Part shown: in pieces, positions 1 through 46,521 of the stretch
Layout of the letters: each line of letters begins with the position of its first letter
Numbering within the stretch: position 1 is the first letter of the stretch
Origin: Hyphochytrium catenoides
Lineage: Eukaryota; Sar; Hyphochytriomycetes; Hyphochytriales; Hyphochytriaceae
Reading direction: 5' to 3'
Length of the DNA stretch: 46,521 nt
Assembly: GCA_900088475.1 (NCBI GenBank)
Contig: FLMG01000350.1
Coordinates: 224,695-271,215, forward strand
Translations under genes and position numbers: made by a program
Notes under the pieces: model-generated
Told to the model about the DNA's origin: nothing
The model's input: the letters and a program-made list of their open reading frames with translations, nothing else
Databases searched by the model: none

Positions 1-382
1 GTGCATGATGAATGGGCTGTCATGGACGGGCTCAATCATGTAAGAATGACACTTCCTCACCTCCCGATTTTGTCCATCAATGACGCGGAAGACGTAACGC
101 CTTCTGTCTGCGGCCGTCTCTGGACCTCCGGTGAGTAAACTGCCAATCTCAACACCAGATGCAACCTCTCCACCTTTCAGAGAGATAATTTTGCGCCGAT
201 CGTAGAGGGAGTCATCCTGCTCAGGAGCATTCTTGAGCAAGCGATCCATTTGGAGAGGAGTCTGACAGACGTACCTTATAGATTTGTAGTTCATGACTGT
301 GAGGACGCAGGTAGACAAATTTTCGCTCCCAGTTCTTAGACTTTTCATCCTCTAGGAGGAGCCATCCGCTGAACTCCTCCAT
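1..382 (-). CDS. PH-domain protein, N-terminal part (runs off window edge)
   Basis: Two exons read in frame on the minus strand: 382-275 (36 codons) and 216-1 (72 codons, still open at the edge). They are separated by a 58-nt intron (274-217) that begins GTACGT and ends GAGCAG, phase 0. The first exon begins ATG at 382 with an in-frame TAG shortly upstream. The spliced peptide starts MEEFSGWLLLEDEKSKNWER and continues FVYLRPHSHELQIYK, the classic first strands of a pleckstrin-homology domain (G-W-L, then K-x-W-x-x-R/K-F-V-x-L). After the intron, YVFRVIDG fits a later PH strand. PH domains bind phosphoinositides or proteins at membranes; the partner here is unknown. The rest of the protein lies outside the window, so no further domains can be named. 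It is divergent from the glycosyltransferase-like gene at 1128. Confidence 0.6.
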
Positions 383-1127
383 GGCTGAAACTTCTATAGA
401 CTATCACCATCGCCATTTCAGAGCTACTTGTACCACCATTTATCCCCGTTAGACAGCTGTCATAAAGTCGCTGTCCTTCCAGAACTTGGCTCCCACGCCA
501 AGTGAGCTGCCAAGAACGTTGACACCTGACAGCAGTTGACGGCACAGATGGCAAGCAGATGAGCTATCACCTGCAGCAAGGGAGTCTCAGTACTTCCTAC
601 GTCCTCGAGCCAGTACAAGTTCCCCCGCAGGACGGACGCTGTCCCCAGCTTTGCTATTTATTACCCGGTCTCTCGATCTCCAGCTATTCTGCTGCTGTCA
701 AGTCGCTGTGTCTGCGGGAATGTCATCAACAGATCAGAATCTCTCTGTCTTCTGCCCTGTTCCCCCTTTCAGATCTCTTCACCCTCAACATACATGTCTC
801 CTGGAGGACGCCTGGGGCTGTAATGGATGATAAGAGTAGATGGAAGATCGTGAGGTTGGCTCTTCGCTCCTTGGCACACTCTATAGTTCTATGGAGTATT
901 TGAAGTCGGATGCCACACTCAAACGACTTCCCCTGGCTGTCTACTACTGGTCGGCCTCTCTCCTTAGGGACTGCATAGCATTAAGTGGGTTATCAACGAG
1001 GCATCAGAGGCTGATCATGTGGCAACGCGGACCAGCTTAGGCCTCGGTCGGCTGTAAGGCATGCGCGACTTACGGAGGTGTGACTAGATGTGAGCTACTC
1101 TCGTGTGGTTACCAGAGCATAGCACAT
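383..1127. other. intergenic region between divergent genes
   Basis: This stretch separates the divergent PH-domain gene and the fringe-like gene and should hold both promoters. Short open frames exist (for example 559-903 plus), but none shows a recognisable family, and their composition looks random. No clear promoter motif was identified. Confidence 0.4.
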
Positions 1128-2327
1128 ATGCGTCAAAGTGCTATCAACAAAATCCTCACTATCCGGATGCTATGGTCGCGCAGGCGCCTATTTCGATACT
1201 TTATCGTGGCGATAGGACTGCTATGTCTCTATTATGCCGTAGTCCTCGTCCTGACTCAAAGATGTGCTGTCACCCCCCTGCAGCGTCACCCTGTGGACTT
1301 TCAAGTTGATCTGCACCAACTTGAGAGTCTTTTGTCAGATACGCGCGAGGACAGGAAGAACGGTTACATAGTCAATGCTGCACAGGTTGCCATCATAGTA
1401 CGGGTTAGCGGAAAGGATCTGCGAGGCAGCCAAGTACGGTCAATAGAGCTTAGCTGGGGTCGAGATGCAGTGGAGCTAGGATTGCCAGTGCTTTTTGTAA
1501 ATGACCAGAGTTCAAGGTTGCTAGGAGTTTCTACGACCTCAGAACTCGCCAAAGATATCAGGGCCATTCCTTCCATCTGGCTGGCCTGGTCTAACGCACT
1601 GAGGAGGCTGCCCGAAGCAGAGTTTCTAGTGATGGTGAACGAAACGACTTACCTCCGACCGGACGTCCTCTTAGACTTCGTTAGGCGTGTACCCATCGGC
1701 ACTAATTCCTCCTTCGGAAACAAGATTTTTGGTTTCTTAGACGTGGGAGCAGGCCAGATTTTTACTTCCGCCTCTGTTAGGGCCATGCTGAGAAATCAGG
1801 AGCAGGGTCGCTGTTCGCAAACGGTGTTAGATGATCTCACTGTCTCCCGCTGCGCGGAAGCTGCTGGCACCAAGCTGGTGTCTCACCCCATGATGCACCG
1901 ATATCCGCCGCATGAGTTCTGGGGCTGTGCAGTACCCGCCGTTTTTCGGCTCTACCTTGGCACCAGATGGTATGAAGTTGCTGACCTTCAGGACATGTGG
2001 ATGACCTTCAATTACATCGAGGGTGGCCATATGGTGCAAATCCACAACTTTTTGAGGAAGTACGGAAACAGAGGCTCTGACTGTCTGATTGGAGGCCTGT
2101 CTGCTCTGTCAATTTGCACCGTCTATGGCTATATTGAAGATGAGACCATCTTTATCAAATGGCTGGTTCTTCGGGCCGTCGCTATTCTCAGCATACTTCT
2201 TGGGGCCGTGCGACTTTGGAGGATGAGGACTTCAAAGTCCCGTGCAGTATCTTCAATCTCCTATAGCGCTATTGGCGCAGGTCTGAACGACGAAGAAGCC
2301 CCACTAGTGCCGTTGAAGGTTGAGTAA
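1128..2327 (+). CDS. Fringe/GT31-like type II membrane glycosyltransferase, DxD motif degenerate
   Basis: Single-exon frame of 399 aa from the ATG at 1128; the frame opens upstream but only from a GTG. A short basic cytosolic tail precedes a signal-anchor helix at about residues 23-43, the layout of Golgi type II glycosyltransferases. Residues 205-260 resemble the fringe/beta-3-galactosyltransferase core: V-G-A-G-Q-I-F-T-S (fringe GGAGF-type strand), then VLDDLTVSRCAEAAGTKLV, matching the family's D-D-x-T-x-G-x-C segment. At the expected metal-binding DDD-T-Y site, residues 171-175 read N-E-T-T-Y, so the acidic triplet is missing. A second hydrophobic helix at about 341-362 near the C-terminus is unusual for the family. 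A possible AATAAA lies at 2461, 134 nt after the stop. The stop is embedded in GAGTAAGT, which could also act as a splice donor, so a longer C-terminus is possible. The family assignment is inference from motifs. Confidence 0.55.
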   Translation: MRQSAINKILTIRMLWSRRRLFRYFIVAIGLLCLYYAVVLVLTQRCAVTPLQRHPVDFQVDLHQLESLLSDTREDRKNGYIVNAAQVAIIVRVSGKDLRGSQVRSIELSWGRDAVELGLPVLFVNDQSSRLLGVSTTSELAKDIRAIPSIWLAWSNALRRLPEAEFLVMVNETTYLRPDVLLDFVRRVPIGTNSSFGNKIFGFLDVGAGQIFTSASVRAMLRNQEQGRCSQTVLDDLTVSRCAEAAGTKLVSHPMMHRYPPHEFWGCAVPAVFRLYLGTRWYEVADLQDMWMTFNYIEGGHMVQIHNFLRKYGNRGSDCLIGGLSALSICTVYGYIEDETIFIKWLVLRAVAILSILLGAVRLWRMRTSKSRAVSSISYSAIGAGLNDEEAPLVPLKVE

Positions 2328-3532
2328 GTCCACAGTTTGCACCCAGGCCTTCGCCAAGTTTCTGACCACAGCGAACGGATACCAGCCTATGCACTGCCGC
2401 TGTCAGTCTGGTTATCACCATTTGCTTTGTCTTGTTGTCCTTTATTACGACACCATAAACAATAAAGCTGGCTGCCTTCAGTGCTCTCCGCTGATAGAGG
2501 GAGGACGGATATCATAGCTCCTATGAAAGTCCTACCACCATTGAAGAATGGTCGCCGGCTTCAAAATAGTTCAAAGAGGGTGCTTGACAAATGGAAGCCT
2601 AAGCGCGTTCTTATTATGGAAGACGTTAAATGTGTTGCTAGTGAGCACCTGTATCGGTGAATATAGCGACGGGCTATACCGCTTAATATGTAACATACGA
2701 CAGATGACATAACGAAACATCTTTTGCCGTCACGCAGAGTGTAGAGATGAGCAGGTCTCTGAACACTTGACGGCTCGAGGAGAGAGGTCGCCGGGTCCCT
2801 CGACGTTAGGTCGTTTGTCCTCTGACATTCAGAGAACGATGACTGCAAGGGCACTATTTATCGCATCCAAACGGCCCATTACTACCTAAGCTACCGCTAC
2901 CTTGTTTTCTCTTTGCCTTGCTTACCAGCAGCGAGGAGCGACTGTGCTACGGTACCACCTGCCACCTTCCCCTAGCCTTAGGTTGGGCCAACAGAAGATG
3001 CGAACTGGGCGATGGACGGTGCTTCTGATCTTCCAGTCCGTCGGACCAAAAAGCAGCAAAATAACGTTTCATAAAATGCCGCTAACGGCCGCTGCTACCG
3101 TGTCGTTGTAGAGCATACCCAGAACTCACTCACAAAATGAAAATACAAGTTAGGACTGCATTTCGGAACAACATGCACGCACCGAGCGCTGAAAGGACAT
3201 CAAACAACGAAGAAACGTAATCTCTGTTACCAATGCTGGCTGTGAATGCATACAGTGCTTCTCATGCTCCCACGGCCAGCAGCCCGGCGGCAGCCTGAGG
3301 ATGCGAGAAGTCAACAGAGATGCGACATCGTCGGTGTTGTCAGCCTCATTCCTCTAGGGCGCACTTATTGAGACGTGGCCAACGCTATAGACGACCGCGA
3401 AGGGCCTAATGACTGGTGGTGGATAAGGGCAAAAGCTGCTGAACGAACGAAGGGCCTCCCTCCTCCGTCTGGTAGGGTCTAGGATCGACCCACACCAGAA
3501 GCCTAATTAAGGCACTAAGGAAGTAAGAGCGC
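2328..3532. other. intergenic, no gene recognised
   Basis: About 1.2 kb with a candidate AATAAA at 2461-2466, which may end the upstream transcript. Several short open frames on both strands lack recognisable motifs. Nothing else was seen. Confidence 0.4.
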
Positions 3533-4204
3533 ATGCCAATGAGGAACAATTCGGTGCCCCGAGACGACCAGATGAATAATCTACTGCACCAGCCACAGTC
3601 TCTCGACATGACTTACATGGAGCAGCACATCTCGTGGAGCGAGATTAAAATTGTGCAGAACCTTATTGAGCGGTGCCTCCAGCAGTATATGACGCAGGTG
3701 GCTACCCTTTGCTGTGTACGATGAAGCGACCGTCTTACTAACCAAGCTAATTTGTCGCTACCTGTACCGAACTTCCTCTCCTGTCCTTTACAGTCCGAGA
3801 TAATAACTGCATTGCAGGTACGGCTGGTCAATCATAGTACTTGCCTTCAGTTAGTGCTTCATGCCGTTGCTTACGGTGGACACACATTAATGTCTCTGAC
3901 TTCTGCCCGTCCTTTTGTCTAGATGCAGGCTAACATTGAACCCGCCTTCACACTTCTGGTGTGGCAGAAGCTGGAGGAGCAGAACCCAAACTTTTTCTAT
4001 GCATACCACATACGTCTGCGACTTAAGGATCAGATTATTGCCTTCAATTATTTGGTAAGTGCTATCCAAGCACAACTAAGATCTCACATGAAAGGTCGTT
4101 CTGAGATGCATCGGAGGTGCTTACACCTGGGTCTTCTTTGTTGTTCACAGGTAGACCAACACCTGCAGCTCAACCAGGGGCTCCCAGCAGGAGGAGCCAA
4201 CTGA
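3533..4204 (+). CDS. Small TIGR01589-like protein (plant/algal uncharacterised domain)
   Basis: Four exons: 3533-3697, 3794-3817, 3923-4054 and 4151-4204, all phase 0, encoding 124 aa. Residues about 38-107 carry the signature of the domain first described as plant-specific: VQNLIERCLQQYM, then S-E-I-I-T-A-L-Q, then IEPAFTLLVWQKLEEQNP, NFFYAYHIRLRLKDQI and FNYL. Plant members have the same order of blocks with a short K-E-V-V-x-x-L stretch between the first two. Here that stretch is encoded by a 24-nt microexon bounded by TTACAG and GTACGG; without it the domain would have an eight-residue deletion, which supports the microexon. The domain is predicted to be alpha-helical. Its molecular function is not established to my knowledge, so none is assigned. 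The ATG at 3533 is the first in frame; the N-terminus is Asn/Gln rich. Confidence 0.8.
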
Positions 4205-5350
4205 CATACGTACTAAAGATAAAACTTATGGAATCATACAGAAGGAATCTTCTTCTTCTATGGGATGTAAAGAGGATCGCACAGCTAACCATCGGCGGTG
4301 CGCGGCGCCCGTAGGAGCGCCTAAAAAGGACGCTCAATCATGCCTAGAGTCGCTCAGGTTAACCTTTTTCTTTGGCCTTGTGTGTCCCAAGATAAGGATC
4401 ACCAGGAAAGGTTCCTTTCACCTGTGGGGAGAGCCCTTGTCGTCCATGCCTGAGCGATATGGTCCTTCCTGTTGCGTTGTCGAGCAATGGCCATCAAGGC
4501 GAATTCAAGCTAGGAAAGTGGTGCCCAGAGGATGATGAGGTGATAAACACGAGTCTCTGGGTGGCAAACCTTATGGCACGTTTAAACCCTTGCTACGTCC
4601 CTGATGACGCCATGGCACTTTCCCGCCTAAAGTTCTAGCTATCTAGCAGTTGACTCATGCTAATTGGCTTAAAAGACAATGGCTACTGTTGGTGTCATAG
4701 AACTGGAGCTTGTGACATGCAGTCCTTGGTCTTCACCAGAGTGCCCACTCCGAAGTTGAGCGGCTGCGCGCCAGTAACGCCACACCAATGAAAGGACAAC
4801 ATCAAACTAACTTTCTCCCACTTTTCCATCATACAAATAACGCTTGGCCCCTTATCGTTAGCGGCTAGGAAGGTGTGTGTGAAAGTATGAATGCGAGTTC
4901 CCGCCACGCTTAGAAGAGCAGCTATGAACAATGTTACCGTGGACCCTTTGTCGTCCTTCCAGTCGCGTCTTGTTCTTCTCTCTCTCTCTCTCGTCAAGCC
5001 ATTACACGGAATCCATGTCATTTAACTCCTTCCGCAGCTCTCAGCAGAGGTTGCACGTTATAGTTGGTAATTGAAGGACAAGGAGCTGCGGACCATCTCC
5101 TCTCTTATACCGCTGTATTTGTGTCTGTCGCCTCCGCCAACGAGGTTTCTACAGCGGAGGCACCAGAAGACCCACCTTGATCATTTGGACTCTCATCTAA
5201 CCTGCAGCAACAAGTGAGGAAGTTGCTGGAGCGATGGTCTGGAAGCTGGCAAATCGATGCCTTGAGAAGGAGCAGGCTGATGGACGGCTCGTACACTGAC
5301 TTAGACTCCAATGGAGGAGAGCGTAGGAGAGACCAAAGATACGCACAGTT
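4205..5350. other. intergenic with TC microsatellite
   Basis: No convincing gene. A (TC)n tract lies at 4977-4992. An upstream non-coding or 5' coding exon of the OB-fold gene could lie in 5018-5290, where several frames are open, but none joins to the ATG at 5351 with matching phase and a good donor. Confidence 0.35.
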
Positions 5351-8307
5351 ATGTTTGAGACGTTTATGGCACAGCTCACCCGTCTCAAGGGGGTTCTAGA
5401 AACACGACTTAGCTCAACAGTAACAGCTCCAGGACCCCAGCCAGGGTCGACGACAGTAGTGCCATGGTCCTGGCTCTGCGAGACGGTGAGCTCAAGCTTG
5501 GCCACTCTATTACCTAGAGAGCTGATTTTCCGGTCCCATCAGGTTATCCAGCTTCTTGAGAACTATCCTGGCGGGGTGACGGAGACCATCATCCTCACAG
5601 AGCTGGCGTCGTCATGGTTGAGCCGACAGACTCAGAATGTACAAGCAGGTAGACATCTGGCTTAACGATCTTATCGGGCTTGACAGACAAGAATAACCTT
5701 CGGCATCGACGCAGATCGTGTGAGAATCCTGCTGGAGGAAAAGCGGATACCCTTTAAGGAGATCCTAAATGGCTCTATCTGTCTGGTGGATAAGAATATC
5801 GTGAGAGTTGGCAACATCTCGCCGGATGACACGGTGAACAGCCTAATGATCAAGAATAACGACCTTCTTTTTCAACTCATCCTAACAGGAGTTCTTACCA
5901 TTTCAGGTCTATATTGAACTCCATCTCCACCAGCGCTTCACTTGTTGGTTGCAATCGCTGGAGGTTTCAGCTGAAGAATTTTTGAGAAATCGCAAGATCC
6001 GTGTTACAGGTGAGACACATTTAGCCACAGATGAGTGGACGATCCCCTCTTCAGCTGATTGTATGGCTGTGCAGGCTGGCGAACGATCACAGTCCAACCC
6101 AAAGGGCAGAGTAATGGTCCTTCGATAGGGAAGAAGAAGAGATCGGTTCTTCGCGGCCTACCTACTGAATATATGGTCTTTGAGCTTGACATGGACAACC
6201 CTGCTGACTTCAAGCTGATGAGCTGCGCTCGAGAGCATACACGCTTTGGGCATAACACTGAGACATCTCCTGATATCAACTTCATTGGCAAAGTACAAAT
6301 ATTTGACCGCTTTGTTTGCACTAAAGCAATTAACTCCCCATTTTAGGTAAAGGCGATAGGTGAGAACATAAAGTCTCCAATCGTTAATCATGTCAAGATG
6401 AGGGTAGTGTTGCTTCGCGATGAAGCCAGGAGTCAAGAAGGTGCGTGTAAGATTCGCAAATGGTCCGCAACGTAGGAGATACTGATGCATAATCTTTCGC
6501 CCAGTTGCCTTAGTGCTGTGGGATGAACAAGCAGAGTGTCTAAACGAACTATTTAAAGAGGGTGATATCTTGGTTGTGTACAGAGGGTACTGGACTGCAA
6601 ACTCCAAGCAAATCTACCTAGGCTGTGAAATACCTTCAAACTATATGGAGTACGGCTCAGCCACAGTCTTGCTCGTGGTACCCTCTCAAGCTATCGTCGA
6701 GACATTTGTTCGTCCGTCGCGACAAAGTCTGTCAGTGACACCCTTCTCTCAAGCATCGCTGCATCGCTACCCCCTGGTCCCGGCGGATGAGGGAGGGGTC
6801 CTGGATTTCCAGAATTATCCTGATCGCTTGTTCATTGACGATCTTCGGCCCAGGAGCGTCAACGTCTGTCTTTGGGGGATGATAATTGACTTTGAGACCA
6901 TTATCCTAGCATCTAAGGACATCTTGGGGGGCGAAAGGTCTGTTTGTAACTCTTTGACTCTCTTGCTGCCTCTTCAGATACCATTGAAGAGGATCTGACA
7001 ACTATGTGGTCCCTGCACCTGCAGGAAACCATTGTGTCCTGTTGACAACGCTGCCGCACCTCATCCCCAATCAGGAGCTGTGACCGCTATCCGAGTAGCT
7101 GATGAGAAGAGCTCGATCAGTGTGCTGATTCTTGGTGAGGCCATAAAGGGGATGGGTTGGATCAGGCGGGGAGACTTTATCTACTGCTCTGGTCTGGTCA
7201 TTTTGGAGAAGCGGGACGGAGGCCGTGGACGCCCCAGAGATCGGGAAGTCTTCGCTTGCGGTGGCAACTTGGATTATGCCGGTTTCTCCTGTAGTAAGTA
7301 ATTGAGGGGGAGTTGTTTCGGTCACGATGGTCTTCTCCTACGGGCATTATCATCTTATTGATCCTTGTTCTCAATCTTAGTAGTCGATGGGTCCTCCTCC
7401 TTTGTGTCTCATCCTCTCGTCTCGTCTTGATCTTTCGTAGGCCATCACCTACAGCCTCTACACCTGAGAAACGTGGGGTCGTTAGTGGGAATTCTGCACT
7501 CCCCTCTCTTCAATAGACCTATGGCCCTTATCGACAGTCCACAGCAGAACTACAAAGGTCCGAATCTTCTATCTCATCCCCCTTTCAAAATTGCCTATCT
7601 AGCTTTTCTCCATGAAATTTTTACTTTCAAAGTAGTTCTTATGCTGGTCCTGTGTGCGTGCCATAATTCAATCACATTCTAGTGCTGACGTTCCGGTTGC
7701 GTTGCCATGCTGCAGTGGTCAGAGCAGCGATAACTAGGCTCGTGCCTCTCCCTGACTCGCGATTGTTAAACGGAGAATCAAGAGGACACAAGAAGGTTAG
7801 AAGACCTCCCAAAATCATACCAATAGAGGATAACCTAGACAATTTCGGCACCGTTGCTTGGCCTTTTGTAGAGGAAACTTACTTCTCCTGACTGTACAAG
7901 CAATGGCTGTGACCTCCTCCTGGTACTGGACGATGGTACTTCCAGCCTTCTAGCTGCAGCTTCATATTCAACGATCGAGTCTGGGTTGGGAGCTGATGGC
8001 TCAATAGCAAATTTCTCCGCGTTATCCGTGCTCTTATCTGCTGAGTTCGAGTTCCTCCTCTCAGACGGGGTCGAACTGTCTCTTCCTCTCGTAGACTTTG
8101 GTCCCAATGACGTCTCCACCAAGAGAGCTGCTGGATCCAAGGCCCAATACAATTTGCCTGGCCATGGCCATGTATCGACCTTCATCAAGCAGCTGGCGCC
8201 AATCAATTGCGTGCAACACAGCGCGGACTTATTACAAGGATTTCAAAGTGCTTCACTAACTTAACTGGCAGGTTCGAGCTCGATCAGTTGCCTTTGAACA
8301 GTTTTAA
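5351..8307 (+). CDS. Multi-OB-fold protein, RPA70/shieldin-2-like (putative ssDNA-binding)
   Basis: Eleven exons joined by phase: 5351-5648, 5715-5833, 5907-6009, 6075-6292, 6347-6440, 6505-6937, 7025-7293, 7441-7557, 7683-7795, 7872-8210, 8272-8307 (712 aa). The best OB-like segment is residues about 243-330. It starts F-I-G-K-V-K, passes through MRVVLLRDE, then VALVLWDEQAECLNELF, and ends K-E-G-D-I-L-V-V-Y, matching the strand order of RPA-type OB folds. A second OB-like unit is at about 430-500 (SISVLILGEAIKG followed by RRGDFIYCSG). A third, C-terminal unit has C-x4-C then DLLLVLDDGTSS (about 596-612). Tandem OB folds of this kind occur in RPA70, MEIOB, RADX, CTC1 and SHLD2, all ssDNA binders in repair, meiosis or telomere upkeep. 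I cannot decide which. The N-terminal 240 aa are unrecognised. The last intron (8211-8271) has a CTAAC branch-like site; without it the frame ends at 8264. Confidence 0.5.
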
Positions 8308-9612
8308 CAGATTGTGCGGTTGTGGAATCAACTCATTCTCATGGGTGCGCTTTCAAACAGTTAGGAAGAGTACGAAAGCTCTTGGCGAAACCACCCTAAC
8401 CCTAAGGCGAGCAGACGAATGAGGACTTCGTGCCAAGTCACCGGCTTTCTTGCCCTGCACAAGCGTCCACTACGTCAAGGTCCCATCTCTCCAAGTGAAA
8501 ACACGACGAAGGGGTTGTCTCCTGTTCACTTATCCATGGCACAACCGAATGGCATTCAGTTTCCCATACCTTCTCGTTGGTAGGAAGTATAAAGAGGCTA
8601 ACTCTGTCTTTTATCGCGACCGCATGGCAGTCATTCCTCTTCTACTCCTTCCCTATATATGCCGCTGTCTTGCGCTGACTTGCATGGTGCTGCTACGAGG
8701 ATTAGGTGAGCCAAGGGCTCTGGTCAGGCGCCGTGATGGCAATGCCCGCTAGGGCCCTGTATGAGTATAGGACCATTGAAGTTACGGGTAGCGTTGGCCT
8801 CCCTCCCCTCTTTGAAGAGGCTTACTAAACTTGTTACGGCTCTATTCTTTACGTTCACTTCGCTCATGCACATTTGACTTCTTTGTTCCTTTTCATTACG
8901 TCTGGTGCAGCTCCTTGACCACCGCATCCTCAACCCCTCTGCCATGTCGCGGCATGCCCTTACCAAGGCCAGCCAAAAGATAACGTCGCAACCCGGGCGG
9001 CTGCATCATGAATATGGCGGCGGGCACGCGGGATGGGCCAACTACTTCGTTCCAGAAGAGTCCCGAGAATCAAATCAATGCTCGCACTGACAATAGAGCT
9101 GTGCCTTCAAGTTGGGTCCATCGCATTGCATCTCTTCAATGAAAAACACCCCACATTGATGTAGAAACTCCCTCATCGAACTACAAGTAGATCAGCGCCG
9201 CTGCTGCTGCCTGCATCTTCACAAATGACAAATGACGCAGATACACCGCTTGGGTCGTTGTAGTAGTAGGTGGTGTATGTGCTGGATACAGAAGGGAGCA
9301 AAGAAGAGCCGATAATAGTAGTAGTAACCCCAATAATGTATGTAAACATAACCCATATATGGGTACTGCTTTCAAGTAGTAATATCCCCTGTCGCATCCT
9401 GACAGAGGCCGCATATCTTTTGGTCCCTTCTTCGCCCATAGAAGTTCCACGGCATCTCCTTTCCTCTGCCTCATCACTCATCACACATCTAGAGACAGTA
9501 GTATCTCTGTCTCTGGCCTCCAGTGATTCTGTCTTGGTGCCTTCTGGCTTAATGTATACTTAACTACAGTGACAAAATATCTCTCTTCTGCTCCTCTTAT
9601 ATCTCTTGAACA
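8308..9612. other. intergenic, no gene recognised
   Basis: About 1.3 kb upstream of the sterol oxidase gene. Trinucleotide-like GTA/TAG runs near 9258-9330 keep several frames open on both strands, so the open frames there are not evidence of coding. No family match was seen. Confidence 0.35.
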
Positions 9613-11742
9613 ATGAGACCACTCGACAACTCTGTCTTCAGAGCATTCTCTGGAATTTTTACCCTATGTTCCGTCTGTCTCTACCGCAAAATTTACGAGC
9701 TTCCGTTCATCCGTGACGAGCTGGCTCCTTATTTGTGCTTCCCAATCTTCTGGCGAGCTTCTGAAGTTAGAGTGCAGGCGCAGGCTCCAGGCCCCGTCAG
9801 AGATAAGATGATTATCTTGGCCTCGGCGCTAGTCATCCTGTCATCAGAGAGCTTGCGCACGGCGATTGAGCTGCTCTTCGCAGAGCTATCGGCGATGCTA
9901 GCGGAGAACTTCACGGCGGTGCTGGGAGGAATTATCCTCTGCAGCACTCTGCTGGGAACAATCCAGGTTCTGCCGCGCCCTTATGCTATGCCTAAAAGCG
10001 CCTCTATGCTTGGGTTGGCGAGCTCTGCGGGTGAGCTTAACGATTTACAGCCACGAGGAAGAGACAAACCACTAAAGCGATATTGCAGTTTTGCTTGCTC
10101 CTACGGTCTTGGCATTTCAGGAGATTGATGTCAACATGCTTCCAAACCTTGGAACTTTCAAGCTGAATTTGCCAGAGCACGTTACGGAGTGGCTAGACAA
10201 GGTGGACCGGTCTACCTGGTTGCTGCCATACTGGAACCACATGCTGGTGAGGCGGAAGAACGTTTGCCAGTTTTTTTAACAGTACACTCGAACTTAGCGG
10301 TGACACTCTCCTATGGGTCTTTGTGCTTCGCGAACCTCTTCTAATATCTTGCGGAGGACTCACGGGCTTGTCTTTCTCTCTCAGGACAACTTCACTGATT
10401 TTCAGATTATGTCACTGGGAACTTTCATACTCCATGAGCTCATCTACTTCAGCGCTTGGGTCCCCTACATCCTTATTGATCAAATTCCTGCCTTCAAGCG
10501 CTATAAAATTCAAGAGGTAGGCCTCTTCCCTACCAGCTATTCTCCCAATCCTTGAACAGCTCTACTACACAGGCCTTTCCTTGACCTCATTCTTCCCTTC
10601 GTCTCCTAGTCTTGACATTTGAAAGGTTCAACCTGGTTCTCTTGCCTTCTTTCTTCTCGCCTTCTCTGACCAGACTCATGTATGACCTTTCATAATCGCC
10701 CGGCAGAGGCGTCCCAATACTTGGAAGCAGACGTGGAAATGCCTCAAGCAGCTTGCCATCAGCCACACGCTCATTCAGTTCCCGATGATCCTTTTCACCA
10801 AGTGGGGTCTCCAACACCTCGGCTTTACTATGGATACCCCTTTGCCGCGCCTGTAAGGCAACACCACATGCTTGACATTAGGTCAAATCAGCGTCTGATC
10901 AAGTTGCCCTATTCTTTCGTGCTTGATCGCTCATCTTTAACTATACATGGTATCTCCTTTAGATCGGAGATCCTGCCTAAAGTGCTGGGCTGCTTCATCA
11001 TCGAAGACTTTTACTTCTATTGGCTCCATCGCTTCCTGCACTGGAAGAAAATCTACAAGTACATCCACAAAGGTAACCCCTCTCTGCTTTACCCTTCTGG
11101 TATCTCTTCACCTAACTTGTCGCGCAATGGTTACGCTGTAATGCCATCCCTTGCCTTGCACAGTGCACCACGAGCATGCAGCTCCGTTTGGCATTGCTGC
11201 AGAATATGCTCACCCGGTAGAGACTATGCTATTGGGAGTTGGCACGATTCTCGGTCCGTTATTCTTCACGCGACACTTGTTAACCTTGTGGGTGTGGCTT
11301 GCGTGCCGTCTCCTGGAGACGGTCGAGGACCACTCCGGTTATGAGCTTCCGTGGAACCCTTCCAACTTTTTTCCGTTCTGGGGAGGTAAGAGGACTGCTC
11401 GTGCAGCTTGGCCTTTGATGCCTAGGGGACTATGGACATTGACATCGATGTTTCTATAGGCTCCGTCCACCACGACTTCCACCATAAGAACTTTGAAGGG
11501 AACTACGCTTCGGTCTTTACTATCTGGGATCGTATCTTTGGCACCGACGTGGACTTCAGGGTGGACCAGGTACCGCATATAATCAGTCTTGCTCTATCGT
11601 GTCCATCGACATCACCGGTTAGTTGACTCGCGTTGTGATTGGACAGAGTGCCAAGAGGGCAGTGGGGAAGTCCATGTGGAAGGATGGGTTCGATAGGCTG
11701 AGCCTTGCCCCAGCTGTCGTTGTGTCAAAGAAGCAGCTATAG
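9613..11742 (+). CDS. MSMO1/ERG25-like: C4-methylsterol monooxygenase (sterol desaturase/fatty acid hydroxylase family)
   Basis: Eight exons: 9613-10030, 10089-10246, 10385-10516, 10707-10852, 10963-11072, 11164-11385, 11460-11569, 11647-11742 (463 aa). The C-terminal 300 residues follow ERG25/MSMO1 closely: [11 protein letters not shown], the KYKIQ-like box before the P-N-T-W segment, and all three iron-binding histidine boxes, H307-x3-H311, H320-K-V-H-H324 and H400-D-F-H-H404. [24 protein letters not shown] and [14 protein letters not shown] are also typical. The enzyme oxidises the C4 methyl groups of sterol precursors in the ER with O2 and electrons from cytochrome b5. Typical members are about 290-310 aa; this one has roughly 150 extra N-terminal residues with hydrophobic stretches, mostly from exon 1. 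The last codons (VSKKQL) lack a classical KKxx tail. It converges on the esterase gene, with 198 bp between stops. Confidence 0.93.
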
Positions 11743-11940
11743 CGCACAGAGTTCAAATTGTTCTTACTTACAAAGAGAAGTAAAGCGATCGCTATCTAGT
11801 GCACCAAGATAACGCTGGGGCCTCTCTCATTCTGACGGGAAGTGGTCGGCAAACACCATTAAGGGCAGGAGGAGGGATAGGTGACGTTAACAGAGCCGTG
11901 AGGAAGGATGGAGGAATGGTTCTAAGAAATAGCAGATCCC
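11743..11940. other. convergent 3' intergenic spacer
   Basis: Only 198 bp separate the stop codons of the sterol oxidase (+) and the esterase (-). It must carry both 3' ends, so the transcripts may overlap. No clear AATAAA was found. Confidence 0.5.
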
Positions 11941-14226
11941 TTAGAGCTTGGAGTTGACGTTCATCCTCGCCTCGAAAGTCTCGATGCGCTCCCTCAAGCT
12001 CTCCGAATTGTCATCTCCCGAGCTCACAGAGTCACGTTCTAGCTCATTCGCTTCAGAGCAGTACAAGTCCAAAAGGAATGAGACCGCGGCGTCGCCCAAC
12101 GCGAACGTTCTCGGTGATGGGACGCAGGCAAAGACATGATGGGTCCCTACAGAACGTGTCGCCTTAGTTTCATGTGCAATGCCACTGCAATGTAAAAGCA
12201 ACCAGGCATCTTCTCTGGCGCGATTGCAAGCCAAACCCACGATCTGGCTAGGTTTCGTCCCAAAAGCCAACCTTGAGTTGAAGCATTGTCCCTTTAAACA
12301 CTCTCTGTGTATCTCTGAGCTTGCCCATTGCCATATCGGGTTATTTTCCACCTCTTGAGTCCTTATCCTTTGCCCGTGGTTGTTGGCTGCACGGTTACCT
12401 CTGCTGCTATCTACGCGGGAATGCGCTTACCGGGTATCTCGATGTATACGTCCTTGACATGTATTTGTCCTGCCTCTTGCCGGGCTACCTTCAGTTGATA
12501 ATGAAACTCTCGAGAATCCTCCACGGGGACCAATGTGTCAAGAGCGCCGTGAACTGTCATAATAGGAGGAATTTTCTTTCGCTTGACCTCGGAGATTAAG
12601 GCAATTGGAGAGGCTGCATCAAACTCTTCCTTAGCACTGGAGAGTCGTTGTTGGATCACAAAGCGCTGGATAAACCTGAATGACCGACAGGAGGTAACAG
12701 GATTAGCGAGTAGCGAAAAGCAGGCTTCGTACAGATAAACAAAAGGTAGCGCTTGTGTTGGAAGCCTCAAGGTTGTTATCTGCCTCTTACTTGACGAAAC
12801 CGTCATTTAAACGCGAGGAATGGAAGCCATTCCTGTCTGCTAGATCGTGGACTCCGAATAGATCAATGCAGCCCTTGATCGTGGTGTCCACGTCCTCAAA
12901 GCCAGGCTAGGCAGATAGGAGAGGCGGTTGATAGATTAGAACGTGAGGAAATGACACAAAGATGGCAGTGGCAGACTGAAAGGTCTCGGAAACGCTGCAC
13001 TAAGTAGACGGCGCCCAACCTGATATATAGGGTTGTTAGCGCTGAAGGCCATCATGAGCGCCAAGTGGCCACCTGCTGACTCTCCTCCAGTCACGATAAA
13101 GTTAGGGTTCGCTGCAGATGAAGCAGGAGGGTCAGAATCATATTTGACACACTGAAGGGTCAGGAATGAAGGTATGCACTTTCATCTGAGGGAATTGGCT
13201 AGGCCATTACCTTGAAGCAGGGATTTGCCGTGTTGCCTAATGAAGGCGACAGCTCTCTTGCAATCAATCAACTGCGCGGGGTAACTAGAACGCGGTGCCA
13301 GACGATAGTCAATGGCGCACACTACCCAGCCCGCCCTTGCCACTTCGTAGAGGAAAGGGATCATGGCAAAACTGCGAGTGCCCACGACCCATCCTCCTCC
13401 TATAAGTAATGGAGTAAGCATCAGCTTCAATGTAGGCATAACTAGCATTATCCCTGACAGAAGCACTAGCAACGCCCGCTATGCGAGGGGATAGAGTAAC
13501 CCGGAACAGACAGATGAAGTTGTCCTTCGAGGCTCAGAAGAGGTATTAGATGACAAGACACAAGGGATGTAGGTACCGAAGAAGAGAACGTATCCGCACC
13601 GTGAATATAGAGCAAGACTGGGGCGTTCCGAGGGCAGTGTTTGGATTTGTACACATCCATCTTCAGTTGCACCTTTCCTACTGTGGCAAAGACCACACCT
13701 CGTCTAACAGTAACATCCTTCGACATTAGAGGATATAGCGGAACGAGACAGAGGAAGAGGCGGTAAAGGGAGAGAGAGCCAAGGTTGGCCAATGGCTGGA
13801 TTCCCGTCTGTGCCAGAGTGTCGCGGAAATACATCCTTGCTTGGAAGCTGTGGGTGAGGATATTCCAATATCTCGATGTAGATCTCACGGACAGCAAGAG
13901 CGCTAAGAGCCCAGGGATGCTGCCAATCGTGCTGGGATACTTTCGCAAGTAATGACCCAAAGCCAGTATATTGGCCAGGAGAAAGTAGTGGGACATCTCC
14001 GAGGGGATAAGCGATAACCACATGTCTACGAAGGTCTAAAAATAGGCAAGATAACGACGGTAGGGTGAGAATGGGCACAGGCGAGCGGGCATGGCCGGCA
14101 CACCTGTTTATGGGGGAGCCTGTGGCGAGCCAGCCAAGAAAGCTTCGTCATGGCGATCGTAAGAGCCAGAAAAATCCATGCCGGAGCCTTCTGGCCTAGC
14201 CTTCGAGTTATCATTGTTACCGGCAT
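11941..14226 (-). CDS. Membrane-anchored alpha/beta-hydrolase (esterase/lipase, HGGGW type)
   Basis: Seven exons on the minus strand: 14226-14104, 14035-13600, 13399-13211, 13111-13020, 12906-12791, 12675-12431, 12146-11941 (468 aa). The N-terminal 130 residues contain hydrophobic helices (around APAWIFLALTIAM and HYFLLANILALG), suggesting membrane anchoring. The catalytic domain has the oxyanion box H186-G-G-G-W rebuilt across an intron, V-C-A-I-D-Y-R-L-A-P, nucleophile elbow G259-E-S261-A-G-G, acid D365 in HGALDTLVP, and H403-H-V-F near the end. This is the complete Ser-Asp-His triad of the HSL/BD-FAE-like carboxylesterase group. Likely role: hydrolysis of lipid or short-chain esters; the substrate is unknown. 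The frame stays open upstream of 14226 to an acceptor-like site near 14430, so an extra 5' exon is possible. Last intron 12430-12147 is 284 nt. Confidence 0.87.
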
Positions 14227-14536
14227 CTTGAAGTTTCCCCCAAAAGCAGCAGCACTAGCAACTAATATTTGGAGGCCGGGAGGCTTGCTGATCAAATTCA
14301 GGAGGTTCCTACGGCGCCTCAGAGGCCTCCAGAGGTTAGTGAAGGCGAAGATTTTGCAGCGCCGCGCCGTCAGTGCTAAAGTTGAAGAGATCCGCAAGAA
14401 GATATTCGAAGAGAAGAACGCCGGGTTCTACAGAGGAGAAAGGGTAATTGTAAGAGGTGGTGATGATTCTTCCACTGTCATCTTAGGTGGCTGAGAATGA
14501 GGAAGGATTACTCGGAAACAGGACAATCCTCTCTTG

Positions 14537-14557
14537 CTCTCTCTCTCTCTCTCTCTC
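14537..14557. repeat. (CT)n microsatellite abutting the gap
   Basis: Twenty-one bases of pure CT alternation run directly into the Ns. The repeat probably caused the assembly break, and its real length is unknown. Confidence 0.9.
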
Positions 14558-14596
14558 NNNNNNNNNNNNNNNNNNNNNNNNNNNNNNNNNNNNNNN
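14558..14596. other. assembly gap (39 N)
   Basis: Run of 39 unknown bases. The length may be an estimate. Linkage between the esterase side and the alkB side depends on this scaffold join. Confidence 0.98.
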
Positions 14597-15627
14597 CCTC
14601 ACTCCCGCACCTTCAATCAGAGCAGAAGAGTGACCTCTGCAGCTCAGAAGGGACTAGACTCCGAAACGAGGTCCCTACCCTGAGGCCGCCCCCTTAGAAT
14701 CCTAAAGCTACTCCATTTACCTACACTCATAACGGGGGTAGAGTCCCCCACCCAACCCACCTTCATAACCTGCGAACACGCCCAATTCTTCTTCAACTTG
14801 GGGTTGGAAGCACCAATATTACGAATTAGCATGCGTTATGTGGCTTCTGTAAGGAATACGTTATGCTTGGCTGTCCTTATCCTTCATCTGAAGACTTTTG
14901 CTGTTGGGGCTACACCGTACCAGCGGCTCTGTCTGTGAAGAGCTTGTGTCCCTCTATGGTCCGTGATGTCCAAACACCCTTGCATTGACCCTCGAGAGAG
15001 GTTGGTGGGGACAGGTGCTGGTTCCGCAGTCCAATGGACATTGCAGATTGTTTCTACAACTGCAACTGAAGAGGTTTCAAGAGCTGACCTGGCTTCTGTT
15101 TGGTCGTTCTTCTGGCCGGGATGGTGGTGCGGGTGAGTAGTTCTAGTAGTTCCAATGGCAAGCAGATCTCTTCTTCACTTGAAGATGGATGGAGTTGATC
15201 CCACTGCTGCTTTGGTGGTTGTTGGCTGGGATGCTGGATGTCCAGCAGAAATAGTCAAATAGTGCATGACATTCGTCCGTCCCTTAGATTAAGATGGTTA
15301 GCGAGGAATGGCTGGAACAGATTGGCCTCAGGATCTTATTTGTGGCAAAATTAATGCTTTTACTACGTGTTGACTCACCTAGACCAAAGGAGTCGAATAC
15401 TGCTGGAGCAGATAACTCTAAGTAACTCCACTTCACCTGTGTTCAACTATTTATCAGAGAGCTAAGGTAGGGGTCATGGAAGAGGGATGGGACAATGATT
15501 TGTTATAGTGTGGATTGCCCACAGCTGGTATGTTACGAAAAATATGGATGAACTGAGCTAAGTTATGACTGAGAATGTGATGGTGGTTATCACAACCTAA
15601 CAGCAGTGATGATGGCCACTTCAAAGT

Positions 15628-16833
15628 CTAAGAGTGCTTTGCCATATCCTCCTCATTGAGGGTCTTACGTAGCGACTCCACCTGAGCAACGTGCGCATCG
15701 ACTAGGGGGTCCATAATTGCGAACCAGAGTGGAGGCACAAGCGCCAGAAGAGACATTCCTGCATAGCCAGTGGGAAGATTGGGAGACTCATCAAAAGACC
15801 GCAGAATTTGGTATCGCCGGTAAGGATACGCATGATGATCGGAGTGCCGCTGGAGTTTAAAGAGGAAGTAGTTCGTGATGCGCATATTGGCGTTCCAGGA
15901 ATGGATGGGACGGACCCGCTCCCATTGTCCGTTGGCAAGCTTGATCCTCTCAAGCCCATAGTGCTCCACGTAGTTAATAACCTCTAGAAGTGAAAAGCCG
16001 ATGAAGCTCTGGGCAAAGAAGAAGAGTCCAGCGGCTGGACCAAACGCTACGACGAGAGCAAGAGCAATGACAATAGGACCCACAGTGTACCCAATCATGG
16101 CATTATGATAGGGATGATAAGCAGACTTTCCGAGCTTCGCAAGACGCTTGAACTCGATGTTCCAGGCACTCATGTAGGAGCCAACCACCGATTGCTTCCA
16201 GAAGTTGTAGAAAGACTGGCCCTTTCGTGCAGTAGCTGGGTCATTGGGAGTCGCCACGTTCCAATGATGACCATGCACATGCTCAATTTGGAAGTGTGCG
16301 TATGAGGTGAACAGTAGCGTCAGCTTTGCTAAGAAAGGCTCCAAAGTGGTGCGCTTGTGCCCAAGTTCATGGGCGACATTGATGGCCAGACCAGAGCAGA
16401 TCCCGACACCTAGAAAAAGCCCAATTACCTCGGAAATAGTCATGGGAACTGTAGCCGCGTAGTAGCATCCGCCAAGGACGCAGGTGATATATGCAAGGGG
16501 CCATAGGCACGTTGCCACCTGATACCGCACCTGCTTCTCCAGCACCTTTGCCTGGTTGGGAGTCGGATTGAGCTCGAGGTGAGGGACGATAAAATCCAGG
16601 AGCGGAATGACCCCAAACGTCACGACGAGGGTTGAATAGTGCCATACTCCGCCTTCTACCATGCCCAGTGCAACAAAGCACGGAATAGTGTACACAAGGA
16701 GATAGGGGAGAAGGCTGAAATCATCCACACTTTTGGCATAGTTAGAGACAGTTGAAAACGGGGCCACGTAGGCTTTCTTCACAGCATCCTGCTGGGTCGT
16801 GGATGTTGCTATCGCCGTCGCCATCAGAACCAT
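15628..16833 (-). CDS. alkB-like: AlkB-type integral-membrane alkane 1-monooxygenase, intronless
   Basis: A single uninterrupted frame of 401 aa; Met1 is at 16833, with a second Met at residue 4. All diagnostic non-heme di-iron motifs of bacterial alkane hydroxylases are present: HELGH (155-159), EHVHGHH (184-190) followed by W-N-V-A-T-P-N-D-P-A-T-A-R, the AlkB signature NYVEHYGL (287-294) and LQRHSDHH (327-334) followed by A-Y-P-Y-R-R-Y-Q. Hydrophobic helices lie at about 42-60, 65-85, 105-128, 133-152 and 252-280. Length matches the bacterial family. The enzyme hydroxylates terminal carbons of medium-chain alkanes at a membrane, taking electrons from rubredoxin and rubredoxin reductase; neither partner is visible in this window. 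There is no obvious organelle presequence, although the first 35 residues are Ser/Thr rich. All flanking genes have introns and this one has none, which suggests acquisition from bacteria (inference). Confidence 0.96.
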   Translation of the reverse strand: MVLMATAIATSTTQQDAVKKAYVAPFSTVSNYAKSVDDFSLLPYLLVYTIPCFVALGMVEGGVWHYSTLVVTFGVIPLLDFIVPHLELNPTPNQAKVLEKQVRYQVATCLWPLAYITCVLGGCYYAATVPMTISEVIGLFLGVGICSGLAINVAHELGHKRTTLEPFLAKLTLLFTSYAHFQIEHVHGHHWNVATPNDPATARKGQSFYNFWKQSVVGSYMSAWNIEFKRLAKLGKSAYHPYHNAMIGYTVGPIVIALALVVAFGPAAGLFFFAQSFIGFSLLEVINYVEHYGLERIKLANGQWERVRPIHSWNANMRITNYFLFKLQRHSDHHAYPYRRYQILRSFDESPNLPTGYAGMSLLALVPPLWFAIMDPLVDAHVAQVESLRKTLNEEDMAKHS

Positions 16834-18203
16834 ACGCTCACCAGGCTTCAGGGCCTGTGGATGGATGTCTTATCGTGAGCGTGGTAAGTCTCGTTCTGCG
16901 GGGAAAGCGTAGTTGTAGCAACACCCTTAGGAGCTGTCAAATTGCCGTGCGGCATAGTAGAACTTTGGGGTGATTTTCCATGCTAACGAACCTCTTCCCA
17001 GCCTCTGTTTCTCACTCTCTTCTCTGTCTCCTTCTTCTACTCTCGAGCGTGAACTTGGCACTGGTAGTGCCGCCTCATCAGTAGAAAGAATAACAACTCC
17101 TCTTTGTATCTACTCCTTTGTTACGAGGACCTGCTGGGGCGGACCTCGACTTTTTCTCTCAATGCGCAGAATCCCCTTACCATGGACTCTCCCTTGCAAT
17201 GTTAGCGCTTCAGATAAAGAGACGGACCAAGTAGAACATCCTTCCTGACATCACCAATCCGCGACTCTCAAACAGGCAAGTAGTCCCCCATCGCGATGGG
17301 CTACATGCTCTAGAACTCTCGATGGCTAAAGTCTTACGACCACTGTCGCAATACGGCCAAGAGAATACCTTGTCATGGGCCAAACAAGCCATGTTATTTG
17401 GGATGCATTGGGCAGGGATAGAGTCCTGTAGTCAATAATAAAAAGATCCTTCTTATCTTTCTAGAAATAAGGTCTCTGGCCTGTGATTGGCTGGTGAGGG
17501 CAAGTTGCCTGTGACTAGTGTCAAGCTTGCCGCTTCCTGATTGGCCAAAGGACAAACAACAAATAATACGCCGAGACGAGCGCCGCTAAACTATCTACTG
17601 TGCAGTTCAGAGGGCACAGTAATAACACAACCTGTGACTGCCAGTGCTCCACAACCTCCTAGTGGTTCTCCCAATCACTAAGCTTGCCTATAGCCTTGCC
17701 TATAGTCGCAGCTTCATCATGATGATCCGCTGCGGGCCATTGAGAGTTGAACAACCGCTCAAAGAGCTCCAGGTGGCGCAATCGACTCTGTCTTCCCCTT
17801 TCTTCTCCTCCTACTTGTAAGTAGAAGTTCCTCTCTCACGAATACCGGCCTGGAACGTTAAACCAGCAGCCTACTTGCCCACCTTCATCTAGCCTTTGTA
17901 GTTCTAGCACATGACCAAAATCGGATGGCATAAAGTCTGATGTCGATCGAACAAAACTTTCATGTTCCAAGAAGCACACTGCTGAAACTCAGCGATGTCA
18001 GAGGTGCTTTCAGGTTCCATAATCTGAAACAAATTGCCCTGCGGTCCGCGCATTCAACCATGGGTCTAGTAAAGATCATGCCCAAGCTCGACGGGCAGTA
18101 GAGCTCCCCACAAGTGTAACAAAGCAAGACCTTTACACTGATTCATTGATTCATTGAAGAGACAGTCACCGTTCACACGTATCAGTCTTAGACTAGAAAA
18201 ATG
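16834..18203. other. alkB upstream region
   Basis: About 1.4 kb between glycerol kinase's 3' end and alkB's start. No gene was recognised. Two CCAAT elements in minus orientation (GATTGG at 17485-17490 and 17539-17544) and a short direct repeat (GCCTTGCCTATAG-like, 17684-17704) are visible. Whether they drive alkB is unknown. Confidence 0.35.
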
Positions 18204-20279
18204 CTAGTTTTGCCAGTTTAGGCTTCGCTCAACAGCGTCGTTCCATCTTTGATAGAGATGATCTCTTTCGGTAGAACTCATGAGTGGCTTGAATTCTCTG
18301 TCCTTTCTCCAGTTTTCCCGGAGCTGTACTCCATCTTTCCAGAAACCTACAGCCAGACCCGCTGCGTAGGCTGCTCCGAGCGCTGTAGTCTCCGCCACTT
18401 TCGGTCTGACGACGTTGACTCCAAGAATGTCCGCCTGAAATTGCATACACAAGGAGTTCGCTGTCATGCCACCGTCTACTTTCAGTGTGGTAAGTGCGAC
18501 ACCACTGTCTTCCTTCATCGCGTCTACTACCTCCCTCGCCTGATAGCACACAGCTTCAAGAGCTGCTCGACAAATATGGTTCTTGTTGGTGTAGGCTGTC
18601 ATCCCCACTAAGCATCCACGAGCATCCTGGCGCCAACGAGGAGCGAAGAGCCCAGCGAATGCGGGCACAAAGTACACTCCCCCATTATCTTTCACCGTCC
18701 TAGCAAACGCTTCCACCTGCGCGGCATTTGAGATGAGACCGAGGTTGTCGCGGAGCCACTGAATGAGAGAACCCGCCACAGCAATTGAGCCTTCAAGTGC
18801 GTATACACAAGGCAGATTTCCAATCTTGTACCCCACTATAGAGAAAAACAAGCCAAAGCAGTCATTTGTTAGGAGGTGAGGACTTAGCATGGCTGTCAAG
18901 CCAACAGGATTAATTTGTCACTCACCGGTGGTCAAGAGCCCATGCTTGCTGGGGACTATCGATGTCCCTGTGTTCAATATAAAGAAGCATCCAGTCCCGT
19001 AAGTATTCTTTCCCTCACCAGGAGTTAGGCACGTCTGCCCAAATAATGCCGCTTGCTGGTCACCAAGTATGCCAGAGATCTTGACCCCCAGCAGCCCAGA
19101 GTCTGGGCTGCCAAGGCCATAGATCTCGGATGAAGACAGAATCTTTGGTAGCATTTGTCGTGGGACCTTAAAGTTCTCCAGAAGCTCCGTGCACCAATCT
19201 AGAGTCTTCAAGTCCATTAATAAGGTACGGGAAGCGTTAGAGACATCTGTGGCATGGACACCGCCGTTTGGCCCGCCGGTGAGGTTCCATAAGAGCCACG
19301 AGTCGATTGTCCCAAAAAGGGCATGACCAGCCTCAGCAAGCTCCCGCAAGCCTTCAACGTTCTCCAGCAGCCATTTTAGCTTAAGTCCAGAGAAATAGAC
19401 CGAAAGTGGCAAGCCAGTGACTGCATAAATATCGCGTTGAGTCAGACAACTGCTCTACATATGGGCTGACGAGAACAACCAAGAAGCTAACTTACTTGAC
19501 CGGAATCTGCCAGCATCGTTACCAGGAAAGTGTGGACCCTCCCCCTCGCAGAACCTCTTGACGAGATCAGATGTACGGGTATCATGCCACACAATGGCAT
19601 TGTGAAGCGGCTGGCCGGTACGCTTATCCCAGACGACGGTTGTTTCTCTCTGATTGGTGATCCCACAAGCGGCCAGTCTATTGATAAAGGCAGCGAGGAA
19701 AGTATATTATGTCATGGACACGAGTTGGCAACGCCTAGCGCAGCCAGCTAGAACCTACCTATCGGCTGAAATGCCTATGTGAGCCAGCGCCTCCACGATA
19801 CAGGTTCTGGTATTGGCAAGGATCTCAAGGGGATCATGCTCACACCAGCCTGCCTGAGGGTAGATCTGGCCATGCTCCAACTGATGAGAGGAGCAGATCT
19901 CGCCTGCGTGATTGAAGACAATGAACCTTGTACTTGTGGTGCCTTGGTCTATAGCTCCCACATAGAATTGATCGTGCGCTTCAGTAGAAACCTTGCCGTT
20001 TTCTGTGGAATGCCTCGGTGCCGTCGTTTGAAGGATAAAGTCGGTCATGATGTTCCGTTTCCCAGAGAAAACTTGATATTGAAGTCGCGAGACTGGAGCA
20101 CTATTGCGCAAAGAGCCTGTCTTTGATGAGAGTTTTCTTTCGCAGGCCCCGGGGAGTTTAGAACTGAGATGTATCCTCCTCTGTGGCAACGCGCCAACAA
20201 CAGCCACTCGCTGAAATCTTATTGTGGCTCCACTATTGACTGTCCTGCTACAAGTCCAAGTCCGAACAAGGTAATGCAT
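18204..20279 (-). CDS. GK/glpK-like: Glycerol kinase (FGGY family) with N-terminal presequence
   Basis: Four exons: 20279-19759, 19677-19496, 19420-18926, 18835-18204 (609 aa from the first Met). FGGY motifs are complete: DQGTTSTR (111-118, phosphate loop), [83 protein letters not shown] and [19 protein letters not shown] with [14 protein letters not shown]. The enzyme makes glycerol-3-phosphate from glycerol and ATP, feeding glycolysis or glycerolipid synthesis. The catalytic part starts near residue 105. Ahead of it lie about 77 residues rich in Arg, Ser and Leu with almost no acidic residues, resembling a mitochondrial transit peptide; the internal Met78 (20048) would give a 532-aa form near the usual family length. 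Introns are 81, 75 and 90 nt. Same strand as alkB. Confidence 0.95.
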
Positions 20280-22517
20280 CAGCTAAGGCCGAAGACTCCT
20301 AATAATGCCGTTATGGGCTAATGGTAAGGTGGTTGACAACTAACCTGTCCGCATATGAATAGCACTTCAAACACAGTCAGCGATTGCCTTCAGACACAGG
20401 CTAACGATCATCCAACTTCCCTCCTCCTTGTCATCAGAATCTCTCTGTCATCCACGCAGTCTTCATCCCTGCTGCTGTTGGTATTTGCCGATGAAGATGG
20501 CGGAGTTGAAGCTTGGGATCTTCTACAGACAAGTCAACGCTTCAAGCTTTCCCCGCTCGTACACGTACAACGTTCAGGGGCTTGGCTGCGATAGTGAGTG
20601 TGGTACCGATGTGTGTTTGTTCAGAGCTGGCTTAACCGCCGCTAATTTATTCATCAAACACAGTATGATGGGCTTATGAAGTGGTGCGTTAGCAGACAAG
20701 ACAGTTCGTGAGCGTACGGTCACTCTGGACGCAGATTAGGCAATAGCCGGTAACGGTTATATATGGGCAATTCCCAGTCCTAGTGGTTCTGGCTGTACGC
20801 CGTGTACTGGGAGTTCCTGATAGGGAGACAATCATCTCGTCCAAAAGCAGGCAAAAGACTGACAAACGCTTGTCAACAGAAGAGGCAAGCCTTTCCACAT
20901 TCTTCTACTCCTAGGGGCCTTGTTATCGTACTGCTCATGGACGGGAAAGTAGTAGTAAAAACGTGTGAGTCCTTCGTACCTTTCCTAAGGCTTGTACAGT
21001 ACTCGGAGCTGTGTATAATAATCTCATGCCCAAAATACTCAACACCATCGAGCAGCGTCTAATCCTTGACCAAATCTACCTCGAGTTCTTGGAGGAGAAA
21101 GGACCACCCACCTCTTCTCTCCAGCAACAATGAAGTGGACGTGTACACTGAGAGATAGCAGCACTGGCATAGGAGCATTTGACCTCCTCCCGAACTGCTG
21201 CTGTCTCCCAGCGAGGAAGCACAGCACTTGTATGTCCTGTTGTTCTTCCCAAACCCTCCTCCTTCTCTTTCCATTCCTGGCCCAATACGTACAGGTAGAA
21301 GACAGGGTCATCTCAGGGTTGTGGTGGGCAAAACAAAGCCCATGGTCTCATCAAGACTTCTGCTTCTGAAAGAGGGGGAGCTGCCTGGTTGGTGGGAGGA
21401 GAAATAACGGCCAAAGATCATCCCCTTCTTCCTTCTCCTGTCTCGTTCTTTGCTTCTTACGAGTACCAAAGAATCTCATCACCACCAGCACCCCATCTCC
21501 GTCCGTTACTTGTACAGCCATCATCAGCCCTTCCCCTGTACTGTAGACTTCCTAGCGTGCTGGGTACCCTTGCTGTGTACGAGTAGCTATAATAGCACAG
21601 GAAGTCTTCTTCCTTCGTTGTCACCAGTCTCACAATCATCGATGCTGGTTCCTTTCCTGTCTCTTCCACTGTGGGTTTAGTGATTTCCAACATCGTAACG
21701 CGTGCGCACGTCAGCCCCCCTTAGCAGCACAGAAATGAGAAGGTACCATTGTAGCATCATGTCGCTAGCCGCTCGACAGCGGCAGTGCGAGTCTTGCTGC
21801 TTGCAGTCTATCTCTCGGGTGGCAAGAGACAGAAGAACCAAAGTGATAGGCAGAAAGCCACCAGCATGGTCAGCGGTTACTTGTTTTACCTCGTCTTACG
21901 TTCATAGGAGCATTTCTAGACATCAATGCGCAACCGTTCACCGGCTTCCACTCAGCGAGGCATCCACTCGGCGAACAAATTACTGCCAGATTATTTCCCT
22001 TGAGTCTCTTCATCTGACTGAGCAAGAGGTGCAAGAGTAAGGAGCAGGGAGACAAGGACGACTGAAGTCGAGGACGAGAATCTAGCCATCATCTTCTGTG
22101 GGCCTACCCAATGGCACAAGAGACCAACAGGCTCACTCTTATAAAGGTTACGTGCTGAACAGACTTATAAAAAGTTGTGGCCAAACGCTACGTGGTGGCT
22201 GCACAATGATAGGAGATCTGCAGGACCGCGCCGGGGCCGCCCCTTGTAGATGTAGCTTGGTGGCGGGAACTATTCAGAAGGCTGGGAAGATCCTAATGAT
22301 TGGAGTTATTCTCAGCGCTAGCATTGCATCAGTCATCTACGGAGTATGTCATCTGGAGCTCTCTCTCACATATTATACCTTCAGAGATTTGACCAAAGGA
22401 TGTCAATCCCTTTCAGCTATCATTCAAGCTTCCAACCTCGATGCGTTTCTTTGTTTTACAAATACTCTTTCTTATCCAATACACCTTTCTTATATCTGAT
22501 GTTCCACATCCTTCGTT
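20280..22517. other. intergenic between divergent genes
   Basis: About 2.2 kb between glycerol kinase (-) and the 4-TM hydrolase-like gene (+). Weak candidates only: a frame from ATG 20494 to a GTGAGT donor near 20594, and a frame from ATG 22207 to a GTATGT donor at about 22343 that has a hydrophobic helix and could be a 5' exon of the next gene. Neither can be confirmed. Confidence 0.35.
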
Positions 22518-25395
22518 ATGGGTTTACTACTCTGGTCCTACGACTTCGTCACTCCTGTCCCTCAGTATGGTTCTGATTGCGGTTTCTTCATTCACCCCCG
22601 CCGCCTGCGCTACTTGTAGGTCTACAGCAATGTTCCGGGCCCGGTCTACATTACCAACACACTTCTTCCTCTCTGGTTCACCACCTTTTTGATCTACTTC
22701 GCCAGTCTCTTCTTCTACCTTCAAGGAAAGCCTAGTGAAGACGTGCGACAGTATTTCGCCCTTCAAGCCTTTTTCTACGGGGCATCGTGGGTCCTTTCAT
22801 TCTTCTGCTTCCTCTGCTTCTGCATTGGCGGCAGAGGAGACCCTGTCCCCTGGACTTTGTTACTGGTGATAGTCAACAGCTTCAACCTCTGCACACTATA
22901 CCTCAGAAGAGAGCAGACGGGAGCAACCTTGGATGACGCAGGAAAAGGAGATCCAGAAGCAGCAAAGCAGAAGCACCAGTTGGTGGATGCCGATGATGCC
23001 GGACAACCCAAGACAGCATTGACCCCTTTCACAAAGCTGAAACAGGAAAGGCCAGGACTCTACAGAGCCTTGACAGGATTCAATGTTCTGGTTCAAGGAG
23101 GTGTCCTCGTCTTCTTGGTCCTCCTAGCCTGGGGAGCTTATTACTTCGCGTACCAAGTTGTGCAGTTCCAGCCTAGGTAAGCTCACTGTTATTACCTCCT
23201 CTAGAACCTCCATCCTCTGCGACTGAAGCGCTGTTGCAACTCTCCATCTGACGTGACGGAAAATGGTTACTTGCTGACTTGCCGCCTTTTCTGCATGTAT
23301 GTTCTTCTTCGAATGCTATCAACAGGGGTGAGTTCTTGACCATCACGTTAGCCAATGGCAAAGATCAGAGGATCTACTACAGCTGCACTGGGCCCAAGAG
23401 CGAAAACGTTCCTACGTATTGGTAAGAGAAGACAGTAGATCTGACTGCGTCTTGTTTCGACCAGTGTTCCTTTGCCTGTGGTTACCTTCTTCGTGCTTAC
23501 CCTATTCTGCTTCATGGATTTAATGCTGTAGCTGCTTTCCTATGTCTGCCACTAGTCGCTCGAGCTACGTCCTCCTCCTCCGTGTGCCCTCTCTTCTCTC
23601 GCCTCGACATATCCACGCGTGGTGTTATAAACAGCGGCAGACTGTACGTCCGTTAACAATTGTATTATGCTCTAAGATCTTCGATTTTGCTGCTGGAAGA
23701 AGCCTCTACCTCGCTCTCTGTCGCCACGATGATTGTCTAACACTTATTCTACATAATGCACTTCGCCCTTGGCTATAGGATGAATGCGGATGGTACTCAT
23801 GGTAAGCAAGTAGGACGTCTTTGAGACTTATGGCCGTTCCAGGCCTTGAAGCTATGCAGAGTCGTAAAATTCGTTGCTAAGATGACTCTTTCTTCCTTGC
23901 GCATAATCGCGTTGTCAACAATAGGTGCTGGAGACTTCCTTGGTCTTCAAGCCGCATTTGAAAGCCGTGGCAAAAGATCCTGCGTCTTCGACAAGCCGAG
24001 CCAAGGTTGGAGCGATTATTACTATGCTGACCAGGCTGAGACTCTGTTCCAGCCGCGCGATTTCCACGAGGTACTTTCACTGTCGGGAGAAGTTGGTCCA
24101 AGCCATAAGGCGGTTTTAGTAGGTGAGTTCCTCCTTTATCAATCATGAGATATCCGCGTGGTCTTTGTATCTTCGTAGTGCAAAGACTCTGTTGATCCTT
24201 CCACTCACCATAATCTATCTGTCCTCGCTCTTATATCTAGCACCTAGTTCGTAGCTTTGGTCCTTTGATGGGGTGATGCTGCTATCCACAAAATTCTGAC
24301 ACGACGAGCATTTGCTTCTCGACCTAATATCTTGTTCAAATGCAAAGGCTGGGGTGGTGGCGGTGAAGAGTGGCTGTCCTACACGAGAGAGCATTCGGAG
24401 ATGGTGGAGGCTTTAGTTTTCATGGCCTATGCACCTCCGGGCATTGAGTTCAGCACAATGCAATACCTTAAGAACTGGTCATATGAGGAGGCTAATAAGT
24501 ATCGACGCGACAGCCTAGCCCTTCGACTGGGAATGGCCAATATTATGACGGGTGTGGCTTGCCCTCTGGGACTGATGTCGGTTTTCTATGCCCCTGACCG
24601 GAGCACGTACAAGCCATCACACTTCTTTGATGAGTACAAGTCATTTTATCTTACTGATAAGATGGTAAGCATCGTTCTAAAGTTACTCCTCTTGAGGTTA
24701 TTTGACACTACTTATAGAGCTCGTAGTAGGTCGCTAGTCTACTGCCGCCTGTCGTAGGAAATCTCTGTTGCTGTTGATTGCTGTTTTTACCTATAAAGTT
24801 GATTGTCTTATCTTACTCTCGCCGCAACCACAGTGGCCAATTCAGTACTATTCTATCAAGAATATGATGCAGACCGCCACACTCGAAGAGGAAGAGCAGA
24901 AGATTAGCAACACCTCTGGCATCCCCCAATCTCTGCCCATTCTTCAGATTGTTAATGACGGTATTCTATCGTTGGAGAACTGTGACACTAGTCGGTATGC
25001 GCGTTCCTCTCAGGAGTGCATCGACCTGATGATGAGCAATAGGTTTCTCTACGACAGCTATGCGAAGGTCACGAGGCTCAGCCAGAAAGGCAAAATTTTG
25101 AGCCTGGACTATCCAAAAGCAGGGATGTCATTCCACATGCAATACCCTGAGGAGACGGTGGACCTTATCTTAACGTCTCACGCTGGTAGGTGAACGCACG
25201 ACTTGAGCAAAAGGCAACATCCTCCGGTGGTGGGTTCCTTCTGTTTACTCGTTAGGAGAAGTAAGAGATAATAAACAATGCTTTATGAGTTCGAGTGTTC
25301 GAGACTTACGGTTTATCAAGAAGGATTTCGTTCCCTCCTGTCTCATGGTACGGGAGATCCACAATCGCAAGGTTTACGTGGCGGATAACTTATAA
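22518..25395 (+). CDS. Polytopic alpha/beta-hydrolase-like protein lacking the nucleophilic Ser
   Basis: Eight exons: 22518-22564, 22628-23176, 23326-23421, 23779-23801 (a 23-nt microexon), 23925-24122, 24348-24664, 24834-25185, 25256-25395 (573 aa). The N-terminal 200 residues hold four hydrophobic helices (for example PLWFTTFLIYFASLFFYL and GGVLVFLVLLAWGAYYFA) with a Lys/Asp-rich loop between the third and fourth. The rest follows the alpha/beta-hydrolase pattern: DFLGLQAAFESRGKRSCVFD, then K-P-S-Q-G-W-S-D (usual D-R-P-G-x-G-W-S), then K-A-V-L-V at the strand before the nucleophile elbow. The elbow reads G305-W-G307-G-G-G where active enzymes have G-x-S-x-G-G, so the serine is replaced by glycine. 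It is therefore probably a non-catalytic or altered hydrolase; its role is unknown. The N-terminal exon is uncertain, because three frames are open at 22432-22564 and an alternative acceptor at 22620 also keeps frame. Confidence 0.7.
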
Positions 25396-28300
25396 ACTGC
25401 GAGAAGGTTCCGTATCAAATCCAAGACGCTTCAAGGTCATCACTCGGCTGTTGCACGGCAGGCACTCGACCGACAAGACTTTTTTCTAAAGCACCGTCAT
25501 CCGAGTAAGTACTACTCCTGCGGTCTACATGACGTTATAAATGAGGACATACGGGTCATGAGATGTCCAGTAGGAAGAGTATCATCGGTGGGCAATGTGG
25601 TGGCAGTGTCAGGGAAAACAGCCTCAGTTTTTTCAGAGACCATCCTTCCTGATGAAAAGTGACCTCATCCTGCGGCTGTCCAACATGTAATTAGAAATTA
25701 CTCGGGGTGCCAAGTTTGCTCCGGAGAAGACCACCTGGGAGGAAAGGTAGTAGTGGACCTGGTGGTAGAACCAATGACATGCCCTCATTGACACCGTTGA
25801 CCTCCTCCCCCTCTGCCTTTATTAATGGACCATGCCCTAGGCGGCGGTAGGCCAGGATCACATCCTAGGTGGCCTACACTGTGGCGACGACGTGTCAACA
25901 ACGAAACGTTCTTGCCACGAGTTACTGCAGCAAGTGACTGCAAGATAGGAGACAAGCACGAGGAGCGCATACTTAATAGCACCAGTCAGGACGGTTATAC
26001 CCGACTATGGTCGGTGATCAGCTAATGATTTTTTTCTCCGTTCAATCCTGCTTGCATTCTATCTATATCCTGGTAGCTATTATACCAACCCGTCATCAAT
26101 CAGGCACGCTCTGCAATCTGCACTGGAAAGAGTACCAGAGTAGTTGGTCCCGAGAGAGTATCACACGGAGAACCTCGATCTAATATTGCCCACCTCGAAG
26201 AAGAGCAGAGGGCTAAATAAGAACCGTTATTAATGCAGCACCACCTTGCGACCAGCCAGAGATGAGCTCGACTGACTGCAAACCCACGAACATTGCCTCC
26301 AGCTAGTAAGGGGGCACCTTGAGGCCCGCCACAAACAGACTGAATCGCATTGTGGCTTGAATAATTGAGGTGATGGAGAACATGAAAGTAATGGGAGAGT
26401 GGGAGAGTAATTTGAGGACGCTTGCTATTGTCTCCTTCCTTTTCTTGTTACTTCACTACCGCCTGCATGATGACGCCTTATTAGTTGCCAATTTAATGCT
26501 AGTGGACTCCCTGCAAGCGACGTGGGCAGTAAGAGGAGCAGATCATTAATGAACACCACTACCATTTCTTCTACTTCTGTTCTGCTAGTAGGGATGACGT
26601 AGACGAGGAGTATGGACCTTGAAATTCTTCTTAACCTCTTAAAGCAACGCAGGAACCTCTTCGGTGCAAGCCTTCTGCGGCTTAATGTGTAGTCTTCTCC
26701 CTGAATGGAGTAATAAGGCGTGGGCAATTACCATCATATGGCTGACAATAATAGTGCGAGAAGACGAACTTAGCTGCTCTGATGCTGGTTTCGAACCCGT
26801 TCTCAACCAAGGGCTCGCGATTTATTAGGTGAAGATTTCTTGTGGCGTGGAGTTATGTTGTTTCTTAGCGCCTTTTATTATCAATAGTCTAAGAATTCAA
26901 GAAGTTGAAGCAGCAGCAGCAACAACCGATTACATGAAATGCATCAAAAGCCGGAAATCTTCAGCAGTCAGTCCCACTAGTGGCTCCTATATTAGTACGA
27001 GTAGGATCATGATAGCCATGAGGGTGATCGAGTAGATCATGCATCAGGAGGAGGGCAAGGACAAAGAGATAACTGGAAGTGGGCCTACGATCCAGAAGGG
27101 CAAGGGTAGTGCTGTTGACATAATATACGCTGCTGCCGCAGCGCTACTCCAAGCAGACAGCGACGAAAGACATCCACTGCGAAGATTTATTCAGTAAAGA
27201 GCTATTGACACGAGAGAAAATGAAGAGGACTCATAGTCCATATACAATGCCGTAAACTTTTTCACAAAGCTTTATTTATGAAAAGAAGCTTTCAGGAGGC
27301 CAGCAAAAGCTCCCTCTCTGCCCCTATTACCAACCTCCTCCACCCACTGATTTGATAGGAGAAGGAGTTGCAGTCAGTCCACCCATCATGTCTTTCACAA
27401 ACCACTCAGATGACATCATCAGCCTTCTTGTTGATGTCTCTCCTTTGAGCTCTAAGATCGCAATCTTTATCAGCTGCAGGTCTGGTTCAAACTTCAACAA
27501 TGTGGGATTGCTTCTCTTCCTCTTCCAGGCCATGATACGCTGCTGGTTATTATGATGATCCCCTGAGAAGATCAGAGTTGAGAGAGGCAAATAAATGTCT
27601 TAGGGGCGTCATCGTGCATCATCATGCCCTTTCATCCTTCCAACAGCAGCAAAGAGGCGGGTGATGAGAGAGAGGACGGGTGAGGGAGGAGGAGGAGGAG
27701 GGAAATGGCGTGCCTTCCTAGACATTTATGAGGACGCGGCAGTGAGTGCCATCTACGCTCCCCTCTGACCATCTCTCCTCAGCTCAGCACCCTCTCACCT
27801 TTATTTCAGATCTCCAGGCACAATACGGGGGCATATCCCGGATACCACTGAAGCATTGAGCCATATCACTGTACAGTGTAGAGACATAACTGTTGTCATA
27901 CCCAGCCCAGTCATATTAAGGATAATCTTTTCTTTAGTCCTTTAGCACTCGATCGAGAATAAAGGAGGTATATTGCATCATTCCGTGGTGTATATCATGG
28001 ATAAGCCAAGCGGTCGGAGAGGCCTCATCAACAGGCTCCTTTTTTTGTGAAAAGGACTCTGCAGGTGGGTGGGCGTTGACGTGTCAAGCTCTGAGAATCA
28101 GGTTGGTCCTGTTGATGGGGCTCCGGCCCATCCACCCACCGACCCCCCTTCCCCTACAGTAGCCTTCTCTCTCACAGTCTCGGGGTGGGTAGGTTTGGTC
28201 AGGGACCCAAACTGGATTGCTCCTGTTATGATAGGATAGGACTGCAAAGAGGTCGGGTGGGAACATTCGGGAGGGTCGGGGAGATGTCCTCCCTCGATAT

Positions 28301-29246
28301 TCCCCTGGTAAGTGACCCTTAGTAAGGAGAGGAGAGGAGAGAGGCAGACAGAGTGGAAGGGCCAAAGCTATAGTTCTATAGCTCCTCCCTCCTCCTCTCC
28401 ACTACAGTAATGATACTGTCGGTCCCTCCACACTCACATCTCCCCCCTTCTACTATCTATGACACGATCTGTCTCGATAGAAGCTACTCTAGTTTGATGA
28501 TAGGCCTGTTTTACATACATACTGACATATCTCCTGAGGCAGTTTGACTAGATTGTTGCATTCTGTCTCTGCCTTTTATCTTCACACTGCCACTCTGTGC
28601 TCACTCTGTGGAGGCGGTGTCTTACCTTTTCCGCCTTTTGGCTCTCTCTCTCCCTCTTTCTCCCTTCCTCCCTCACCTTCTGCATTTGGTTTTGGATATT
28701 CTTTCCTCCTCTGCCCTCCACCCTCCCTACGCTGGCTTACTGGCTCCTGCGGCCATGTCTGAGACCAGCTTTGAAGGAGCTAGGAAGCGTTATCATCTAA
28801 AGGCAGGCAAAGGAAGTCAATGTCCCTTCACTTCCCCCACCTTCTTCTCTCTTCCTTCTTTTCTTCTCACGACTCAAGTCCTGTCTGCGCCCAGCTTCAC
28901 CTTAGTAGTGTGTCAGTACCTGGGAGGATACTTATTTATGAAGTGTTAGACGAGTGGCGCCTCTCCGTCATGAAGAGGAAATCGGTAGACGGAGGAAGAG
29001 GGAGAAGGTGAGAGTGAAAAAAGCGTGGGAGGAAGATAAGGAGGCGCTCCTGAAACTCATTCCCATTCCACCTTCGTGCTGCAGACGCTCCACTGCCGCT
29101 TCTATCATCTGCCCTTGAGCAGGTCGGGTACTCAGAAGCCCAGTTAGAAGAAGAGTGTTGCCGCGAAAGTCTAAGCAAAGCTACCTAAGAAACCTCATCA
29201 CAGTAGTTGGTAGAAAGGCTAGTAATTAAGAAGGTGGAGGGTAGAT
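25396..29246. other. long gene-poor region upstream of receptor gene A
   Basis: About 3.9 kb with no convincing coding exon. It is purine/pyrimidine-skewed in places (C+T-rich around 28640-28720 and 28840-28870). A T-rich run lies at about 28041-28047. No tRNA, rRNA or transposon signature was recognised. Confidence 0.4.
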
Positions 29247-31593
29247 ATGGTGCAATATAGCCCAGAGCAGCTGCTTAATGCGCTAAAGGCGCTACAGGAC
29301 ATGAAGCGGTGTGACAAGGACTATGCTGACATCGCGGGGTACCTGACCTGGATATCGGCTGGCTGGTAAGCCGTTCAGGCCTGTCAAAATGTCCCGACAA
29401 CTGGCACTCATGAACCTTGTGTTATCTCTTCCAGCGCGCTGACCTTTACACTGATTCGCCTTACCAATCCCACACTGCGGCAGTTTCCAGACAACCTTAT
29501 CACAATCTATGGGTAGGAAGGCGTCGTCAATAATTGCTCGTTTTGTGTGAGGGTCAATGCCCCGGCCTAGTCTGCAAGCTCTAGGAGCCAATCTCTCTCT
29601 AACCTTGCCTGCTTTCTGACGCTTAGCTAACGCTGAATGATGACTGCAGGTTCCAGGCATTTCTTTGGAATGCCAATTACGGTCTGACCTTCTTGACAGA
29701 AAAGCGGATCATGACTCCAGACTTCAAAGGCCTTTGCGTCCTACAGGGCATGGGCTTTCAATTTGTGGGCATGAGCTGCATCATCTCATGGTTCATAATT
29801 CTACTCATTATGTACCAGGTATTATGGTTGATACCGAGTACATGCAAGCTTCTTTGTTCGCTAATCCCCACGGTTTCTTGTCGCCGCACAGATTATAGTG
29901 CGCCAGCAGAGTATGTCCACCTTGCGAGATCGGGCCAACTACTATTACTTTGCGAACTGGTCCGTCCCCGTCGTTACCACCGTCGGTCTATGGGCAACCG
30001 ATAACTTTGGTCCATTGCCAGCAGCAATGGTTTGCTTCGTTCCGACAGAGAAAATCCTGTTGCGGTACGCACATTGAACTCTCCGTGTCAAACTAGAGCT
30101 TCTTAACAAACTCTTTTTTTGCAGGTTCTGTGTGCTTTACTGCTTTTATCCCATCTGCTTCTTCGGAGCCATCTACTTTGTGGTGCGCATGGTCATGGTT
30201 TTGCAGGGCGCCGGTTGGAGCCGTGCTGCGGACGAGCACTGTAGGCTAGTTTCAAAGACCTATATCATCCAAGTCCTAGGCTTCACGGTGTACCTCTGGT
30301 GGTTTATGATTGTTGCCTGGGTATACGGCTTCAACAGCATGATCTTTGAGTACTGGCCCGAGCATCTTGACTATGTGGCCAACACCTCCTACAATTACTG
30401 CTCCGCCACAGCTGTCAGCCTCGCCGTTATTGGGGTAGGTGTTAGTCGTCACGACTCTTCTCGTCTGAAAGGTCGCTTCATCTTCGTGATAGGTATCCTC
30501 CCATGGATACACCTTCTGAGCCGCACCATTCATAAGTGGTTCTTTCATCCTTCTTCCTGCCCTTTCATATTGTACTGACCCAGCCTGTCTTGCTGCATGT
30601 GAAACCTCTCTTTCTAGACCATCGTCACGATAGTCTTTGGATTCAACGTGGCATCCTGTAAGTCCGCCACCAGGAAGGCAAGGAAGGCATTCACAACCAC
30701 TGCATCAAAGTTCTCTACAGGGGTAAGATGGACGCATATCAGGACGACGGTCCTAGAAGGACTTCCACTTAAGTCTTAGTTACTGACTGTCACCCTTCTT
30801 ACTGTCCTTGTTCCTTATTATCGTCATGGGTAATATAGCAATCGAGACCTGAGGACAAGGACATGGAAGCTGGCGAGTTGGCTACAAAGTATCCAATCAC
30901 CGCTATTCCAGACGAGGAGATCGATGATGAGGATCGGTCGACCCAGGGAGGGCTCAGCACTCCTTCGTCGATGATCCCTAAGAGCCAGAGTCAGTTTGGA
31001 GACGATGAGATTGAAGGTGGGGGATCATACGTCGGTGTCATCTCCCCAGCTCCAGATTCGTCTGGTGCCATCCAGACCCCATCCTCCAACAGGGGTAGTC
31101 TAGCGTCGCTGAAGTCAACCGAAGGTTAGATTACTTGTTTCAGGATTCACGCTTTAGTCAGCAGCCTGACCTCTTTTTTCCTGTTTCTTGTGCTTGATGC
31201 TCTGTGTTTTCTACGTTATGACCAAATAGTAACAAGAGACAAAGCCCGCCGAAGAGCATCCGCCGCTGATAGACGGGTAAGCTAAATAGTCTATTGTAAG
31301 GATCGTGCGTGCGTTTATCTCACTGATAGCTGTTCCTTGATCCAGGTCATCATTAGCTACGCTCGAGAGGCCTTAGGAAGGGAAAAGCTCTTCGTTACGC
31401 CAGATCGGCTGGACGAGCTTATTGACAGCTGTTTGGGTCACAGATCGTCTGTCCTACACCTGACCCCTGTGGAGACTGTCGCGTACAGGGTAAGTGACTA
31501 CTTGTGTCGCTTTTTTTCCAGTGATTAGCAAGTCTAATGTCAGTGCTACAGCTTATTCAGGACTCGATAGCGCGATATGAGGCCGGACAGTAA
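29247..31593 (+). CDS. cAMP-receptor-like 7TM protein, paralogue A
   Basis: Ten exons: 29247-29365, 29435-29512, 29650-29818, 29892-30064, 30125-30434, 30618-30722, 30839-31124, 31230-31276, 31346-31489, 31552-31593 (490 aa). Seven hydrophobic helices can be placed: YLTWISAGCALTFTLIRL; NLITIYG through NYGLTF; GLCVLQG through LLIMYQ; FANWSVPVVTTVGLW; FCVLYCFYPICFFGAIYFVV; VLGFTVYLWWFMIVAWVYGF; CSATAVSLAVIG through VFGFN. The short extracellular N-terminus and T-N-P-x-L-R-Q-F-P loop after helix 1 recall Dictyostelium cAMP receptor-like GPCRs; this is a resemblance, not a proven match. After helix 7 come a Lys/Arg/Thr patch and about 200 cytosolic residues rich in Ser, Asp and Pro, ending in a conserved helical segment (VIISYAREALGREKLFVTP). 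It probably signals through G proteins; the ligand is unknown. It converges on the aminotransferase gene. Confidence 0.8.
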
Positions 31594-31776
31594 GGACTGA
31601 ACTTCAATCGAAGCGTCCCTGGCTTCATTATACATACCAGATCTAGGGCTTGCTCATCGTTGAACTGCCCGCAAAAACTATTTCATTTTAGATGTGATAT
31701 GAGGCCTATTTAGCACTCCTTGATTCTACTTATGCCAACGGGAGTAGCAGGCTATGCGACAGTCCCCAAAGGTGGT
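31594..31776. other. convergent 3' intergenic spacer
   Basis: 183 bp between the stops of receptor gene A (+) and the aminotransferase (-). It holds both 3' ends; transcript overlap is likely. Confidence 0.5.
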
Positions 31777-33963
31777 CTAGCTCTTAATCACTGGCGACCA
31801 GGGATGATCCCCCTGCTTTCCGTACTGTTTCCATAAATACCGTTAATTTTCAATGAATCACGCCGTTCTGTCAACCCATGGACCGACATACCTGGATCTC
31901 ATTGATCTCTTTTGCAATGCGCTTTGTCAAAGGCCCCGCTTGTCCTTCTTTGTCTAACGGGAAATCGTAGTCCTGTTTATCCGGTATATCAGCATTGGTG
32001 CTGTCTGTTTCTCATGATGGAACCCGTTCACACGAAACATACCTTGCCCTTATAGTGAATAAGCTTGATGGGGCTAACAATAGCAGCAGTCCCCGATCCA
32101 AATGCCTCCAGCACCTAGAAAATGCCACATTTACCACGAACTCTTTACATTCAGTACAGAGATCTGTGCTTACGCGTCCTTCCTCACAGGCCTTGATGAC
32201 TTGTGGCATGGTAAAGTCGCGTTCTGACACCTTAAACTCTCCCCATTCCTTGCAAAGGTCCAAGATGCACTGTCGGGTTACACCAGGTAGAATGTCTCCC
32301 TTATCGAGGGGTGCCGTGATGAGCTCCTTCTCTCCTACGGACACACATATGTTAGCCAATGAAGGTAGACGCCATCGAGCTCGCTAAAGTTTCGCACGTA
32401 CCCTTATCGTTCTCCCAAAAGAGGAACATGTTCATGGTGCCAACCTTAACATGTGACAAGTAGATTTGAGACGGTCAGCTGTCTATCACTAAGCACCGGA
32501 CACAACTAGGCATGCTTACCTCCGTGACGCGGTGGTCAGAGCCGGCCAGCCATAGCACCTGGGTATATCCCTTGTTATTGGCCTCCATCTGAGGCAAAAT
32601 GGTAGGGGCATAGTTCCTGTCGTAGCTTCATTAGGCATCGAAGCCACCCTGATCTGCTTGACTCTTCCCCTCTGGGAGCAAGCTCTTTCCAGCAGAAACT
32701 TACCCTCCAATTTTGTAGTTACCAGTGCCTCCAGGCCATGCACGAGAGTACTTGGTTTCCGCCCACAGCTTCACAGGCTTGAATCCCTCTGTATCAGCAC
32801 AATAAGGAAGGGGTAAAGCGTACGAAGAGGAGTCCTTAAGGTAATTTTGTGGTCGAGGTTTATACTTTAGCAATCTATAAATACCTGGATAGTATGGTCC
32901 CACTGGGCACAATATGACATAGATCTTCGCTTGTGAGGATGCTCCAACACCAAGGAAAGGCTGATTCCAACGCAGGCGTCATAATCAATGTCATTGTGTC
33001 AGCTATGTCTATCTCGCGATAGCTTACATGTGTGCTGATGCCTGTGGGCCGAATATAGAGCGAGTAACCATCTCCTTTAGGAATCCAGTCCTTGTCAATC
33101 TTGAGAAGCTCTCTACGTGGGAGACGGCTGGTCAGCGACAAGCCCAATAGACTTCAGAATAGCTAGTTCGTCTTACTTGATACAGTCTAGAAGACCTTCT
33201 TGGTTAAAGTCCTACAGGTTGGCGGTTATATAATTGCATTAACGCCCCATGTACGATGAAAACGAAGAGCAATATAGGAACGACAGAGGATCTTCCACAG
33301 CTTTATCGAGGGACAGTGGCGAGCTTACTGGCAGTGACAGCCTCTTCATAGACTCTGACATCCGCTTCATATTCATATCCGGCCGGAACATTCGAATGTC
33401 GCCATTGGAGTCAATATATGCTTTCAGGCCCTCAAAGCACTGTTGATGGATACAGTCAGATTAGAGGCCTTCAGGGATAGAATGGCACTGACAATTGCAG
33501 GTGAGTCTTCCGTTGAGTATCGATCACAAAAGAAACACAAGGAGCTGCACACGGCGCTTCTTCCTACCTCCAGCCCATAATGCAGTGCGGATGCCGCCGG
33601 GTCCAACTTCAATGGCTGATAGGGGATAATTCTTGGGGCCTGCCAGCCCTTGCCCTTATACCAATCTACTTCAAGCATGTGGTCGGTAAAAGTGCTGCCG
33701 AAGGTGAGCTTCTCCTTTGCCACTTTCTGCTTCGGAGACTTCGTCTTCTCGACAGTAAGCTTCTTAGGGTCAATCTCTCCGGCAGCAACGGCGAACGACC
33801 TGAAAGCGCCAGCAAGCAGTCGAGGCGGAGTATGAGAACAGCTCCATTCGCTACGTAGGTTTAGTTCTCTTCTTCGCCCTAACCCTGAGACGTAGTACCT
33901 GACTTGTCCTAACGGATAGCATGTCAATTTAGCTCTCTGGAGCCCAAAGACAGATCGAATCAT
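31777..33963 (-). CDS. BCAT-like: Branched-chain amino acid aminotransferase, mitochondrial type
   Basis: Twelve exons: 33963-33568, 33439-33329, 33211-33177, 33112-33028, 32960-32885, 32788-32704, 32616-32520, 32444-32402, 32334-32174, 32114-32043, 31972-31892, 31824-31777 (429 aa). It is a fold-type IV PLP enzyme: [61 protein letters not shown]260-IGG (Lys260 is the expected PLP Schiff-base lysine), [42 protein letters not shown] and [13 protein letters not shown]. It reversibly transaminates Leu, Ile and Val with 2-oxoglutarate. The first 75 residues are Arg/Ser/Leu rich and suggest a mitochondrial presequence. Inside exon 1 a 48-nt segment starting GTACTA and ending CGTAG could be spliced out without changing frame. 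The start at 33963 is the first ATG; a GTG lies upstream. Confidence 0.95.
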
Positions 33964-35398
33964 GTTTAGTGCTGCCTGGACCACCTTCGTAGACGGTCAA
34001 CAGCTATCCTCTTCGATTGTGCGAGTAGGTCAATGACTCGTGATGCCACCAGGGAGCAACTGGCGTGACGCCGCTTGAAAGAGGTGCCTTCGCTGGAGGA
34101 TAGGGAGAAGGGAAATGAAGGTGCAGGTTCAGGCGCCAAAAGACCTCTTCAGCTTGGAAGAGCTTCTCTGCTACGTCGGTTGACAAGGTGCGAAGCGGAC
34201 AGAGCAGAGTAAGCAAGCAGGATGTAATGAGTTTGAGAGGCATCAGAAGCTCCTTGTGGGTATAGTATACGATCTCTAAACTCTAAGCTGCTCTGTCTCT
34301 CTCTGTCTCTCCTCCAGCTCCTCTGTGCTGTGTCACTTCTCTTGACTCTGTCTCATACAGTTGTTGAACATCAACAACCTGCAGTGCTCACACCGTACGT
34401 GGGTAGGCTTCTCTCTTACAGCCTATTAAGACAGCTTTCCAGGCCCGCCTGTCATCGAGGTGTGACAGGGACCCATGGTCACCAGATCTTTGCTGCGGTT
34501 ACCACCTATTCAACTCTAGCGACCATCTTGGGTCTAATACCTTTTGTCTGTACAGCATGGACAACCAGAATGCTAGACTATGGTCTTTCTGGCTTTCCCC
34601 ATAGCCTGGCAGCGATAAATACGAACATCTAAGGTGGCCACAAAGTCTACTGATACCTACCATAATATTCCCAGAGTCATCACCCCACCCTCGCCCGTCA
34701 TGGCTGCTTGCAGGAGCAATCATCATCTTCTTCTTCTTCACCTCGTGCTTCTTCTCCTCCTCCTTGGCCTTGTTGTTGCTCCTTCGGCAGGACCTTCTGC
34801 TGGCAAGAAGAAGAGCTGAAGACGAATCCCCAGTCATGGTAGTAGTAGCTGTAGTAGCACCCCCAATAATGGTGATCGCTGATCTGATAGCCCGCCGAAG
34901 GAATATGAGTTCTATATATTTTGCAAGTAACTAACTTTCAACAACGAACAAAACTTATTTATTCGTTCTTATAATTTTTTTATTGATGGCTGTATGGGTG
35001 GTGAGGCCTCCAGTGAGGTTACATTGACACCGCCCCCTTGCGGAGCCCTGCCCCTTGTTGCCTGCCACCACTATCCTGCTTAAAGCGAGGCAGTGGTGTT
35101 GGGGTTGGATCATCATCATGCCCTAAGCTAGGCTTTCTGTGGTGCGCCAGCAGCTGCTGCGTCCCGTATCTGATCTCTCTTCTCTTTCGTTCTTATAATA
35201 ATAAGCGCGACAACAGATAGTTGTTGGTTGTTCTTCGGCTGTCATCACCACCCCACATTTTTTTATTGTTGAACTGGAAGAGGCTATTATTATAATAATG
35301 GTCTTCACAGGAGGGGAAACGGCAGCAGATGACCGCCGCCGTTTCAAAGACTTCTTCGTTCATCATCAAAAGACAACAACTGAGAAATTGATGATGGA

Positions 35399-35418
35399 GA
35401 AGAAGAAGAAGAAGAAGA
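35399..35418. repeat. (GAA)n microsatellite
   Basis: Twenty bases of GAA repeat in the gene-poor stretch; nearby sequence on the same strand is purine rich. It is probably a plain simple repeat. Confidence 0.85.
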
Positions 35419-36529
35419 CGAGACTCCACGACATACTATGAGATCCTTACTACCGCAATCTGCTAGCTCCTTACCTCCTGCTTCTATTATTAGCATCATG
35501 AAAGACACAAAAAAAATGAAACAAAGGCAACGCAACAGTGGCAGCGTCGCAAGAGAGAGAGCATTCTCTCCTCGAAGAAGAGCCTTGCTTCGAACGGGAT
35601 ACTTAGGGTCATGAGTGAGGAGCCCATGAATGAGGAGCCGATGAGTCCTACTTAACGACAAAGCCGGTAGTAGTAGTGAGGAGGGAGGCTCGAAGCTCAT
35701 CAGGAAGGAGGGTCAGAAAAGAGATTGGAGAGGAAAAGGATTGCTGATGTCGCCGGGACGGCAGAAGAAGATAACCTGCTGGCGCACCACCAATCAAAGT
35801 AGCCTCTCAGGACTTGACCAAGTTCACCAACCCCTTCCTCCTAATAACTAAAGCCTCAAGACCCATACAGTGGTCATCAGAATTAATTAAGATAGTTGAT
35901 GTTACGGAGCACGCATTGCAGAAGCGGCAGTGCTTGCTGGTGGTGCTGGTGTTAATAACATCAACTATACTACCAGGTGGACATTTCTCTTGGAGCGCCA
36001 TCATCACCTCATTTGTTTTCTCGTCCTCACTCCAAGCTTTTCAAGAAGAGGAAATCCAAAAGCCAGCTGGGGACGCCAAGCTGTTCTTGGAGGGCGGGCG
36101 CTCATCTAGGCATCATGGTGTTCAGTTCTTCCCTTTATTTTCTCGAGGGTCGGATTTAGACGCTTGCTACGACAGCAACACAGGTGGTGCGGTAGTGATG
36201 ATGATGATGGTTTGATGAGCTGATTTCAAGTTTTCTCTCTCTTTTCTATATGCATGGGAGCCTTTGATGAGTTGGCAGAAAAATTCACCTATCGCATAAC
36301 AGTGGATCGTGTTGATAGGTCCAAGAAGGTCATCTACTCGTGAACAACATCAACAATAACCAAGTACTCTTCCACCAAAAACCCATTAATAAGGGGTTGT
36401 GCAGGCATTGGTCACAATACGTAACAGGATATTACAGCTCTTCCTCAACTATGAGATCAATTGAGAAATAAAGGCTTCTTGAGACACCCCACTGTGGGAG
36501 AGACTGGGTTGTTTGAGGGTATAGCGACT

Positions 36530-36558
36530 GTTTCCTCGTGCTACTCGTGCACGGAAAC
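36530..36558. other. perfect-stem hairpin in intergenic DNA
   Basis: GTTTC pairs with GAAAC and CGTGC with GCACG (five plus five base pairs, with a two-base CT bulge on the 5' side), closing a seven-base loop. It is followed by CTTTTCAATAAAAAAGG. Function unknown; it could be a structured RNA fragment or chance. Confidence 0.4.
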
Positions 36559-38142
36559 CTTTTCAATAAAAAAGGTGTTTGGCGCTACTACTGATCGTAT
36601 CTATGCACCTCGACCTTGGAGGGTTTCGCCGTGTACACCGTCGGGTCGTTAGGTGCTCTTTCTGTATATGATTGATAAAATAGGAAAGAGTATCCTGATG
36701 ATGAAATGACTATGAAGGGTTTATCTGCTCCAAAGGAGAGTTGCAGGAGGAGGCACTGGTTGGAAAGTTGGAAAGTAGGATTGCCCTAGGATGGTCTATC
36801 ATCGAAGCAATGCTCCTGAACCGCAAGAAGTGCGACAGAATCCTTTCCTCCAGCACCGAAGTAAAGAAGTCTGTTCCTGTGACACAAGGATGAGGTACCG
36901 CCACCACTCTCACAGCTGTACGAGTACTGAGGTCAAGACGAGGGAACTAGAGAACCCTCTTCTCACTGCCTCCTCCCTCCATCTTTACAGCCTCACCACC
37001 AGTACACCAGTACAGCCGTCTACAGTGGGCTTACCCACCCGCCCAACCCCCCTTTGTTGCTCTTGTTCCTTCTTTTTCTACCTAGTCCATTCTCAATCTT
37101 AGATCTTAGGCCTTAGTTTGTGAAAATGGGGGGACGGGGCTTACAAAGAGGGAAACACACCTCGCCTCCAATAGAACTAGGAAATAGAACGACGCATAGA
37201 TTATCTATGTGTCAGTAGTGTGGAGGAAAGAACAGAGAATGTGAAGCTTCCGCCGTGAAATATACAACAGTTATAAAAGTTTGGGAAGGGTCGGTGGGCT
37301 GTCTTCCCATGTGTCGCTGTGTGGACCTCCACAAAGGAAAAAGAGGAGCCATAGGATATCTATTTTCTTCACTGATTACCTTGGACGCTCTCTGTCTCGC
37401 CAAAGTTCTCGGCGAGGTTGACGGCTGGATGGTGAGACCGCAGAAGAAGGTGGCACGAGACCAAACCAAAATGTAAAATTCTAGCTTGCTCTGTCTTCGT
37501 CTCCCTTTAGTTGTGCCTGTTTGACTTTGACCCTGTTCCATCCCCATAGATTAACATAAGTGTTCATACTTAACTCTCCTCAAACGGTTCTGTCCTCTCT
37601 CTGCTGTACTTTCCTCCCTCCTCTGTCTTCCCTCCTCCCAGATCTAGATGTATGTATCCTCCTCACCTCAGTTCTATTTCCTTCCTCTTTCCCTTCCCTC
37701 TCATCAAGGTTGACTGTAACGTGACTGCGAAGGGACAGGGTCCAAGGACCCAGATCAGGTAAGGAAGAAGCTACTTCCTAGGAGTGAGGAGGGCGACCTT
37801 CCAACCAGGAGAAAAATGTCAGCTGTGAGCCTTGACGTAGAATCCAAGGGTTACGGCTGTCATCACGTGCTGTTCCCATCCGTCTCCTCCTTTCTTGGCT
37901 AGCTGGAGGAGATGCCACCTCTGCCCCCTAGTAAGTAACACTTATAAGGCTCAGCAACAAGACGAAGAAGAAGACAAGAAGGCACTGGTTTTTATAAAAT
38001 GAAAGGAGAAGATGAGCGAACACTGAGAAGGTAAAGAGGCGCCAGCAGCACACGACGTTCCTTATTCTCTATTCAGCTCCGCGCTGCAGAGGAGATTTCG
38101 CTAACCCACCAAGGAGAGGATTCAAGGGGAACTCTCAATCTG

Positions 38143-38193
38143 AAGACTCCTAAGGGTGATAATCTATCATAAGACTCCTAATAAGGGTGATAA
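38143..38193 (+). repeat. tandem direct repeat just upstream of receptor gene B
   Basis: AAGACTCCTAAGGGTGATAA (38143-38162) recurs at 38171-38193 as AAGACTCCTAA, TAA, GGGTGATAA. The second copy ends 19 bp before the start codon of receptor gene B. It may be a 5' UTR duplication or a repeated regulatory site. It is not seen at the same place upstream of receptor gene A. Confidence 0.6.
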
Positions 38194-38211
38194 GAACCCT
38201 GAGACCGTACA

Positions 38212-40661
38212 ATGGTGAAATATACGCCGGAACAGTTGGGTAACGCGCTAAAGGCGCTTCAGGATATCAAACAGTGTGACAAGGACTATGGCGACATCGC
38301 GGGGTACCTGACGTGGATATCGGCAGGCTGGTAGGCGCCTCTGATGACCAACAATTACTCTTGAACAGAAGCTGATGAATCTCACATCGTCCTTTGGGAA
38401 CTACTAGTGCGCTGACATTTACTCTGACTCGGCTCACGAACCCAACCCTGCGGCAGTTTCCCGATAATCTTATCACAATTTATGGGTAAAGAGGCGCCGC
38501 TGAGTTGCTCATCATCAGTGTTTTCTATATTCTGCATACTGTCCAGCGCTCTTCACCCTAGTAACACTCCTTCAATCCCTCGCGCTTTTTTTAATTGAGT
38601 CTGATTTGTCTGCTGGGTTGGCCGGTCGGCTAATCTCTGGTGACTTTATGTAGACTGCAATCGTTCCTCTGGAACGCTAATCTTGGTCTGACCTTCTTGA
38701 CTGAAAAGCGGATCATGACTCCAGACTTCAAGGGCCTTTGCGTCCTGCAGGGCATGCTTTTTCAGTTAGTCGGCATGAGCTGCATCATCTCATGGTTCAT
38801 AATTTTACTCATTATGTACCAGGTAATGTCTATGATACTTCTTGTAGGCAAGGCTTCCATCTTCGCTGACTACCATCCGCGCCGCGTGGCTGTTACGTCA
38901 CAGATTATAGTGCGCCAGCAGAGCATGTCCACGTTGCGAGAAACTGCCAACTATTATTACTTTGCCAACTGGTCCATCCCCGTCGTTACCACCGTCGGTC
39001 TATGGGCAACCGATAACTTTGGTCCATTGCCAGCGGCAATGGTTTGCTTCGTTCCGACGGAGAAAATTTTGCTGCGGTAGAAACTCCGTTGAACTCTTCG
39101 TGTCCCTCGTAGCTAGAACTTATCATTCATACTTTTTTTGCAGGTTCTGTGTGCTTTACTGCTTTTATCCCATCTGCTTCTTCGGAGCCATCTACTTTGT
39201 GGTGCGCATGATCATGATCTTGCAGGGGGCGGGATGGAGCCGTGCTGCGGACGAGCACTGTAGGCTGGTATCCAAGACCTATATCACTCAAGTTCTAGGC
39301 TTCACGGTCTACCATTGGTGGTTTATGATTGTTGCCTGGGTATACGGCTTCAACAGCATGATCTTTGAGTACTGGCCCGAGCATCTTGACTATGTGGCTA
39401 AGACCTCCTACAATTACTGTTCTGCCACGGCTATCAGCCTCGCTCTTATCGGGGTAGGTCGCCCTCTTTTGATAATAGTTCGGTCACTTCTCTTCCGCCT
39501 AAAAAGTGACTGTTGGTTCAGCGGGTACAGCGGGATAATGCTCTGTCAAAGACTTCTTCCGTCTCCTCTTAGTGACGGTGGATCTCTAAGATCTCTTTAT
39601 CTCACCCCTTAATTTTCCTCACGTCAGACCATTATCACGATAGTATTTGGATTCAACGTCGCATCATGCAGATCTGCTACCAGAAAGGCAAAAAAGGCTT
39701 TCACCTCTACTGTCTCCAAGCGGTCAACTGGGGTAAGTGTCACTTTAGGTCTAGAGTCCGTGAGGACCCTCATCTTGGACTTCCTGATCTCTGATTTTGG
39801 TTCTCGCTCACCTCGCCGCTCTCCCTTCTTGTTGTCATCGTTTTCAATAATATCATCAGCCCTCAAGGCCCGATGGGGACAGAGATATGGAAAGTGGCGA
39901 GCTGGTCACAAAGTATCCAATCACTGCCATTCCGGACGAGGACGGTGAAGACGATGATCGATCAACGGAAGGAGAGCTGAGCACTCCGTCGTCAATGATC
40001 CCTAAGAGCCAGAGCCAGTTTGGGGATGACGAAGTTCACGGTGAAGACTCTTACGTGGGTTTCATCTCCCCAGCCCCCGACTCCTCGGGAGGAGCCGCCG
40101 TTCAGACACCACCTTCACACAGGGGTAGTCTAGCTTCGCTGAAGTCAACAGAAGGTCAGACCCATTTGTTTAGCGTTGGTCTTTTTGTGTTTATCAGCGA
40201 GCTGATGATCTTCATTCGGAACCCTATTAACTGGCCTATTATTGCTCTACTTTCTCTACTCGACCCATAGGAACTAGGGATAAAGATAAGTCTCGCCGGC
40301 GAAACGCATCCGCGGCTGATAGAAGGGTAACTTTTTGTTCTTCATCATCATCGTCATCATGGTGTCTTTAGCTATTTGGTTGATCTTGTTTGTCTATCCA
40401 GGTCATCATTAGCTATGCCCGGGAATCACTAGGAAGAGAAAAGCTTTTCGTTACCCCGAAGCGTCTGGATGAGCTTGTTGACAGCTGTTTGGGTCACAGA
40501 TCGTCTGTCCTCAAGCTGACCCCTGTTGAAACTGTCGCGTATAGAGTAAGTTTTTATTACGGTGTGTCATTTTTTATGTTGTTAGTCCTCTGCCATTCTA
40601 ATGTCGTTGGTGCTTATAGCTTATTCAAGACTCGATAGCCCGATATGAAGCTGGACAATAA
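38212..40661 (+). CDS. cAMP-receptor-like 7TM protein, paralogue B
   Basis: Ten exons: 38212-38330, 38408-38485, 38654-38822, 38904-39076, 39144-39453, 39628-39732, 39860-40154, 40271-40326, 40402-40545, 40620-40661 (496 aa). It is a close paralogue of the gene at 29247. Eight of ten exons have identical lengths and every intron has the same phase; only exons 7 and 8 differ (295 versus 286 and 56 versus 47 nt). The seven helices and loops are nearly the same; differences are mostly at the very N-terminus, helices 2-3 and the acidic cytosolic tail (GEDDDRSTEGELS and an extra Gly-Ala-Ala-Val). Both tails end in the shared LIQDSIARYEAGQ. Ligand and G-protein partner are unknown. Introns diverged far more than exons, as expected for an older duplication with coding constraint. 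Confidence 0.8.
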
Positions 40662-42014
40662 GGACCGCAATGCCACTTACTTTTTCCGTCTCTGCCGAAG
40701 TTGGACGGACCACGAAGCCTTCTCTCTTCAGGGTCTCCGCAAGGTCTCCTTTCAACTCAATGTATATATGTGATAATATGATGGCAGCCCACCAACAAGC
40801 ACTACTGCTCACGTCTCTAATATCAACAACTGGACTTGAGAAGACCGTTCAACTAAATTATGTACACCTGCAGCGGTCTTCCTTCTTGCCCATGATCAGT
40901 GCCTCAACTGTGATATCCCTGCTGCATGAAGTCTATTATAGTGGTGTTTCCAGAACAATCTCGTCGAGAACTGGCCGTCCTCCTTTCCTTCATCCGCCAT
41001 CGTTCAGTCCCTGGAACTCATCATAGCAACGTCTTGTCGGGGCGACCTGTTTCTGGTTTATTAACCTCTAAAGGACATCATCCACTAGCCCGGCTGACCA
41101 GCAGCATCAGTGGGGTGGCGTGTGCTGCCCCTCATCATGGCCATGCCGCTGGTTTTTCAGTGAATAGGACCATCCCTTCTTGTTGCTCCCCCTCCGCCAC
41201 CATCATAACTATTGTGACCTTTGGCCCAAGAGACCGTAGAACTTGTAACACCGTAACCCGCTAAAGTCCTAAAACCTCTATGGAGTAATAATACGTGCAG
41301 GATTGGGTATTGGCGAACAGTCCAAACGGCTTCTAGAAACATAAGATAAGGGGGGATGTCTGGGATGCAACAGAAAAACTGCCCACTACTCTGTCTCTCT
41401 GCTTGACACGCCAACACTGACATGATCCTAGTCTTTTTCTCTTGCTCTCATTGTTCTTCTCAATAATCATACACGCTTTTATTAGTCTTCTTCCTATCAT
41501 TAGCAACCAAGGCACACAGCAGGGTGGAAGGTATCTGTCTGGGAAGATTCCATAGGGCAAGAGGAGACAAGGATTGACCTTACCGAATGACAAAGTTCTC
41601 CTTGGTCTCTTTGAGAGAGTGCAAAGGCTTCCAGAATCAGATAGACGGCTGGCCGGCAAGATCAGAGCTCCGATTCGCTTCAATCCTTGCCATTGCATCC
41701 CCTAGCAATCAAAGTCACGGTGTCATTCCCGTTGTTTGGCCGTTGCTGCGTCTTTTGCCTGAAGTTGAGGATTTTGGCTGGCGCAGATCAGAAGGCTACA
41801 GCAGCGCTACCAGGTACTTCCTAATTCCAACGGGGAGAGGTAGAAGGCGTCCTCTGTGCTCAGACTATATAATAATTATTGGGCTGGCGGAGTTACTGTG
41901 AGAAGATCGGGACTGATCACGGGGGCAACGAAAAGCGGATCTGTGGACTACAATTGTAAGAGCTTACGGCTCCGTGTGGGTGAAGAATAGAGGAGATTGC
42001 TTCTGGCTGAGCCA
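40662..42014. other. intergenic, no gene recognised
   Basis: About 1.35 kb between receptor gene B and the DinB-like gene, both on plus. Several open frames exist on each strand, none with motifs. Nothing else was seen. Confidence 0.35.
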
Positions 42015-42918
42015 ATGGCTCGAATTTCGGGCCGTAGCCTTCGCGCTGTCCTAAACAGAGCTACCTCCCTTTACCGGCAAAACGAGTGGAATGCTCGCTT
42101 CTTGGCTTGGCCCTCAAGTCACACGGACAAAATTCTGTCAGCGTCTTCCAAACCTATCAAGAGCGCTCCAGTCCTTTCTGTGCGGTATCAATCTAACTTG
42201 ACTCTTACAACCAAGATCCCGTCGTCGGATGGCGTGCTGGACGCTGCCGCCAGGGTTCTCTTACAACAGAAGGAGTTCATAGAGACAATTTCTGACGAGA
42301 ATTATCGCTCTAAAGATCCACTCATCGGAAGCAGTGTTGGAGGTCATGTGAGGCATGCCTTGGATCACTATTTAAAAGCCATTACCGTTCAGGTGCGTGT
42401 GCGTCCTATTGGGAAAGCTCTACGCATGTCCTGATGGATCTAAGAACTGCACCGTCGTGCCATATAGGAAACTGATGAGCTTGTCTCAACGATTTCCTAT
42501 GATCATCGGGAGCGGAATAATGATATTGAAAACATGCGATCGTCTGCGATAAACGAGATCAACAAAATCCTGTTGATGCTGGAACGGACTGGTAAGACTC
42601 TGTAGTTGATGCGCGTCCTATTAAAGGCGCCACTTGCTGACGAGCATTCTTTTACTCATAGACAAGTCCACCCTGGACAAGCCAGTCAAAGTGAGGTTCA
42701 TGATGTCCGCAGAAGGCGAAGAGGGCGAGTTTTACTCAACTAAGGGCAGGGAAATACAGTTCGCCATGCATCATGCTATCCACCACAACTTTTTACTGCG
42801 AGTTATAGCCAAGACAAGCAATTTTCAAGTTGAAGACGAGAAGATTAGACAGTTAGGCATTGCCCCTTCAACATCCAATTATGAGTTGAAGGGCCAGCAG
42901 TCAGCTGCTTCACAGTGA
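42015..42918 (+). CDS. DinB/YfiT-like putative metal-binding protein, probable mitochondrial presequence
   Basis: Three exons: 42015-42392, 42468-42591, 42662-42918 (252 aa). The DinB-like four-helix pattern is clear: GGH111-VRH114-ALDH118 in an early helix, SYDHRERNNDIE in the middle, and FAMHHAIHH (His204, 205, 208, 209) in a late helix, followed by a L-G-I-A-P-S-T segment typical of the eukaryotic and bacterial DinB_2 group. The histidines are the expected divalent-metal ligands; bacterial relatives include thiol S-transferases and uncharacterised enzymes. The first 60 residues (MARISGRSLRAVLNRATSLY and onwards) are Arg/Ser rich with few acidic residues, which suggests mitochondrial or plastid import. 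The reaction is unknown. The frame is also open upstream of 42015, but only from a TTG. Confidence 0.83.
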
Positions 42919-44286
42919 TTCACGGGCTCTTCTCTATTGCCGTCTGGGACTCCCTGAAGTCTGCCCTATCGTCTTCTCTAGCACTAACTAGCAGGATAAA
43001 GCGACGACAGTCTTTCCTCTTTCCGTTACACTAAAATTTCTGGACAAGCAGCAATCGGGAGGTTCGAATGACGGATACAACCACAATCCGGTCCATAATG
43101 CTTTGCTATTCCCAATCCATAATGCGTCGTCTTTCCTAGGGTGCAGCCCTTAAATCACCCGAGAAATGTCCTGAAGCCAGCTGCGTATTAATAGGTAGCA
43201 TTCAAAGTGGCCATCTCCTGCGGACCTGCGGAGGAGGACCCGAGGAGGCAAACTCTGAGTGAGCGGCTGCACTCAGTTTTTATCAACCAAAATAGGTGTG
43301 CATCTTACGGGCGTGTCCATCGGGCAGTCCCCTTCAATCAGCTGGCGGGAGCCCAAGTCAATTTCGTCTACCAGGTCTAGCTCCTTTATCCTGCATCACT
43401 AAGCTGCTGACAAATCGCTCTCTTACAGGGAAAGAAGGGCGATAACGTCTCGTGATCAGCAATGAAAGCTGCTAGTGGTACAAATTGTCGCTTGCGTTAG
43501 TAGAAGGGGTAAAACATAGCATACTGGCGTAGCTTGTTGTCAGGGGTACCCTTTGAAGTCGACCACCCAGGCTTCCTTAGCGGACACTGCACTCAATGGA
43601 TTGACCAAGAGCCAACGAGATGGACCCTTCTCTTTAATGCAAGGCAAGCTCTTCTACTTCTGAGCTCTGCTGCCAGACCGCGGCGCTTCAGTCCTCCCCT
43701 ATCAATAGCTCTTGACCTTCATAATGCCCCAGATGTGTGACAGCTGGGACTGCCCACCTCCACGTTCACGACCGAACGGCCCGACGTGAATGGGTCTAAG
43801 AATCTAATGGGAAACCTATACCTTACTTGAATCTTTCGCCTGGTAAAAGCTATAGTGAAAAGCTCCTAAAATGATGGTTTCGATGGCTGAAGGATTCCGC
43901 AACTTTCACAACAGGTACAGTAAGAGCTTCCACAAGCGAGTGATGGCTGACAAAAATGCGACGAGAAAGAGAAAGCCCTCGTCTCTTCAGCATCAGCCAC
44001 TGTCTCTAGCGTGGTCGGCGCTCTCTCTCTTGCTCTCTCTCTGTCTCTTTCTGCTTTCCTTCTTGTGAGACTTTGGCTTTGGCAGGCCTGTGCTCGACCA
44101 AGGTTCACTTCACCAGTCAGTCTTCCTTTTGCCAGCTGTGGATCTTGGTTCTAAGTTCCATTCTTGGCCTTACAGTCTGCTCAGAACCTTTACTATCAAA
44201 GAAGACTAGTAGTGCAGTCACATTTGTCAGGGGTGTCCTTGGAACAATCTTTTCCTTTCACCGTTCCACGCAACCTGAAGTGAACG
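42919..44286. other. intergenic, no gene recognised
   Basis: About 1.4 kb upstream of the SDR gene. A C/T-rich stretch lies at 44022-44065. Open frames at 43534-43740 and 43871-44108 show no family features. Nothing further was seen. Confidence 0.35.
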
Positions 44287-45430
44287 ATGGAGCTACTGAC
44301 TGCGATCAGCGCGACGGTTGTCGTACTCTCCATTCCTGTCCTATGCGCCTTGCTTATTGTCCCGTTATTTGTGCTAGAGATTCTTCAGTGGAGGATTTTT
44401 GCATCTTCTCCCAAGAACAAGGCAATCTTCATTACCGGCTGTGACACTGGATTCGGAAGGCTCCTTGCTGAGCGACTCTATCACAAAGGTGCCAAGGTCT
44501 ATGCCGCATGCCTCACACCTACTGGCTGTCAGACTCTAGAGAAGCTTTGCCCAGATAAAAGCAGAATGAGAACGGTGCAACTCGATATCACCGACCAAAA
44601 GAGCGTGGATAACGCCAGGGACTTTATGTTCAAGGAGCTTGAAAATGACGAAAATGGTCTATGGGGCCTTGTAAACAACGCTGGTATCGCACGAGGCTTC
44701 TTCGTGGAGTTTACGCCGATTGAGAACTTTCAGCAAGTGATGGATGTAAACTTTATTGGGCAAGTCCGAATAACCAAGGCACTGCTACCCCTTATCCGGA
44801 GGAGTAAGAAAGGAGGTAGAATCATCAACATTGCAAGCGTCGCCGGTAGGATGGCAGCTCCTGGTATGAGTGCCTATGCGGCTTCAAAATTTGCCATGGA
44901 AGCATGGTCGGACTCCCTGCGGCGTGAAGTGATGCCATTAGGTGAGCCACCAGGGGCCTTCCATAGGGAAGCGATCATGGTTCTAATAATCAAACGCTTT
45001 GATCCAGGCATCAAGGTGTGCATCTTTGAGCCGTGGTTCTGCGCGACCGAGATTGTGAAGAGCCCGGAGCTCAACATCATTCCGTTCTTCCAGCAGGCCC
45101 CTGCCGAGATTCAGTACGTAGAAGTGTACTAGTGCTCGTCTCTACTTATTCCTGATCTCATAGTATGAAAATATCTGTAGGCAAGCGTATGGCGGTGAAG
45201 CGTGGGCGGAAAAGGCTGTTAAGGCCACAGCTCTTCTTCCCAAGTTTACGGAGAGTCCAAACGGTGTTGTTAACGGCATCAGCGCGGCGCTGTTTTCTCC
45301 GTGGCCGCGCGTCCGGTATTCCTGCACCTACTTCGGAGAACTCTTCGCTATTCCTATGTCCTGGTTCTCAGGCGAATTGCAGGACCTGCCATATTTTTTT
45401 GGTCGCTTCTTAGCACCATCACCTAAGTGA
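44287..45430 (+). CDS. SDR9C-type short-chain dehydrogenase (retinol/steroid/3-hydroxy-acid dehydrogenase-like)
   Basis: Three exons: 44287-44941, 45008-45117, 45164-45430 (343 aa). A hydrophobic helix at residues about 8-33 anchors the enzyme to a membrane. The Rossmann NAD(P) motif T50-G-C-D-T-G-F-G57 and the following AACLTPTG, LDITD, GLWGLVNNAG (NNAG 130-133), N-I-A-S184 and Y197-x3-K201 are all intact, giving a complete Ser-Tyr-Lys catalytic set. The CDTGFG form with GLWGLVNNAG is characteristic of the SDR9C group (17-beta-HSD6, RDH and BDH1 relatives), which oxidise or reduce steroids, retinoids or hydroxybutyrate. Intron 1 (44942-45007, 66 nt) keeps the frame open, so a retained form would add 22 residues just before the I-K-V-C-I-F-E-P strand. 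Intron 2 is 46 nt. The substrate is not predictable. Confidence 0.9.
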
Positions 45431-46521
45431 TTGCCCCACATCATTCTAGGCAGAGCGAGCATTGGTTCTCCCATACAGTGGAAGTGAAAGTTTGACAGAC
45501 AGTGCTAATATCCTTCCCGTATGTCTCAGTGAGCAAGTAACATTGGGCATTGTGATGCCCAGATCTTAGTAGGCATCTTCCTTATGTATAGCTAAATGAA
45601 GATGCTACTGCATCAGCTTGAAGAGACAAGTGCCTGGCTGTTGCTGTTATCTCGATGATAGGGGTGAGACCTTCATCAGTATCTATTGATCAAGTGGCTA
45701 GATTGAGACGCCTATTTAAGGAGAGAGAAGTAAATGTATAGCTGTGTATAGCCAATGAAGTCATTCAGAGCTTTTGGGAGGCTGCTGCTGGGAGGGTTAT
45801 ACCCTCCCGATAAAGAAGGCCAACAAGACATTCAGAGCCGACTGGGACCAGCTAATGCTCCCTCTGTTACTTCCTACAAAGACTCGCCAGTCTGACCGTC
45901 ATCATTAAAAGCAACGGAGGACTGTCGAAGCTTCACCACGCTGTAACACCAGGATGGCAGCATGATCTGATGATCTGGGTCAGTGCCCTGGGTCCTCACC
46001 ACATCGCTAGGAATTGTACCAGCCAACGTGCTAGTCCCAAGACCTTTGCCACTCTACGTTTATTACTGTAGCCTTTCAACCGCTGCGGCAGCATCCAACA
46101 CCGGACCCATCCAACACTGGACCCTCAAGATACTGAAGTGGCGGCCGCTCAAGGTCCTAAATTTTGGGCGTTACTGAGGGTGGGGATCCTAGGGTCAACT
46201 CTATTTCGTAAAGTTACGCTCTCGGAGCCAGTACACTACATGCTAAAGGGCAGTTGATTTCGGTAAATATACATTTTGGAATTCGACAGAAGTCCGACCT
46301 ATGATTGGGCTGGAGCAACCCCTTTCCCGCGAAGGTTTTCTGCCTACTTTTTACTGGCGTTGGGGCTTCTCTTTATGAATCGCCTTTCTCTGGAAGGAGA
46401 GAAAGACGAGGAGCACAGAGGCATGGAGCGGTACATCGAGATAGATGAGGAGGTGCATGAGATACGGGAGAGAGTCATTTAGAGGTGTTAGATGCAGAGA
46501 CAGAGTGGACAGATGGCAAGC
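45431..46521. other. right-edge intergenic region
   Basis: About 1.1 kb after the SDR gene. A short plus frame at 46276-46482 opens only from a TTG and has no recognised motifs; it might be part of a gene continuing beyond the window. Nothing else was seen. Confidence 0.35.

What the first reader, a model, noticed from the sequence alone, without database searches (positions are those of the whole stretch)
15628..16833. Complete intronless bacterial-type alkane monooxygenase in an intron-rich eukaryotic locus
All four AlkB histidine signatures are intact in a 401-residue frame with no intron, while the neighbouring esterase (7 exons), glycerol kinase (4 exons) and sterol oxidase (8 exons) are all split. 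Typical eukaryotic alkane oxidation uses P450s such as CYP52, so a working AlkB here would mean a transferred alkane-degrading ability. It would also raise the question of which rubredoxin-like donor feeds it.
Basis: partly seen in the sequence, partly recalled or inferred. Interest (0 to 1): 0.82.

Follow-up and report, generated by a model that had tools for sequence, protein, structure and literature searches.

The report
Protist membrane alkane hydroxylase gene
A single-celled eukaryote carries an intact, intron-free gene for a bacterial-style enzyme that puts oxygen on the end of oily alkane chains; its closest relatives are in other protists, so it looks like part of a little-noticed eukaryotic family rather than a one-off gift from a bacterium.

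Summary
Minus strand 15628-16833 is an uninterrupted 401-aa frame with the nine AlkB histidine ligands and active-site glutamate. It matches both solved AlkB structures in sequence (1.4e-88, 4.2e-78) and predicted fold (TM 0.81, 0.79). One copy was found in the 42.5-Mb assembly. No gap separates it from a split glycerol kinase 1.4 kb away, so it is a nuclear gene. Mitochondrial cox1 points to a stramenopile; psbA and light-harvesting searches found nothing.

The interpretation needs correcting. Three of its four best database hits are eukaryotic. In an 81-row tree, 11 of 12 eukaryotic rows plus 6 unassigned metagenomic rows form one branch (90/97, just short of the tool's star). Placing the window outside the other 16 fits worse (p-AU 0.033, post hoc). 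This looks like a member of an old, patchy eukaryotic AlkB lineage, not a private recent transfer. The tree is unrooted, so bacterial origin is inferred.

Likely job: terminal hydroxylation of long-chain alkanes or alkyl lipids. No rubredoxin was detected, but that search is weak. The electron donor and the true substrate remain open.

The parts
15628..16833 (-). AlkB-family membrane diiron monooxygenase, 401 aa, no intron
   Evidence: Open frame; PF00487; PDB 8f6t/8sbb; AlphaFold2 pLDDT 83.4 and Foldseek TM 0.81/0.79; catalytic residues
18204..20282 (-). Glycerol kinase in separate pieces with introns, upstream neighbour on the same strand and without a sequence gap to AlkB; anchors AlkB in the nuclear genome
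   Evidence: FGGY_N and FGGY_C pieces; frames and intron edges
14558..14596 (.). 39-N assembly gap, on the far side of AlkB from glycerol kinase
   Evidence: Only N run in the window
12411..13472 (-). Split alpha/beta-hydrolase (esterase-like) gene, at least two pieces; context only
   Evidence: PF20434 positions 20-83 in 13182-13472 and 163-215 in 12411-12806, the second piece below the family cut-off

Best explanation
A nuclear gene of a probably non-photosynthetic stramenopile encodes an AlkB-family membrane diiron monooxygenase that belongs to a patchily distributed eukaryotic AlkB lineage of, most likely, ultimately bacterial ancestry. It probably draws a long alkyl chain from the membrane through a hydrophobic tunnel, activates O2 at a nine-histidine diiron centre and hydroxylates the terminal carbon; the alcohol would feed fatty-acid oxidation. 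Shown here: intact motifs, predicted AlkB fold, nuclear context, grouping with eukaryotic AlkBs. Inferred: activity, long-chain preference, catabolic use, electron donor, direction of the original transfer.
For: Catalytic residues conserved in 77 of 77 counted rows. AlkB structures rank first by sequence and fold. Contiguous with split glycerol kinase on a 271-kb contig. Best hit 52% identity to a eukaryotic protein; 3 of the top 4 hits eukaryotic. 17-row branch with 11 of 12 eukaryotic rows at 90/97; FastTree of 236 rows gives a 19-row branch with the same 11 at 93. Window outside the other 16: 45.3 log units worse, p-AU 0.033. Gate residue Thr72 instead of Trp.
Against: Branch support 90/97 is below the tool's starred level. 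Six of the 17 rows are metagenomic and of unknown origin, so they may be bacterial. Several eukaryotic rows are transcriptome sequences that could include contaminants. P0251/P0253 fall elsewhere, though one clade is not rejected (p-AU 0.436). The AU test was framed after seeing the tree. Small gate residues are also usual in the bacterial rows, and Thr is not among the residues the paper names, so chain length is a weak inference. No expression or activity data.
Confidence: 0.65

Rival explanations
1. Same eukaryotic AlkB-lineage enzyme, but its natural substrate is not an alkane: it hydroxylates the end of an alkyl lipid (fatty acid, ester or other membrane lipid) in biosynthesis or remodelling.
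For: Lipid-related neighbours; the tunnel fixes alkyl chains, not alkane identity; no alkane pathway was demonstrated in this genome.
Against: Substrate-contacting Leu and catalytic residues are those of alkane-active AlkB.
Confidence: 0.2
2. Recent, lineage-private transfer from a bacterium.
For: No intron; bacterial AlkBs are widespread; all but a few of the 120 listed hits are metagenomic or bacterial.
Against: Nearest rows by tree path are eukaryotic or unassigned; window outside the branch p-AU 0.033; no compositional contrast with flanks.
Confidence: 0.1
3. Bacterial contaminant joined into the assembly.
For: An N gap 1 kb away; no intron.
Against: The gap is on the other side; AlkB is continuous with a split glycerol kinase on a 271-kb contig.
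Confidence: 0.02

Closest known systems
FtAlkB / AlkB-AlkG of Fontimonas thermophila (PDB 8f6t, 8sbb)
   Same: Nine histidine ligands, active-site Glu, key Leu, overall fold
   Different: No fused rubredoxin in the 401-aa protein; of the six rubredoxin-facing Arg the window has R, P, H, K, Q, R; N-terminal extension modelled with low confidence
Eukaryotic AlkB homologues in EukProt (P0001; 'Clim' P0002/P0004, recalled as Corallochytrium; 'Opistho-2' P0008, recalled as Pigoraptor; 'Nk52' P0246, recalled as Chromosphaera; 'Rmarinus' P0060, recalled as Rhodelphis; 'Cafeter...' P0037)
   Same: Nearest by score or tree; P0001, P0002 and P0004 share an N-terminal stretch ending in DF before the first membrane helix
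   Different: 43-50% identity over the alignment; gene structures not seen
Membrane fatty acid desaturases (PF00487)
   Same: Same Pfam family, histidine-rich diiron type
   Different: AlkB-specific NYxEHYGL and LQRHSDHH stretches; no desaturase title among the 50 Foldseek rows listed

Membership tests
AlkB alkane monooxygenase | Nine histidine ligands in four motifs plus active-site Glu | tested here: met
   His 155, 159, 185, 189, 190, 291, 330, 333, 334 and Glu290 present in 77 of 77 counted rows including the window (four rows left out)
AlkB alkane monooxygenase | AlkB fold | tested here: met
   Model pLDDT 83.4; TM 0.81 to 8f6t and 0.79 to 8sbb, next hit 0.40
AlkB alkane monooxygenase | Rubredoxin as electron donor | tested here: inconclusive
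   No PF00301 match at 1e-3; one sub-threshold match that is not a rubredoxin. The search works exon by exon and the Fer2 search found only one match, so absence is weak. Docking patch partly kept
AlkB alkane monooxygenase | Terminal hydroxylation of alkanes | not testable with these tools
   No activity data; key Leu positions kept
Eukaryotic AlkB lineage (as drawn here) | Groups with eukaryotic homologues apart from the sampled bacteria | tested here: met
   17-row branch 90/97 and 9-row sub-branch 96/94; p-AU 0.033 against the window outside; six unassigned rows inside the branch

The most novel reading that the evidence does not exclude
A eukaryote-wide AlkB lineage, either very old or spread between protists, has moved away from rubredoxin to a eukaryotic carrier such as cytochrome b5, making overlooked heterotrophic protists direct consumers of biogenic long-chain alkanes.
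Probability: 0.2. Interest if true: 0.8.

Novelty: new member of a known kind. Interest (0 to 1): 0.48.

Why it matters
Alkane hydroxylation in eukaryotes is usually credited to P450s (recalled). An intact AlkB in a heterotrophic stramenopile, related to AlkBs in unicellular opisthokonts and a rhodelphid (names recalled), suggests a second eukaryotic route. It makes two questions testable: whether protists consume biogenic hydrocarbons directly, and which electron carrier can feed an AlkB in a eukaryotic membrane.

Tried and rejected
Contaminant join: rejected. Recent private bacterial transfer: disfavoured. Photosynthetic host: no psbA or light-harvesting match. Leucomyxa plasmidifera as host, from a search listing: judged unlikely because 94 curated nuclear transcripts there average 60.7% GC (passages of PMC11528492) while the window's 1-kb blocks are 46-53% GC. 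Sub-threshold rubredoxin hit: the frame shows a WACPRCTLENS..C..C zinc-finger-like pattern (RanBP2 type, recalled), not a rubredoxin. Loss of the rubredoxin patch as proof of a donor switch: not significant against the 30 nearest bacterial rows (p 0.097), and the branch also has fewer Lys/Arg overall (26.7 against 29.3 and 28.8 in the aligned core). One clade for all eukaryotic rows including P0251/P0253: neither shown nor rejected. Species name: not reached. Papers: ten keyword searches were made; two searches were on other questions. In the listings shown (capped, for example 20 of 4,217 and 15 of 46) no title or abstract start described a eukaryotic alkane-hydroxylase AlkB; the texts were not opened to check, except passages of PMC10113152, PMC10110569, PMC10176705 and PMC11528492. 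The library holds open-licence papers only.

Full report
Observation. The frame lies on the minus strand at 15628-16833, 401 codons plus stop; the plus strand there contains stops. It matches FA_desaturase PF00487 at 4.3e-32, no NCBIfam model up to E 1, and in the PDB only two sequences at E <= 0.001, both AlkB: 8f6t at 1.4e-88 and 8sbb at 4.2e-78. AlphaFold2 on an 11-sequence alignment gave pLDDT 83.4 and pTM 0.83, with residues 1-23 below 50. Foldseek put 8f6t and 8sbb first at TM 0.81 and 0.79; the next hit has TM 0.40.

Context. The assembly has 42.5 Mb in 1105 contigs and the window is C799:224695-271215; one match to the protein was found, and the contig is 271,215 bases long. The adjacent glycerol kinase is in separate pieces with stop-containing stretches between them, the last intron running from GTGAGT to TATAG, and there is no N between it and AlkB. 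Composition does not stand out: GC is 0.48-0.52 in the 1-kb blocks from 14001 to 18000; GC3 is 0.59 for AlkB against 0.53 for a piece of glycerol kinase that includes about 25 intron bases. The cox1 frame reads with the standard code. psbA and light-harvesting families gave no match. The host is therefore probably a heterotrophic stramenopile; it was not named.

Relatives. Two protein searches, with the protein and with a 7-row profile, each scored 8000 candidates, found 7577 and 7543 below 1e-3 and listed 120. Eleven listed AlkB rows carry a EukProt source; with the window that makes 12 eukaryotic rows. Three of the top four hits are eukaryotic, the best at 52% identity. FastTree on 236 rows put 11 of the 12 eukaryotic rows in a 19-row branch, support 93, with 8 metagenomic rows. 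From those 236 I chose 81 rows (12 eukaryotic, 9 unassigned, 60 others); IQ-TREE recovered the same 11 in a 17-row branch at 90/97 with 6 unassigned rows. The window is in a 9-row sub-branch at 96/94 beside P0001 (83/86), with P0003 and the two 'Clim' proteins next. The grouping statistic of that display, comparing eukaryotic with unassigned rows only, needed 7 changes, as many as shuffles: the unassigned rows are mixed among the eukaryotic ones. P0251 with P0253 falls elsewhere, but one clade is not rejected (p-AU 0.436). Holding the other 16 together without the window costs 45.3 log units, p-AU 0.033, framed after seeing the tree. The two labelled stramenopiles, the window and Cafeteria P0037, are not sisters. 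Old presence with many losses or transfer between protists would both fit. The tree is unrooted; bacterial origin is inferred.

Mechanism. FtAlkB residues from passages of PMC10113152 and PMC10110569 were mapped by hand through the alignment, with an offset of three that fits Arg143, Arg148, His141 and Glu271. The nine histidines, Glu290, Leu283 and Leu327 are present in 77 of 77 rows counted and Leu324 in 76 of 77; P0251, P0253, P0087 and P0088 were left out. At the gate position where Trp goes with chains of 5-12 carbons, the window has Thr72; the paper names Ala, Val, Leu and Ile as the long-chain residues, and the bacterial rows also mostly carry small residues there, so the long-chain prediction is weak. 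At the six rubredoxin-facing arginines the window has R161, P166, H187, K233, Q303 and R306. The branch averages 2.35 Lys/Arg of 6, against 3.48 in 60 other rows (p 0.0017) and 2.87 in the 30 nearest (p 0.097), uncorrected for kinship; Lys/Arg is also lower overall. Lys326, just before the last histidine motif, is in 17 of 17 branch rows; 17% of the 60 others have Lys or Arg there.

Electron donor. Rubredoxin PF00301 gave nothing at 1e-3 and one false lead at E 0.8. Cytochrome b5 PF00173 gave 10 matches. The Fer2 search returned one match, in a frame that reads like xanthine dehydrogenase (recalled), and not the mitochondrial ferredoxin such an organism should have. Exon-level absence of a protein of about 50 residues therefore means little.

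Novelty. A member of the AlkB family, in a eukaryotic lineage whose sequences already sit in public sets. The paper listings I saw gave no account of it, within an open-licence library and capped lists. The finding is real and of moderate interest; an organism-specific recent transfer is not supported.

Noticed in passing
window 30078-30578 and 38911-39612, + strand: Two frames share a long near-identical membrane-protein stretch (FCRFCVLYCFYPICFFGAIYFVVRM...WVYGFNSMIFEYWPEHLDYV); no Pfam match for either. Probably a local duplicated gene family.
   Followed up: partly
window 10670-20282: Lipid-related genes lie close together: a weak FA_hydroxylase match, an alpha/beta hydrolase, AlkB and glycerol kinase. 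May be chance.
   Followed up: no
L002 and L003 (G000 C402 and C1105): cox1 occurs on two contigs with the same score, and the cox2 frame upstream of it in L003 has a long, low-complexity C-terminal extension.
   Followed up: no
L089-L168 (IMG/VR contigs): 196 of 255 viral-collection stretches encode AlkB relatives; 80 were kept, the first nine at 38-41% and the rest at 26-32% identity to the window. Not checked for being truly viral.
   Followed up: no
P0251 and P0253: AlkB homologues of 645 and 639 aa, one from EukProt, with long C-terminal extensions that match no Pfam family.
   Followed up: partly
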